From contig CAIJZX010000037.1 in assembly GCA_903825245.1 (NCBI GenBank), positions 1-51,907 of the forward strand: DNA of 51,907 nt, in the 5' to 3' direction. Both the position numbers and the translations under genes were made by a program. Every line of letters begins with the position of its first letter. Positions within the stretch are counted from its first letter, which is position 1. Origin of the DNA: Candidatus Kerfeldbacteria bacterium. Its GTDB lineage: Bacteria; Patescibacteriota; Patescibacteriia; SBBC01; CAIJZX01. Below are positions 1 through 51,907 of the stretch, one piece after another. Below the pieces are notes generated by a model, which was not told where the DNA came from, did not search any database, and was given only the letters and a program-made list of their open reading frames with translations.

Positions 1-509
1 ACAATCTCGATGCTGACCGTGCGCACACCCCATTGCAGGGCGGCAGTTCGGGTGGGCATCCAGATATCAATACGACTCGAGCCCCACTTCGCGTTCATGC
101 GGTCGGAGACCGTGAACACTTTATCGCCGTAGTAGGCCGGGATTCGGACTTTCGTACCGAAGGCAATGCCGTTCATAGCGATAATACCGTCAGCGACTTT
201 CTCGCCCGAGGCGGTGGTAAATGGATCACCATCGCATTGGTCAACGGTCGAGGAGTAGGCGCTAGCCCGGACCGTCATGGATTTAGCAATGACGATTGGC
301 TTATCGGTAGGAGTCGGGAGTGTTGTCAGGGGGCCGGTGTTTTCTGTCGGTTGGTTTTGGACGATGACTGTGTAGCTATTTCCAGTACTGTCCGACGGAG
401 AAACGATTTGCGCTTGTGCCGTGATCGGAACAAGAATGTTCAGAATCAGGGCGGCGGTCACAACGATGAGGTAGCGACGCAGGCGCTTCAACTGCTTGCG
501 ACTGTACAT
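1..509 (-). CDS. 3D-domain / RlpA-like secreted protein, truncated at window start
   Basis: Hand translation of the minus strand from ATG at 509: MYSRKQLKRLRRYLIVVTAALILNILVPITAQAQ...MTVRASAYSSTVDQCDGDPFTTASGEKVADGIIAMNGIAFGTKVRIPAYYGDKVFTVSDRMNAKWGSRRIDIWM; signal peptide plus 3D-like motif. Open at the edge, so absent from the ORF track. Confidence 0.8.
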   Translation of the reverse strand, partial: MYSRKQLKRLRRYLIVVTAALILNILVPITAQAQIVSPSDSTGNSYTVIVQNQPTENTGPLTTLPTPTDKPIVIAKSMTVRASAYSSTVDQCDGDPFTTASGEKVADGIIAMNGIAFGTKVRIPAYYGDKVFTVSDRMNAKWGSSRIDIWMPTRTAALQWGVRTVSIEI

Positions 510-847
510 TGGCCGATGGTCAATGGTAAGTCCGTAGAGAACTCTGCTCAGCTCGACAACTACGGTGGGAGACTCCCCGGGCGAGTCAACCGAATACAAT
601 GCACCCTAGAGACACTAGGTGTACCGGGAGTCACAGGTTATCAAAGGGTAACTACTTTGTCAACCCTCTGAGGGTCAGAAAACTCCCAATTTAGGCTAAG
701 ATTAGGGAAATTCAGGAAACTGAAAAAGTCCGATTTTTCGACCATGCGGGAAAAGTACGGACTTGACACGGGGTTTGTAAAAACTGCCGTTCATTGTATC
801 GAACGGCAGCAGACTTTGAGAAACCAGCACTTTTTTAGTGAGAAGTT

Positions 848-1759
848 CTACTCGATCGGCCGTTCTTTGAGTGTCGCCTCGATATCTTCGCGGTTTTCTC
901 GTAGCGGCCCCGGGTAGGCGAGCTTTAAACTTGCGGCAGCAGCGGCGAAACGAGCGGCGGCGTGCGGAACATCAGACAATAAATGTTCAGCGACGTAGGC
1001 GGCAATAAACGTATCACCGGCGCCCGTTGGTTCAACGATTTTTTGGGCGGGAAAGGCTGGAACCTCAACCAATTCATTTGTTTCGCGGTGGAATATTGAA
1101 GCGCCTTTACTGCCTTGGGTGACAATCACTTCACTTGGTCCTTGTTCAGCCATAGCCCTAGCAACTGACAAAATTGATTCGCCCCGCTCGAGCGCCGGGG
1201 CAATATCTTCAACCGAAACGAAGACCATATTTAATGATTGCAATGTTTCCGCTTGGTTTGGCCAGGGATACCGCGGTTCAAGTACACCGTCTGGACGTAG
1301 GGTTCGGAAAAACTTTCCGACATCAGCCGCAAGCGATACGCCGAGTGAATGGCTAAGGTAGCGAATGAGATCGAGTGATAATTTTCCCTCAAGATCCGGC
1401 ATGAGCAACACCATGTCGCTGGAAATAATTGCTTGGCGCATATCTTCGGTCAGGTCGCTGACCGAAACGCTGTACGGATCGAGTTTGGTGGTCGCGATGG
1501 CCACATCGCCGTCGTGTGAATTTGTATTGACGGTGCCGGTGGGAATCGGAATGACGTGGGTGGTGACGGCATAACTGTTAAGCTCCTCGAGCAGGTCAAG
1601 ATCTTCTTCCGGCAACCACGTAATGAGTTCAACTTCAATACCGGTTTGTGCAGCTGCGGCGGCCGCAAATAATCCCTTACCCCCGACGATTTCGTGGACT
1701 TCGCCGTTGACTAAACTATTTCGATCGCGGCAGAGATATCCAAAGATAGTAATTTTCAT
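848..1759 (-). CDS. PfkB-family carbohydrate kinase
   Basis: Contains the PfkB signature EPTGAGDTFIAAYVAEHL and an N-terminal GGKG. Confidence 0.85.
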   Translation of the reverse strand: MKITIFGYLCRDRNSLVNGEVHEIVGGKGLFAAAAAAQTGIEVELITWLPEEDLDLLEELNSYAVTTHVIPIPTGTVNTNSHDGDVAIATTKLDPYSVSVSDLTEDMRQAIISSDMVLLMPDLEGKLSLDLIRYLSHSLGVSLAADVGKFFRTLRPDGVLEPRYPWPNQAETLQSLNMVFVSVEDIAPALERGESILSVARAMAEQGPSEVIVTQGSKGASIFHRETNELVEVPAFPAQKIVEPTGAGDTFIAAYVAEHLLSDVPHAAARFAAAAASLKLAYPGPLRENREDIEATLKERPIE

Positions 1760-2433
1760 TACGGTTTTGGGGAGCGACTAAACATACCGCGAATGGTATC
1801 CATTGTACCTCGTCGTCGTTCCGGCGTTTTCAGCATGGCCATAATGCCTGGCGCAACAGACAACAGGATAATAATGAAAATTATCGGTAACAAATACTTA
1901 TCGATGTTACTGACTTTTTCCCCGAGCCAATATCCAGCGCCGACAACCCCGGCGACCCACACCACGCCGCCGATAATGTTGTAGAGAATAAGCTTGGCGT
2001 AGGACATTTTGCTGATACCGGCCACGACCGGAACAAACGTACGGACGATCGGAATAAAACGAGCGAGGATGATTGTCTTGCCGCCGTGCTTGGTATAAAA
2101 GGCTTCGGCTTTTTCGAGGTTTTCTTTTTTAAAAAAACGTGAATCCGGACGTTGGAATAATTTCCGTCCCCACTTTGCACCGACGCCGTAGCCGACAGAT
2201 ACGCCGATGATGGCCGCGGCTAAAAGGAGAATCATGACCACCCAAATATTGAACAACCCCTGCGCGGCTAGGACGCCGGCGGCGAAGAGCAAGCTATCAC
2301 CTGGCAAAAAGAAGCCGACGAGTAATCCGCATTCGGCGAAAATGATGGCAGTAATGAGAATATAGCCGCCGATTTGGCCGGCGGATTGAATGGTTGAGGT
2401 TGGGTTGATGATGCTGCTAAGAAGAGGGTGCAT
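1759..2433 (-). CDS. DedA family (SNARE-associated) membrane protein
   Basis: FFLPGDSLLFAAG and ARFIPIVRTFVPVVAGISKM are typical DedA motifs. Confidence 0.9.
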   Translation of the reverse strand: MHPLLSSIINPTSTIQSAGQIGGYILITAIIFAECGLLVGFFLPGDSLLFAAGVLAAQGLFNIWVVMILLLAAAIIGVSVGYGVGAKWGRKLFQRPDSRFFKKENLEKAEAFYTKHGGKTIILARFIPIVRTFVPVVAGISKMSYAKLILYNIIGGVVWVAGVVGAGYWLGEKVSNIDKYLLPIIFIIILLSVAPGIMAMLKTPERRRGTMDTIRGMFSRSPKP

Positions 2434-2506
2434 AGCGGTTGTGGTAGTTGTGGAACTCGTGATAGACTAGACTGCAGTATAGCATATTCATTGTCTTCAT
2501 CCGCCT

Positions 2507-3058
2507 ATGGCCACAGCGCATAATCACCGACCAACCTGGGATGATTACTTTATGTCGATCGCGCGGATTATCGCCACGCGAAGTACTTGCGATCGGCTGG
2601 AAGCCGGCGCGGTTCTGGTGAAAAATAATCGCATCATTTCCACCGGCTACAACGGTTCACCGCCGGGGTTGCCACATTGTGATGATGTTGGGCATTTACT
2701 GGAAGAAGGGCATTGCGTGCGGACGATCCACGGAGAACACAATGCAATTCTGCAGGCCGCTACAGTTCCCGGAGCTTCAACAGAAGGCTCGACAATGTAC
2801 ACGAAATACACGCCCTGCATTCATTGCGCGAAGTACGTTATTGCGACTGGAGTAAAACGCGTTGTGGTTGGTAAAGTATATCGAAATGCTCAAGCAATGG
2901 AGTATTTGCGTGATGCCGGAATACAAGTTGAATTGTATGAACCAGGGTTGGATTGGAACAACCGCGTGGTGGAAATATTTACTCGGGATATTGAAGATCG
3001 GTACGCTAAAGAAGGCAACGTCCAGCTCGAAGAAAAAACCGCTACGAAGAATCCGTAG
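2507..3058 (+). CDS. dCMP/cytidine deaminase family (ComEB-like)
   Basis: HGEHNAI and TPCIHCAKYVI zinc motifs. Confidence 0.9.
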   Translation: MATAHNHRPTWDDYFMSIARIIATRSTCDRLEAGAVLVKNNRIISTGYNGSPPGLPHCDDVGHLLEEGHCVRTIHGEHNAILQAATVPGASTEGSTMYTKYTPCIHCAKYVIATGVKRVVVGKVYRNAQAMEYLRDAGIQVELYEPGLDWNNRVVEIFTRDIEDRYAKEGNVQLEEKTATKNP

Positions 3059-3570
3059 CGGTGTGGCCATGCCAATCTTGGGTACGCACGTTGAACGTTC
3101 CCAGAATGGTGTAGAGGCGATCGCCGATGGCGAGCTTGCCGGTAAATGAGCGGAGGCTGAACTTCTGGCCGAAGGGCGCCGTAACATTCGTCATAGCGAG
3201 TTGTCCGGTACCGCAATCATCTCCTTCGAGATTGACGGTGACAACATCACCGGATTTAATGTCCGCTAGGTCATGCCGGCCTCCCGAGAGTTTCCACTGC
3301 CGAAACATGTGCTCCTCGATTCTGAGGGATGAAGGTAAAAGCCAACGCCCCGTCCTCGTCCAGGATGGTGAGTTGCCACCAGGGAGCGTAGTTTTCATGA
3401 ATAGCTCTGAGCACGAATACGTCGTAACGTCCGCGCTCCAACTTAATGGTGACCGCCTGATGGTTACTGCCGCGTTCGCAGAGTGCCATATCGAGCGTCA
3501 GTTGGAGCATTATGACGACCTTCAGTTTGCTCTTCGGCAGCGTGTCTACTTGGTGTGGTGTGACAGCCAC
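3042..3570 (-). pseudogene. Hypothetical protein split across two minus-strand frames (frameshifted)
   Basis: Frame 1 (3570 to about 3340) MAVTPHQVDTLPKSKLK...RYDVFVLRAIHENYAPWWQLTILDEDGALAFTF, then protein-like sequence in another frame, EEHMFRQWKLSGGRHDLADIKSGDVVTVNLEGDDCGTGQLAMTN..., to 3042. Confidence 0.5.
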
Positions 3571-3665
3571 GAAGCCTCCTTTGGAATTTTCAAGGAATCG
3601 AAAGCTTCGTAGTTGTATACCTTTGCGATTCGGGTGTCAACTTTTTCATAGCAGTAAAAGGAGGC

Positions 3666-3694
3666 TTGAATATCACAAAGAAATACGCTACACT
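3666..3694 (+). promoter_or_regulatory. Promoter of the tRNA-Gly locus
   Basis: TTGAAT (3666-3671), 17-nt spacer, TACACT (3689-3694). Confidence 0.5.
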
Positions 3695-3706
3695 GTGACC
3701 GAACGT

Positions 3707-3793
3707 GCGGGTATCCCCGGCCTTAGCCGGGGCGAGCTCCTATCGGTATTATCTCGTCGTTCGACGGGATAGATGATCAGCTTTCTCCCGCTC
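3707..3793 (+). ncRNA. Degenerate tRNA-Gly-like 5' unit with hairpin insertion
   Basis: GCGGGTATC and ATCGGTATTA match tRNA-Gly, separated by CCCCGGccttaGCCGGGG; followed by hairpin TCTCGTC-GTTC-GACGGGA. Confidence 0.45.
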
Positions 3794-3848
3794 ACTACAA
3801 CTAAACATTAACTTGCGGGATCTCGCACGACGAAATCGTGTCCCGCGA

Positions 3849-3919
3849 GCGGGTATCGTATATCGGTATTACCTCAGCTTTCCAAGCTGATGAGAGGAGT
3901 TCGACTCTCCTTACCCGCT
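3849..3919 (+). tRNA. tRNA-Gly(TCC)
   Basis: Acceptor GCGGGTA/TACCCGC, anticodon arm CAGC-TTTCCAA-GCTG, T arm AGGAG-TTCGACT-CTCCT; CCA not encoded. Confidence 0.9.
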
Positions 3920-3963
3920 CGCGGGACGGAATTTTCAGTAGATATCAAAATGTCGTGCGGGAC

Positions 3964-4090
3964 AAGCTGATGAGAGGGTTGAGTCGGCATCCGGAGGATA
4001 GCGACTGAACTGCTTCAGTCGCGGCCGTCGAAACGAGCAGCGCATGTTTCGAAGGAACAGCGATGCCTAGGACTCTCCTTACCCGCTCCA
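3964..4090 (+). ncRNA. tRNA-Gly 3'-half-like sequence interrupted by a structured insertion, ending in CCA
   Basis: AAGCTGATGAGAGG ... GACTCTCCTTACCCGCTCCA repeats the tRNA-Gly 3' half with about 92 nt inserted in the T arm. Confidence 0.6.
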
Positions 4091-4153
4091 AGCGAATTTA
4101 CATTGAAAGAAAAACGTCGATCCTGTATTGATCGACGGTATTGTGTTTGATGC

Positions 4154-4453
4154 TCATTGAAGATCGGTTTCGAGAACCTCTATACACAACTGAATCGTTG
4201 CCCATACCAAGTTTTTGGCAACTGGATGGGAGGTGTGCCAGTTCGTGATTACTGCGGTCATAAGCCCAGCATCATGACTATGAAGCAGGTTGCTGAGCCT
4301 AGCTTTCTCAATTACTCCAATACACCTAGTAACACCATCGACTCGCAATACATCTGGAATGGGAGTGTTCGGAAGACGCCCTGCTACCGATATAAGTGGA
4401 GCCACTGAAGGCCGAAGCTCTGAAAGCGTTAGTCGGCGAAAGTGCATAATCAA
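4154..4453 (-). CDS. Hypothetical protein
   Basis: 99-aa ORF with upstream GAGGTG. Confidence 0.45.
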   Translation of the reverse strand: MIMHFRRLTLSELRPSVAPLISVAGRLPNTPIPDVLRVDGVTRCIGVIEKARLSNLLHSHDAGLMTAVITNWHTSHPVAKNLVWATIQLCIEVLETDLQ

Positions 4454-4544
4454 TCACCTCGTGGTAATTAGCTGATGTGAAAGGACAAAAAACTTTTCTA
4501 TTCGTAGAGAAGTCCTAACATGATTATGTCTTTATGTCAATCCA

Positions 4545-4997
4545 CTAGCAAAAATACTCCCACACCATCGGATCGAGGAAGTGCTTATATGCCTCGGGAT
4601 GTTTTCGTATTTCGCTGGCCGAAATCGGGACAATCGTGCGGTCGCGGTCGACTTGAATATGAGCGCACTCGAGAAAGTCGGCGAGTTGATGACCATAGTC
4701 TTCTGAACTGAAGACGGCGTCAATCGTTTTTCTGACCGCATGGTGAACGCCGATGGCCCAGGCGCGTCCGTCTGTTATGTCCCATGACACCAGCATGATG
4801 GCTATGGCGGTTGTTGGGTAGAGTTGGCGTAGCCAGGCGGCGCGTTGCTCCGCAGGGATAGTGTCTGACGGCAAAATACTGACAACCAACGTTACGTGTT
4901 GTGATTGTTTGAGTGCCGTCTCAATTACGAGTTTATGGCCGTGATGCGGCGGCATGAATTTCCCGAGAACGATGCCTTCGGTAAAAGGTGATGGCAT
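4545..4997 (-). CDS. NadR-like nicotinamide-nucleotide adenylyltransferase (nucleotidyl transferase fold)
   Basis: GKFMPPHHGHKLVIETA (HxGH) and ISASEIR. Confidence 0.75.
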   Translation of the reverse strand: MPSPFTEGIVLGKFMPPHHGHKLVIETALKQSQHVTLVVSILPSDTIPAEQRAAWLRQLYPTTAIAIMLVSWDITDGRAWAIGVHHAVRKTIDAVFSSEDYGHQLADFLECAHIQVDRDRTIVPISASEIRKHPEAYKHFLDPMVWEYFC

Positions 4998-4998
4998 A

Positions 4999-6627
4999 TT
5001 ATTCGACCAGGGTCAGCGTGTGACCTTGAACACGATACGTGTGGTCACACAGTTGTCGGATTTGATCGTGGTGCGTAACGATCACAAATGTTTTTTGGTG
5101 GAGGCGAGCGCGAATGCAATCAATTGTTCGAGCGGCGGTGACGATATCCAGGTGAGAAATAGGCTCATCCAGTAAATAGAGATCACGGTCGAGCAGAATG
5201 GCTCGGGCTACATTCAATCGCTGTTTTTGGCCGGCCGATAATTTGACACCCTTTTCACCGACCACGGTATTGAGTCCTTCCGGTAAGGTCTGAACCCATG
5301 GCTCAAGGTCGAGATCGGCCAGCAACTGGTGGATGGTGGAGTCGCCCATGGTTTTTCCCAGTAACAGGTTTTCACGCAATGAGGCGTTGAAAATTTCTAC
5401 CTCTTGACTGACAAAAGCGATACGTTCTTGCCAGCTCACAACATCAAGATTGTCGAACGACTGGCCATCAATGGTTAGTGCACCGGATTGCGGTTCAAGG
5501 AACCCGGCCAGAATATTGAGCAATGTCGATTTACCCTCACCCGAGGTTCCGATGATGGCGAGATGCTCGCCACGTTGCAATAATAACCGAGGAATGGTGA
5601 TTGGCACATGATTGAGGTCGTAGCGAAAAACAACGTCCTGAAGCTCAACCCGGTGCCAGTCCGTTAACGGTATGCCATGTCGCTCAACCGCTTGGTTGAG
5701 GATATCGGTGAGATTATGCAGATAGGCTTGGTAGATCATCAGGCGGCGAATATTTTCGGTTGCTCGATCAATCGTGCCGCGAATAAACAAATAGGCGGAA
5801 ATGAAAATAATTAAGAGTGACACCGGTAGTTGTCCGCGTCCGACGCGTAAGGCAATCGTGCTCAGCGTGCTGATGAAGATCAGGCCGGACAGAAGATGAA
5901 GGAAGAACCAGCGCTTGGCGTGGAATGCTTGTAGTTGGTCGATATTGTCACTGACGGACACGATACGATCAGACATGACTGTTTCCGTGTATGATGCTAG
6001 TCCGAGTTTTCGGACGGTATGCATATTCGTCAAAAAATCGACGAAGCGTTCCATGTAGGCTGCTCGAGCGAGATTATATGTTTTTGCCTTGGGAATTTGG
6101 CCGCGCGACATCCAGGTACCAAAAACAAAGAACGCGATGAAGAGGATGACATTGAGAATTGCCAGTGTCAGTGAAGCCGCGGCGGTAAAGTAGAAGAAGA
6201 GTATGATTTGGGGCAAACTACTCACGGTTGACCAAAACGCATCCATCAAGATTGGCACCACGCCGTCAGACAGACGATTCATCAACGTCAATACTTGGCC
6301 GGAGTGGTGCTTGGTCAACTTATCAATCGGTACCCGTTCATATTCGCGGTAGAGACGGAGTAACGACTCAGTTTCGGTTTTCATGGCCGCTGCCTCACCA
6401 TACTTGCGAATGATCCATTGTAATCCCAGGCCGATAGCGTAAATAGCGATGACCAACCCGATCAGGAACGGATAGTGGTCGGGAGCGTTACTTGGTTTGG
6501 TGAATTCACTAAGCGTAATCGGAATCAAAAAAACACCGATACCATTGAGGAAGGCGATGATGAAGATAAACGTAAACGTACCGCGGTGCTCCCGCATCGT
6601 GCGCCCAATAAATCGTAGAATATCCAT
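4999..6627 (-). CDS. ABC transporter, fused permease/ATP-binding protein
   Basis: Walker A GTSGEGKST, signature LSAGQKQRL, Walker B LYLLDEP; N-terminal TM helices. Confidence 0.93.
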   Translation of the reverse strand: MDILRFIGRTMREHRGTFTFIFIIAFLNGIGVFLIPITLSEFTKPSNAPDHYPFLIGLVIAIYAIGLGLQWIIRKYGEAAAMKTETESLLRLYREYERVPIDKLTKHHSGQVLTLMNRLSDGVVPILMDAFWSTVSSLPQIILFFYFTAAASLTLAILNVILFIAFFVFGTWMSRGQIPKAKTYNLARAAYMERFVDFLTNMHTVRKLGLASYTETVMSDRIVSVSDNIDQLQAFHAKRWFFLHLLSGLIFISTLSTIALRVGRGQLPVSLLIIFISAYLFIRGTIDRATENIRRLMIYQAYLHNLTDILNQAVERHGIPLTDWHRVELQDVVFRYDLNHVPITIPRLLLQRGEHLAIIGTSGEGKSTLLNILAGFLEPQSGALTIDGQSFDNLDVVSWQERIAFVSQEVEIFNASLRENLLLGKTMGDSTIHQLLADLDLEPWVQTLPEGLNTVVGEKGVKLSAGQKQRLNVARAILLDRDLYLLDEPISHLDIVTAARTIDCIRARLHQKTFVIVTHHDQIRQLCDHTYRVQGHTLTLVE

Positions 6628-6650
6628 GCGTTTAGTTTAGCACAGCCGAG

Positions 6651-6977
6651 CTATTCCGGCTTCCACCAATACGACTCGGGAATAAAGAAATTGCCCTCAC
6701 GTTCCTCAATGTTTATCCCTTCTTCGCGAAGTTTCGCTGCTTGCGCCTCTTTCGGCGTGGTCATATTTTCAATGGAAATCATGCCGTCTTTATTGACGAC
6801 GCGGTGCCAGGGGACATTGGTGGTCGGTTTTAGGGTTCGCAACGCCCAACCAACCACCTGAGAAGCGCGCGGACTGCCGATGAGTGTAGCGATTTGGCCG
6901 TACGAAGCAACTTTGCCTTTCGGGATTTTCCGAACGGCACCGTAGATCTTGAAGTACAAGTTCTGTCCTCTTGGCAT
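6651..6977 (-). CDS. Alkyltransferase-like (ATL) protein, MGMT-fold DNA-binding domain
   Basis: IPKGKVASYGQIATLIGSPRASQVVGWAL...PWHRVV; PWHR in place of catalytic PCHR. Confidence 0.85.
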   Translation of the reverse strand: MPRGQNLYFKIYGAVRKIPKGKVASYGQIATLIGSPRASQVVGWALRTLKPTTNVPWHRVVNKDGMISIENMTTPKEAQAAKLREEGINIEEREGNFFIPESYWWKPE

Positions 6978-6979
6978 TC

Positions 6980-7387
6980 TTATGCAGTTCGTGATTTACG
7001 GTTGCGTTCCCAAGTCCGCACCTTCACCTCATCAAATCCGAAGTAGTGGCCAATCTCATGGTGGACGACCTCAATGGTTAATTTCTTGATTTTCTCCGGA
7101 TCGTCGCCAACGGAGGCTTCGATGGAGCGTTGAAAAATCGTAATCTTATCGGGCAGGACGCCGGTGTATCCTTGTCCGCGTTTCGTGAGCGGAATACCGG
7201 AATAGAGCCCGAGCAAATTAGTGAGCTGAGTATCGTTGACGACGAAGGCGACGTTTTCAATGCGACGGCGAATATGCGCCGGCACCATATCAATTGCCTC
7301 GGTGATGTACGCTTCGAATTGCGCGGACTCGGTTGGCAAGATGATGGTGCTAGATATCGCTCGTGCAATGCGGACAGCGCGTCGCAT
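6980..7387 (-). CDS. Zincin-like metallopeptidase family protein
   Basis: EVVHHEIGHYFGFDE zinc-binding motif. Confidence 0.8.
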   Translation of the reverse strand: MRRAVRIARAISSTIILPTESAQFEAYITEAIDMVPAHIRRRIENVAFVVNDTQLTNLLGLYSGIPLTKRGQGYTGVLPDKITIFQRSIEASVGDDPEKIKKLTIEVVHHEIGHYFGFDEVKVRTWERNRKSRTA

Positions 7388-7772
7388 CTTTACTGATCGA
7401 CATTTTGCATCGCGGACACTCTTTGGTAGTCGTCGGTGCTATGACTGGTTTGTGTAATGTGTTGACGATTTTCACCATCATGAAAATAACCAAAGCAACG
7501 ATGAGAAAATCAATTGTGTTTTGAATAAACTTCCCGTAGGTCAGGAGAACCGGTGCGGCGTCGGTGCCGCCAATTTTGACATTGAGTCCGCTCAAGTCAA
7601 CACCACCGGTAACGATACTGATGACCGGGGTAATGATATCGGACACAAGTGAGCTGACGATTTTACCGAAAGCGCCGCCGATGATAACGCCGACCGCTAA
7701 GTCCATGACATTGCCACGGAGGATGAAGGTTTTGAATTCTTTGAACATAGAAGAATGGTGAATAATGAACAT
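7350..7772 (-). CDS. mscL: Large-conductance mechanosensitive channel with C-terminal zinc ribbon
   Basis: FKTFILRGNVMDLAVGVIIGGAFGKIVSSLVSDIITP; C-terminus CPRCKMSISKDATRCPHC. Real start may be an internal Met (MFKEF). Confidence 0.9.
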   Translation of the reverse strand: MFIIHHSSMFKEFKTFILRGNVMDLAVGVIIGGAFGKIVSSLVSDIITPVISIVTGGVDLSGLNVKIGGTDAAPVLLTYGKFIQNTIDFLIVALVIFMMVKIVNTLHKPVIAPTTTKECPRCKMSISKDATRCPHCTSDI

Positions 7773-7851
7773 GGGTAGTATATCAAAAAACAGGCGCTTC
7801 CGGGGAAGGCCTGTTTATGGGTGATTGGACTTGAGTGACTGACGAACGACG

Positions 7852-8424
7852 TTAGTGCGCAAGGTCGGATGGCAATCGTAGCCAGTCGTTCTTGTAGCAG
7901 AGATCGATCACACCTTCTTCACGTGTCCACCAATCTTTTGCGTTTCTGGTCCAAGATTGAGCGGAGAATATATCGTACTCAATTGTCTCTAAACCAAGTG
8001 GTGCGATAGTTACTATCCCGATCGATGAACAGGCATAGTCATTACGTGCTTCGAGTGCAGGGTGAGTAACGATAATGGCTCGTTGCCAGCTATGTGCTAC
8101 CATATATTCATGTGCCTGTCTGGCAACTTCGCCGGAGTCAAGATATTTTCCAGGGATATAATGTGTGGTAATGGCGTAAGTAGCAGAAATTTTTTGTAGC
8201 GCTGTGCCGATTTCGAATTGTGCAATCACCGGAATAGTAGAAAAGCGTTCTTCAATGAAGGATGCTAACTGTTGATTGCTCTTACCGGGAAGCACCTTTT
8301 CACCTTGTTGAACGTAACCAAAAGAAAAGGCAATAACGCAATCAGCGGTTTGTGGGTCTCCGTGTGCGTGATAGGTGTTTGACCGAGCCAACTTCTTTAA
8401 CTCGATGAGCTCAGCTTCAGTCAT
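7852..8424 (-). CDS. Hypothetical protein (190 aa)
   Basis: Start MTEAELIELKK chosen because the longer ORF overlaps mgtA; IIVTHPALEARNDYAC resembles YdcF/DUF218-type proteins weakly. Confidence 0.65.
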   Translation of the reverse strand: MTEAELIELKKLARSNTYHAHGDPQTADCVIAFSFGYVQQGEKVLPGKSNQQLASFIEERFSTIPVIAQFEIGTALQKISATYAITTHYIPGKYLDSGEVARQAHEYMVAHSWQRAIIVTHPALEARNDYACSSIGIVTIAPLGLETIEYDIFSAQSWTRNAKDWWTREEGVIDLCYKNDWLRLPSDLAH

Positions 8425-8444
8425 ACATTTCTTAATACCATGAA

Positions 8445-11018
8445 TTAATCGAAACCGTATTTTCGGACGAAAATATTTTTGACGAATTGCGTGAGGACGA
8501 GGTAGGCAATAGCCATGGCCGAGACAATGAGGAAGAACAACGGTGGGAGCGGTACGAATTTGAAGAAGGTGCCGATCGGGGTGTAGGGGAGAATACAGCC
8601 AAGCGCCACAATGCCGAATGTCGAGAGAAATAATGTTCGGCTCGGACGGCTTTCGAGGAAGGGAATTTTTTGGGTGCGGATGATGTAAATGACGAACGTT
8701 TGGGTGAGCAACGATTCGACAAACCAACCGGTGCGGAAGAGTGCCGGGGAAGCGTGAAAGACAAACCACATTACTCCAAAGGTCATAAAGTCAAAAATCG
8801 AACTGACCGGTCCGATCGCGAAAATAAAACGCTTGATGAAGGTAATATTCCACGGTCGCGGTTTTTGCAGGTAGTCTGCATCGACACTATCGGACGGAAT
8901 GGTGACCTGCGACAAGTCGTACAAGAAGTTATTTAACAGTATTTGCGTCGGCAACATCGGTAAGAACGGCAAGAAGATGCTGGCACCGGTCATGCTCAAC
9001 ATATTGCCGAAATTCGAACTGGCGCCCATCTTAATGTACTTCAACGAATTAGCAAATGTCTTCCGACCTTCCGTCACGACGTTGCTGAGCACTAACAAAC
9101 TTTTTTCCAGCAAAATAATATCAGCATTTTCCTTAGCAATGTCGACAGCGTTATCAACTGACAATCCGACGTCAGCGGCTTTGAGTGCCGGGGCGTCATT
9201 AATGCCGTCGCCCATGTAGCCGACGATGTGGCCGGCCCGTTGGAGCGCTTTAATGAGCCGCTCTTTTTGAATCGGCGTGACACGTGCAAAGATGGTGGTG
9301 GTTTCCACTGCTTTTTGCAAACCTTCATCAGTCATGTGGTCGATATCTTGTCCGGTCAACATTGATGCGGTTGATAAACCGACATCATGGCCGATTTTTT
9401 CATTGACGAGCTCGTTATCTCCGGACAGTACTTTCAAGGTGATACCGAGTTGTTCTAGTTGCTTGATCGCTTGAATCGCGCTTTCCTTCGGCGGATCGAG
9501 AAAAGCCACGAACCCAGCGAAGATCAAATCATGTTCATCCGACGTCGTGTATGCTTCTTGCTGATTGGCCACATCACGATAAGCGATTGCCAAGACGCGA
9601 AAGCCTTGCCGCGAAAACGTTTCTTCCAGCTGCACGATTTTTGTTTCTTCGGTACCGGTGAAGGAGCGAACCGAGCCGCGATCGACGAATTGCGTGCTTC
9701 GCTTAAACACTTCTTCCGGAGCGCCCTTGGTGATGAGGCGGTGCTGACCGCCAATATCAACGACGACGGATAACACTTTGCGCTGAAAATCGAAGGGAAT
9801 TTCGTCAACTTTTTTAATATCGGAAATATCAAGCTTGGTGGCATTCAGCACAGCTTTTTCTAGCACATTGTTCATGCCGGTTTGGAAGGCGCTCGTCAGG
9901 TACGCGTCCTTAAGAATTTGTTCATCTTCACGACCTTCAACGTCGCAGTGTTTAACGAGCGTCACTTGGTCGAGCGTCAATGTCCCAGTTTTATCGGTGC
10001 ACAAAACATCCATGGCGCCGAAATTTTGGATAGCATCAAGGCGTTTGATGATTACTTTTTTCTTGGACATGGCCAATGCGCCCTTCGATAAGTTGACCGT
10101 AACGATCATCGGCAACATTTCCGGAGCGAGGCCGACCGCTACGGCAACTGCAAACAAGAGCGCCTCTAAGGCATTGTGTTTAAAGACGGCATTGACGACG
10201 AAAATGAACACCGCGAGCACGGTAATTAATCGGATCATCAACAAGGTAAACGATTTGATACCACGGTCAAAACTGGTGGCGGTTTCACCGGATAACAAGT
10301 GTTGTGAGAGTTGTCCGAATTGTGTTTGTTTACCGGTGGCTACTACCAAACCGATAGCGGTACCACTGACCACGCTGCCGCCCATGCAAGCGATGTTTGG
10401 CAAATCGAAAACCGAGTCCTTCGCCTCGGCCTGGTGGTCGGGCCATTTTTCCGTCGGGAATGATTCGCCGTTCAGTGCCGACTGGGCAATGAAAAGATCT
10501 TTGCTACTGATAATGCGCACATCAGCTGGAATCATATCGCCAGCCGCTAGTTCAATAATATCGCCCGGCACGATGTCACGAAGCTGGAGATCGATCGGAC
10601 CGCTGTGACGGATAACACGGCAGGTAATTCGAACCATGGCTTGGAGTTTATCGGCGTTGTTTTGTGCGCGGTGTTCCTGAACGTACGACAAGACGACACT
10701 CAAGACCGCCATAGCGATGATAATGATGGCGCTAATTTTATCGCTAAAGAAATAGGAAACCGCAGCTAGTACGAACAGCAGGAGCACTAATGGACTGGCG
10801 AACCGTTTTGCGAGATCGCGCAGCATTCCGACACGTTCTTTACTGGCTACTTCGTTCGGACCATATTGGACCAATCGTTGCTGAACATCGTCGACGGTCA
10901 GTCCAGTGTGTGATGTTTTGAGTTGCAGTAAGGCCGCAGGAGCAGGCAGGTTGTTGATCGATCGCAGGAGATCATCATTCGTGTGATGGGTCTGGTGTGG
11001 TGTTGTAGGAGTGGGCAT
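8445..11018 (-). CDS. mgtA: Magnesium-translocating P-type ATPase
   Basis: DKTGTLT, GDGINDAPALKAADVGLSVD, overall MgtA-like N- and C-termini. Confidence 0.93.
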   Translation of the reverse strand: MPTPTTPHQTHHTNDDLLRSINNLPAPAALLQLKTSHTGLTVDDVQQRLVQYGPNEVASKERVGMLRDLAKRFASPLVLLLFVLAAVSYFFSDKISAIIIIAMAVLSVVLSYVQEHRAQNNADKLQAMVRITCRVIRHSGPIDLQLRDIVPGDIIELAAGDMIPADVRIISSKDLFIAQSALNGESFPTEKWPDHQAEAKDSVFDLPNIACMGGSVVSGTAIGLVVATGKQTQFGQLSQHLLSGETATSFDRGIKSFTLLMIRLITVLAVFIFVVNAVFKHNALEALLFAVAVAVGLAPEMLPMIVTVNLSKGALAMSKKKVIIKRLDAIQNFGAMDVLCTDKTGTLTLDQVTLVKHCDVEGREDEQILKDAYLTSAFQTGMNNVLEKAVLNATKLDISDIKKVDEIPFDFQRKVLSVVVDIGGQHRLITKGAPEEVFKRSTQFVDRGSVRSFTGTEETKIVQLEETFSRQGFRVLAIAYRDVANQQEAYTTSDEHDLIFAGFVAFLDPPKESAIQAIKQLEQLGITLKVLSGDNELVNEKIGHDVGLSTASMLTGQDIDHMTDEGLQKAVETTTIFARVTPIQKERLIKALQRAGHIVGYMGDGINDAPALKAADVGLSVDNAVDIAKENADIILLEKSLLVLSNVVTEGRKTFANSLKYIKMGASSNFGNMLSMTGASIFLPFLPMLPTQILLNNFLYDLSQVTIPSDSVDADYLQKPRPWNITFIKRFIFAIGPVSSIFDFMTFGVMWFVFHASPALFRTGWFVESLLTQTFVIYIIRTQKIPFLESRPSRTLFLSTFGIVALGCILPYTPIGTFFKFVPLPPLFFLIVSAMAIAYLVLTQFVKNIFVRKYGFD

Positions 11019-11062
11019 ATCGGCAAAGTAAGTCCTTTCGTTATATGTAGTATATCATGATC

Positions 11063-11090
11063 TTGACATTTGGTCGGTACATGATAGTGT
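11063..11090 (+). promoter_or_regulatory. Promoter TTGACA-16-TAGTGT with extended -10 TGATAG
   Basis: TTGACATTTGGTCGGTACATGATAGTGT. Confidence 0.5.
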
Positions 11091-11172
11091 GTCGCCAGAA
11101 GTACCTTTCATGACTGACGGCATGTTCACATTTGCCTAGTCGCTGAACGACAGTCATTGCCCCGAGGGTCGC

Positions 11173-11436
11173 ATGGCGCATACGAAACCCCGACGAAATC
11201 ACTCGGCCTATCGCTGTGAAGCGTGTGGCGGACGATTTCATCACGGTCAAACCATCGATGTAGGTATCAAAGGAAGTGGTCGCAAACGCCGGATTCATAA
11301 GATCGCCGCTTGTATAAAGATCTGGACCAAAGTGGGACCCGAGCGGATGTTGAAATGGATCGAGCTTCGGCAACTATTGCCGACCTCACGGCAACAGCCA
11401 GTATTTTTCCAGGAGGGACAATGCAAACAAGCATAG
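11173..11436 (+). CDS. Small Cys/His-containing protein (possible zinc-binding)
   Basis: GAGGG upstream; CEACGGRFHHGQT...RRIHKIAACIK. Confidence 0.6.
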   Translation: MAHTKPRRNHSAYRCEACGGRFHHGQTIDVGIKGSGRKRRIHKIAACIKIWTKVGPERMLKWIELRQLLPTSRQQPVFFQEGQCKQA

Positions 11437-11819
11437 CTGTTGATGTACACTATCGCCCGGGTATCGGCGCGAGCAGACTCGATCAATCAGTTCTTCACCA
11501 TCTGCACGCACGTTTGGTTGTAGGGATACAGCACTTGCTCGACAGTGCGAATGTCGGTGGCTTCATACCGAACGTGACAATCGCGGAGGCGCTCAATGGA
11601 GAGTGCAAGTCGTACGAAATCGTGGCACGCATCTCGCTGGAGCCGTCTATCGCTTCAGTAGACTTTGCCAGGCAGTGTGCTGACAAGGTCTGTGCCATTG
11701 TCCGTGACAATCTCACGGGGCATTCCAATCAGGTAACCATTCCTGAGCCGGACACGAAAGCCGTCTACGATCCACACGATCTTGAGGAGCAATTCGGACA
11801 GTCTCCGCCGTCCCACTAA
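11421..11819 (+). CDS. Hypothetical 132-aa protein
   Basis: ATG at 11421 with SD AGGAGG; overlaps the preceding ORF by 16 nt. Confidence 0.65.
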   Translation: MQTSIAVDVHYRPGIGASRLDQSVLHHLHARLVVGIQHLLDSANVGGFIPNVTIAEALNGECKSYEIVARISLEPSIASVDFARQCADKVCAIVRDNLTGHSNQVTIPEPDTKAVYDPHDLEEQFGQSPPSH

Positions 11820-11843
11820 GCTACTTGGGTGATACACAAACCA

Positions 11844-11880
11844 ACCCTAACACCACCGAAACGTTCACGGTGGTTTTTTC
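11844..11880. terminator. Bidirectional-looking hairpin terminator
   Basis: CACCACCG-aaacgtt-CACGGTGGTTTTTTCTTTTT. Confidence 0.6.
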
Positions 11881-11901
11881 TTTTTCGGTGGAATTCGGAA
11901 T

Positions 11902-12039
11902 CTCCCGCTCCCAAAGCAGGCGCGCTTCCGGGGCGCCGCCTGTTCCTTCGAAACATGGCGTCGTCCGTCTCGATCGTCGGAAGCAAAGCAGTTTGCTTCC
12001 TGACCGTTACACGGTCACGATCTCGACCCAACTGCGCCA
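11902..12039 (-). ncRNA. Split tRNA-Pro-like copy carrying a structured insertion in the D loop
   Basis: ccaactgcgcca (12028-12039) and gctcccaaagcaggcgcgct (11907-11926) are exact repeats of tRNA-Pro segments, separated by 101 nt. Confidence 0.6.
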
Positions 12040-12057
12040 TTCATAAAATATCCACTG

Positions 12058-12130
12058 TCGGGGCGCCGAGACTCGAACTCGGGGCCTCCTGCTCCCAAAG
12101 CAGGCGCGCTACCAACTGCGCCACGCCCCG
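12058..12130 (-). tRNA. tRNA-Pro(TGG)
   Basis: Acceptor CGGGGCG/CGCCCCG, anticodon arm CCTGC-TTTGGGA-GCAGG; CCA not encoded. Confidence 0.9.
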
Positions 12131-12213
12131 ACAGTGGATACATGATTTGTCATTGTACTTGGTGCACCCGGAAAAAATATGGTAAGTACGGACGAAGCGT
12201 TTTCCTTAGCAGT

Positions 12214-12289
12214 TGGTGCGCCCGGAGGGAGTCGAACCCCCAACCTTCTGGTCCGAAGCCAGACACTCTATCCATTGAGCTACGGGCGC
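12214..12289 (-). tRNA. tRNA-Arg(TCG)
   Basis: GCGCCCGTAGCTCAATGGATAGAGTGTCTGGCTTCGGACCAGAAGGTTGGGGGTTCGACTCCCTCCGGGCGCACCA. Confidence 0.92.
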
Positions 12290-12318
12290 ACCAACTGCTA
12301 ACGAGTATTGTCACCCCC

Positions 12319-12408
12319 AGTCCCGGGCGTCGCTGTACCTATGATACATCGCGCCGCCCGTCTCGTCCCGCGAAAACTGAAGCAGTTCAGTTTTCTTGTA
12401 GACTCAAC
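12319..12408 (-). ncRNA. Structured RNA element upstream of tRNA-Arg (same family as 3978-4075 and 11927-12032)
   Basis: GTTGAGTC ... AAAACTGAA-CTGC-TTCAGTTTT ... TGTA-TCATAGG-TACA ... GGGACT. Confidence 0.55.
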
Positions 12409-12490
12409 TCTTCCGGTTCGTAGTCAGACAAATTTTCATTGGGCGGAGTTTATCCCGTCATCTGACGAGAGGCGCATGTGACGCGGAGCT

Positions 12491-12519
12491 AAGGTACCAC
12501 ACTCTTGGGAGATGTTCAA
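12491..12519 (-). promoter_or_regulatory. Promoter for the tRNA-Arg/tRNA-Pro unit
   Basis: Minus strand TTGAAC-17-TACCTT. Confidence 0.4.
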
Positions 12520-12590
12520 GGCGTTCCTTGCTGATGCATGGGACTGGTACTATACTATATATTGTGGGTTGATATTGACTAAACAAACGT

Positions 12591-13193
12591 ATGAATTCGA
12601 TTATCCAACTCGTTGCCTCCGCCATCATTGCGATTATTATTGTGGTCATCGTTATGCGCCAGACTAAACGCGCAGAAACAAAAATGTCCGACTCGATTGG
12701 TGAATTAAAGACTTCGCTCAAGCAGGTAACATCGATTCTTCATGAGTACCGAAAATTTCGTACGGCCTTTGATAGTTCGTATGACGCCATGGTTATTGCC
12801 GATATTAACGGTACAGTCCTTTTCATCAATAGCAGTGTTACCAGAATTACCGGTTTTAGCCGAGCGGAAGCAATCGGTACCAAGGCGGGTAAATTGTGGG
12901 GAGGTTTAATGGGTACGAAATACTATGAACGTCTTTGGAAGCAGGTGAAGAGTGATAAACAACCGTTGGTGACTCGGATCGTAAACAAGCGGAAAAATGG
13001 CGAGCGATATTTAGCCGATGTTACCATCACGCCGATTCTCGACGATAATGGAAAAAAAGTAGAACATTTCATTGCTGTTGAACGGGATCTTGGGATGCCG
13101 CCGGTTGGTGCTATCGCTGCGCTGAATGCCGGTGGAATAGTGAAGGCACTCTACCTACCAGAAAAAAGTAAGCGAGTTGCTCGTAAGGTGTAA
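12591..13193 (+). CDS. Membrane-anchored PAS-domain protein
   Basis: N-terminal TM helix; FDSSYDAMVIADINGTVLFINSSVTRITGFSRAEAIG. Confidence 0.85.
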   Translation: MNSIIQLVASAIIAIIIVVIVMRQTKRAETKMSDSIGELKTSLKQVTSILHEYRKFRTAFDSSYDAMVIADINGTVLFINSSVTRITGFSRAEAIGTKAGKLWGGLMGTKYYERLWKQVKSDKQPLVTRIVNKRKNGERYLADVTITPILDDNGKKVEHFIAVERDLGMPPVGAIAALNAGGIVKALYLPEKSKRVARKV

Positions 13194-13198
13194 CCAGA

Positions 13199-13240
13199 AA
13201 ATAAACACCCGGCTTTCACCGGGTGTTGTTTTATTTTTTG
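13199..13240. terminator. Hairpin terminator between convergent genes
   Basis: AACACCCGGctttcACCGGGTGTTgttttattttttt. Confidence 0.75.
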
Positions 13241-13242
13241 TA

Positions 13243-14298
13243 CTACTTTAAATCAGATGGATTGACCATGTAGGCCATGGCCGTTTCCTCGGAGATGATG
13301 CCGTCGCCGAAGAGTTTCTTGATGTTCTGATCCATGGTGAACATGCCGTCTTCAGCCGAGGTTTGAATTGCGGTTTTAATTTGTGGAACTTTATTCTCGC
13401 GAATCAAGTTCGCGATTGCCGGTGTATTGATAAGTACTTCTCGCGCGGCAACACGGCCACCGTTGATGCCGGGCAATAGTTGCTGCGAAATAATTCCTTT
13501 TAGGAAGAGCGAAATTTGTAATCGCACCTGCGATTGTTGGTACGGCGGGAAGACATCAATGATACGGTCAATGGTTTGGGCGGCATTGAGGGTGTGGAGT
13601 GTAGCTAGGACGAGGTGTCCAGTTTCGGCCAGGGTAATCGTCGAAGCAATGGTTTCTAAGTCGCGCATTTCGCCGACCATAATCACATTCGGATCTTGGC
13701 GCAAGACGTGTTTCAGTCCTTGGGTGAAGGACATGATATCCGTGCCGAGTTGGCGCTGCTTGATGATCGCTTTCTTCGGCGCATAGACAAATTCGATGGG
13801 GTCTTCAAGGGTGACAATGTGAGCCGATCGTTCACTATTTATTAAATCAATCATTGCTGCCAGAGTGGTTGATTTTCCCATTCCCGTCGGACCGGTAACC
13901 AGGACTAAGCCTTGCTTCAAGCGCACAAGATCATAAGTAATCGGCGGCATATTCAAGCTAGCCATCGTCGGGATGGTGTTGGAAATGACACGAGCGACAA
14001 GTCCAGCTGATCCTTTTTCCCAGTGCAGGTTAATACGAAAACGCGACAAGCCGGCGATTTCGTACCCGATGTCGAGTTCGCGTTCTGTATCAAAAACTTC
14101 CTTTTGTTCGGGCGTACAAAGGCTGTAGCAAATATCGAGCGTGTCTTGGGCGGACAATTCTTTTTCGTGCGGGAGTTTCTGTAATTCGCCGTCGACGCGA
14201 ATGACCGGCGGCATATTTTCGACAATATGAATATCCGACGCGCCCTTCTCAACGGCGGTCGTGAATATGCTATCAATAAACTTGGTTGTTGTAGGCAT
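13243..14298 (-). CDS. pilT: Type IV pilus retraction ATPase
   Basis: VTGPTGMGKSTTLAAMIDLIN, THTIE-like THTLNAAQTIDRIIDVFP, GEMRDLET. Confidence 0.9.
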   Translation of the reverse strand: MPTTTKFIDSIFTTAVEKGASDIHIVENMPPVIRVDGELQKLPHEKELSAQDTLDICYSLCTPEQKEVFDTERELDIGYEIAGLSRFRINLHWEKGSAGLVARVISNTIPTMASLNMPPITYDLVRLKQGLVLVTGPTGMGKSTTLAAMIDLINSERSAHIVTLEDPIEFVYAPKKAIIKQRQLGTDIMSFTQGLKHVLRQDPNVIMVGEMRDLETIASTITLAETGHLVLATLHTLNAAQTIDRIIDVFPPYQQSQVRLQISLFLKGIISQQLLPGINGGRVAAREVLINTPAIANLIRENKVPQIKTAIQTSAEDGMFTMDQNIKKLFGDGIISEETAMAYMVNPSDLK

Positions 14299-14457
14299 GT
14301 TTTTTCTTTTAGTATACGTAGTCTATCATATTTTATGGGTTTTGTCAATAAGTTTTAAACGTCAAAAATATGTTTAATAATTGAATGCTGTCGCTGTAAA
14401 AAAAGAATATATCGATATTTATCTTGTCGTTCTAGCAGCAAATCTGCTTACCAAGAA

Positions 14458-14486
14458 TTGACAAAACAGTGAAGTTGTGATAGCAT
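14458..14486 (+). promoter_or_regulatory. Promoter TTGACA-17-TAGCAT with extended -10 TGATAG
   Basis: TTGACAAAACAGTGAAGTTGTGATAGCAT. Confidence 0.55.
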
Positions 14487-14532
14487 GTTTTGTTTTACAA
14501 CAATTGCTATTCCTTTATTACAGGAGGGAGTT

Positions 14533-14967
14533 ATGCCAGACTGCTCGTTTGGCACTATCCCTTTCCGAGTAGAATTAGGGATAGTGTATTTTCTGCTCGT
14601 TTGGGAAACCTGGGGAAAAGGTATGTGGAACTTTCCCAAGGGCCACGCCGAAGAAGGCGAAACTCATTTGCAGACAGCCCTTCGTGAACTGAAGGAAGAA
14701 ACTGGATTCCTTCCGCTCGAAGTGATTGTACATGAGCCCTTGGTACGAACGTATTCGTTCGAGCATCAGGGTCACACTATTCATCGGCGGTTGGAGTACT
14801 TCTTAGTACGTGTGGCTGAACAAGAGGTTCAACTTCAGTCGAGTGAAGTCAGTAATAGTCGGTGGATGACGCTCGAGGAGCTGTTGGCGGTCACGCCCTT
14901 CGCAGAGTTGCAAGAGTCGGCTCGGCAGGCGCAAAGCATAGTACAGAAGGTCGGGGGTAACGCGTAA
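14533..14967 (+). CDS. NUDIX hydrolase
   Basis: SD AGGAGGG before ATG; NUDIX box GHAEEGETHLQTALRELKEETGF. Confidence 0.9.
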   Translation: MPDCSFGTIPFRVELGIVYFLLVWETWGKGMWNFPKGHAEEGETHLQTALRELKEETGFLPLEVIVHEPLVRTYSFEHQGHTIHRRLEYFLVRVAEQEVQLQSSEVSNSRWMTLEELLAVTPFAELQESARQAQSIVQKVGGNA

Positions 14968-15016
14968 TGGCGACCCTCTTTTTGCTTTAAATATTTCTGG
15001 GGTGGCTAACGGTTTC

Positions 15017-15862
15017 CTACTCTAAGCGAAACGTTACCGTGCCAGTATATGTTTTCCCCGGCTTCACCAGCTCCGGGTCATCGACTAACCCGCCAGCATT
15101 TCGCATCACCGGTTCAACACACACAAAATCTTTCCCCGGCTGCGACCAAACCCACAACTTTTTATATTCTGAGGAAATATCCATGACCAAAGTCCCAAGA
15201 TCAGGAATGTGTACACGAATAACCGCTGATGGATCTTTGACTTTCGGATTATCGATGTTCACCGCTTTGCCATTGGCCCACTGTTTAACCGATTCCTCAA
15301 CAACGTCTCCGCCCGGGAATTGGAATTGAATATCGCCCTTCTTTTCTGTGGGGACAGGAAAGTATGGATGGAGACCCATGGATAGTGGCAGGTCGTGCTC
15401 TTTCTCTTGATTCGTAACGGACTGGGTTAGCGCTAGCGATCCATCATCGGAAAATTTACCCTCCATTCGGAGTACGTGATCATAAGGAAAAACGCGCCGG
15501 CTCTCTTCGTCAGCTACTAATGTTTGTGTAAATATGTTTGGTTCCACTCCTTGCTCCCCATTCCAGCTCTTTGCATCGCGGGCGAACCCGTGTTGTTTCA
15601 AACCGGGGAATTTTGAATTATCAATTGGGCCAGCGTTCGGAAATAGGATCGGTATGCCGCCCTTCACATTTTTTGTCGCATCGTTGAATGTTTCCTCGTC
15701 GATGTACAACAGTTCAACAAGCTGATCGTCTCGCAGTAATTTGATGGAGGTAATAATACCGCCTCGTTCTGGAGAATATGAAGCCTCACCCCATGGAGTG
15801 CGAAGAGTCTCGACTCGTGGTGACTGTGGTTCTCGGAAATCAGAGGAAGCAATCTCGTTCAT
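15017..15862 (-). CDS. Aldose 1-epimerase / hexose-6-phosphate mutarotase family
   Basis: GGIPILFPNAGP...LKQHGFAR...MGLHPYFPV...WSQPGKDFVCVEP. Confidence 0.85.
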   Translation of the reverse strand: MNEIASSDFREPQSPRVETLRTPWGEASYSPERGGIITSIKLLRDDQLVELLYIDEETFNDATKNVKGGIPILFPNAGPIDNSKFPGLKQHGFARDAKSWNGEQGVEPNIFTQTLVADEESRRVFPYDHVLRMEGKFSDDGSLALTQSVTNQEKEHDLPLSMGLHPYFPVPTEKKGDIQFQFPGGDVVEESVKQWANGKAVNIDNPKVKDPSAVIRVHIPDLGTLVMDISSEYKKLWVWSQPGKDFVCVEPVMRNAGGLVDDPELVKPGKTYTGTVTFRLE

Positions 15863-15977
15863 AATCCAGTCCGGAATATTTTCTGGGGTCAGAGTTCAAG
15901 AAGTAAACTAACCCGGCTAATGGACGTTTTATAGGATTCGGTTTATCTTCAGAGAGTTCTGACGTCCTTGGCTCTAA

Positions 15978-16208
15978 TTAACCAATATGCTCGGGCTTGA
16001 ATGGACTATATAACTTATCCAGGTATTCAGTTGTGTTTTCAGACAAAACCCCATTATTCTCGATCTCTTTGTAAGCCGCATCAACTGCTTGACGAACATC
16101 TTCTAATTGTTCTCCAAGAATTTCGGGGTTTTCTTCTAAAAGACTTTTTAACCTCAAGAGGGTGTAATCCCGCTCAATATCTCGATCTGGTTCTTGTTCT
16201 TGTTCCAT
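15978..16208 (-). CDS. Hypothetical protein
   Basis: 76-aa acidic ORF. Confidence 0.45.
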   Translation of the reverse strand: MEQEQEPDRDIERDYTLLRLKSLLEENPEILGEQLEDVRQAVDAAYKEIENNGVLSENTTEYLDKLYSPFKPEHIG

Positions 16209-16243
16209 ACTATATTATATATTATTTACTAATCAATGAAGGT

Positions 16244-16353
16244 TGGGGTGGCTATCCCCGTATCCCAACTGCGTCGGGTACGGGGCAGGCGGGATACGTC
16301 GTCGATTTGTATTATGCCCGCGCGGGTGGGTGTCACCCCAGACAAAAATTGTC
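16244..16353 (-). ncRNA. tRNA-His 3'-end-like copy with structured spacer
   Basis: tggggtggctatc at 16244-16256 repeats the tRNA-His 3' end (16354-16366); CCCCGTA/TACGGGG and GCGGG/CCCGC hairpins between. Confidence 0.45.
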
Positions 16354-16428
16354 TGGGGTGGCTATCGGGGTTCGAACCCGAGATAAAGGCTCCACAGGCC
16401 TCTGTGTTACCACTACACCATAGCCACC
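16354..16428 (-). tRNA. tRNA-His(GTG)
   Basis: GGTGGCTATGGTGTAGTGGTAACACAGAGGCCTGTGGAGCCTTTATCTCGGGTTCGAACCCCGATAGCCACCCCA. Confidence 0.92.
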
Positions 16429-16475
16429 CGTGCGGACACGATTATGAGATTTGAAAAGGTTTAGGCCAGCGCCTG

Positions 16476-16531
16476 CCCCGTAAAACGCTCGGCGTTTTTC
16501 GGGGTGTTACCACTATCGCCTATGCCACCAT
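16476..16531 (-). ncRNA. tRNA-His 5'-half-like copy followed by hairpin
   Basis: gtgttaccacta (16504-16515) exactly repeats tRNA-His 16404-16415; followed by CCCCG..AAACGC..GCGTTT..CGGGG. Confidence 0.45.
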
Positions 16532-16742
16532 GTGTAGGCGGATTTTCCCAAAAAAAAGACATATTGTCAACCCAACATCGCTTTTTCTTACGTATAACGT
16601 TTTTCGGTCGGCGCTGAGGTAGTCGAGTTTGTCTTTTTGCTAAAGTACAGTAGTATAGAGGCACGCGTGCCCCTCCCTCGGCGCACTCGGGATAAATTCC
16701 GCACAACCGATTGTTGAGGATATTTGTTCAGACTTGTGTAGC

Positions 16743-16817
16743 GGCCCTATAGTTCAACGGATAGAACACCGGACTTCTAAGCCGGTTATGGAGGTTCGAT
16801 TCCTCCTGGGGCCACCA
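16743..16817 (+). tRNA. tRNA-Arg(TCT)
   Basis: GGCCCTATAGTTCAACGGATAGAACACCGGACTTCTAAGCCGGTTATGGAGGTTCGATTCCTCCTGGGGCCACCA. Confidence 0.93.
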
Positions 16818-16833
16818 CACAAGTTTGATAAAA

Positions 16834-16873
16834 TAAGCCCGTGATGATGGTTCAACTCCATCCGGGGGCACCA
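16834..16873 (+). ncRNA. Orphan tRNA 3' half (T arm, acceptor 3' strand, ACCA)
   Basis: GATGG-TTCAACT-CCATC then CGGGGGC-ACCA; no adjacent 5' half. Confidence 0.5.
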
Positions 16874-16907
16874 TACTGTGTTATTTCGTCATTGTACAAA
16901 ATGTATC

Positions 16908-17378
16908 ATGGAAACCGAAAGGTCACACGAAGAAACGGAAACCCATCGCGTCATTGAAGGCGACGGCGCATTTGCCAGGATTTCGGTTCAGGAATCGGAG
17001 AAAAAAGTTTTTATCGAAGACATTGAATCCGAGCAAACGGGACAGGGCGCAGGATCCCAGCTTCTCAACACGATCAAAACCGAATATCCGGACTACAGCA
17101 TTGAAGGTATCGCCATGCCATATGATCGGCAAAATCCACATGAAGAAGTAAAAGAAGAGGATATAGAAAAAGTTATACTCCTTGAATCGGAAGCAGACTA
17201 TCGGACGCTGAGCGATGCAGAAAAAGAATTCGTAGCGAGAATCCGCCAGCAACACAAATCTCAATCAACGTTCGATCCATTTACTCGGCTCATCAAGTTT
17301 TATCGAGAGAATAACTTCGAGATTGGCGTCGGCGGCCATTTTTTTTCACAACCGCCGCATCAATTACGAAAGGTGTAA
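16908..17378 (+). CDS. Hypothetical protein with GNAT-like motif
   Basis: IEDIESEQTGQGAGSQLLNTIKTEYPDYSIEGIAMPYD. Confidence 0.6.
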   Translation: METERSHEETETHRVIEGDGAFARISVQESEKKVFIEDIESEQTGQGAGSQLLNTIKTEYPDYSIEGIAMPYDRQNPHEEVKEEDIEKVILLESEADYRTLSDAEKEFVARIRQQHKSQSTFDPFTRLIKFYRENNFEIGVGGHFFSQPPHQLRKV

Positions 17379-17404
17379 GCGGGCAGAACCAACGCTGTTT
17401 CATT

Positions 17405-18112
17405 ATGGCCATTACGAACCCCCGACAACTTCTCTCGGCGCCGACTGCTCGTGAACCTCTCGAGCGGAAAACCTCCTTTTTACAGTTTATGCTTGTGCCG
17501 GCGTTGTTTGCAGTGCTGGCAATCGTCGTGGCAGGAGGATCGTGGTTTTTGCTACGACCACAACCGTTCGTGACGGCGCAAATAACCACCTCCACAGTTC
17601 GCGCGGGAGATGTCATCACAGTAGTAGCTATGTATCGAAATGCAAAAAACCTCGGTGTTGATGAAAACGCACTTTCTGTCACGGATGTCAGCGGTCATGA
17701 TGTAACTCTGCACGACCTTATGGATCAACCAATGTTCACTGATCAGGTTGAGGCTTCGCAGCAGGGGTTACTTGGTACATCAACAGTCGAACAACGACGA
17801 CAGTGGGGTAATTCAATGCAACATTCGCTAGGGCTGCTGTCCGGCTTTTCTGTTGGCGGTGAGTATGATACCGCTAGTGCCTATGCATCGTCGCTCTCCG
17901 AGGGAGAGACTGCGCCGTATGTGGCAAAACTTATCTCATGTCCGACAATTCCAGTAGACGTAGTGCCAACGACCATCACCAAGGAATATCATATTATTGT
18001 CCTTCCACAGACGCCGCCGGGACAGTATATTGTTTCTATTCCGACAATTTTTTTCTGTGGAAGTTCGGCGCCTTCGCTGTCGTATTCGGTGACAGTTGAA
18101 GCGGGGGAATAG
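17405..18112 (+). CDS. Hypothetical single-pass membrane protein
   Basis: LVPALFAVLAIVVAGGSWFLL TM helix; 235 aa. Confidence 0.75.
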   Translation: MAITNPRQLLSAPTAREPLERKTSFLQFMLVPALFAVLAIVVAGGSWFLLRPQPFVTAQITTSTVRAGDVITVVAMYRNAKNLGVDENALSVTDVSGHDVTLHDLMDQPMFTDQVEASQQGLLGTSTVEQRRQWGNSMQHSLGLLSGFSVGGEYDTASAYASSLSEGETAPYVAKLISCPTIPVDVVPTTITKEYHIIVLPQTPPGQYIVSIPTIFFCGSSAPSLSYSVTVEAGE

Positions 18113-18193
18113 CGAACAGAAAAACAAATAACTTGCTTTCCTTGTTGATTTATGGTACAATAGCAATGTTCTGTTACCGAAAATATTTAGCAC

Positions 18194-19840
18194 ATGCCGT
18201 ATCTAACGAAAGTCCAGAAAGCGAGCAGTGAAAAACCGAGATTAACGCAACGTCCGCTCTCTGATGCGGCGTACCGTACGCTCGAGGCGTTTTCGCGTAC
18301 CCTTCCGAAACCGATTGATGAAAACGTAGCTACGATTGAAGTTCACGATACAATTTCGAATGTTGCCTGGGCGTACGAAAAGCTCCGGCAGGCTATCGAT
18401 TACCAGGACGAACACTTGTTGCGGAAGAACGCGATCGAGCGGATGCTCAAGCGCCGCTTAGTGGCGGGCGTGACCGCCGACACCGTTGCTGAACCGTTAA
18501 TTCTCGAACTTATCCGTGGCCGGTATCTACCGAACGCCACATTACCGGTGACGCTCATCGCTCAAACAGCGGAAATACTGAATCGGGCGATTCACCTGTG
18601 GACGCAGGTGCCTCACTTGACGCACGAGGAGCATGACCAACTCTTCAATTGGTACGTCGGCATTTTATCAGTGGAAATTAATGAATTACTCTCGCCAACT
18701 GAGCATGATGAGGCACTACTTCAGCTCATGTACCGTGTTACGCATCGGGATATCATTTTCGATGAATCGCACCTCAGCGAACAAGAAAAGAACACCCAAC
18801 TGTATATTGCTATCCATCGCGCACTCCTGAAGTCTGATCAGAACATTATTCGCTTCCACTTAGCGGTTCGCCAGTATCCGGAATGGACGGCTATGACACC
18901 GCAGGCAGTTACATCTTTAGCGCATCAATTGCCGGCAATTCGTGCTTCTGTAGAAGCACAGTTAATGCATCCGGTTGGCGATCTACTCCAACGGATAATG
19001 AAGAACTACACGATCATCTTTTTAGTGTTTGACGATATTGCACGACAATATGGCGTTGAAGCTGCACAAAAAATGAGTTTTCAGGAGGAGCTTATTAACG
19101 ACATCAAGCAGGCGTACGCGAATCGCCGAAAAAACATCCTCGGAAAAATTACACGAAGCATTATTCGGTCCATTATCTACGTCTTCCTAACAAAAATGTT
19201 CTTACTGGTGTTAATCGAAGTACCGGTCGAAAAGATTATTTATGCTCACGGCGCTACGAATTACGTTCCATTGATCATCAATGTTTCCTTTCCGCCATTG
19301 TTGCTCTTTTTGCTCGGTATATCTATCCGACCGGCGGGCAAGAAAAATGAGGTGGGAGTTGTCGAGAAAGTTACCGCTTTGGTGTACAACGGTGATGAAC
19401 GAAATGCCCTCGTCAAGCCGCGCAAGCCGATTCGCCGCAGTAGTTTCTTTACGAATTTATTCCGGCTAACGTACGCCATTATTTTCGTTATTGTTTTCGC
19501 GGGTATCATCGCCGTCTTATCGATGTTACATTTTACCTTCATCAGTATCATCATTTTCTTACTCTTCCTATCGATTGTCAGCTTTTTCGGTATTCGGGTT
19601 CGATTGCTGTCAAAGGAGCTACTTGTTGTTGACCAACGCGAAAATCTTTTTACGGTGCTCTTCGACTTTTTCACGTTGCCGATCCTTCAGGTTGGCCGTT
19701 GGATTTCTATTCGTGTGCCGAAAATCAACGTTCTCATCTTCTTCCTCGACGTTATCATTGAAGCGCCGTTCAAGGCGTTCCTTGAAGCGTCCGAAGGGTT
19801 CTTCGGGTTCCTACGGGAAAAGAGGGAAGAAATCTATTAG
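18194..19840 (+). CDS. Hypothetical multi-pass membrane protein
   Basis: 548 aa with several C-terminal TM helices; promoter-like TTGCTT-17-TACAAT upstream. Confidence 0.8.
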   Translation: MPYLTKVQKASSEKPRLTQRPLSDAAYRTLEAFSRTLPKPIDENVATIEVHDTISNVAWAYEKLRQAIDYQDEHLLRKNAIERMLKRRLVAGVTADTVAEPLILELIRGRYLPNATLPVTLIAQTAEILNRAIHLWTQVPHLTHEEHDQLFNWYVGILSVEINELLSPTEHDEALLQLMYRVTHRDIIFDESHLSEQEKNTQLYIAIHRALLKSDQNIIRFHLAVRQYPEWTAMTPQAVTSLAHQLPAIRASVEAQLMHPVGDLLQRIMKNYTIIFLVFDDIARQYGVEAAQKMSFQEELINDIKQAYANRRKNILGKITRSIIRSIIYVFLTKMFLLVLIEVPVEKIIYAHGATNYVPLIINVSFPPLLLFLLGISIRPAGKKNEVGVVEKVTALVYNGDERNALVKPRKPIRRSSFFTNLFRLTYAIIFVIVFAGIIAVLSMLHFTFISIIIFLLFLSIVSFFGIRVRLLSKELLVVDQRENLFTVLFDFFTLPILQVGRWISIRVPKINVLIFFLDVIIEAPFKAFLEASEGFFGFLREKREEIY

Positions 19841-19953
19841 TGCGATAAAGCTTCCCTCCTAAATCAGGAGGAGGGGTGGCCGACAGGCGAGTGGATGGTC
19901 GGGGTAAAACGTCAGGGCTTTGTTTTTTTTTCAAAAGTGTATATACTGTCCCC

Positions 19954-20205
19954 ATGGACAACCTGGTTTTCAATTTGAATTCAGTTTTCAATGATGTTAT
20001 CCGCCGCATGGAGGATGAGGGTGCCTTTGATCGCGATGCGTATTACGATTTTGTGACGGAGATTATTGAAGAAAAACGCGAACTCGGTGAAATCACTGAT
20101 GACGACGATATCGACGAAATGATGGAAGTGCTGAAGAAGCGTTGGCCGGATGCTGAAGGTGCACTCCAAAGCGGCCACGGTGACGATATTCTCGACGAGT
20201 CCTAA
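19954..20205 (+). CDS. Hypothetical acidic protein (83 aa)
   Basis: ATG at 19954, 6 nt after a TATACT -10 box. Confidence 0.65.
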   Translation: MDNLVFNLNSVFNDVIRRMEDEGAFDRDAYYDFVTEIIEEKRELGEITDDDDIDEMMEVLKKRWPDAEGALQSGHGDDILDES

Positions 20206-20459
20206 TGACCGAACAGCAGTCGCAGTCCACCTCGCCAATCATCCGGGTCGAAATCGATCGGGAATTGTGCATTGGTGCGGCTTCGTGTATTGCTGTGGCG
20301 CCAGAAGCGTTTGAACTTGATGGTGAGAATAAAGCGATTACCAAGCCGATGTGGCGTGATTTGACGGATGAACAGCTGTTCAATGCCGCGAAATCCTGCC
20401 CCGTAGCAGCTATCTATCTCTATAATCAACAACAGCAGCGCCTCTATCCTGCGGCGTAA
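20205..20459 (+). CDS. Ferredoxin
   Basis: IDRELCIGAASCIAVAPEAFEL...AAKSCPVAAIYLY. Confidence 0.8.
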   Translation: MTEQQSQSTSPIIRVEIDRELCIGAASCIAVAPEAFELDGENKAITKPMWRDLTDEQLFNAAKSCPVAAIYLYNQQQQRLYPAA

Positions 20460-20535
20460 ACGTTTCCACATGTCGGGGTTGCATCAATTTTCTCATTCGT
20501 CTATACTACACTGTGTAGTAGCCTCATCATATTAA

Positions 20536-21330
20536 ATGCAAAAACCTATGGAGAGTACTCATCCAACGCCGGTCGCCAAGACGGGATCCGGCATCTTCGA
20601 CGGAGCGTCACCGAAACTAACGTTCCTTTTTGGTTTTATCGCTGGTGTTGCCTTAACCGGTATTATCGGATTAGCGATCGTTTTACCGAAAGTCTATAGT
20701 TCATCAAAGACATCAACCGCTGCTGCGGCTACTAATACAACGAATACGGCGGCAGCAGCGGCTACGTTTTCGAATGTTAAGGCTGTTACCTCAGCTGATT
20801 TGATGCGCGGCGATAAGAACGCCAAGTTGACCTTGGTAGAATTTTCAGATTTGGAGTGCCCATACTGCAAAACATTCCACGCGACGATGAAGCAGATGTT
20901 GACCGACTATGCCGGAAAAGTGAATTGGGTCTATCGAAACTTCCCGCTGTCCTTCCACGCCAATGGCCAGAAAGAAGCTGAGGCGCAGCTTTGTGTCGGT
21001 AAACTGGGCGGCCAGACTAAGGAATGGGATTTCATCGACAAGATCTATGAACGGACAACCTCGAATGGTACGGGTTTTGCTTTAACTGCACTTGGACCCT
21101 TAGCTAAGGAGGTCGGTGTTGACCAGACCAAATTCCAAAGTTGTCTTGACAGTAATGAAATGGCGCAGACCGTCAAAGATCAAGAAGCAGATGGAACGAC
21201 TGGTGGCGTGACAGGAACACCGACAACGTTGATTGTTGATCAGAATGGCAAGACGCTCGACGGTATTCCGGGCGCCTACCCAATTGATCAGGCGAAAGCA
21301 TATATCGACAAAGCATTGGCGGCACTCTAA
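20536..21330 (+). CDS. DsbA-family thiol-disulfide oxidoreductase, membrane anchored
   Basis: EFSDLECPYCKTFH, TGTPTTLIVDQNG. Confidence 0.9.
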   Translation: MQKPMESTHPTPVAKTGSGIFDGASPKLTFLFGFIAGVALTGIIGLAIVLPKVYSSSKTSTAAAATNTTNTAAAAATFSNVKAVTSADLMRGDKNAKLTLVEFSDLECPYCKTFHATMKQMLTDYAGKVNWVYRNFPLSFHANGQKEAEAQLCVGKLGGQTKEWDFIDKIYERTTSNGTGFALTALGPLAKEVGVDQTKFQSCLDSNEMAQTVKDQEADGTTGGVTGTPTTLIVDQNGKTLDGIPGAYPIDQAKAYIDKALAAL

Positions 21331-21355
21331 TCCCTTACTTTCGTTTACATTGTAT

Positions 21356-21388
21356 CCCTCTCCTCCAATAGGAGAGGGATTTTAGTTA
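21356..21388 (+). terminator. Hairpin terminator
   Basis: TCCCTCTCCTCCaatAGGAGAGGGATTTTAGTT. Confidence 0.65.
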
Positions 21389-21515
21389 TTTGGGATTTTT
21401 CAAGCATTTTCATGATGTCGCATGCTCTAATCGAACAAATGAACGTAAAGCTTGCTTTTATCATAAAAATGTGCTATACTATAGACAAATCAAAAAGTAA
21501 AAAAACAAAAAACTT

Positions 21516-24500
21516 ATGTTTCGCCGGGTGCAGAGTGAAATACAGCGTTTAAGTAGGTATTTTCGATTATACCAAAATAAATGGCACATTATCGGTTTTA
21601 CCGGCGTGGCGCTGCTTTTTGTTGGGGGAATATTCTGGTCTCAAGCCTCTCACGCGGGGGCAACAACTACCTATCCCCACACCCTACCGGCTACGCCCGG
21701 GGTATTGGCTTCAAGTGGTAGTCAGGACAAAGATTTTGCCATGATCAAAAAAGATGGCGTTTGGCATGTTTTTGCAATTTATGCCTGTGCGGAGACGCAA
21801 GGTATTCCGTGTCTTGGACTGATGCACGTGCATTCGACCGATTTGACCAACTGGACAGAAGATGGGTATGTTATTCCGCCCAGTAGTGATGCGGCGGCCT
21901 GGAATTCTTTGGATATTTGGGCCCCCACGGTTGTCAAAAACCCTACGGATGGGAAATATTATCTCTTTTACACCGGAGTTAAGAAAGATGTGAATGGCGT
22001 CCGGGAGCAGCGAATCGGCGTGGCTACGTCGACGAATTTGTACGACTGGGACATGGTGGACTATCCGAACCCAGTTGTTGACTGTTCGACGTTCAGTTGG
22101 ACGTATTACAAACCCGCCGATACTAGCGGCGACGCGGCTGCTTGCCGTGATCCGTATGTTAACTGGGATCCCGACCAGGGACAATGGGTGATGACGATGG
22201 CGACGCGAGGTAATAACCCTGGATCGTATGCCTGGACACCTGGAGACGTGATGATCGCGGGGATCGCTACTTCTCACGACCTTATCCATTGGACGGATTC
22301 TGGGTATATCACGCAAACTAAAGGGTATAAATTAGAATCACCGCATTTTTTTAAACACGGTTCGACATGGTATTTGCTCTGGACAGGCGATGCTGGTTCG
22401 CCTCCGGACTATGTCCACGGACTGTATTTGAGTAACCGGAATATTCACTATTCCACCTCATCGTCGCTCTACAGCGGTTTTAGCGCTGGGGCTTCATTTG
22501 CTCCCGCCGACTATTGGAATTACGCCTCGGAATATTATGATGATGGAGCGTATCAATATTTTGCCAGTGTTATGGGAAGTTCGTTAGATTTTTATTCTAC
22601 TGTCTGGAGCGGGGATGCTATCTCCTTATATCATACTCCCGAAGAGCTGCTCAAACCCCACCCAATAGCCAGTGTGGCCTTTGGGAAAATTAGCGGCACA
22701 GTCTGGGCCGACACGAATGGCGACGGTGTTCGACAAAATTATGAGTCGGGAAAGAATGGCGTGACGATAACGCTGTATGAAGATGATGGTGATGGAAAAT
22801 TTGATGTCACGAAAGATGGTATTTCTCCCTACGTCACGACTACTACCGGAGATGATCCGAATACTGTTGGGACGCAAACTGGCTACTACGGGTTCACAAA
22901 CGTTTTGCCGGGAACATATTGGGTATCAATTGACTCGGTGAATTATAGTGTCGGGCACGCGTTAGCCGGATATGCTCCGCGTATCGGCTCAAACATCACG
23001 AAGTTCGTGGTTGGTGAGGCTCAGAGTTACAGTAGTCAAGATATTGTTTTTGGTGCCGACAGCACGGTTTGGGATCTGAACAATGTAAGTATGTTTACCA
23101 CCAACGGCGTGATCATGGCAAATGGTCGAGCGACGATCACCTCGGGGACGGGAACGCTGCAACCAGTTGTTGACCAGCCCATACCTTTCTCACGTCTGAA
23201 AAATTTTGATGCCGACGTTCTGGAACAAGGCGGTGTGGTACATTTTGTCCTGTCCAATGATAATGGCACATCATGGTTGTATTGGAACGGCAGTGGCTGG
23301 GTTCTCAGTGACAGTAGCGTCAGCCAAAGTTCGAGCGTTCCCGATATTCGAACGAACGCCATGTCGTTTCCGGCCGGAGCTGGGGAGTTCTTGTGGCGGG
23401 CGGTGCTCCAAAGTCCAAGTGATGCGCCGGCGATTCTTTTGCGAGTCGGAGTGTTGACGAATAGTACCCCGGCTATACCGATTGTTGTATGTCCAACGAA
23501 CGGGCAGGTTGAAACCGCTCAACCGCAGTTATGTTTTTCTTCGACCGACCCCGAGGGTGAAGGAATGCAATTTGTAGTTGATCTTGATACGATGCCGACG
23601 TTTACCTCGAGTAACTATCGCCGCTATTCTCAGTCCAGCTCGCAGTTTGGATGGTTGGGACAAAATAATGGGAATTTAACTATGTTTGGCAATGCTGCTT
23701 TGGCCACTCTGACAATCAACAATCCGTTGACTCCGGGAACGTGGTACTGGCGAGTAGCTGCAGAAGATCCACTCGGCTCAGATCTACTTTCCGTAGCTTC
23801 GACAACGCACTCGTTTGTTGTACCGGCGCCGGTAACCTTGGGCCTGATAACCACCCGATCGACCACATCATCAATCACGGTCAGCTGGACGACGAACACA
23901 TCGGTCACAAGTTCGGTGCAGTTTGGCGCGACGACGGCGTATGGAAGTCAAACAGAAACTAGCGCTGGAATCACACATACGGCAACCATCAGCGGACTTG
24001 CGTTTGGGACAAAGTATCATCTGCGAGTCACCGCCGATGCTGGCAGTGGGCAGACGATTAGAAGCGGGGATATCGTGGCGCAAACAAACGTCGCGACTAT
24101 TTCTGGAATAACGGTTATGGCTATTGGGACGAGTATCACCGTTCGTTGGCAAACAGACATTGCTGTTCCCAGTTCGGTTTTGTTCGGAACGACGACGGCG
24201 TATGGTGGTCAAACAATGAGCCGTACCAGTACCGATCACGAGGCGATCATCAACGGGCTTAAAGCAGGCGCGACCTACCATCTGCGGGTGGTATCGGATG
24301 CGGGTAACGGATGGCTAGTACAAAGCGGAGATGTCATGGCGCAAACAGCCGGTACGAGCATTTCCGGTATATCGGTTACGACCACGAAAAATAGTGCTAC
24401 CATTACATGGATGACCACCGATTCGGCTACTACCAAAGTGCTCTATCGAAAATCATCACTGAAGACTGATCAAAGCATCTCTAGTAAGGGTCTTACACGT

Positions 24501-24620
24501 CAACATAAAGTAACGCTTGCGAAATTGTCGGCGAAAACAAAGTATCAGTACCAAATTCTCAGTACCGGCTCCTCGATCGCAAAATCAACGACACTATTCT
24601 TCACTACCAAAGCAAAATAA
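21516..24620 (+). CDS. GH43-like beta-propeller surface protein with SdrD-B-like and FN3-type domains
   Basis: DIWAPTVVKNPTDGKYYLFYTG and CRDPYVNWDPDQGQWVM; SGTVWADTNGDGVRQNYESGKNGVTITLYED; three C-terminal repeats TVSWTTNTSVTSSVQFGATTAYG. Confidence 0.8.
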   Translation: MFRRVQSEIQRLSRYFRLYQNKWHIIGFTGVALLFVGGIFWSQASHAGATTTYPHTLPATPGVLASSGSQDKDFAMIKKDGVWHVFAIYACAETQGIPCLGLMHVHSTDLTNWTEDGYVIPPSSDAAAWNSLDIWAPTVVKNPTDGKYYLFYTGVKKDVNGVREQRIGVATSTNLYDWDMVDYPNPVVDCSTFSWTYYKPADTSGDAAACRDPYVNWDPDQGQWVMTMATRGNNPGSYAWTPGDVMIAGIATSHDLIHWTDSGYITQTKGYKLESPHFFKHGSTWYLLWTGDAGSPPDYVHGLYLSNRNIHYSTSSSLYSGFSAGASFAPADYWNYASEYYDDGAYQYFASVMGSSLDFYSTVWSGDAISLYHTPEELLKPHPIASVAFGKISGTVWADTNGDGVRQNYESGKNGVTITLYEDDGDGKFDVTKDGISPYVTTTTGDDPNTVGTQTGYYGFTNVLPGTYWVSIDSVNYSVGHALAGYAPRIGSNITKFVVGEAQSYSSQDIVFGADSTVWDLNNVSMFTTNGVIMANGRATITSGTGTLQPVVDQPIPFSRLKNFDADVLEQGGVVHFVLSNDNGTSWLYWNGSGWVLSDSSVSQSSSVPDIRTNAMSFPAGAGEFLWRAVLQSPSDAPAILLRVGVLTNSTPAIPIVVCPTNGQVETAQPQLCFSSTDPEGEGMQFVVDLDTMPTFTSSNYRRYSQSSSQFGWLGQNNGNLTMFGNAALATLTINNPLTPGTWYWRVAAEDPLGSDLLSVASTTHSFVVPAPVTLGLITTRSTTSSITVSWTTNTSVTSSVQFGATTAYGSQTETSAGITHTATISGLAFGTKYHLRVTADAGSGQTIRSGDIVAQTNVATISGITVMAIGTSITVRWQTDIAVPSSVLFGTTTAYGGQTMSRTSTDHEAIINGLKAGATYHLRVVSDAGNGWLVQSGDVMAQTAGTSISGISVTTTKNSATITWMTTDSATTKVLYRKSSLKTDQSISSKGLTRQHKVTLAKLSAKTKYQYQILSTGSSIAKSTTLFFTTKAK

Positions 24621-24622
24621 TC

Positions 24623-27600
24623 GTGTTACTTCACTTGTCACAATTGAAAAGCCGCCAAGCACGAATCAAAATCACCACGCTGCTGGTCGGTGCTTTGTTG
24701 GTATCACTTATCAGCTATGGTATTTCGGTTCGACCGCAAACCGTTCGAGCAGACACCGTTTCCATTACGGGCACGATATTCGATAATGGTGGAGATCCGC
24801 CGGATGCTCCGTACATCCTCTGTGCCTCAAATCCCACGATGGTGGTGGATATGCGTGTTACTAGTGCCGACCACTCAAACAGTGCCGACTACTCAACGGC
24901 AATAACTTGCGACGGTAATGGGTATGTCGTGTATTCCATACCAAACGTAAGTCTCTCGGCCAATGCCATCATCACGGCAGTCATGCACGATGATACTGGA
25001 TACCAAGGGAGCGTTGTCGTTCGTGGCCCATCGAATCCGGCGAGTATTGACCCAGTTGATATTGTAGCCTGGGAAACGACAATTGAACAGTTTGGTGTTG
25101 GCGCCATCACGAATAGTGATCTTGATACCTATGATCAAGGGGATAACCCTTCTATCGACTACCTCGTTACCGGCACGGCACTCACAATTCCGAGCCCGGC
25201 GACCAGTGCGTTTCATGTTCTGACGAATACCGCTTATGCACCAGGTGGAAACACAAACTTTAGTTCACTGGGGGTCATTCTCGAAACTGGAGCCAGTATT
25301 ACGTTGAATGGAACCACAAATACACTTTCGTCCCTCTCAATGAGTCCAAGTTCAACCGCGGTATTTAATGGTAGTTCGAACACCCTGGGCTCTGTATCAA
25401 TCGGCACTGGGGCAACATTGACTACGGCCGGATCGACGAAAAATAATTTTTCCGGGTTAACAGTTACCGGTGGGTTTGTTCATATCAATAGTGTGGCACA
25501 ATTGACTGGCAGTGTGTCGAACGTTGGCGGTACAATTGATTATACAATCGGTACACCAACGGTCACGCTCTTCCTGGCCATAGTTAGTGGTCAGTTTCAT
25601 ACGTACAATGCCACAGTCAGCAGCCATGCCACTTTTACAACAACGGCCGTTGCTACTATAGACAATGACCTTAACGATACTGGCCAAAAAATCGATTTGC
25701 AGGGTAATGCATCGGTAACTGTAGGACACGATTTGACTGTAGGTCTCGGAATGGTGAATTTATCGGGCACGTTAACGGTGGGGAACAACCTGACGACCAG
25801 TTCAGTGGGCACTATTAAGTTGCAAACCTCTGTCACCCAAAGTACCGTCACCGTAAACGGTTCAACACTTGGTGGCGGCACAGGGGACTTGGTGTTCAAT
25901 AATCTGTCGAAATCCCAGTCAGGGACGCTGACGTGGAGCAATGCGGGTGGAAATATTGTGACCGGTCGGCTCACTGTTTCATCGGGGACACTTGTTTTAC
26001 CGAACGCGCTCACTGTCCAATCCATCGATGACACTGGAGGAAGTATAGATTCTAGTAACAATAGCGCGTTGCATCTCCAAAGCAGGACAGATTCGACATT
26101 GAATATTCATTCGACACTGAAAAATGTTGATATCAACGACGGACTGGTCGGGTACTATAAACTCGATGACTCAGCATCGGGAACAACGACCGATAGTTCG
26201 AGCTTTGGCAATACCGGGACGGTTGGTCACGATGCCGGCGGATCAGACCCCACATTAAGTACGGATTTTCCGTCGCAAATACAGTTCAACGATTCACATA
26301 GTATGAGTTTCAATGGAATGACGTCATATTCATATGTTGGTCTTGGGAACCCGGCCAGCTTGAATTATAATTTTGGCGACACAATCAGCATGTCGGCTTG
26401 GATAAAGCCAAGCACGTTATCGGGCAATCGCAATATTATCTCCAAATCGTACAACACGACACAGGGCGCGCCATATTATGCCTGGGATCTAATGCAAATT
26501 AACAATTGGCTAACGTGTCGGATTAGCAGTGCCAGCACAAGCACGATGACGGTCATTAGCTCTGGAGTTGGTCCCGGTGCGCTCTTACAGAATACCTGGC
26601 AACATGTAGCCTGTATCTACGACGGAACAAATGTAAAAATTTTCATTAATGGTGTTGATGTTGGAACAACGTCCGGTGCGTGGGCTGGTAACGATGTGGC
26701 GGCTACCGCGCCAACCGTGCGCATCGGCGCTCGCAGTGCCACCCCTACTGGGGTCGGTGGGGGGGATGAATATTTTAGCGGCTTGATTGATGATGTGCGA
26801 ATTTATAATCGGGCGCTCAGTTCGGGCCCATTGTCTGAACTCAGTACTCTTGCGAATGGCGGCACGGCACTCAATTTTTCTGGCAGTACGTATACCCTCG
26901 GTCACGCACTCAGTATTTCCGGCAACCTTACACTGCCGACAGGAACGTTGGATGTTAGTACAAATAATTACCCGATTTCGGTTGGCGGATCGATCAACCT
27001 AACGGGCGGCGTCCTGGTTCCGCGAGCGGGAACAGTTACATTGACGGGGTCCGGCACAGGAAATACGATCACCAGCGCCGGCCAGCAGTTTAGTGGTTTG
27101 ATGGTCAACGGTTCCGGCGGAATATGGACACTCAGTGATCCACTCACCGTAACGGGAGCACTTGGAATTCAAAATGGCACGCTTGATGTCGGATCTAACT
27201 TAGCAATTTCGGCGGCCACGCTCAATCAAACCGGTGGCACATTGCAATCACGCGCGGGAACGATCTCGCTAACGAGCGCCTCGGATGTTCCGGTTGCCGT
27301 TCTTTCACCGCTGAATATTTTACAATTGCAAGGAGCGGCAACATATACCTTTTCGGGCACGGCAACCATTGCCACGCTAACGCCATCTGTTGGCAGCACC
27401 CTGAATGCCGGTACATCTGCTTTAACGATAAGTAATGATTTCACAGTTCCTAATGGTGTCGGGTTCGTTGGAGGGTCGGGTAGTGTATCTTTTGCTGGAA
27501 ACATGACCCTGGGAAACAGCGTTTCATTTATACCGGGCACGTCAACGATCACGATGACCGGGGCATCAAAGAACCTGACATTGAACGGCACGCAATCATT

Positions 27601-30600
27601 TTACAATATTACGTTTTCCGGTTCGACGACCGTTGATGCCTCGTCAACTGCCAACATTACCCATACGCTTGATTTGGTCGGAACAGTGACGAATAACGCG
27701 GCACAGTTTGTTCTGTCGCTCTCTGGTAGTTCAATTTCTGGGCACGGGCACACCATCGGAAACATTTCGATTGCTAGCAACGTTGCCGCTAGCGTGACGA
27801 CGAACCTGACTGTGGCCAATACCCTGGCCGTGAATTCCGGCGCCGATCTGACTGTTGCTTCCGGACAGACACTGACTGACAGCGCCGTAACCTCGACGAC
27901 AATTACTGGGACAATTGACAGCGCTGACGGGACGAGCCTGATGGTGTTTACACCGACCTCAACTGGTCCTGGAACCGCTGGCACGCTATCTGTGCCGGTT
28001 CGATTCGACGCCTCAAATAATAATATTGCTAGCGGAGTTGTCGATGGACGATCATACCTTGGCCTGGTTGAATTTTATGCCAATAACGCGGCCACTCGCA
28101 CGGTGACGTTGCCAGCCAGTCCAGCATTCTCGTTCATCGGCGGAGTGACCACAACGGAGATTGACATTGGTGGAAGTTTACTAGTTGACGTCAATACGAA
28201 CGACCCGACAGTAATAATTTCCGGTGCCACAACCATCGGTATACATACGACCTGGTCAGCCAGTGCTACAGGATCATTGAACATCAATGGTAACTATACA
28301 AATTCCGGAACCTTTACGAGTAATGGTGGTACGGTGACGATGGCTGGCGGATCGCTTCAGACACTCAGTGGAACGATGACTGGTGTCTCGGCATTCAATA
28401 ATTTTATTGTGGCCGGTGGTGCGAATGTTTTGCTCCATAATGACGCGGAGCTGACGCAGACCCTTAACGTTACCTCAACGGGAATCTTGACGCTTGATTC
28501 TGGAAAAACATTAACACTAAATTCTCCGGTCACACTGCAGGGAGAAATCGTTGGTGATGGTGTGCTTGTACTTGGTCCGTTGGCGACCATTGGTACCACA
28601 GGAACAATTTCTACGAATGTAACCTTTGACGCTACGACCGGAGATGTTACGGTGCCAACCCGATCCTTTCTGGGATCGAACCATACGGTCTCACTTTATC
28701 TTGATTCCGGCTCGATGCTGTATAACGGGTATTCAATTTTTATTGGAAATACAAGCGGCACGTTATCGATCTCAGGGAACCTCTACCTCAATGACACCGG
28801 AGCTTCAGCCAATTATGATGCGAGTGGGAGCAACCCGATAGTCAACATCGGTGGCAATCTCACGAACGATGCAAACTCAGCTCCGTCAATTAATCTCGGT
28901 TCAAGTAAATGGACGGTCGGTGGCAATATTGATCTTTCGACGCTCACCTCATTAGTTGGCACACCTGCAGCGCTAGTGATGACGGGTACGGGGACAACGC
29001 TAGGTATGAATATGCCGGTTGACGCTGTGACGATTCAAGGTTCGACAACATTGGTTACAGCACTTCGGGTGAATCAATCGGTGACGATTTCCTCGGGAGC
29101 CTCGCTGACCGTTTCCGGCACAAAAACAATAACAATAGCCGGCGATTTTCTCAACTCGGGAACATTTCATGGTGGTACAGGCACAGTCACGTTTAACACG
29201 AATACGACAGGTCACAGCATTATCTGTGGCGCCGGATCATTCTACAAAATGACCATCGGTAACGCACTTGGTGGATGGACGATGCAGTCCAGTGATTGTA
29301 CGGTTGATAATAATTTTACCTTAACGAGCGCCGCATCATTTACCTTGGAGGCTGGCCGCACGCTGAGCGTCGCTGGAACATTTACCAATTCTATCCCCGG
29401 TGTGAAAACAAATTGGGATGGCACATTGTCTTTACTAGGGAGTGGAGTAGAAACGCTGACGCCAAAAACGGCATCTGAGACTTATAGTTCGCTCCGTGTC
29501 GGATCAAATCGACAGGTGACAACGTGGAATACGAGTATTGCATCTGCTACGGTTGATACCGGCGGGAGCCTCGTATCATATAATGACCAACAGGTGAGTG
29601 GTCGATTATATATGAGTGGCGCTGTGCATGTCGCCAACGGAGAGTATTGGAGCAATACGGTAGATTTTGATGGAGCAATGTTAGAATCGCCGCGCGATGT
29701 GCGGGTGGTGGTTGATCCGGATAGTGTTGTCAACATTGATAGTGGTCGTACACTAACAATTGCCGGACAAGCATCAACACAAAATCGAGTCAATATTGAT
29801 CGCGTTGGTTCGACTGGTACTTTTGGTTTCGTCATAAATGGTGCGCTGGCGGCATCCTTCTTTGAAGTACATCATTTGAATGCGCAGGGGATAGCCGTCA
29901 CTTCAAGTGGAAACGTCTCCCAGCTGGATTACGGGATTTTAGACGACGGGATGTCTGGTGGTTCATACATCACCCTTGCTAACCCCACTTCAACACTCAC
30001 TTCAACGGGCATGGTTTTTGATGCGGTAAGTAACGGTGTCGATACAGCAACACCATACGCAATTACTGCCACTGGGAGTGGAGTGAACTGGACGATGAAT
30101 CTGGCGGCGGGAAATCGTAGCGGCAGCGATGCAACACAAACCAGTTCAAGCGCGGTTGTAACATGGAACATGCCGTCCTTAACGGTACAAGATGGTATTT
30201 CCAGCGATGCAGATGTTATCACTAGTAGTGATCACTTAGCTATTAGCTGGTCACCTTCAAATACAAACTATATTTCCAGTTTCACCTTGGCGGTAGGCAC
30301 GACGCCTGGCGCCAGTAACGTCTACCCGACAACAAATGTCGGAGCAATCCTTTCGACTACACTAGAATCGTTATCGTTGGTTGACGGACAAACATATTAT
30401 GCGACGGTGACAGCATACGATGTATTTGGTGAGCCGATTATTTTGGCAACCAGTAACGGTGTTCGGGTTGATATTTCCGCTCCAGACATTACAGATTTGT
30501 CCATTAGTGCTGGACTAACTTCGGCGACGGTGACGTGGACAACCAACGAGGTTGCGACGACTCATGTGGCCATAGGAACGACCGCCGATATGGGCACGGT

Positions 30601-31288
30601 CGTACTGGATGCGGTGACTTTAACGACGAGTCATGCCGCGACGATAAACACTCTCCAATCGGGGACGACATACTACCTGCAAGTCCAGAGCGTCGACAGC
30701 GCCGGAAACAGCGCTCAATCAATGATGCTGGTTTTCACTACCACGCGAAGTGGCGAGGAGAATATTCTGCAGCCATCCTCCACGCCGACCATTGCTTCGA
30801 CGCCAACACTGTTTCCTCCCGTATATCGACGATCGGGAAACGTGGTGACGATTATGATTACCGGTATAACCCGAGATAGTTCAGCTGTTCGTTTGTATCT
30901 CGATGGACATTTGAAGACCACGTTCAAACTAAAAAATGACGGAGGAGTTACATCTTTCGCTATTCCGTTTTCCACCACCGGAGTAGCAAATGGTAAACAC
31001 ACTTATTATGTGCGAGCGGTGAGCGCTAACGGAAGCTTAAGTAAGGCGAGTACAACCATTCGATTTACCGTCGCCGGATCGGTATCAATGAAACGTTTCA
31101 CCTTAAACACGGTCGCAGTCTACGTTGTTCAAAAAGGTGACTCGTTATGGGGGATTGCTCGTCAGTACTTGGGTGCAGGATCGCAGTATACAAAAATCGC
31201 TGCCGTCAATGCCAAGACATATCCGATACTGTTTCGCATATTTTCTAGAATACTCACGGGTTGGGTATTGAAAATTCCTGGAAGTTAA
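24623..31288 (+). CDS. Giant (2221 aa) repetitive surface protein with LamG-like domain, FN3 and C-terminal LysM
   Basis: LVGYYKLDDSASG...AWIKPS...WQHVACIYDG...IDDVRIYNRAL; C-terminal YVVQKGDSLWGIARQYLG; GTG start. Confidence 0.85.
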   Translation: MLLHLSQLKSRQARIKITTLLVGALLVSLISYGISVRPQTVRADTVSITGTIFDNGGDPPDAPYILCASNPTMVVDMRVTSADHSNSADYSTAITCDGNGYVVYSIPNVSLSANAIITAVMHDDTGYQGSVVVRGPSNPASIDPVDIVAWETTIEQFGVGAITNSDLDTYDQGDNPSIDYLVTGTALTIPSPATSAFHVLTNTAYAPGGNTNFSSLGVILETGASITLNGTTNTLSSLSMSPSSTAVFNGSSNTLGSVSIGTGATLTTAGSTKNNFSGLTVTGGFVHINSVAQLTGSVSNVGGTIDYTIGTPTVTLFLAIVSGQFHTYNATVSSHATFTTTAVATIDNDLNDTGQKIDLQGNASVTVGHDLTVGLGMVNLSGTLTVGNNLTTSSVGTIKLQTSVTQSTVTVNGSTLGGGTGDLVFNNLSKSQSGTLTWSNAGGNIVTGRLTVSSGTLVLPNALTVQSIDDTGGSIDSSNNSALHLQSRTDSTLNIHSTLKNVDINDGLVGYYKLDDSASGTTTDSSSFGNTGTVGHDAGGSDPTLSTDFPSQIQFNDSHSMSFNGMTSYSYVGLGNPASLNYNFGDTISMSAWIKPSTLSGNRNIISKSYNTTQGAPYYAWDLMQINNWLTCRISSASTSTMTVISSGVGPGALLQNTWQHVACIYDGTNVKIFINGVDVGTTSGAWAGNDVAATAPTVRIGARSATPTGVGGGDEYFSGLIDDVRIYNRALSSGPLSELSTLANGGTALNFSGSTYTLGHALSISGNLTLPTGTLDVSTNNYPISVGGSINLTGGVLVPRAGTVTLTGSGTGNTITSAGQQFSGLMVNGSGGIWTLSDPLTVTGALGIQNGTLDVGSNLAISAATLNQTGGTLQSRAGTISLTSASDVPVAVLSPLNILQLQGAATYTFSGTATIATLTPSVGSTLNAGTSALTISNDFTVPNGVGFVGGSGSVSFAGNMTLGNSVSFIPGTSTITMTGASKNLTLNGTQSFYNITFSGSTTVDASSTANITHTLDLVGTVTNNAAQFVLSLSGSSISGHGHTIGNISIASNVAASVTTNLTVANTLAVNSGADLTVASGQTLTDSAVTSTTITGTIDSADGTSLMVFTPTSTGPGTAGTLSVPVRFDASNNNIASGVVDGRSYLGLVEFYANNAATRTVTLPASPAFSFIGGVTTTEIDIGGSLLVDVNTNDPTVIISGATTIGIHTTWSASATGSLNINGNYTNSGTFTSNGGTVTMAGGSLQTLSGTMTGVSAFNNFIVAGGANVLLHNDAELTQTLNVTSTGILTLDSGKTLTLNSPVTLQGEIVGDGVLVLGPLATIGTTGTISTNVTFDATTGDVTVPTRSFLGSNHTVSLYLDSGSMLYNGYSIFIGNTSGTLSISGNLYLNDTGASANYDASGSNPIVNIGGNLTNDANSAPSINLGSSKWTVGGNIDLSTLTSLVGTPAALVMTGTGTTLGMNMPVDAVTIQGSTTLVTALRVNQSVTISSGASLTVSGTKTITIAGDFLNSGTFHGGTGTVTFNTNTTGHSIICGAGSFYKMTIGNALGGWTMQSSDCTVDNNFTLTSAASFTLEAGRTLSVAGTFTNSIPGVKTNWDGTLSLLGSGVETLTPKTASETYSSLRVGSNRQVTTWNTSIASATVDTGGSLVSYNDQQVSGRLYMSGAVHVANGEYWSNTVDFDGAMLESPRDVRVVVDPDSVVNIDSGRTLTIAGQASTQNRVNIDRVGSTGTFGFVINGALAASFFEVHHLNAQGIAVTSSGNVSQLDYGILDDGMSGGSYITLANPTSTLTSTGMVFDAVSNGVDTATPYAITATGSGVNWTMNLAAGNRSGSDATQTSSSAVVTWNMPSLTVQDGISSDADVITSSDHLAISWSPSNTNYISSFTLAVGTTPGASNVYPTTNVGAILSTTLESLSLVDGQTYYATVTAYDVFGEPIILATSNGVRVDISAPDITDLSISAGLTSATVTWTTNEVATTHVAIGTTADMGTVVLDAVTLTTSHAATINTLQSGTTYYLQVQSVDSAGNSAQSMMLVFTTTRSGEENILQPSSTPTIASTPTLFPPVYRRSGNVVTIMITGITRDSSAVRLYLDGHLKTTFKLKNDGGVTSFAIPFSTTGVANGKHTYYVRAVSANGSLSKASTTIRFTVAGSVSMKRFTLNTVAVYVVQKGDSLWGIARQYLGAGSQYTKIAAVNAKTYPILFRIFSRILTGWVLKIPGS

Positions 31289-31370
31289 AATACCCCCCGC
31301 AGGATCTTATGCAATCTGTAGGGCGGTCTAGGGTTGACAAACTTATGGATTTGTGAAATACTACCTCGTC

Positions 31371-33983
31371 ATGAAAAATTTACACCGGATACTGATATTA
31401 CTTGTTACAGTCGTTGGTGCGTTTGCATTGTCATCCGCTCCGGCCCATGCAAATCAGTATTATAGTATCCCCAGTCCTCCCCACGAGCGGTTGAAGGATT
31501 TTTCGGTGGTTGAGGACAATGGGGTGTGGCATGCCTTTGCCATGTCGGTCTGTACCGACTCGCTGTGTGGTCATCCGAACTCGGTTATTTGGCACTACAT
31601 ATCGTATGATCTGGTCCATTGGACGAATCTTGGGATTGTGATCGCGCCGCGTACAGGTACGTCCGAGGCAGACCGTGATGATGTCTGGGCGCCAACGGTT
31701 TTTCGTGCCAATGGGCAGTGGTATATGTACTACACTGCCGTACAAGATGTTACAGGCGGTCCGACGACCTCTACAGCGCAGAAGATTGCCGTCGCCACCT
31801 CAAGCGATTTAATGACCTGGAACCGTACCACAAATAATGTGGTGTTCGATTGTAGTACGGTATCGTGGATGTATTGGGATCCGGCGGATCCTAATCACAC
31901 ATGGGATGGCGCCGCTTGTCGCGATCCGTACGTCATGTGGGATGCGGCCAACAACCGTTGGTTGATGAATGTCTCGACGCGACACATGGTGGGATGGAAC
32001 TACCCGATGATTGTCGGACAGTTGTGGTCGGATGACCTCCAAACCTGGCACGATCTTGGTTCCGTAGCTACAACAAGTGGTGGAGTTGCCGAATCATCGC
32101 ACATCATCTTCTTAAATGGGCAATATTATTTACTTTGGACCAGTAACTCAATCAAATGGGCAAGTGGTCCAACAGCTCAAGGGCCATTTACTGGGGTGAA
32201 CAATGTTGGTGGAAACTCTTGGGGCTATGCATCGGAGGCGCTCAGTATCGACAATCAAATGCTCTTCTTTTCTGTGGCGGGGTATGGCATCGTCGAAAAC
32301 TCTTTGTATGCGTCGAATGGTCAGCTTAATTCACAGCCAATACTTCTTGGCGAAACGGTGGTAAAAACAACTGTCTCGGTACCTGGCTTAACCGCTGACC
32401 AAAGTCCAGTATTAAAAAATGTTCCATTCTTACTCTATCGTGATAATGGCGATATGCAGTGGGACGCGAGCACCGATCTTTATGTCGGTTCATACATGTC
32501 GGATACCAATGGTTCGGTTACTGTCGGTGCATCACCGGGCCAGTATTGGCTCGTGCCCGATCCGAATGATTTTTCCGCTGGGAATGCCTTAGCGAAATAT
32601 GCGCCGACGAATTATGCGACACCGATTACGAGCACGTGGGGTTCACAAAGTTCTGCGTCTTGGACGGCGAGCGTCGCCGGTCGACGTTGGGTGATCGACT
32701 CTTCAGAAACCACCGTTTCACATGCGGTTATTCCGGCGACTGCTACCGCAACTGCCAGTACACCTTTTTCAGAAATTCATGGTATTTCTCTGGTCGGGTC
32801 TCATGTAGAAAACGCTACCCTGATGTTATCGAACGATAATGGCGATACGTGGTTGACGGTAGAAAATGGACAATGGGTTTCGGAGACGCTCGATGCTGAA
32901 CATGCAGCTACAGTGACGGACGTCAACGCGATCATTGATTCATTCCCAATCGGGGATGGTCAGCTTCAGTGGCAACTTTTCTTACCAGACAATTCAACCG
33001 TTATTGCGTTTGATGCTGCGCTCGACCATGGCCCAACCACACCGCAAATGATTGCGCCGCTGAACGGCGCCTACGTTGATGATCCATTGCCAACCTTGCA
33101 AATGCAAGGTGGAGATCAAGACGGTTCGTCGTTGATGTATGTTCTCCAGTACTGCAATGGCGGAGTGTGTCAAAGTATTGATTCACTTCAGACAAAAGCT
33201 TCTTGGACGGGTTTAGTGAATGGTGTTGCACCAGCCCAAACCTTGGTCAACTGGACATCACCACAGTACATAAATGGTTCGACGACTTGGCGTGTTCGTT
33301 CGGTTGATACTGGTGGAGCAGGTATGTGGTCAGACTGGACGGACTGGCAAAACTTGCAAACGCCGGATGCAATCAGTATCACATTTCCGCAAACAACTAT
33401 CGTCAGTACGACCAGCGTAATATTACATTGGGCGACGAACAATCCATCATACATCTATATTTGGTATTATGATGGCGCTGGAGTTGAGCATGATCTCTCC
33501 TTTGACTCAACATATACTACGAGTGGCTCAGTAACTATTACTGGCTTGAAAGCGGGGCGAACTTCATTATTCTACTTCGATGCAGTTGATAGCTATGGAC
33601 AAGAAAATGGTGATCCGGTACTTACAGTGAAGATGCCGACCGTGGCGACAACCGCCTCACAAATCAAGAGTGGGTATGATGGAACACTCTGTCATGTCAG
33701 CTGGCAGACCAGCGATAGTTCGATTGGCGCCCTGTCCTATGGATTTACCAATCAGCTTGGTCACACGGTCGTGGAAACTTCTTCTGGGACAGCGCACGAA
33801 GTAACCTTTAGTTGTAGTGTTGGTCAAACAATTTACTATCAAGTTTCTGGCCAAGGAGCAACACAATATACATCGGCGATCACGAAGTTTCTGGTACCAT
33901 CATTGGAGAATGTCTTTGACCAGGAATTACCTTTGCCGCTGCCGATAATGCGGCCGATTCCCGGCGGTTCACGACGAATGTAA
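31371..33983 (+). CDS. GH43-like beta-propeller surface protein with FN3-type domains
   Basis: DDVWAPTVFRANGQWYMYYTAV and CRDPYVMWDAANNRWLM; signal peptide; TTGACA-17-AATACT upstream. Confidence 0.8.
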   Translation: MKNLHRILILLVTVVGAFALSSAPAHANQYYSIPSPPHERLKDFSVVEDNGVWHAFAMSVCTDSLCGHPNSVIWHYISYDLVHWTNLGIVIAPRTGTSEADRDDVWAPTVFRANGQWYMYYTAVQDVTGGPTTSTAQKIAVATSSDLMTWNRTTNNVVFDCSTVSWMYWDPADPNHTWDGAACRDPYVMWDAANNRWLMNVSTRHMVGWNYPMIVGQLWSDDLQTWHDLGSVATTSGGVAESSHIIFLNGQYYLLWTSNSIKWASGPTAQGPFTGVNNVGGNSWGYASEALSIDNQMLFFSVAGYGIVENSLYASNGQLNSQPILLGETVVKTTVSVPGLTADQSPVLKNVPFLLYRDNGDMQWDASTDLYVGSYMSDTNGSVTVGASPGQYWLVPDPNDFSAGNALAKYAPTNYATPITSTWGSQSSASWTASVAGRRWVIDSSETTVSHAVIPATATATASTPFSEIHGISLVGSHVENATLMLSNDNGDTWLTVENGQWVSETLDAEHAATVTDVNAIIDSFPIGDGQLQWQLFLPDNSTVIAFDAALDHGPTTPQMIAPLNGAYVDDPLPTLQMQGGDQDGSSLMYVLQYCNGGVCQSIDSLQTKASWTGLVNGVAPAQTLVNWTSPQYINGSTTWRVRSVDTGGAGMWSDWTDWQNLQTPDAISITFPQTTIVSTTSVILHWATNNPSYIYIWYYDGAGVEHDLSFDSTYTTSGSVTITGLKAGRTSLFYFDAVDSYGQENGDPVLTVKMPTVATTASQIKSGYDGTLCHVSWQTSDSSIGALSYGFTNQLGHTVVETSSGTAHEVTFSCSVGQTIYYQVSGQGATQYTSAITKFLVPSLENVFDQELPLPLPIMRPIPGGSRRM

Positions 33984-34023
33984 TTCTTTCTCCTCACAAG
34001 TAAAAATAGTGCCCTAGCCACCA

Positions 34024-34052
34024 TTGACAACATGGTGGTTTTGTGATAGGTT
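34024..34052 (+). promoter_or_regulatory. Promoter TTGACA-17-TAGGTT with extended -10 TGATAG
   Basis: TTGACAACATGGTGGTTTTGTGATAGGTT. Confidence 0.55.
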
Positions 34053-34105
34053 CCTCGGTCAAATACAACCGATAATTGTCCTCTGACAACTTGCAAGGAG
34101 GGTTT

Positions 34106-34402
34106 ATGCGCCCGCGGCTACTGAAGTATGTGATCGCCTTTGTGCTGGGCGCAGTCTTTATGGCCAGCGCAATATCAGCGGGACAGTACGTCGAGGGTCT
34201 CACCGTATCGACGACGTATGTCATCCGCTATGAGCATGGTGTCTACACGATTACGGTGTTACGGATCGGCAGTCGTTACCTCCATGGTCGGGATCGTATC
34301 ATCGCTTCTGGCCGACCGGATAACCAGGGATACATTCGTACGCGAGTGTTTGTACCATGCCCGCCCGCGGTGGCGCGCATCCTCATGCCGTTCGTACAGT
34401 AA
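34106..34402 (+). CDS. Small membrane/secreted protein
   Basis: SD AAGGAGGGTTT-ATG; N-terminal hydrophobic segment. Confidence 0.65.
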   Translation: MRPRLLKYVIAFVLGAVFMASAISAGQYVEGLTVSTTYVIRYEHGVYTITVLRIGSRYLHGRDRIIASGRPDNQGYIRTRVFVPCPPAVARILMPFVQ

Positions 34403-34421
34403 ACCTCAAGGAGGAAGTGTT

Positions 34422-34973
34422 ATGAGACGCTTGATTGTGCTGTGTCTGTCGATGATGCTGGTTGCGACGGTCGCTTCGGCTTGTGGTGTGCTGACGCGGC
34501 TGCAGTTGAATAGCCCAGCCGGCGAGTACATTGGCCAGGGCAAGTCGCTGTCGTACACGCCGGTTGACGGCAGTTTCCTGGTGACGCGCAACTTCGATAA
34601 CGGCATCTCAGTACAGTTCAAGAGTAGCACCAACAACGACTACTGGTACCTTGATTTCGCTAGCGCCGACAGGTCGCCGCTAGTTGCCGGCAAGTACAAG
34701 GGCGCGGAACGTTTCGGCTTCCAGTCTGCCGGGTGTCCCGGTCTGAGCATCACCGGCTGTGGCCGTGACTGTAATACGTTGACCGGTTTCTTCGAGGTCA
34801 AGCGCGTGGTGTACGATATCGATGGCTCTGTGCTCGAACTGTGGATCACCTTTAGCCAGTCATATGGCGGTTTCCAGCCGGCGTTGACTGGTGAGGTGTT
34901 GATCAACATCGCACCCGCGCTGACGCCGACGATCTCCGAGAGCTTTGGCGCGCTGAAGGCACGCTATCGGTAG
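34422..34973 (+). CDS. Secreted hypothetical protein
   Basis: SD AAGGAGGAAG upstream; signal peptide; WYLDFASADRSPLVAGKYKGAERFGFQSAGCPGLSITGCGRDCNTLTGFFEV. Confidence 0.75.
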   Translation: MRRLIVLCLSMMLVATVASACGVLTRLQLNSPAGEYIGQGKSLSYTPVDGSFLVTRNFDNGISVQFKSSTNNDYWYLDFASADRSPLVAGKYKGAERFGFQSAGCPGLSITGCGRDCNTLTGFFEVKRVVYDIDGSVLELWITFSQSYGGFQPALTGEVLINIAPALTPTISESFGALKARYR

Positions 34974-35007
34974 ATCGGGACGTTTCCTGGTCAAAGTAAA
35001 CATTACC

Positions 35008-35042
35008 ATCCTGGCGTAAGCTCGGATGGTTTTTTCTTTTTC
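35008..35042 (+). terminator. Hairpin terminator
   Basis: ACCATCCtggcgtaagctcGGATGGTTTTTTCTTTTT. Confidence 0.7.
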
Positions 35043-35143
35043 TCCAGCACCACAATGATTGATTTGATGTTGTTCCGGAATTTATATTCTCGGACGAAAA
35101 AACATTGGCGCTGTACTAAACCCACTTCATTGTGGTGTTGGAT

Positions 35144-36643
35144 TTACCGCTGAAATACGGTCAGAGAATCTTTTTCCATCACCAAATGCCAGGCGGGATC
35201 ACGTTTGATGGTTTGCTGAAAAACTTTCACCTGATCGGAAGTCATCGGCCAACTCGGGGCTCGCGGATCGAGGATGAGCCATTGAGCATTAGCTAGCGTC
35301 GGTGCTTGATAGATTCCTTGGCGATGGGCGAGATGTGGTACAAAAGCATCTTGCGCCGACACGGGCACCTTAGCTGGAATCTTGGCCAGCGCCGCATCCC
35401 AATCCTGTATTGGTCGGCTGAGAATTGTTGGATCAGAATATATCTTCCACGGCTGCAGTTTGCTGTATGTCCAGCCGGTGCCGGCAATGAGCATCAGCGC
35501 AAAAACCGCACTGACGCCGCGGAACCATTTCCAACGTTCTGCGTCGTGAGCAACATAGAGCACGCTGATGCCAAAAACCGCAACCATATTGAGTTGATAG
35601 TGGAACTGAAACAGCCAAATACCATACGAGCTTGTCCAGAAGCGCTCACCAAGGGCAAGTACGAGCAATGGCCATGTTGACCACGAGAGCAGCGGTAAAA
35701 AACCGCTGGTGGCTAACATCTCTTTCATGGTCAGTCGTTTATCCAGGTGATCAAAAAAGAATCCAAAGGTTCGAATCGGATGAACAATAATATTTTTTAC
35801 TAACAACATCGGCGTAGCGCCAACGGCGCTGTATTGATGCCAGTACGTATAGCCCTGTCCGTTAGAGATACTCGGAATAACAAGTCTGGTGATGAGGAAA
35901 AACGCGGAAATCCCAATCACCATCGTAGCCAGGGCATGCCAGATTGACCGGTCATGCCAGCCGGCACGACAGCGTCGAAGTACGAACATGAAGCCAAGTA
36001 GAGCAACGTAGAGTGTTAAGGATTCTTTGGTGAGTACAAGACCGCCAATAGCTGCCCAGTACCACCGCCAATGCCGAGACTCAAATGCCCAGACAGCAGA
36101 AAAAAATAGCACTGGTGCAAATGCGACTTCGTGAAAATCAAAATTCGTAGCCATGAGCATGCCAGGATTGGCGGCGATGGCAAAGGCGATAATGGCGGCC
36201 GGGATTGCAGGGAGTCGCAAGCGGTGGGCAACGGCGAAGACGATGGGGCCGACTAGTGCAAGAAGTGCTGCTTGGCCAATAAGTAAAACGACTGGTGAAT
36301 TGAATAGCCAATAGAGAGGAATGAAAAGAGAAATGATCGGGTGAAAATGATCCCCAAAAAGATTGGCAACACCTCGAATTGTGCTGGCTGGTGCTTGTAG
36401 TCGGCTGAGGTGCCAAATCGCTTGATCAAATATTGCCAGGTCAAAGGCGTGTGTTTCAAAAAACATGTGGCGCCACACGGCATTAACGGCGTACAGTGTT
36501 GCTACTACCGATGATGATATCCAAACATATGGCCATACTCGTTGGTATGATACCGTCCATCGTCGTGTGGCCCACCAACTCACGCCTCCAAGAACGGCCA
36601 CGAAGCCGAGTGTTGCCCAAGTTGTGACTGCAAATCCAAACAT
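35144..36643 (-). CDS. DUF2079-type multi-pass membrane protein
   Basis: HAFDLAIFDQAIWHLSR; many TM helices. Confidence 0.75.
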   Translation of the reverse strand: MFGFAVTTWATLGFVAVLGGVSWWATRRWTVSYQRVWPYVWISSSVVATLYAVNAVWRHMFFETHAFDLAIFDQAIWHLSRLQAPASTIRGVANLFGDHFHPIISLFIPLYWLFNSPVVLLIGQAALLALVGPIVFAVAHRLRLPAIPAAIIAFAIAANPGMLMATNFDFHEVAFAPVLFFSAVWAFESRHWRWYWAAIGGLVLTKESLTLYVALLGFMFVLRRCRAGWHDRSIWHALATMVIGISAFFLITRLVIPSISNGQGYTYWHQYSAVGATPMLLVKNIIVHPIRTFGFFFDHLDKRLTMKEMLATSGFLPLLSWSTWPLLVLALGERFWTSSYGIWLFQFHYQLNMVAVFGISVLYVAHDAERWKWFRGVSAVFALMLIAGTGWTYSKLQPWKIYSDPTILSRPIQDWDAALAKIPAKVPVSAQDAFVPHLAHRQGIYQAPTLANAQWLILDPRAPSWPMTSDQVKVFQQTIKRDPAWHLVMEKDSLTVFQR

Positions 36644-37590
36644 TAGCTCTTCCGTTTCTTGCCGTGATGCTGGCTGTAGATTTCTCGCAGTCGTGGATTG
36701 GTGATGTGGGTGTATATTTGCGTGGTTTGAATCGAGGCGTGGCCAAGCATCGCCTGGACGCTGCGAATATCGGCGCCGTTCATGAGCAAGTCGGTAGCGT
36801 AGGAATGTCGCAAAGTGTGTGGCGTGATGCGCTTCGTAATACCGGCGGCACGAGCGTAGTGGTCGACAAGACGCTGGATGGAGCGCGGCGTCAGATAGCC
36901 GACATCATTTCGTTTCATGCCGGCGCGATCTTGGCGCAGGAATAAATACGGTTCGGTATCGTGACGGCGATCGAGATATTCTTTAACCCACAATTTCGCC
37001 GCTGGCGACATGAAGACGATGCGGAGCTTATCGCCTTTACCGCGAACCGTAAATTCATCTTTGTGCAAGTTAATGTTGTCTTTTTTCAAACTGGCCAATT
37101 CGGAAACGCGAAGACCGGTCGAAAAGAGTAATTCGAGTATCGCTTTATCGCGGTAGGCGAGGAGATCACGATGCTCGCCGGCGAGGGGAGCACTCAAGAA
37201 TCGCTCTAAATCATCGCCTTCGAGAAAACTTACTTGGCGTTCGCTGGTTTTAGAAAGTTCGATTTTTTCAGCGGCCATGGTTTGCACATCATTGCGCGCT
37301 AAATACTTCAAGAACGACCGCAGGGCTATGAGGTGATAATTCTGCGTCGATTTCTTCAGCGTCTGACCACGTTGATTTGTTTGGCGATTGAGCCACAACC
37401 GAAAGTCACGCACATCATCGAGAGTAATTTGGCTTGGCTTCGTTAATTTTGAAATTTCAAAAAAACGAGTCAGATAAAAATCGTAATTCCGTCGTGTTAG
37501 CAGGCTTTTATTTTTCTCAACCTCAATATAGGTCAAGAAACGATTCTTCCACATCCCAAGTTCGGTTTGTTGTTTGTCGCCGTTAGCCAT
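36643..37590 (-). CDS. Tyrosine recombinase (XerC/XerD family)
   Basis: STGLRVSELASLKKDNI, HTLRHSYATDLLMNGADIRSVQAMLGHASIQTTQIYTH; ATG at 37590. Confidence 0.92.
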   Translation of the reverse strand: MANGDKQQTELGMWKNRFLTYIEVEKNKSLLTRRNYDFYLTRFFEISKLTKPSQITLDDVRDFRLWLNRQTNQRGQTLKKSTQNYHLIALRSFLKYLARNDVQTMAAEKIELSKTSERQVSFLEGDDLERFLSAPLAGEHRDLLAYRDKAILELLFSTGLRVSELASLKKDNINLHKDEFTVRGKGDKLRIVFMSPAAKLWVKEYLDRRHDTEPYLFLRQDRAGMKRNDVGYLTPRSIQRLVDHYARAAGITKRITPHTLRHSYATDLLMNGADIRSVQAMLGHASIQTTQIYTHITNPRLREIYSQHHGKKRKS

Positions 37591-37782
37591 GAAAGTATTG
37601 TACGACACATGTACATAATTGCAAGTAGCGTTGTGGATTGACGAGAAGCGGATTTTTACGTATACTTTGACTTCTACGTTTTCGTACCTTTGAAAGCGGG
37701 GTTCAACATCGTCGCTGAGCCCTAGGCGCATACACCATTCTCACGGGAGCGACCGCATTGTTCCCGAGTTAGGAGGAAAGGG

Positions 37783-38064
37783 ATGTCCGAAAAAAGCGCC
37801 GAACACCATTTGTTCTCCAAACCAATCAAGCCCAGCCTTCAGGCACACGAATCGTTCGTCCAGCAGACTACCGATGATATTTGCGCCGAGATGAAACGAC
37901 AGGGTGTGACCGAAAGCACGTTGGCAGAGTGGATGGACATGCCTGAACCCAAGGTCAAAACGCTGCTGAACGGGAAGTGTTCGTCGCTCTGTGCTTTGGC
38001 TGAAGTATGCCTGGTGCTCGGCATCAGGCCAAGAAATTCTTTATTGGATGGAAACGAACCGTAA
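37783..38064 (+). CDS. Small HTH (XRE-like) protein
   Basis: SD TTAGGAGGAAAGGG-ATG; VTESTLAEWMDMPEPKVKTLLNG. Confidence 0.65.
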   Translation: MSEKSAEHHLFSKPIKPSLQAHESFVQQTTDDICAEMKRQGVTESTLAEWMDMPEPKVKTLLNGKCSSLCALAEVCLVLGIRPRNSLLDGNEP

Positions 38065-38086
38065 CCGCTGTTTGTTCTTTGTGTTG

Positions 38087-38115
38087 TAAATCGGGACGCT
38101 ACTTTTCACGTAGCG
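38087..38115 (+). terminator. Hairpin terminator
   Basis: GACGCTACttttcacGTAGCGTCTTTTTTC. Confidence 0.8.
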
Positions 38116-38167
38116 TCTTTTTTCTTTTCTCCGTTTGTCTTCAGTTCATTTATACAAACCACATGCA

Positions 38168-38196
38168 TTGACAGTTTCAGTCAGTCATGATAGGTT
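38168..38196 (+). promoter_or_regulatory. Promoter TTGACA-17-TAGGTT with extended -10 TGATAG
   Basis: TTGACAGTTTCAGTCAGTCATGATAGGTT. Confidence 0.55.
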
Positions 38197-38308
38197 GTGT
38201 CACCAATCAATACTGTTGTTCTTTTACTATTATGCTCCGACTCAGGGAGCTCCACATAGCTCACGCATTCACGACTCTTTTTGACATAGTTCAACTAGGA
38301 GGAACCGC

Positions 38309-38593
38309 ATGTCGAAACGCGTAGGAGAAGAACTTCTTGATGCGAGATCGTCGCAAACGCAGTCAGCGTTCGTCCGCCGAGTCATCATCATTGTTCGGGA
38401 GGAAATCGCCGCCCAGGGAATATCAGGCGATAGTCTTGCTCGTCAGTTGGAAGATTCGGAAGAGAAGGTTGCCGAAATCCTCGACTCTGACGATATATCA
38501 TTCCCCATGATGGCCAAGCTTTGTTTGGCGGTCGGTCTCGAACCGGGTCCGGCATTGAGCGAACGGCTGGATGCGGTCGATATAGGAGATTGA
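38309..38593 (+). CDS. Small HTH (XRE-like) protein, paralogue of 37783-38064
   Basis: SD CTAGGAGGAACCGC-ATG; ISGDSLARQLEDSEEKVAEILDSDDISFPMMAKLCLAVGL. Confidence 0.65.
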   Translation: MSKRVGEELLDARSSQTQSAFVRRVIIIVREEIAAQGISGDSLARQLEDSEEKVAEILDSDDISFPMMAKLCLAVGLEPGPALSERLDAVDIGD

Positions 38594-38596
38594 TCT

Positions 38597-38630
38597 TTGA
38601 CGCTACTACCAAGTGGCGTCTTTTTCTTTT
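38597..38630 (+). terminator. Hairpin terminator
   Basis: GACGCTActaccaagTGGCGTCTTTTTC. Confidence 0.7.
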
Positions 38631-38687
38631 TGCGTTTATAAACAAAGACAGATATACTGTTTCTACGTACTAACTCACAACAATAGT

Positions 38688-41603
38688 ATGCGCATGCGCA
38701 CAGGTTTGATAGCGGTCGGTCTGGTGACAGCTCTTTTCGCTGTGCCGAAAACTACTTGGGCGGCGGCCATTACTGTGACCACAACTGCTGATGATATGGC
38801 GAATAACGGTAATTGCACACTTCGCGAAGCGATTCAGGCGGCCAACACGAATACCGTAGTTGATGCCTGCTCGGCTGGTAGTGCGAGTGGTACGGACATC
38901 ATTACTGTAGGTACGGGAACGTACAACATCACGATAGCTGGTGCTGGTGAAGATTCGAACGCTACCGGAGATTTTGATATCCATTCAAATATCGAAATCA
39001 ATGGCGCCGGAATGAAATCGACCGTAATAAACGGTAATCAACTCGATCGTATTTTTGATATCTTTGCCGGAGCTTTTCTCGATCTACGGAATGTAACGGT
39101 TCAAAATGGAACAGTTACGAACGATGTCGGCGGCGGTATCGCAAACTCAGGCGACATGGATTTTCAAAACGTTATCGTTCTCAATAATTCAGCTTCTGGA
39201 ATGTCGTCGGCTGGTGGTGGTATTTACAATGACGGCACGATGGCCATGAATTCGAGTGTTGTCAAAGGCAATACGGTGACCAGCGGCAGCGGAGCTAGCG
39301 ACATCGCTAGCGGTGGCGGCATTGAAAATGATGCAGGGACGACGTGGATTCTTACTTCAACAATTGAAAGCAATGCGGTCATTGCAACCGGTTCCAGTGG
39401 GGCGTATGCATATGGTGCAGGTATTTCGAATTTCGCTACTTTAAAAGTAGATATCAGCACAATAAGCAGTAATGCAGTAACCGGCGGTGACAGCGGCGGT
39501 ATATCAAATGCGTTGACCGGTGTGGCCACAATTCGCGACACCACGATTGCCATGAATACTGCGGATCTTGGAACCGGCGGGATCATGAATGATCCGGGCG
39601 GGACGGTCAATATTCTCAATACATTGCTTGGTCGCAATGTTGGGGGGATTGCACCGGACTGTGTCGGAACACTAACCTCGCAAGGATATAACTTGGTAGA
39701 TTTTATTACCGGCTGTACGATCTCCGGTATTACAACCGGAAACATTACCAACCAAGATCCGCAAATTTTCTCATTGGAAGACAATAACGCTCAGATGCGG
39801 ACGCACGCACTCCTGACCGGAAGTCCGGCAATTGATGCCGGGCATTGTACAACATTTCAACAAGATGAACGGTCAGTGTTCTATCAAGTGGGCAAGGCGG
39901 GCGGTTCAGGGGCGTGCGATATCGGTTCGTACGAGTTGGATATAACTCCGCCCACAGCCAGTTCACTTTCAGCGCCATATTTCCAAAATATAGCTAAGAC
40001 GTCGGCTTCATTTTCCTTTATTGCCAGTGAAATCAGCACGGTTTCAGTTTCCGGTTCTTGTGTTGTTGCTCCGACGCTTATTGGTTCAGGCTTAAATATC
40101 CTGACGTTCCCTACGACAGTAGATAAAACGTATAACGATTGTTTTCTGTCGATACGAGATGTGGCCGGTACCTCGAACTTTCCATATCATCTCACGTCGT
40201 TCACCCTTGATCGATCTGCACCGACAGTGACACTCGTTTCGGCAATCGCATCGCCGACGAATTCGCCAACAGCTACCATCCGTTCATCAGAATTCGGTAT
40301 GTTGACGTTGACGGGCTGCTTCTCAACATATTCTGCCATTAGTCCAAATACCGATTTGATTTTACCGCTCACTGGTTTCACTGAAGGTAGTAATCGACAA
40401 TGTTCAGTTACGGTGACCGACACGTCGGGAAACACTAGTAGTCCATTGTCTCTCGGCACCTTTACATACGATATTACTCCGCCGTCGATCGCGTTTAAAG
40501 GTGATGGTAAACTCTACCAAGGCGCAACTGCGATTGATAACCTGTCGGGTGTGAATGCGAATGGCGTGGTGGTAACAAATTACACCGGCGGTCTTAACGG
40601 CGCGTATGACGGCAAAAAATATGGCCTGTATAGCGTACGGTATGATGCAACGGATAATGCTGGTAATGCGGCCACGCCATTGTATCGAATGGTCGTTGTC
40701 CGACCAAAAGTGGAAACGGTATCTGTAAAAAATAATGCCTTTACTATCACTAAACCGAACGGTAAAAAGTTGACTATTACACCGTTCGGGAAAAACAATA
40801 GTGTGGCGTTCATCGTCCAAAAAGTAACATTCAATCCGGGTGTTGATGCGACATATATGGCCATGATGATTGGACCGACAAAAAACTGGTCAACGAAAAT
40901 CTACACTATTCAGGGGGCTGAACAGCACGTCTTTACTTCAACTGCTGGAAAAATACTCAAAACATTAACACTGCCGAGTTCAATAACTGCCAAAGGAATT
41001 AACTGGACGTCGGCGTTTGACGATTCGAACGGCAAGTTCTTTGTGGCTATTACACCGAAATCTGGAAGTGACGTTCCGCAAGTACTCACCATCCAACCGA
41101 CGTACTCCGGTTGGGTAAAACTTACTACCAAGACGAAAGCAACGAATGGCAACGTCCTGGTCAAGTTTCTGTCGCTCGACGGTAACGGCCAACGAATCGT
41201 CACGGTCACCGGAAAGGCTGTTCGTATTTGGAAGACCGACAGTTCTGGTCAACTCTTTACACAGGACACCGTGACAAAGACGGGACGATTTACGGTCACG
41301 AAAGGTATTATTACTCAATATGCGCCGACGCTTCTATCAACGAATATAGTGCCAAGCAGTGTTGCGGGCACGGGTAGTATCACGTGGAAGTTTGATAAGC
41401 CGGTTACCCTCACCTGGGAGTACGGTCAGACGACAAAATATGGAACGAGCGTGAGGAAAAAAACGGCAAGCGCGACTCAAACGATTCCATTCGTTCTGCA
41501 CGCGAATACCTATTACCAATATCGTTTTACGGCCTGCACTAAAGGTGTAGCCGCGAGCATTGGGTGTATGACATCAGCGAATCAATACTTCAAGACGCTT
41601 TAA
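38688..41603 (+). CDS. CSLREA-domain surface protein (beta-helix, C-terminal unknown domain)
   Basis: TVTTTADDMANNGNCTLREAIQAANTN...GSASGTDIITV; ATG at 38688. Confidence 0.8.
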   Translation: MRMRTGLIAVGLVTALFAVPKTTWAAAITVTTTADDMANNGNCTLREAIQAANTNTVVDACSAGSASGTDIITVGTGTYNITIAGAGEDSNATGDFDIHSNIEINGAGMKSTVINGNQLDRIFDIFAGAFLDLRNVTVQNGTVTNDVGGGIANSGDMDFQNVIVLNNSASGMSSAGGGIYNDGTMAMNSSVVKGNTVTSGSGASDIASGGGIENDAGTTWILTSTIESNAVIATGSSGAYAYGAGISNFATLKVDISTISSNAVTGGDSGGISNALTGVATIRDTTIAMNTADLGTGGIMNDPGGTVNILNTLLGRNVGGIAPDCVGTLTSQGYNLVDFITGCTISGITTGNITNQDPQIFSLEDNNAQMRTHALLTGSPAIDAGHCTTFQQDERSVFYQVGKAGGSGACDIGSYELDITPPTASSLSAPYFQNIAKTSASFSFIASEISTVSVSGSCVVAPTLIGSGLNILTFPTTVDKTYNDCFLSIRDVAGTSNFPYHLTSFTLDRSAPTVTLVSAIASPTNSPTATIRSSEFGMLTLTGCFSTYSAISPNTDLILPLTGFTEGSNRQCSVTVTDTSGNTSSPLSLGTFTYDITPPSIAFKGDGKLYQGATAIDNLSGVNANGVVVTNYTGGLNGAYDGKKYGLYSVRYDATDNAGNAATPLYRMVVVRPKVETVSVKNNAFTITKPNGKKLTITPFGKNNSVAFIVQKVTFNPGVDATYMAMMIGPTKNWSTKIYTIQGAEQHVFTSTAGKILKTLTLPSSITAKGINWTSAFDDSNGKFFVAITPKSGSDVPQVLTIQPTYSGWVKLTTKTKATNGNVLVKFLSLDGNGQRIVTVTGKAVRIWKTDSSGQLFTQDTVTKTGRFTVTKGIITQYAPTLLSTNIVPSSVAGTGSITWKFDKPVTLTWEYGQTTKYGTSVRKKTASATQTIPFVLHANTYYQYRFTACTKGVAASIGCMTSANQYFKTL

Positions 41604-41611
41604 CCTAGAAC

Positions 41612-41650
41612 ATCAAAGCCGCCCGCCGCGCTGTAACGGCGGGCGGCTCA
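41612..41650 (+). terminator. Hairpin terminator-like
   Basis: GCCGCCCGCCGcgctgtaaCGGCGGGCGGC. Confidence 0.6.
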
Positions 41651-41803
41651 TTCTTGATACGATTGACGTTACATTGACAGGCTGGCGTTCTTTTGGTATG
41701 CTGTTTTCGCTTAATTCACTCTCGACGTGTACTTGGAACAGCCATAATGTACCCCGCACGGGGAGGCTCTTCTCGGTTCTCGCCATATAGAAAGGGCATC
41801 ACC

Positions 41804-42073
41804 ATGCCGCTCGCCAAAGAAGACAAGGATAAAATCATCAAGAAGTACAAGGTTCATGAATCGGACACCGGTTCGTCAGAAGTTCAGGTCGCTATTTTGA
41901 CGGCCGAAATCGAACAGTTGACCGGTCACCTCAAGACACACAAGAAAGATTTCTCATCGCGCCGCGGTCTCTTAAAGAAGGTCGGACAACGCCGACGCCT
42001 ACTTCGTTTTTTGCAGAAAGATAATTTGGCTTCGTTTGAAGAAATAACGAAGAAACTTAAACTCAAGATCTAG
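41804..42073 (+). CDS. rpsO: 30S ribosomal protein S15
   Basis: DTGSSEVQVAILTAEIEQLTGHLKTHKKDFSSRRGLLKKVGQRRRLLRFL. Confidence 0.96.
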   Translation: MPLAKEDKDKIIKKYKVHESDTGSSEVQVAILTAEIEQLTGHLKTHKKDFSSRRGLLKKVGQRRRLLRFLQKDNLASFEEITKKLKLKI

Positions 42074-42732
42074 TGAAAACATCAGAACAACGAGTCGGAG
42101 TGTTGGTCGATGTGGCCAACATGTACTATTCGGCCAAGAATATTCACGGCACACGCGTCAATTTCGGCAAGGTGCTGGAAGAAGCTGTTGGCGACCGAAG
42201 CTTGGTGCGCGCATTAGCGTATGTTATCAAGGCTGACACGACGGAAGAGCAGAAATTTTTTGAAGCACTCGAAAAGCAGGGTTTCGAAGTGAAGATGAAA
42301 GATCTGCAAATTTTTGCCGGTGGCGCAAAAAAAGGCGATTGGGATGTTGGTATTACGGTTGACGCAATCAAACTCGCTGAGCGGCTTGATACAATCGTGA
42401 TCGTCGCCGGCGATGGTGACTATATTCCGCTTGTCCGTTATTTGCAGGAAGCGAAAGGTTGCCGCGTCGAGGTGATGGCGTTTCAGGAGTCGACCTCGTT
42501 GAAACTTCGTGAAGTGTCGGATAAGTTCATCGATCTCTCCGGCGATAAGAAGAAATATTTGTTGCCAATGAGAACGCCGTTGCGGGTGTCGGTGCCGCGT
42601 CCGCGATTCATGCAAGGGCGTGATCAGCACCACGATCGCATCCAACAACCTCAGAATTCGGTACAGCCCGTGCAGCCAGAGAACCACGAAGATGTGAACG
42701 TCGTTACCTCGGATGATCTTCATTTGGACTAA
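42073..42732 (+). CDS. NYN-domain protein (LabA/DUF88-like putative RNase)
   Basis: VGVLVDVANMYYSAKN...DWDVGITVDAIKLAERLDTIVIVAGDGDYIPLVRYLQ; GTG start overlaps rpsO stop. Confidence 0.85.
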   Translation: MKTSEQRVGVLVDVANMYYSAKNIHGTRVNFGKVLEEAVGDRSLVRALAYVIKADTTEEQKFFEALEKQGFEVKMKDLQIFAGGAKKGDWDVGITVDAIKLAERLDTIVIVAGDGDYIPLVRYLQEAKGCRVEVMAFQESTSLKLREVSDKFIDLSGDKKKYLLPMRTPLRVSVPRPRFMQGRDQHHDRIQQPQNSVQPVQPENHEDVNVVTSDDLHLD

Positions 42733-42734
42733 CT

Positions 42735-43469
42735 ATGGACGGAATACAAACACCTCCACAAGAATTACCGCCGGTGCAACCGGTGCAAGAAATTCGTCCG
42801 GTGGAAATCATGACCGGGCCAGTGTTCGAGCGCTACTCAATCGGCGAAGCACTACATCAACAGTTTCTTGAGCTTGAACAGGGCGGGTATACGGAATCGT
42901 GGAATAGTCCGGAGTATTGGGAGCAAGAATATCCGTCGGATACGGAAGCGTACCGATCGTACATGAAAGAAGTTCTTCATAACTTGAAAGAAAGCTCGGC
43001 AGTCAACGAGCTTCGGACAGTAGCGAAGGCTGGCGGAGAAATCACGGACGAGCTCTGTGACCGTGTCGAAGGAGCGCTTAAACGAGCGGAAGAGGCAGCA
43101 ATGAAAACATTGCGAGACGCGGGCGAAGTCAGTCCGGAGCAATTACGCAAACTCCATCAAGCCAGCACGAGTGAAATCGACTATGGCTTTCGAGACTTAT
43201 TGGCGGAACGATTGACGGCCGATAAGGGAGTACCGCTGCGACGCCAAAAGAAAACCTTGTCGTTCCTGGTCAATCCGAAAATCCGTAACGTGCAATACAT
43301 GGACTCGAAAGAAATTCTCAGCGGCCTCCGACGTTCACTCGGTCGCGGTACATACGATCAACTCAAACGTGAAGTGAACGTGATTCATCAGAACGAGAGC
43401 GCTCCGGAAGTTCAGACCGTGCTCGGATCCGATGAATTTTCCTCTATCGAAACTCAATCAACTCATTAA
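42735..43469 (+). CDS. Hypothetical protein
   Basis: 244-aa ORF closely packed between NYN gene and pnp. Confidence 0.75.
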   Translation: MDGIQTPPQELPPVQPVQEIRPVEIMTGPVFERYSIGEALHQQFLELEQGGYTESWNSPEYWEQEYPSDTEAYRSYMKEVLHNLKESSAVNELRTVAKAGGEITDELCDRVEGALKRAEEAAMKTLRDAGEVSPEQLRKLHQASTSEIDYGFRDLLAERLTADKGVPLRRQKKTLSFLVNPKIRNVQYMDSKEILSGLRRSLGRGTYDQLKREVNVIHQNESAPEVQTVLGSDEFSSIETQSTH

Positions 43470-43507
43470 CCAGAAAATTTACTAACGAAGTATTTATTCA
43501 ATAACTG

Positions 43508-43570
43508 ATGGCCATCGGACAGGCAGTCTGGATCACACCAGTCTGAAGTCCGCGGGTCATCGGACAAGGA
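43508..43570 (+). promoter_or_regulatory. pnp 5' leader with imperfect hairpin
   Basis: GGACaggCAGTCTGGatcacaCCAGTCTGaaGTCC; CATCGGACA occurs twice. Confidence 0.4.
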
Positions 43571-43578
43571 ACTATAGT

Positions 43579-45909
43579 ATGGAAGCAAAGAAGTTTACCG
43601 TCGACCTCGGCGGTCGGACCCTCGAAATTGGTACCGGACAACTTGCCGGACAAGCCGGCGCAGCCGTCACCGTCCGTTATGGCGACACCGTCGTTTTAGC
43701 AACGGCGACGATGAGTAAGACCCAGCGCGAAGGAATCGAATTCTTTCCGCTGATGGTTGATTACGAAGAACGGCTGTATGCCGCGGGCAAGATTAAGAGC
43801 TCGCGCTTCATGAAGCGCGAAGGCCGCGCCAGCGATGACGCGATCTTGACGTCACGCGTGGTCGATCGTTCGATCCGACCGTTGTTCGATGACCGGATGC
43901 GTAATGACATCCAAGTTGTCATTACCGTCTTGTCGTGGGATCAAGAAAATGATGCTGACGTTCTCGGCATGATCGGCGCGTCCGCTGCCTTGCACATGTC
44001 CAGCATACCGTGGACCGGCCCAATCGGCGCAGTGCGCGTCGGTCGCGTTGGCGGCGAGTGGGTGTTGAACCCGACCTATGTGGCTCGTGAAAAGAGCGAT
44101 CTGGAAATTATTCTGGCTGCGACGAATGACGAACATGTGATGATTGAAGCCTCGGGCAATGAAGTCGATGAACAATCGATGCTTGACGGTTTAGAATTTG
44201 CACATAAGCACTCCCGCAAAGTCATCGAACTCATCAATCAATTGCAAAAAGAATTCGGCAAGGAAAAAGTCAAAGCTGATACGACTGAATTAACCGCGGA
44301 AGAACAAGCGGCCCACGAACAATTGAAGACCAAGGTGCTCGCCTTCGCCGAAGGAAAACTTCGCGCGATTTGGAAGCAAACCGATAAACTCGCTCGCGAA
44401 GAGGCGATTCTGAAATTGACGACTGACCTTGACGAGAAAATGAAGTCAGACAATGACGTCTCGAAAGATCAGCGCACCGAAGCTCGCCACATTCTTGAAT
44501 TAGAACTCGATGAGGAAGCGCGCAAGATGGTGCTTGAAGAAGGCATTCGCGTTGATGGACGAAAACTTGATGAGGTTCGACCACTCGCCGCGCATGTTGG
44601 ATTAATTCCGCGAACACATGGTTCAGGCTTGTTTGATCGCGGTGAAACACAAGTCCTCTCGCTCGTCACGCTCGGCAGTCCTGGCGATGAACAAACGCTC
44701 GACGGTATGGAATTGACCGGCAAGAAGCGGTACATGCACCACTACAATTTCCCGGCCTTCTCGACCGGCGAAACGAAACCGATGCGCGGACCAGGCCGAC
44801 GAGAAATCGGACATGGCGCGTTAGCAGAAAAAGCACTCGTGCCGGTCATCCCGACGAAGGATGAGTTCCCGTACACCATTCGCGTCGTCTCAGAAGTATT
44901 GTCCTCGAACGGTTCGAGTTCGCAAGCCTCAATCTGTGGTTCAACGCTCAGTTTGATGGACGCCGGTGTGCCGATTAAGGCGCCGGTCGCCGGTATTGCC
45001 ATGGGTTTGATCACGAACTTGAAGACGAAGGAATATAAAGTCTTGACCGACATTCAAGGCATCGAAGATCACGCCGGTGATATGGATTATAAAGTCGCCG
45101 GTACGACGAAAGGTATTACTGCTATCCAACTCGATATTAAACTCGGCGGTATTCCGGTCAGCGTTTCCAAGGATGCGCTTGAAGGGGCAAAGAAAGCGCG
45201 ACTGCAAATTCTTGAAGTGATGGCCAAAGCAATTGCCGAACCGCGAAAAGAATTATCGCAGTACGCGCCGCGCATTATTACGATTCATATTGATCCAGAA
45301 AAAATCCGCGAAGTCATCGGTAAAGGCGGCGAAACAATCAATAAGATTATTGAAGAGTGTGGCGGTGCAGATGTCATCAAAATTGACCTCGAAGACGACG
45401 GCCAGGTCTACATCACGAGCACCAACGCCGACATGGCGAACAAGGCCAAGGATTGGATTGCTAACCTGGTCAAAGACTTGGTGGTTGGTGAAATCTACGA
45501 CGGTGTCGTGACCGACATCATTCGCGATCGCATGCGCGGTAACGAAATCGGTGCCATCGTCGAAGTCTTGCCGGGCAAAGACGGTATGGTTCACGTCTCG
45601 AACATCTCGATGAACCACGTCGTCAACGTTTCCGATGTCCTCAAAATCGGCGATAAGGTCAAAGTAAAAGTCATGGAAGTCGACGCTGTTCGCGGCAAGG
45701 TCAGCTTGTCGATGAAAGCCCTTGATCCGAATTACACCGGTGAAGCCGAGCGACCGCGTGGTCCTCGTCCGCCGCACCGCGGATTCAACGATCGTGGTCC
45801 GCGCAATTTCGATGGTCCTCGCCCGATGCCGCCGCAAGCACCTCAAGCTCCGCAGGCGCCACGTCCGCCACAAGCCGGCGGCACGTACGATAGTGGTACG
45901 AAGTTCTAA
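43579..45909 (+). CDS. pnp: Polyribonucleotide nucleotidyltransferase
   Basis: KH (IREVIGKGGETINKIIEECG) and S1 (GEIYDGVVTDI) domains; full PNPase core. Confidence 0.97.
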   Translation: MEAKKFTVDLGGRTLEIGTGQLAGQAGAAVTVRYGDTVVLATATMSKTQREGIEFFPLMVDYEERLYAAGKIKSSRFMKREGRASDDAILTSRVVDRSIRPLFDDRMRNDIQVVITVLSWDQENDADVLGMIGASAALHMSSIPWTGPIGAVRVGRVGGEWVLNPTYVAREKSDLEIILAATNDEHVMIEASGNEVDEQSMLDGLEFAHKHSRKVIELINQLQKEFGKEKVKADTTELTAEEQAAHEQLKTKVLAFAEGKLRAIWKQTDKLAREEAILKLTTDLDEKMKSDNDVSKDQRTEARHILELELDEEARKMVLEEGIRVDGRKLDEVRPLAAHVGLIPRTHGSGLFDRGETQVLSLVTLGSPGDEQTLDGMELTGKKRYMHHYNFPAFSTGETKPMRGPGRREIGHGALAEKALVPVIPTKDEFPYTIRVVSEVLSSNGSSSQASICGSTLSLMDAGVPIKAPVAGIAMGLITNLKTKEYKVLTDIQGIEDHAGDMDYKVAGTTKGITAIQLDIKLGGIPVSVSKDALEGAKKARLQILEVMAKAIAEPRKELSQYAPRIITIHIDPEKIREVIGKGGETINKIIEECGGADVIKIDLEDDGQVYITSTNADMANKAKDWIANLVKDLVVGEIYDGVVTDIIRDRMRGNEIGAIVEVLPGKDGMVHVSNISMNHVVNVSDVLKIGDKVKVKVMEVDAVRGKVSLSMKALDPNYTGEAERPRGPRPPHRGFNDRGPRNFDGPRPMPPQAPQAPQAPRPPQAGGTYDSGTKF

Positions 45910-45921
45910 CCCCACCCGGCG

Positions 45922-46062
45922 ATCCCTCCCCTGAATACAGGGGAGGGAAGTTTCCACCCCTTTCGCACGCTGGCGTGCGAACCCCTCCTACGGATAAGGA
46001 GGGGTGAACCTCACCCTCGGCTAAGCCGTATCCCCCTCCTGCATGAGGAGAGGGATTTTGGT
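45922..46062. repeat. Tandem stable hairpins downstream of pnp
   Basis: TCCCTCCCCTGaatacAGGGGAGGGA; TTCGCACGCtgGCGTGCGAA; CCCCTCCtacggataaGGAGGGG; CCCTCCTgcatgAGGAGAGGG. Confidence 0.7.
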
Positions 46063-46115
46063 TATGCTAAAAGGAGGAGTTTTGTGAAGAAGACTTTGTC
46101 CTGTATACTTTTCCT

Positions 46116-46676
46116 ATGCTTATCACTATCTCTGGTATGGTCGGTTCGGGAAAAGGAACAGTGGCGGCGTTACTGGGAAAACGATTGCGCATGCCGGTGT
46201 ACTCCATCGGCGATATTCGTCGTGCTGTCGCAAAGAAGTATGGCATGACCCTTGAACAGTACAACAGATACGGTGAAACACATCCGGCAACAGATCATGA
46301 ACCGGATAACTGGGCAGCACGAGAGGCAAAAAAAACCGGTCGCGGCGTATATGATGGCCGTGTCATGTTTCATTTTATCCCGCAATCTGTGAAAGTATTT
46401 CTCGATTGTGATGAACGAGTCGGGGCACAACGCATTTCCCGCGATACAAGTGAGAAGCGTAAAAGTGAAGCTGACCTGACGGAAGAGAAAAAAGCATTAG
46501 CCGCTCTGCGCCGTAGGATTGCGAGCGATAAGCGCCGGTATTGGAAATTCTATAAGCTCGATGTTTTTGATATGCGGAACTATGATCTTGTGGTTGATAC
46601 GACAAATATAACGCCAGAGCAAACAATGAAGAAAATTATGGAATATTTGGCAAACCCAAATAAAGATATAATCTGA
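46116..46676 (+). CDS. Cytidylate kinase-like P-loop kinase
   Basis: ITISGMVGSGKGTVAALLGKRL; YDLVVDTTNITPEQ. Confidence 0.8.
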   Translation: MLITISGMVGSGKGTVAALLGKRLRMPVYSIGDIRRAVAKKYGMTLEQYNRYGETHPATDHEPDNWAAREAKKTGRGVYDGRVMFHFIPQSVKVFLDCDERVGAQRISRDTSEKRKSEADLTEEKKALAALRRRIASDKRRYWKFYKLDVFDMRNYDLVVDTTNITPEQTMKKIMEYLANPNKDII

Positions 46677-46746
46677 ATACTATTCCTTGTTTATTTTGTT
46701 GATTTGTTAGATAATTCAGCTAACGATATTCACTTACGATAACTAT

Positions 46747-47382
46747 ATGCCAGAAGGTGAACAAAGTAATCCAGCGGATTTGGGGGATAAACCAGACGAA
46801 TCGGAACGTGTAATAGATCCAGCAAAGGCAGCAGCCATGGCGCGCGCTAGTAAAGAGTTTCATGACAAGGCTGCTGAGGAACGTCATAAAGCAGCTATTT
46901 TACGCGATCCCGCGAATACCTCGGAGGAGGCAGTGGAATTGCAAAAAACCTTAACCAAATACCATTTGGATTATGATGGTTCAATGGAAGCGCGCGAGAA
47001 GATTGCCACAAGCTTGGAAGAGGGTGCAAAAAGTAATGAAAATCAGGCGAAGTATAGAGAAGTAGATGCTAGCATAACCCATGAAGTCCAAGATGACGTT
47101 GATCGCAACTTTGATTATTACTCTTCCTCGAATGGGTTTGATGCGATAGTTATGAAAGCAATGGAGTGTCAGTATTACTTCGAGTTTCTTGATAAGAAGG
47201 CAGAAACAACGCCAGATGACTATCGCGAATTTCAGCAAGCGCGTGATAAATACAAGCGTGCTCTGCTCAAAGTGCGGTTGGTTGAAAAACGAATAAACGA
47301 AAACAGAACGGACGGTACGGAGGTTCGCCATGAATTTGCAGGTGATTCTTCCTATAGGAGAATAAACCTAGGAATAGATTAA
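46747..47382 (+). CDS. Hypothetical protein
   Basis: 211-aa highly charged helical ORF. Confidence 0.65.
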   Translation: MPEGEQSNPADLGDKPDESERVIDPAKAAAMARASKEFHDKAAEERHKAAILRDPANTSEEAVELQKTLTKYHLDYDGSMEAREKIATSLEEGAKSNENQAKYREVDASITHEVQDDVDRNFDYYSSSNGFDAIVMKAMECQYYFEFLDKKAETTPDDYREFQQARDKYKRALLKVRLVEKRINENRTDGTEVRHEFAGDSSYRRINLGID

Positions 47383-47640
47383 ATTTGGAAAGTTAGGTCC
47401 GGCAACACGAAATTTCTGGATTCGAGCAGAAAATTAAAACAAGGTGGTACCCGGGCAAATAAATGTAAAACACACATTAGTGCCTTTAGTTGGGCTAAGA
47501 TAAAAGAAAAAACGACTAATGGGGATAGCTTGGGGACAAAAACAAAGATTGTGCATAAGCGGGGGATAGTAAATACAAGGACTGGGAATGGCAAAAAAGG
47601 AGCTAAGGTTAGCGCAAAGAGTGCCAGAAAAGGTCGATAG

Positions 47641-47669
47641 TTGACAAAAGGTAAAAAATGCGCTATACT
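47641..47669 (+). promoter_or_regulatory. Consensus sigma70-type promoter
   Basis: TTGACA-17-TATACT. Confidence 0.75.
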
Positions 47670-47676
47670 CAAGAAA

Positions 47677-48037
47677 GATTGATATTTGGCAACGAATTAG
47701 GAGGTTAGTCAAGAAATCAGTATTGCGATGATCACCATCGCGCGACCGATGTCTCGACTATCCGATTGGTAACCGAGTACCTCAGTTTAAAACAAAACAA
47801 AGGTTCATTCTGGTAACGGGTAATACCGGCCGGGGTAGAACCACAAGGACGGTCGAGCATAGCTCTTCGACATCTCGGTATACAAGGGCACTGGTAAAAC
47901 GGCTTCATGCCTACTGGTGTAGTTCCTCTCTTCGATCAATTCGAGTCGAGAAACTACGCCAGTACGCTGGCTATCTTACCCTTAAGGCCTATCAGGCCCA
48001 TTTAACCACAATTATTTGGCTTTCGATAGGCCTTTAA
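47677..48037 (+). ncRNA. Putative structured ncRNA, family unknown
   Basis: Strong promoter, no convincing ORF, long imperfect stem ACTGGtGTAGTT...AACTACgCCAGT and closing stem TTAAGGCCTATC...GATAGGCCTTTAA. Confidence 0.5.
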
Positions 48038-48088
48038 CATATCCAAAATATTTCGAAGTTTGTCGATAAATCATGGTACACTGGCACC

Positions 48089-48526
48089 ATGATGTTTTTG
48101 TTTTTACTTGTCCTGGCCGGAGTAGCGGCAGTTGATCGGTGGTTAAAACTTTTGGCGTTGCACGGGCAAACACACGATTTGGGTTTTGCTTCGTTCATAT
48201 TAGTGAAGAATGACGCCTTAGTGTTTAGTTGGCCGGCGCCGAATAGCGTGGCTATCGGATTAATGTGTGTAGCCATACTACTGGTGGCGATTTTTGCTTG
48301 GCGGACGATGCAATCTCATCGCACAATGTCGATGATCGGTTGTTTACTGATTCTCCTGGGCGCGTTGAGCAATCTTTTTGATCGAATAGCATACGGGTTT
48401 GTGATTGATTGGGCGTATCTCGGGCATTGGTGGCCGGTATTTAATATTGCCGATATGATGATTACAGTTGGCGTAGTTGTGGTGGCGATTAAAATGAAAA
48501 AAACCACAAATAAGATTGACAAATAA
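48089..48526 (+). CDS. lspA: Signal peptidase II
   Basis: GALSNLFDRIAYGFVIDW and FNIADMMITVG. Confidence 0.88.
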   Translation: MMFLFLLVLAGVAAVDRWLKLLALHGQTHDLGFASFILVKNDALVFSWPAPNSVAIGLMCVAILLVAIFAWRTMQSHRTMSMIGCLLILLGALSNLFDRIAYGFVIDWAYLGHWWPVFNIADMMITVGVVVVAIKMKKTTNKIDK

Positions 48527-48550
48527 GGAAAAAAGTGCTAAACTGAATTA
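48522..48550 (+). promoter_or_regulatory. Promoter upstream of CSLREA gene, overlapping the lspA 3' end
   Basis: TTGACA-17-TAAACT; coordinates approximate by a few nt. Confidence 0.5.
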
Positions 48551-48582
48551 CGAGATAAAGCTTTATTAAAAAACATACGTAC

Positions 48583-51159
48583 ATGTCGCACACACTGCGG
48601 GTTTCAATCACCAGTGTTTTTTTGTTGTTAGGAACCCTTCTCTATACCCATTCAATTCATGCCGCGACGATTACCGTAACTGCGTTCACTGATGATGTGA
48701 CGAATAATGGCAATTGTACACTCCGGGAGGCAATCAAAGCAGCGAACACAAACTTAGCGGTTGACGCATGTACGGCCGGGAGTGCTAGCGGAACAGACAC
48801 AATTGTGCTAGCGGGAGATCAACAGAATGCCTACATACTGACCATTCTTGGTGCTGGTGAGGATAACAACGCAACCGGTGACTTAGATATCACTTCAAAT
48901 GTTGCTTTTCAGGGAGCGGGTCGAAACACAACTGGAATTATGGGCTACTATAATGGTGAAGGCGACGTCAATAATTTCAATGATCGAATATTCGATGTAC
49001 ATTCCGGCGGTGTGTTGGCGGCTAGCGACCTTTCGATACTCGGCGGAAACGCTACTGAGAATGGTGGCGGAATAGAAACAGCCGGAACAGTTACACTCAC
49101 TCGGGTTGATGTGGTTTTCAATACGACGACGGCAAGCGGTGGGGCGGTCGATATCAGTGCTGGTGGAAACCTCATTACGCGATACACAAACATGTATTTT
49201 AATGATGCGAGATACGGCGGTGCGATAGAAAGTAATGGCGGAGATTTTACTATTGATCAAAGTTATATTGCCATTAATCAGGCCACGTATGGTTCGGGGG
49301 GTGGTATTGACGATCAGGGGTATGGCACGGGAGTCATTTCTAATACCAGTATCGTCGATAACACGGCCAAGGTTGCCGGTGGGGCGATCGTTAGTGTTGG
49401 CGGAAGTTTAACGCTTGATAGTGATACCATTGTAGAAAATTCGGCCGGAAATTACGACGGCGGTATCACCGGTCATGCAACAATTCAGCGCACAATTATT
49501 AGCGGTAATTCAATTTCCGCGGATAACTCCGAATCGGACTGTACTGGCACGTTTACTTCAGGAGATTATAATTTAATTACCAGTCTTACTGGTTGCACAT
49601 TGACCGGAACGACCGCGCACAATATAACTGGTGTCAAACCAATATTTAACTTTTCTAACGGCGGAGTTACGGCGAATGGGACTGGCGATCTTCCGATCGA
49701 ATATGGTAGTCCAACAATTGACGCCGCTGGGCCTTCGTGTCTTCCTGTCGACGTCGCTGATACCTCGCGTCCGCAACGCGGAACTCACGGACCGAATGCT
49801 TTGTGTGATATAGGTGCCTATGAATATGTCATTGATGAAACGGCACCGGTGGTGAGCGCGGTAGTGAATATAAGCGGCACCACAACCAATAATACACCAA
49901 CCGTCTCTATCACATCTAACGAGACGGGTACGTTGAGTTTTTCCTGTACGACGGGGACGACCTGGACATCAGTGATTACCTCGGTAGGCACAACGATGAC
50001 CAATGTGGTGCTAAATTCTCTGGCCGATGGCCCATATACATGTACAGCTCAAGTCACTGATGCTGCCCAAAACGTTGGCCAGAGCGCGGCTATGAGTTTT
50101 ACGGTGGCAACTATTGTCGCTACGCCGGCACCGATTATCGTCCTTGGTCCTTACACTACTACCCAGACGAATCAAAACATTACAGTGTATGCCACGACTG
50201 GCAATGCGACCTTGAATGTTGCGAATCACACTTTTACTGCAAATGGATCATTTGATTTTATAGCTACGAATTCAGCGGGCAAAACTACGACAAAAACAGT
50301 GACCATCACGAATATTGATAAAGTAGTTCCGGTGATAATCTTAAATGGTGGGGCACTTGTAACGACGAAACCTGGACAGGCATATAGTGATCCTGGCGCG
50401 ACTGCCACTGATGATGTTGATGGGAATATTTCCACCAGCATTACAAAGATAGGCACCGTCAATACTTCCGCAGTTGGAGAATACGCTTACGTGTATTCGG
50501 TTACTGATCGCGCAGGGAATACGACGAGTGTGTCGAGGAAAGTTATTGTGACCGCGCTTATTTCATCTATCAGCTTAACCAAAGGCACATACACTACGAC
50601 ATTTAATGGTAAAAAAAGAACTATCAAACCTCTCGGCACCTACACCGGCCAAGTATTCGCTAAAAAAATGATTGTCGATAAGTATAGTCAACCATTCTAT
50701 GTCTTTATTCCGTTAGACCCGCAAAAATCACCGAATATCGTGGTGGTGAATTATAAAGGAGATATTGTGCGCCGAACTTCTTTGACCTCGTTATCAACCA
50801 AGGGATTCAATATCGATGCCGCATATAATGGCACATCAGCGAATATTGCGATTGGGGCACTTTCGAAGGGCTCATCAGTCCAGCTTTATCGTCTGACATC
50901 GTCAGCGACGCAACTTGTTGGCACGCTCAAACAAGCAACCACGGGCACCGTATTTGTGCGGTTTATGAATCTCATAAGTACGCCGGGTCAAGGGTATGCG
51001 TTAGTCACGGCGGTCAAAGGAAAACCAGGCTCCATTAAAGTTTGGCGCTACAACCCGACGACAAAAAAGTATCCTCAAGTAGCGACATATATTATTAAAA
51101 ATATTATTCTCACGGTTGCTGGTTTAACATTGAAGGCGGGAACAGCTTTGATCCCATAG
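48583..51159 (+). CDS. CSLREA-domain surface protein
   Basis: TVTAFTDDVTNNGNCTLREAIKAANTN...GSASGTDTIVL; Ig-like repeats. Confidence 0.8.
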   Translation: MSHTLRVSITSVFLLLGTLLYTHSIHAATITVTAFTDDVTNNGNCTLREAIKAANTNLAVDACTAGSASGTDTIVLAGDQQNAYILTILGAGEDNNATGDLDITSNVAFQGAGRNTTGIMGYYNGEGDVNNFNDRIFDVHSGGVLAASDLSILGGNATENGGGIETAGTVTLTRVDVVFNTTTASGGAVDISAGGNLITRYTNMYFNDARYGGAIESNGGDFTIDQSYIAINQATYGSGGGIDDQGYGTGVISNTSIVDNTAKVAGGAIVSVGGSLTLDSDTIVENSAGNYDGGITGHATIQRTIISGNSISADNSESDCTGTFTSGDYNLITSLTGCTLTGTTAHNITGVKPIFNFSNGGVTANGTGDLPIEYGSPTIDAAGPSCLPVDVADTSRPQRGTHGPNALCDIGAYEYVIDETAPVVSAVVNISGTTTNNTPTVSITSNETGTLSFSCTTGTTWTSVITSVGTTMTNVVLNSLADGPYTCTAQVTDAAQNVGQSAAMSFTVATIVATPAPIIVLGPYTTTQTNQNITVYATTGNATLNVANHTFTANGSFDFIATNSAGKTTTKTVTITNIDKVVPVIILNGGALVTTKPGQAYSDPGATATDDVDGNISTSITKIGTVNTSAVGEYAYVYSVTDRAGNTTSVSRKVIVTALISSISLTKGTYTTTFNGKKRTIKPLGTYTGQVFAKKMIVDKYSQPFYVFIPLDPQKSPNIVVVNYKGDIVRRTSLTSLSTKGFNIDAAYNGTSANIAIGALSKGSSVQLYRLTSSATQLVGTLKQATTGTVFVRFMNLISTPGQGYALVTAVKGKPGSIKVWRYNPTTKKYPQVATYIIKNIILTVAGLTLKAGTALIP

Positions 51160-51264
51160 AACAACGCCGGTACAGCTTGACAATCGTAACCAAATAACTT
51201 ACTCTCAAAACACTACGGCTTGGCACACGACCCGCCGTGTTGTTTTTGCGGTCAATTTTATCAT

Positions 51265-51907
51265 ATGCCAGGAACCACAACCAGTGCTGCAATTTACGGA
51301 ATTGATGCCCGCCCCGTGACGGTCGAAGTTGACGTGCACGGCGGCTTGCCGAAAATTATGGTGGTTGGATTACCCGACGCGGCGGTGCAAGAAGCACGCG
51401 AGCGAATACGATCGGCGATAAAAAACAGTGGCGGTCATTTTCCCACCACGCACGTCACAATTAGCTTATCGCCGGCCGAATGGCGTAAGGAGGGTTCCGG
51501 TTTTGATTTACCGGTGGCGATTGCATTGTTGATTGCAACCGGGCAAGTACCAGACGTATTTACCGATAAACTGATTGTTGGTGAATTAAATCTTGCCGGA
51601 CAAATAAAATCAACAACCGGTGTTTTAGCGATTGCCGAATTAGCGCGGCGGCTTCACAAACAACTCATCGTACCAGAGGCTAACGCAGCTGAGGCGGCAT
51701 TGATTGACGGCGTTGTGGTTCATCCGTTCTCCACATTAGAACAAGTCATGGAACAAGCGTATGCGACAACGCCGTGGCCGGTCTATACAAACACCAGCTC
51801 ATTAGAACCAACACCGCCGCCGTGGACTATCTGGCCGACCATTCGCGGTCAGGCATCGGCAAAAAGAGCGATGGTTATTGCCGCCGCTGGCGGACACAAC
51901 GTCCTGA
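51265..51907 (+). CDS. comM: YifB/ComM-family Mg-chelatase-like ATPase, truncated at window end
   Basis: GIDARPVTVEVDVHGGLPKIMVVGLPDAAVQEARERIRSAIKNSG...SLSPAEWRKEGSGFDLPVAIALL. Confidence 0.92.
   Translation, partial: MPGTTTSAAIYGIDARPVTVEVDVHGGLPKIMVVGLPDAAVQEARERIRSAIKNSGGHFPTTHVTISLSPAEWRKEGSGFDLPVAIALLIATGQVPDVFTDKLIVGELNLAGQIKSTTGVLAIAELARRLHKQLIVPEANAAEAALIDGVVVHPFSTLEQVMEQAYATTPWPVYTNTSSLEPTPPPWTIWPTIRGQASAKRAMVIAAAGGHNVL

Follow-up and report, generated by a model that had tools for sequence, protein, structure and literature searches.

Many tRNA genes of one bacterial class sit inside a second, folded and broken tRNA, and a new family of structured RNA modules accompanies them. We describe this arrangement from a window of 51,907 nucleotides of a Candidatus Kerfeldbacteria assembly (contig CAIJZX010000037.1; genome G000 below), in which an intact tRNA-Gly(TCC) lies within an interrupted outer tRNA-Gly; the window case is one instance of a lineage-wide pattern. 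The hosts are tiny uncultured bacteria, Kerfeldbacteria and their relatives, the Kerfeldbacteria order being one that we take to be placed in class ABY1 of Patescibacteria. Our preferred explanation, to which we give about an even chance, is that the duplication of tRNA halves by structured mobile elements gave rise to a folded precursor that carries the working tRNA.

The pattern is invisible in databases because standard annotation shows the inner tRNA only. Bacterial tRNA genes have been described as lacking structural diversity apart from group I and group II introns (review, PMC4033280). No report of nested tRNAs in bacteria was found in the open literature, subscription papers and preprints aside, and the architecture is new within the literature searched. 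It makes testable the survival of insertion by a tRNA gene, the release of a tRNA from a tRNA-like fold, and the existence of non-decoding tRNA-like RNAs in Patescibacteria.

The nested tRNA-Gly locus

Positions 3707-4090 of the window form one predicted transcript, the ends of which make up a tRNA-Gly-like outer fold, here termed the shell, with an acceptor stem (GCGGGTA/TACCCGC), an anticodon stem, T-stem strands and an encoded CCA. The shell anticodon loop holds an inserted stem that is capped by the intact tRNA-Gly(TCC), and further inserts lie between the acceptor and D-arm pieces of the shell, before its anticodon stem and in its T-arm. The locus had been singled out in an earlier note made from the sequence alone, and every piece named there is present where it had been placed.

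All features of the locus lie on the plus strand. The shell begins with the 5′ acceptor strand GCGGGTA (3707-3713), which together with a following TC makes up GCGGGTATC (3707-3715) and which, as had been proposed, pairs with TACCCGC (4080-4086) in the MFE fold. There follow a first hairpin insertion, CCCGGCCTTAGCCGGGGCGAGCTCC (3716-3740), recognised from sequence and MFE fold; a D-arm piece, TATCGGTATTA (3741-3751), identical on sequence comparison to the nested tRNA; a second hairpin insertion, ATCTCGTC-GTTC-GACGGGAT (3751-3770), seen in the MFE fold; and the 5′ strand of the anticodon stem, ATCAGCTT, with the loop start TC (3776-3785), predicted by the MFE fold to pair with AAGCTGAT (3964-3971). 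The anticodon-loop insertion opens with a left arm (3786-3848; sequence and MFE fold), in which TCCCGC (3786-3791) could provide, with GCGGGA (3957-3962), the closing strands of the insertion, and in which TCCCGCGA (3841-3848) extends the acceptor stem of the nested tRNA by 8 bp (3841-3848 with 3919-3926), a lengthening that goes beyond the earlier description. Borders equivalent to this arm, TTC-TCCCG ... GGGACAAG, are present in the related genome G006, and similar ones in G002.

The nested tRNA-Gly(TCC), taken as the functional copy, occupies 3849-3920; both ARAGORN and Rfam (55.8 bits) call the intact tRNA that had been read within the locus, and it lacks an encoded CCA, which only the outer copy supplies, again as first read. 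Beyond the right arm of the insertion (3921-3962, with GCGGGA... and GTCGTGCGGGA; MFE fold), the shell resumes with the 3′ strand of its anticodon stem and the variable region, CAAGCTGATGAGAGG (3963-3977; sequence and MFE fold). It is interrupted in the T-arm by module B, a conserved and covarying RNA module of ~95 nt (3977-4071; 90.7 bits with covariance model R1, to whose training set this sequence belongs), and ends with the T-stem 3′ strand, the acceptor strand TACCCGC (4080-4086), the discriminator T4087 and CCA (4088-4090), together GACTCTCCTTACCCGCTCCA (4071-4090; from sequence). The outer 5′ piece reaches further than first described, running on through TCAGCTTTC to 3785, and the outer 3′ piece begins with CAAGCTGAT at 3963, so that the split falls in the anticodon loop: joined, the shell parts make a tRNA-Gly divided there (TTTC|CAA). 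The 3′ insertion of the shell, previously read simply as structured, is a recurring conserved module.

For the locus as a whole the MFE is -177 kcal/mol (z -7.3), a predicted fold that exceeds chance; in it the outer acceptor helix and the anticodon-stem strands are paired and the intact tRNA-Gly is placed on a long helix. The same fold is predicted in G002 (z -6.8) and G006 (z -7.5).

Shells across the lineage

A DNA search with reading of the loci found the Gly-TCC nesting at the orthologous locus in G002, of the same family, and in G006, of another family of the order. The G002 shell, GCAGGTA/TCCCTGC, is compensated at position 3 and broken at position 6, and that of G006, GCGGGTG/CACCCGC, is paired at 7/7 positions. 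The reading of the locus as a complete tRNA enclosed by an outer tRNA-like molecule that is itself interrupted holds for the window locus, and the arrangement recurs, with compensatory changes, in these two genomes. Conservation of the outer pieces among relatives is partial: G002 and G006 keep both, and at the Gly loci of G004 and G009 the 3′ piece alone is left, the 5′ half being gone. G001, a genome of the same genus that is 88% complete, gave no Gly-TCC match. The nesting is not an assembly artefact, since it lies on an 857,372-base contig of G002 and in several independent assemblies.

Nesting is found at many other isoacceptors across the Kerfeldbacteria order, and other families within the class show it at single tRNAs. 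Clean nested cases comprise Pro-CGG (L072, L097, L043, L039), Thr-GGT (L088, and L045 with three layers), Arg-GCG (L028, L033), Arg-TCG (L042), Val-GAC (L145) and Thr-TGT (L039), with Pro-CGG in G135 (L235) and Ala in G029 (L230) in further families of the class. For a census that included two outgroup genomes, tRNA lists were taken from Rfam searches and flanks were fetched; pairs of a tRNA with a foreign flank served as the null, and a score of at least 28 counted as a partial self-copy. Such copies adjoin 16/51 tRNAs in G000 (null 1.4%) and 24/47 in G002 (null 5.4%), and are two-sided at 6 and 14 of these, respectively. Corresponding values are 12/45 (null 1.6%), two-sided at 1, in G033, from another family of the class, and 7/39 (null 0.2%), two-sided at 0/39, in the outgroup G010, where all seven copies are 3′ ends only. 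Most breakpoints, both in the census and in the set of 19 loci described below, are found near the D-loop, the anticodon loop and the T-arm; in that set 5′ pieces were capped at 36 nt and 3′ pieces had to lie beyond position 30.

Pairing of the shell ends was assessed at 19 class I loci, the ends being identified by their resemblance to the nested tRNA and independently of pairing. Among their 133 acceptor pairs, 31 carry a change in the 5′ strand and 26 in the 3′ strand; both members have changed in 17 pairs, against 6.1 expected if independent (Fisher p=2e-7), and 17/17 of these are Watson-Crick, figures to be read with the loci having been picked by similarity, the shells being kin by descent and compensation possibly predating the interruption. 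Broken pairs number 13/133 in this automated set and arise by single-side changes; CCA is in register in 9/19 shells. Ten hand-checked loci, some of which overlap the 19, agree with the covariation. Moreover, orthologous shells differ by compensated pairs both for Gly (GCGGGTA/TACCCGC and GCGGGTG/CACCCGC) and for Pro-CGG (CGGGGTA/TACCCCG and CGGGGAT/ATCCCCG), which, if the interruption is ancestral, suggests that change took place after it.

These compensated pairs weigh against a reading in which the loci are decaying debris, where tRNA duplications and palindromic (REP/RPE-like) insertions pile up at tRNA genes, the outer halves have no role, and their pairing is a relic of an outer copy that still functioned as a tRNA. 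We regard this as somewhat unlikely. The half-lost shells of G004 and G009, tandem unnested shells at L062 and L035, the genome-wide dispersal of CCCGCACC..GGTGCGGG palindromes and the hairpin insertions that the rnpB of the order also bears are all in keeping with debris; the double compensatory differences between orthologous interrupted shells and the pairing of every one of the 17 double acceptor changes are not, and loss would be expected from small genomes. A full shell is in any case not indispensable, since one half is missing at some loci, namely the Gly loci of G004 and G009 and the Gln-CTG locus of G002, where mainly a 3′ part of the shell is left.

Could the outer copy instead be an intron-containing tRNA, with the inserts, nested tRNA included, spliced out so that each transcript yields two tRNAs? 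The TTTC and CAA exons restore the anticodon loop exactly in the Gly-TCC shells of G000 and G002, the G002 Pro-CGG and G000 Arg-GCG shells are also restored, and module B occupies one precise D-loop position in many tRNAs. However, the G006 Gly shell falls short of one loop base, the G002 Thr-GGT shell is unrestored and the Pro-CGG shell of G007 has no anticodon arm; the ARAGORN intron modes (-i/-io) do not call the Gly shell of the window and read the G006 Thr-TGT shell as having anticodon TAT; and the isoacceptor is already supplied by the nested copy. Rfam cmscan gave no intron family to E=10 over 3600-4150, or to E=3 over four other loci, and neither at gathering score nor at permissive E-values did Rfam return group I introns or anything else besides tRNA. 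The RtcB ligase is encoded in 1/10 genomes only, and splicing by RtcB was rejected on its absence from the other 9/10. A mature outer tRNA, as the earlier note had left room for, is consequently the weaker part of that note: the window exons fit, but no intron option calls it and other shells are unrestored. We consider the intron reading very improbable, and the outer RNA appears not to be, in general, a decoding tRNA restored by splicing. Intron-containing, split and permuted tRNA genes (in archaea and eukaryotes, with group I introns in some bacterial tRNAs) share with these loci an interrupted tRNA gene and pairable halves, whereas the insert here is a complete tRNA of the same isoacceptor, a group I core is lacking, and the anticodon is not generally restored.

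A proposed folded precursor read from the shell promoter

The earlier note had placed a promoter, TTGAAT-17-TACACT, before the shell. It is present at 3666-3694 on the plus strand (TTGAAT 3666-3671, TACACT 3689-3694); a generic scan misses it because it matches only 8/12 of the E. coli consensus, but it fits the motif of tRNA promoters in the clade. That motif, TTGNNN-16..18-TA(C/T)NNT, chosen after inspection of plain tRNA genes and scanned over 160 nt upstream, precedes 14/20 plain tRNAs of the family and 11/19 shells, and lies between shell and nested tRNA in 1/19 cases. A generic promoter score over the 50 nt before shells showed no difference. To judge from the positions of the clade motif, the shell stands at the original gene position, and the nested tRNA is most likely served by the predicted shell promoter.

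Under the folded-precursor explanation that we favour, a single transcript would start just before the shell, which would fold through its separated 5′ and 3′ parts by way of the acceptor stem, anticodon stem and T-stem, forming, in place of the shell anticodon loop, a long helix tipped by the complete tRNA-Gly(TCC). The nested copy would be the tRNA that works in translation, and the shell would not decode. Selection for pairing would hold the halves together, most likely because this single precursor houses the outer ends, the promoter of the original gene and a nested tRNA whose fold is left undisturbed. As a benefit of the shell we propose that it joins promoter and ends and keeps the halves from pairing with the nested tRNA, which RNase P and 3′ processing would then free. 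The RNase P RNA (rnpB) was found in 8/10 genomes, and absence of RNase P as a reason for the stems was rejected on this account.

The precursor resembles tmRNA in that its ends make a tRNA-like fold round a long insert; the insert here, however, is a tRNA and not an mRNA-like domain, and the acceptor is that of the local isoacceptor. Neither ARAGORN nor Rfam called a tmRNA at the window locus.

Module B, other inserts and their possible origin

Among 20 copies of module B, 94.1% of cells pair, double changes occur in 17/23 pairs, a level reached by 0/500 shuffles, and the loops are invariant; the module matches no Rfam family. By covariance model it occurs in 47/292 genomes of the class, with up to 13 copies per genome, and a same-strand tRNA lies within 150 nt of 22/30 fetched matches, a sample that includes training loci. 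Module B is a new structured RNA module family favouring tRNA genes. In genomes of named species its exact pattern was found at three places in one Candidatus Kerfeldbacteria contig, and single pattern matches in unrelated taxa are taken as chance.

Alternatively, the shell may be a separate functional RNA, stable, CCA-ended and non-decoding, perhaps aminoacylated, with a regulatory or structural role and with modules such as B binding protein or RNA. Of the shell, the acceptor, the encoded CCA and the T-stem strand are preserved best; the loops of module B do not vary and its pairs covary strongly; and L035 in G002 holds three tandem shells without a nested tRNA. Against this, insert content at the same tRNA varies widely between genomes and some shells have lost a half. 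We judge it improbable. A bolder proposal, still unlikely in our estimation, is that the shells form a new class of CCA-ended non-decoding tRNA-like RNAs that are processed as tRNAs, are recognised through module B, and either act in trans or gate the freeing of the nested tRNA.

As for the origin of the loci, small structured mobile elements would insert in tRNA loops (D, anticodon, variable/T) and duplicate part of the tRNA on one side. Each insertion with one-sided duplication would place the element between an intact tRNA and a half copy, and duplications on both sides would give the order half, element, whole, element, half, which is the nested state. In the outgroup-order genome G010, non-coding elements of ~110 nt follow tRNAs and have on either side direct repeats, 32-88 nt in length, that begin in the T-loop and extend into the trailer; at L159 (tRNA-Val, minus strand) the element of ~110 nt lies between two direct repeats identical at 88/88 nt, from T-loop into trailer. 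These repeats suggest insertion with target duplication. A mirror case is L239, where nucleotides -7 to +37 of a tRNA-Pro are repeated before a module B in the anticodon loop and the whole tRNA follows. At the window locus the aligned 3′ copy is 18 nt long and reaches no further than the discriminator; since Kerfeldbacteria 3′ copies mostly stop at CCA, without the longer repeats of G010 type, the duplication step is borrowed from what a relative shows.

Integrative elements that target tRNAs through tyrosine integrases likewise integrate in tRNA loops, so that they come to lie between a whole tRNA and a partial copy of it, and the G010 elements, flanked by a direct repeat of part of the tRNA, resemble insertions of that type. 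The inserts here are, in contrast, ~100-170 nt long and non-coding, and at that length cannot encode an integrase; without exception, the partial copy corresponds to the tRNA at the site, and 5′-half copies occur as well. A Y1/RAYT transposase is an uncertain candidate for the general mover, Y1 transposases being present in 6/10 genomes only and none in G000. The repeats downstream of E. coli tyrT (rtT RNA) carry the tRNA-Tyr 3′ end with CCA and are known for one tRNA operon. They are matched here by tRNA 3′-end copies with CCA downstream of tRNA genes, but they are one-sided and not nested, whereas the present pattern involves many isoacceptors and is class-wide.

The palindromes CCCGCACC..GGTGCGGG are dispersed over 46 sites in 9/10 genomes (reversed control 0), and 4/9 of those in G002 lie near tRNAs. 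This arm is absent from the window Gly locus, whose arms are TCCCGC/GCGGGA. Arms round nested tRNAs resemble one palindrome split by the tRNA (e.g. L039, L145), and a single split palindrome is poorly explained by two independent insertions. Rickettsia palindromic elements and REP/RAYT palindromes are short palindromic insertions in gene loops, RNA genes included, and the dispersed palindromes outside tRNA loci in the present genomes are like them; we know of no nested functional host-gene copy, and of no covarying broken host copy, associated with those elements.

Elsewhere in the window, partial self-copies lie near tRNA-Pro(TGG), tRNA-Arg(TCG), tRNA-His and tRNA-Arg(TCT). Downstream of the intact tRNA-Pro (12057-12130), a second tRNA-Pro(TGG) copy at 11902-12040 (minus strand) is interrupted in its D-loop and carries module B (11928-12028). 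Another module B, at 12322-12409 (minus strand), stands just upstream of tRNA-Arg(TCG) (12214-12289), the acceptor stem of which is lengthened by the inverted repeat AGCAGTTGGT/ACCAACTGCT. Shell-like 5′ and 3′ pieces (16667-16673 and 16841-16873) flank tRNA-Arg(TCT) (16743-16817), the 3′ piece ending in CCA.

Among the three tandem tRNA-like shells at L035, one carries module B in its T-arm, and ARAGORN calls no intact tRNA there. Not every module B adjoins a tRNA: at L243 one stands at the 3′ end of what looks to be a ribosomal protein L11 gene, and at L246 another is surrounded by REP-like repeats, of which genome G290 has about 10 copies. Yet another recurrent module (GAATCGAAGGGC ... CTGCCAGTGGCAG ... 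GCCCAGGGACGATTC) lies between an intact tRNA and a CCA-bearing 3′-end copy at L037, L058, L089 and L103. Finally, hairpins inserted in peripheral loops make the RNase P RNA genes of the order larger, with match spans of 451, 625, 573 and 514 nt at L128, L130, L132 and L134, respectively.

Follow-up and report, generated by a model that had tools for sequence, protein, structure and literature searches.

What kind of element recurs beside tRNA genes on a single contig, each time with the same fold and each time with different stems? The question is raised by a 51,907-nt stretch of DNA, here called the window, which is contig C37 of the 1.30 Mb genome of a Candidatus Kerfeldbacteria bacterium (G000). 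An earlier note, made by reading the window without database searches, had described three structured copies beside tRNA genes, with compensatory base changes, and had not recognised the family.

The known elements most relevant to this question are the tRNA-linked repeats (TLRs) of Escherichia coli (Egan and Landy 1978; Rudd 1999; reviewed in PMC8144298). TLRs are found at tRNA and 5S genes, in tandem arrays with a unit of about 150-180 bp, and have in common 18-19 bp of identity with the 3' end of the upstream gene (PMC8144298). The K-12 genome has 22 of them, with no known function; a phenotype claimed for tyrT has been retracted, and RNAs transcribed from the TLRs at rrnA, rrnB and rrnD undergo processing and, in vitro, bind to Hfq and CsrA (PMC8144298). 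Since 1978 they have stood without an explanation in the tRNA and rRNA operons of E. coli; in the literature that we searched, they are treated as enterobacterial. Our search of the literature on Patescibacteria returned nothing relevant to such elements.

Three copies and their tRNA neighbours in the window

The three copies are all present beside tRNA genes, as claimed, at 3978-4072 (+), 11927-12027 (-) and 12321-12408 (-). The features of these loci are the following:

3849..3920, +: intact tRNA-Gly(TCC), no CCA encoded (ARAGORN; Rfam tRNA 55.8 bits)
GTCCCGCGA/TCGCGGGAC: inverted repeat of 9-10 bp around tRNA-Gly(TCC), leader/trailer pairing score 10
3963..3977, +: fragment a of the Gly copy, CAAGCTGATGAGAGG, 15 nt identical to the anticodon-to-variable-loop region of tRNA-Gly
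3978..4072, +: element, Gly copy (model R1, 88.3 bits; covariation)
P1 of the Gly copy: GTT-GA-G.. with ..C-GA-AAC
4001-4022, +: P3 of the Gly copy, apex AACTGCTT
Domain 2 of the Gly copy: contains hairpin TGTTTCGAAGGAACA
4071..4088, +: fragment b of the Gly copy, GACTCTCCTTACCCGCTC, a direct repeat, exact over 18 nt, of the 3' end of tRNA-Gly
11902..11926, -: fragment b of the Pro copy, AGCGCGCCTGCTTTGGGAGCGGGAG, tRNA-Pro continued after the D-loop T, one mismatch
11927..12027, -: element, Pro copy (R1, 100.3 bits), with extra hairpin P2 (GACCGTGTAACGGTC)
12028..12039, -: fragment a of the Pro copy, TGGCGCAGTTGG, whose 12 nt match the D-arm of tRNA-Pro exactly, as far as G18G19
12057..12130, -: intact tRNA-Pro(TGG), no CCA encoded (ARAGORN), inverted repeat ATCCACTGT/ACAGTGGAT
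12214..12289, -: intact tRNA-Arg(TCG), with CCA (ARAGORN), flanking inverted repeat of 12-13 bp
12321..12408, -: element, Arg-leader copy (R1, 92.1 bits), about 30 nt upstream of tRNA-Arg(TCG)

The P3 hairpins read by the earlier note (GCGACTGAA/TTCAGTCGC, GGAAGCAAA/TTTGCTTCC and AAAACTGAA/TTCAGTTTT) and its second hairpin (TGTTTCGAAGGAACA / TGTATCATAGGTACA) held exactly. Other details did not. The Pro copy begins at GTCGAG (12027) and not at GTTGGGTC, since the leading GTTGG is tRNA-Pro D-loop sequence. The start GTTGRGTC, proposed as common to all copies, is not significant as a string alone (4 matches in the window versus 2.98 expected). The stem said to close the Gly copy, GAGTC-GGCATC/GATGCC-GACTC, is found as a minimum-energy alternative and is not a family feature, because the comparative structure pairs GTY-GA-G.. 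with ..C-GA-RAC (P1). The flanking tRNA fragments, the direct repeats and the 5S and msrA cases had been missed, as had the second class of elements and the anatomical match to the tRNA-linked repeats of E. coli.

Fragment b of the Gly copy covers tRNA-Gly from the T-loop to the 3' end, which is the hallmark of TLRs. The Pro and Arg copies lack this 3'-end repeat and are flanked by pieces from inside the tRNA; the 21 nt preceding the Arg-leader copy bear only a weak likeness, under threshold, to the tRNA-Arg anticodon arm. A hammerhead, suggested by CTGATGA...GAAAC near the Gly copy, was rejected: CTGATGA is tRNA-Gly sequence and is missing at the other copies.

A family of structured units in Patescibacteria

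The pattern AACTGCTTN{10,30}CGARACG has 8 sites in the window's genome and none for the reversed control, one of the eight (on contig C29) being a chance match. A covariance model built from six copies of this genome (R1) retrieves nine sites, seven of them strong and the ninth weak (E 0.07); the earlier count of three copies was thus too low, the genome holding 8-9. Of 59 related genomes, 15 contain matches to R1, and one of these, from the same family, has 17 copies; matches to model R2 occur in 15 of 389 genomes across the phylum Patescibacteria. Model R3, built from a distant class (class 2, see below), matches in 42 of the 389, with up to 10 copies apiece. It also picks up seven of the class-1 copies in the window's genome, from which we conclude that the two classes are homologous. 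Genomes were sampled at one per species, and the models were run on Patescibacteria only, plus E. coli loci; the related matches belong to Patescibacteria (Kerfeldbacteria and Uhrbacteria). Viral contigs gave 49 pattern matches, none of them real by model.

At the gathering score or E <= 5, the window yields only tRNAs and clear chance or antisense-tRNA matches in Rfam, and a search for the identity of the element among Rfam families at low threshold found nothing. As regards Rfam, the family therefore remains unrecognised, as the earlier note had it, with no match for any window copy. The outcomes named beforehand as refuting (an Rfam match, lost covariation, no tRNA-side homologues) did not occur. 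The family consists of units of about 85-120 nt with a conserved fold, located beside tRNA genes and occasionally 5S rRNA.

Conserved fold, divergent stems

Structure with compensatory change, as originally claimed, held on an alignment of 44 copies: 24 of 28 pairs are changed on both sides (277 cells), and 94.1% of cells are paired. The covariation score, which is not that of R-scape, is 0.628 versus 0.185 in shuffles (0 of 500 reach it), and falls to 0.05-0.08 when partners are slid by 1-3 columns. The alignment was fitted to the R1 structure and is therefore biased in that direction; the margin is nonetheless very large. Together, the cross-genome model hits and the counts of covarying pairs exclude chance.

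The fold comprises, in order, P1, an optional hairpin P2, hairpin P3 and domain 2. In P1, the tandem GA is sometimes swapped for Watson-Crick pairs. The P3 apex AACTGCTT is nearly invariant, and strong sequence conservation is limited to this apex (AACUGCUU). Stems are wholly unlike among copies within one genome. Orthologous copies in two congeners (L018/L051) differ in every stem and keep the fold, a mark of long conservation and not of fresh transposition.

Mismatches are asymmetric (G-T 25 versus A-C 8; G-A 36 versus C-T 4), which designates the tRNA-sense strand as the folded strand. Apical loops are of the form C(GNA)G 29 times, versus twice for GNRA. GNA loops form exceptionally stable DNA minihairpins (PMC4686876), so that a role as single-stranded DNA remains possible. 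The share of G.U pairs, 1-4% in element stems versus 4-5% in tRNA stems, is not decisive for either nucleic acid. Whether the structure forms in RNA, as first proposed, or in DNA is not settled: the folded strand is tRNA-sense, but C(GNA)G loops suit single-stranded DNA too.

Linkage to tRNA genes and duplicated target fragments

Within 200 nt of a tRNA lie 51 of 76 copies, versus 1.8 expected; these span 17 isotypes, and all but two (49/51) are co-oriented with the tRNA. The tRNA linkage noted at the outset thus held on these 76 copies, and on 30 independent class-2 hits. For about 20 copies there is no tRNA closer than 400 nt, and some units are located upstream of a tRNA, behind a terminator, or antisense. 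Copies at 5S rRNA were seen at two loci (L024, L036). A flank duplicated within 500 nt, at a level above the 99% null, is present in 40 of the 76 copies.

In class 1, to which the window copies belong, the element comes after ..GG, replacing a T of the target, and itself carries the antisense partner strand (P1 5' strand, GTYGAG..). Insertion positions in tRNAs, read by eye, correspond to the D-loop (Pro, Ile, Phe, Lys, Val, Ala and Met), the variable loop (Arg and Pro) and the anticodon loop (Pro(GGG)). A fragment is often as close to the sister-genus allele as its intact tRNA neighbour is, or closer, which suggests that the element tends to occupy the older tRNA copy.

The copies of locus L055 lie upstream of an intact gene, assigned to msrA by eye from its ATFGGGCFW motif. 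Three consecutive units are found there upstream of the msrA-like gene (G002:C1:188500-191900), each preceded by a fragment that encodes the motif with differing synonymous codons. We infer from sequence alone that these fragments would be serial pieces of different msrA alleles.

In the window's genome, a leader/trailer inverted-repeat score of at least 10 is reached by 6 of 8 tRNAs near an element and by 7 of 38 others. A subset of its tRNA genes bear perfect inverted repeats of 10-18 bp between leader and trailer, which lengthen the acceptor stem; such repeats are enriched beside the element, and in genomes G002 and G003 are common also without it.

Some further loci are reported as separate observations. 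At L053 (G002:C1:737500-740500), the element at positions 1480-1576 interrupts the T-loop of a tRNA-Thr(CGT) that is complete in other respects and has a terminator behind it. A tRNA intron was rejected here: exact removal would not restore a T-loop, and the same genome has a second Thr(CGT), which is intact, at another place. At L067 and L068 (G049), units adjoin a palindromic CCCGGAT..GATCCAGAA repeat, that is, one repeat family beside another. Tandem duplicated tRNA genes without a unit occur at G000:C28:24430-24763 (two tRNA-Asn) and G000:C2:479-734. On contig C41 of the same genome (3260-11312), tyrosine recombinase genes at 3260 and 10418 share the contig with a unit; tRNA-Gly is present there twice, as a truncated 5' half around 5.7 kb and as a full tRNA-Gly(GCC) at 11241, and the region has the look of an integrative island with tRNA-Gly at its bounds.

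A second class with a T-arm antisense strand

Class-2 loci present a regular order: the intact tRNA comes first, in many cases with a terminator behind it, and then follow a strand that is antisense to the T-arm of this tRNA, hairpin domains, and an exact repeat of about 19 nt of the tRNA 3' end. The unit begins between a few and about 45 nt past the tRNA, except at two loci (120 and 157 nt), and 25 of 30 matches are directly downstream of a tRNA and co-oriented. The antisense strand, which corresponds to the 3' side of P1, fits the T-arm of its own tRNA over others (p = 2e-6 in the training set; 7e-11 for 25 R3 loci). The 3'-end repeat follows the unit in 18 of 25 class-2 loci, versus 12 of 586 mismatched pairs.

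Units may also be repeated in tandem. At L039, the unit restarts within an 84-nt direct repeat, and two units are found at tRNA-Leu(TAG) in congeners G107 and G167. These congeners share occupied Leu(TAG), Ile and Arg(TCT) sites and not the rest, which constitutes partial turnover.

Proposed mobility and competing explanations

Structure, tRNA linkage, target duplication, tandem units and partial turnover between congeners are established. What we infer from them, with no more confidence than doubt, is a small non-autonomous mobile element that enters tRNA genes with target duplication. In this proposal, the folded strand would recognise tRNA loops by pairing; insertion would duplicate part of the target, so that a working tRNA remains; units would multiply in tandem through recombination between repeats; and, although we have no RNA data, they may be co-transcribed with the tRNA and persist as a by-product or a small RNA. 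Mobility would be supplied in trans. No mobilising partner protein was found: a Y1 (HUH) transposase is absent from G000, G001, G004 and G023, all carriers, and a reverse transcriptase from G000, G001, G003, G004 and G033. A tyrosine recombinase is encoded in 58 of 59 genomes and is therefore uninformative as a partner. We go no further on mobility because we have neither a partner protein nor a strain-level pair of filled and empty sites. The proposal is weakened, too, by stems that copies of one genome do not share, by the long conservation of the L018/L051 fold, and by the roughly 20 copies with no tRNA nearby.

The main rival, which is possible, is a functional small RNA, transcribed with the tRNA, cut out, and acting in trans or binding a protein; mobility would be incidental, and the 3'-end repeat would serve as a copy of the tRNA or 5S processing site. 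In its favour are the processed TLR RNAs of E. coli rrnA, rrnB and rrnD, which bind Hfq and CsrA in vitro (PMC8144298), the co-orientation of 49 of 51 near copies, and a fold kept despite complete stem turnover. Against it, TLRs are without known function, the tyrT phenotype claim being retracted (PMC8144298), some units are upstream of the tRNA, behind a terminator or antisense, and strong sequence conservation is found only at the P3 apex. We consider it unlikely that integrative elements using tRNA T-loops left the units behind as attL/attR-like remnants of attachment sites, with a tyrosine recombinase acting in trans and the folded unit as its recombination site. A repeat of the last 19 nt or so from the T-loop, with an intact tRNA upstream, is indeed the expected trace of tRNA-targeting integration, and all but one of 59 genomes encode such a recombinase. 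However, its presence is uncorrelated with the element, no cargo or integrase was seen between the repeats at any locus, and class-1 units occupy D-loops, anticodon loops, 5S and msrA, where restoration of a 3' end cannot apply.

Tandem duplication of tRNA genes followed by decay, the element being an old tRNA-operon spacer kept by chance, would explain why fragments are often nearer to sister-genus alleles than the adjacent intact tRNA is, as old duplicates would be. We hold it to be very improbable: it is contradicted by the 24 of 28 covarying pairs and by the range of neighbours of one and the same unit, which include tRNAs of 17 isotypes as well as 5S and msrA. An RNA-guided system, with fragments as guides and the intact tRNA as an escape variant, is practically ruled out. 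Support for it comes from some loci at which compensated positions set the fragments apart from the intact neighbour, but element-adjacent tRNAs are no more diverged from their orthologs than others (smallest p of six tests 0.10), and no partner nuclease was found.

Comparison with known systems

Like integron attC sites, the elements keep their structure as sequence varies and may be recognised as single strands. They differ from attC by having GTY...RAC instead of RYYYAAC...GTTRRRY, by the lack of cassettes and by their linkage to tRNA genes; an attC site was rejected on its wrong box order. With REP/BIME and IS200/IS605-derived sequences they share the character of short folded non-coding repeats that could be mobilised in trans, whereas the Y1 transposase is missing in several carriers and the elements are tRNA-linked, with target fragments.

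The closest likeness is to RtT (RF00391; rttR at tyrT), which at E. coli tyrT and proK has the same order of parts as class 2: an intact tRNA, a GA-bearing antisense T-arm strand, GNA-triloop hairpins and an exact 19-nt repeat. RtT occurs at 1-14 places per E. coli genome, in arrays with 178-bp spacing; one example, at tyrT, has ten units, and another example has a single unit. The tyrT units have exact 19-nt repeats at that spacing. The tyrT strand GGGGAAGGAT-GA-GAAG is antisense to the T-arm, with GA replacing TC. At proK, the corresponding strand, GAGGAT-GA-GAACCTCCG, and an exact 19-nt repeat lie behind a terminator; tyrV, like proK, has the antisense strand with GA and exact 19-nt repeats. 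The three E. coli TLRs examined contain two C(GNA)G triloops each, versus 0.03-0.05 in shuffles. At rrnB 5S, a unit located between two terminators ends in an exact 18-nt repeat. The rrnB T1-T2 spacer (L305, NC_000913.3 4171757-4171930), common in expression vectors, has TLR anatomy: it repeats 18 nt of the 5S 3' end/trailer exactly and contains two C(GNA)G hairpins.

The models do not match in either direction: R2 and R3 score nothing on E. coli tyrT, and RF00391 matches nothing in the window or the genome around it, nor in the four class-2 loci tested. Since no sequence model links the family with RtT, convergence could account for the likeness. E. coli TLRs belong to Enterobacteriales and the present elements to the phylum Patescibacteria. 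Unlike E. coli TLRs, class 1 has a conserved P3 hairpin with its AACUGCUU apex and its own P1 strand, and Patescibacterial copies also occupy positions in the D, variable and anticodon loops, sites upstream of tRNAs and a site at msrA.

A bolder reading, which we put forward only as a possibility, is that the TLRs of Enterobacteriales and the Patescibacterial elements form one ancient class of mobile elements. A folded single strand would pair with the tRNA's own T-arm, with a fixed tandem G.A step, and insertion with an 18-19 nt target duplication would be a mode of mobility not described before. If true, this process would also have produced the rrnB T1-T2 double terminator of E. coli.

The occurrence of this anatomy in roughly one in ten of the Patescibacteria sampled, with covarying pair changes by the hundred and variants in new positions, makes TLRs a comparative problem, and their origin and job become testable across two distant bacterial groups. 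The T-arm antisense strand, the GA step, the GNA hairpins and the repeat of about 19 nt are defining rules for a search in all bacteria. Such units would also account for short tRNA and 5S pseudogenes and for double terminators in the genomes studied here. Measured against TLRs, the window's Gly and Pro copies are downstream of the tRNA and co-oriented, which the Arg-leader copy is not; the 18-19 nt 3'-end identity is satisfied by the Gly copy (18 nt, exact), and tandem units by L039 and tRNA-Leu(TAG) in G107 and G167. The antisense T-arm strand is not evident in the class-1 Gly copy, which has only a 6-nt match. Overall, the Patescibacterial elements are likely to be TLR-like, of the same kind as RtT and not of the same family, their transcription and processing being inferred by analogy. 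By anatomy, class 2 and the window's Gly copy are TLRs, and the Pro and Arg copies are a variant at other tRNA positions.

Follow-up and report, generated by a model that had tools for sequence, protein, structure and literature searches.

The window analysed here, which is the whole stretch of 51,907 nucleotides of DNA from a relative of Kerfeldbacteria, contains an intact tRNA-Pro gene that is followed downstream, on the minus strand, by a second copy split into two pieces, and this arrangement raises the question of what occupies the gap and how it entered a tRNA. The first-pass annotation had described a partial tRNA-Pro copy in which 12 nt and 20 nt of exact identity are spaced by exactly 101 nt, and both exact matches could be located: TGGCGCAGTTGG lies at 12123-12112 in the gene and at 12039-12028 in the copy, and AGCGCGCCTGCTTTGGGAGC at 12110-12091 and 11926-11907, respectively (all on the minus strand). 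None of 2000 shuffled copies shared a 12-mer with the gene. The insert, suspected to be a conserved structured element, is indeed one (hereafter element E); it is 75% identical to the element found at 3977-4074 beside tRNA-Gly, both match the same covariance models, and at either end it shares 1-2 nt with the adjoining tRNA piece. The further claim that the T arm and the acceptor had been replaced holds in part, since the acceptor is absent, whereas decay, and not replacement, has affected the variable region and the 5' part (one half) of the T arm, with weak tRNA-like similarity persisting in the alignment to about 11891. The Pro insert lies in the D loop and that of the Gly copy in the T loop, and there is thus, as had been proposed, no single canonical intron position. 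On the best reading, which has a probability of roughly 0.6, an older tRNA-Pro gene took up a mobile noncoding element of about 100 nt in its D loop and survives here as a remnant.

Table 1. Positions of tRNA genes, remnants of older tRNA copies and copies of element E in the window (R1 and R2, covariance models).
Feature	Position	Strand	Basis
Intact tRNA-Pro(TGG), without encoded CCA	12057..12130	-	ARAGORN and Rfam tRNA, 69.9 bits
Dead tRNA-Pro copy, left piece (D arm 5' half, TGGCGCAGTTGG)	12028..12039	-	exact 12-mer
Element E filling D loop of tRNA-Pro copy	11925..12028	-	R1 102 bits; R2 82 bits, E-value 4e-15
tRNA-Pro copy, right piece (D stem 3' strand and anticodon arm)	11907..11926	-	exact 20-mer
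tRNA-Pro copy, decayed variable region and T arm 5' half	11891..11906	-	alignment to tRNA positions 29-56
Intact tRNA-Gly(TCC), without encoded CCA	3849..3920	+	
Older tRNA-Gly copy, 5' half (3707-3715, 3740-3755, 3778-3785)	3707..3785	+	two hairpins interrupt pieces
Older tRNA-Gly copy, anticodon arm 3' half and T arm start	3963..3977	+	exact 15-mer
Element E in T loop of older tRNA-Gly copy	3977..4074	+	R1 95 bits; R2 82 bits
Older tRNA-Gly copy, T stem to acceptor, with CCA	4071..4090	+	exact 18-mer, then CA
Intact tRNA-Arg(TCG)	12214..12289	-	
Older tRNA-Arg copy, decayed anticodon arm	12410..12430	-	>99th percentile of control
Element E in variable loop of older, decayed tRNA-Arg copy	12319..12409	-	R1 87 bits; R2 79 bits
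Older tRNA-Arg copy, 3' end with CCA (TCCGGGTGCACCA)	12160..12172	-	alone, below control threshold
Older tRNA-His copy, 5' piece, without E	16504..16515	-	exact 12-mer TAGTGGTAACAC, >99th percentile of control
Older tRNA-His copy, 3' end	16244..16256	-	exact 13-mer GATAGCCACCCCA
Older tRNA-Arg(TCT) copy, 3' half with CCA	16834..16873	+	>95th percentile of control

Beyond the Pro and Gly copies, the window holds a third copy of E, at tRNA-Arg(TCG) (Table 1). In the 5' half of the older tRNA-Gly copy, a local match to tRNA positions 13-27 exceeds the 99th percentile of the control, and the other pieces were recognised by eye. A hammerhead-like motif noticed at the Gly copy (CTGATGAG..GAAAC) was dropped, as CTGATGAG is part of tRNA-Gly itself. 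The flanks of tRNA-His and tRNA-Arg(TCT) carry fragments of their own older copies without E, and one tRNA-His fragment (16244-16515 region) is followed by a hairpin, CCCGAAAAACGCC..GTTTTACGGGG. It may be remarked that CCA in the remnants of genes that do not encode it would suggest retrocopying of a mature tRNA; an older gene encoding CCA explains it equally well.

Fold, conservation and distribution of element E

E is a three-way domain of about 100 nt. One of its hairpins carries the conserved loop AACUGCUU, and another is bulged (GAUGUUUCGAAGGAACAGCGA). The core runs from GG-GUCGAG through hairpin A, which is optional, and hairpin B, whose loop is AACUGCUU, to CGAGAC, the bulged hairpin and CCCNGGA. 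Covariation is visible already among four copies of this genome. In the model of 67 copies, which was built from the matches of its own first version, 93% of the cells of 30 pairs are paired and 28 pairs have changed on both sides; the covariation score is 0.61 compared to 0.17 in shuffles (0 of 500 reach it) and collapses once the model is slid by one column. At the gathering threshold only tRNA was found in Rfam, and lower thresholds gave nothing convincing for E.

Two sites shared between related genomes, one at tRNA-Gly(GCC) in this genome (G000) and G001 and one at 5S in G000 and G003, allow the stems to be compared in place. There, 5 of the 9 pairs of hairpin B differ, all of them on both sides, and none is broken. 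The first-pass annotation had named random substitutions in relatives as the mark of a decaying duplication; the tRNA part of the copy is decaying, but at these two sites E has kept its pairing. Because the stem changes are compensatory and none is broken, E is not simply decaying, and the changes could mean that it has a function in place. At these sites, E has either been constrained in place or been replaced at the same site.

Nine copies of E are found in this genome with covariance model R1, and its nearest relatives are G001 and G002. Matches occur in 70 of 384 genomes of the class and in 21 of 384 of the phylum, which, like the copy numbers, are lower bounds owing to strict filters and were obtained from assemblies, many of them fragmented. 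When 85,488 species were scanned with a DNA pattern of the element, eight matches could be verified, all in records of Patescibacteria or their subgroups (including Ca. Kerfeldbacteria) with the exception of one titled only "bacterium"; four further pattern matches in records from outside Patescibacteria were discarded as chance, since the covariance model finds no element there. The pattern had no match in viral contigs, and in the literature searched, outside subscription journals, no description of E was found.

Insertion sites and likeness to tRNA islands

Among the E copies that have a same-strand tRNA within 700 nt, 51 of 70 are flanked by pieces of that very tRNA, compared to 13.6 in cross-tRNA controls, which were used because tRNA conservation inflates any flank match. 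At tRNA loci, E lies inside a second copy of the neighbouring tRNA and the intact gene adjoins in most cases; E is mostly oriented along the strand of the tRNA and is positioned upstream or downstream of it. The left junctions (n=42) fall into the D loop (17), the T loop (7), the anticodon loop (6) and the variable loop (3). Leaving aside T-loop-form copies, for which the start of the model falls inside the intact tRNA, 29 of 35 junctions lie in loops (p about 3e-8 against a loop share of 37%). D-loop junctions are nearly uniform (..GTTG/GGTCGAG..CCCCGGAAG/AGC, slashes marking the junctions), GTTGGTAGAGC becoming GTTGG-GTCGAG...CCCCGGA-AGAGC upon filling.

Many copies of E have no adjoining tRNA. 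E also resides in a hairpin from the 3' end of 5S rRNA (5S identity by eye) and three times at the 5' piece of a gene that resembles msrA at its start (by eye). Three successive copies lie in G002 (L046, 747-1170), each after a diverged 5' end of an msrA-like gene (..TFGGGCFW), and the intact start follows downstream. At another locus of G002 (L045, 627-800), E interrupts the T arm of tRNA-Thr(CGT), the stretch examined being without an intact copy.

In other classes of the phylum, the element overlaps the intact tRNA, whose own T loop and T stem serve as the 5' strand of stem P1; at the loci read, the 3' strand of P1 and the T arm of that tRNA are complementary. Downstream, the 3' end of the tRNA from C56 onward recurs as a direct repeat, sometimes with its terminator; C56 of the T loop is the start of the repeat in 11 of the 18 cases listed. 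By analogy, this phylum-wide form resembles the topology of a tRNA island at a scale of about 200 bp and without genes. For the tRNA-gene islands collected in Islander, which are mobilised by tyrosine integrases, crossovers have been described in the anticodon loop, the T loop and the T/acceptor junction, and not in the D or variable loops (PMC4383910). E loci share with such islands the split target gene, with a displaced 5' or 3' fragment on one side and the intact gene on the opposite side, and some of the E junctions lie in the T and anticodon loops. In contrast to islands, the E units read are about 100-250 bp long, contain no open reading frame and cannot hold an integrase gene; in addition, E uses the D loop, its commonest site, the variable loop and hairpins outside tRNAs, and a folded conserved element sits at the junction. 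An island from this genome served as a yardstick; as at the E loci, a tRNA fragment, the insert and the intact gene follow one another there. It is an ordinary 5.5-kb island in tRNA-Gly(GCC) (contig C41, L199, 5702-11315) with a tyrosine recombinase at 10385-11143 (minus strand), and an E insertion in the same tRNA directly adjoins it.

Probable mobility of element E and rival explanations

In one pair of genomes (G286/G362), on which the comparison of empty and filled sites rests, recently amplified copies of E, 93-99% identical, are lodged in two unrelated palindromic (hairpin) repeats. One of these repeats is also present in many copies that lack E, with the arms joined directly by their own small loop. 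A palindromic repeat of these genomes (e.g. L168, L170, L151) reads GAGCGGTYGYACCATGTC..GACATGGTACGACCGCTC, and its outer stem varies with the pairing kept. Together with the positions in tRNA loops and in the 5S-derived hairpin, the filled and empty repeats are strong evidence that E is mobile and prefers hairpin loops after GG; it has the appearance of a tiny mobile element directed at such loops. It would insert after GG in the apical loops of DNA able to form a hairpin, the targets being the D, anticodon, variable and T loops of tRNA genes and the loops of palindromic repeats. The tRNA insertions seen would be those that leave a working copy, either by an incoming unit supplying the missing end of the gene, in an island-like topology, or by an intact copy already adjoining. 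Insertion alone would not fully account for an intact tRNA lying nearly always beside the split copy.

The enzyme responsible would recognise a folded single strand, and the recombinase may act in trans, being encoded by the host or by another element; no mobilising gene was linked to E. The Y1 transposase that a REP/RAYT system would have in its genome (PF01797) is absent from G000, G001, G180, G195 and G162, and the host reverse transcriptase of a retroelement (RVT_1) from G000, G001, G003, G033, G127 and G180. Besides G000, several of the genomes that lack them are rich in E. Neither correlates with E, and both were rejected as mobilisers. Phage_integrase is present in every genome tested and is therefore non-discriminating; the window itself contains a tyrosine recombinase gene (36643-37731).

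Some small palindromic repeat families have been recorded inside other palindromes (PMC3733652). E is like REP, RPE and MITE sequences in being small, noncoding, multicopy and folding and, on the above evidence, mobile as MITEs are, but differs from them in that no GTAG or CGTC tag was seen, that this genome lacks a Y1 transposase, that tRNA loops are strongly targeted and that a multi-hairpin structure is conserved over a phylum. Neither terminal inverted repeats nor target-site duplications were seen for E in filled D loops or in the filled hairpin repeat compared to its empty copies, unlike the related T-loop form, which repeats the tRNA 3' end. The insertion sequences IS1397, ISKpn1 and IS110/IS621 (in REP) insert into the loops of palindromes, as E would, whereas E encodes no protein. 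In the attC sites of integrons, structure is conserved more than sequence and the folded single strand recombines. E shares the first property, which recombination of a folded single strand would explain; its ends, judged by eye, lack the box order of attC.

Several other explanations have to be weighed against a mobile element. The compensatory changes at the two shared sites, the strand mostly held in common with the tRNA and, in the phylum-wide loci read, the complementarity of P1 to the T arm of the intact tRNA would also be expected if E were a functional noncoding RNA linked to tRNAs, co-transcribed with them and selected in place, with the tRNA-like pieces belonging to its fold. This is rather unlikely in view of the almost identical copies that two unrelated, tRNA-free hairpin repeats carry, of the use of four different tRNA loops both upstream and downstream of the tRNA, and of matches in just 70 of 384 class genomes, even as a lower bound; the narrower idea of an RNA in the tRNA trailer only was dropped given the empty and filled hairpins in G286/G362. 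The topology shared with the island on contig C41 and the T-loop crossover described for tRNA islands (PMC4383910) would suit micro-insertions that are deletion remnants of tyrosine-recombinase islands, with E as an arm of the attachment site. Such an origin is improbable, since E also occupies hairpins outside tRNAs, no full-length relative combining E with an integrase was found, and the D and variable loops are missing from the crossover sites of islands (PMC4383910). Replication slippage or template switching that duplicated part of a tRNA and copied in an unrelated hairpin, the rest being decay, fits the short GG homology at the left junction, the partial nature of the copies and the many other hairpins in the remnants. 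It is of similarly low probability, as the junctions are uniform across unrelated genomes, the duplicated parts end at the tRNA ends and do not run into the flanks (L048, L012), and one pair of Asn copies differs by compensatory changes in the anticodon stem (L051). Simple tandem duplication was rejected at L048 and L012, where similarity ends at the tRNA 5' end.

Two readings that take the split tRNA to be part of a mature product fare worse. At some loci (L021, L051), nearly complete exons flank E in the right order, as in a second tRNA from which E is spliced out as an intron; this is highly unlikely, since in the Pro remnant the acceptor and a large part of the T arm are gone, its exons do not make up a complete tRNA, and the intact gene adjoins in most tRNA cases. 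The spread of positions over four loops and the absence of intron family matches in Rfam also speak against splicing. Here tRNA-like arms adjoin a structured stem, and the first-pass annotation had proposed looking for Ro proteins, since bacterial Y RNAs such as YrlA also have a tRNA-like module. Such a link is not supported by a search for the TROVE (Ro/Rsr) protein, which was found in 0 of 14 element-bearing genomes and was detected in the control genome, and there was no Rfam match, which leaves a Y RNA with next to no probability. If a mobile element is the correct reading, E would be among the smallest tRNA-targeting mobile units and would explain why tRNA fragments are so numerous around Patescibacteria tRNA genes, and the finding points to an activity that inserts DNA into hairpin loops.

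tRNA genes nested in older copies

Each of the five tRNA genes in the window is flanked, on one side or on both, by fragments of an older self, and for each of them at least one side lies above the 95th percentile of the control. In the stretches of this genome that were sampled, partly biased toward E loci, the same holds at this percentile for 14 of 21 tRNAs, five of them on both sides, and in G155, which is without matches to model R2, older-copy fragments at this level were found at 4 of 15 tRNAs, none on both sides. Complete tRNAs with terminal inverted repeats were seen inside split older copies (L206, L208, L203, L065); in this genome, tRNA-Pro(CGG) is placed in this manner, and 46 nt of the 3' half of the older copy are identical (L216). 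Older tRNA copies also hold other hairpins in their remaining loops (L100). Extended inverted repeats of the acceptor stem, considered as the mark of a cassette, are only weakly enriched and were set aside.

These arrangements tentatively suggest that hairpin cassettes of Patescibacteria insert into the loops of other hairpins and that some of them carry a whole tRNA, or its 3' end, into a resident copy. It is possible, as part of the same doubtful reading, that tRNA genes would thus be repeatedly replaced from inside and end up embedded in the dead remains of earlier copies, E being one module. If tRNA genes do travel as cargo, tRNA turnover in reduced genomes would become directly testable by comparing strains.

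Two further observations may be added. The inverted repeats GCCCCGCACCA..TGGTGCGGGG surround a complete tRNA-Arg or tRNA-Ser inside split tRNAs in three genomes (L206, L203, L065). Downstream of tRNA-Ser(TGA) in G155 (L236, tRNA at 5331-5418) lie tandem units of about 105 nt, each containing the 3' end of the tRNA together with a related hairpin (loop AAGTCTT), in a genome without R2 matches.
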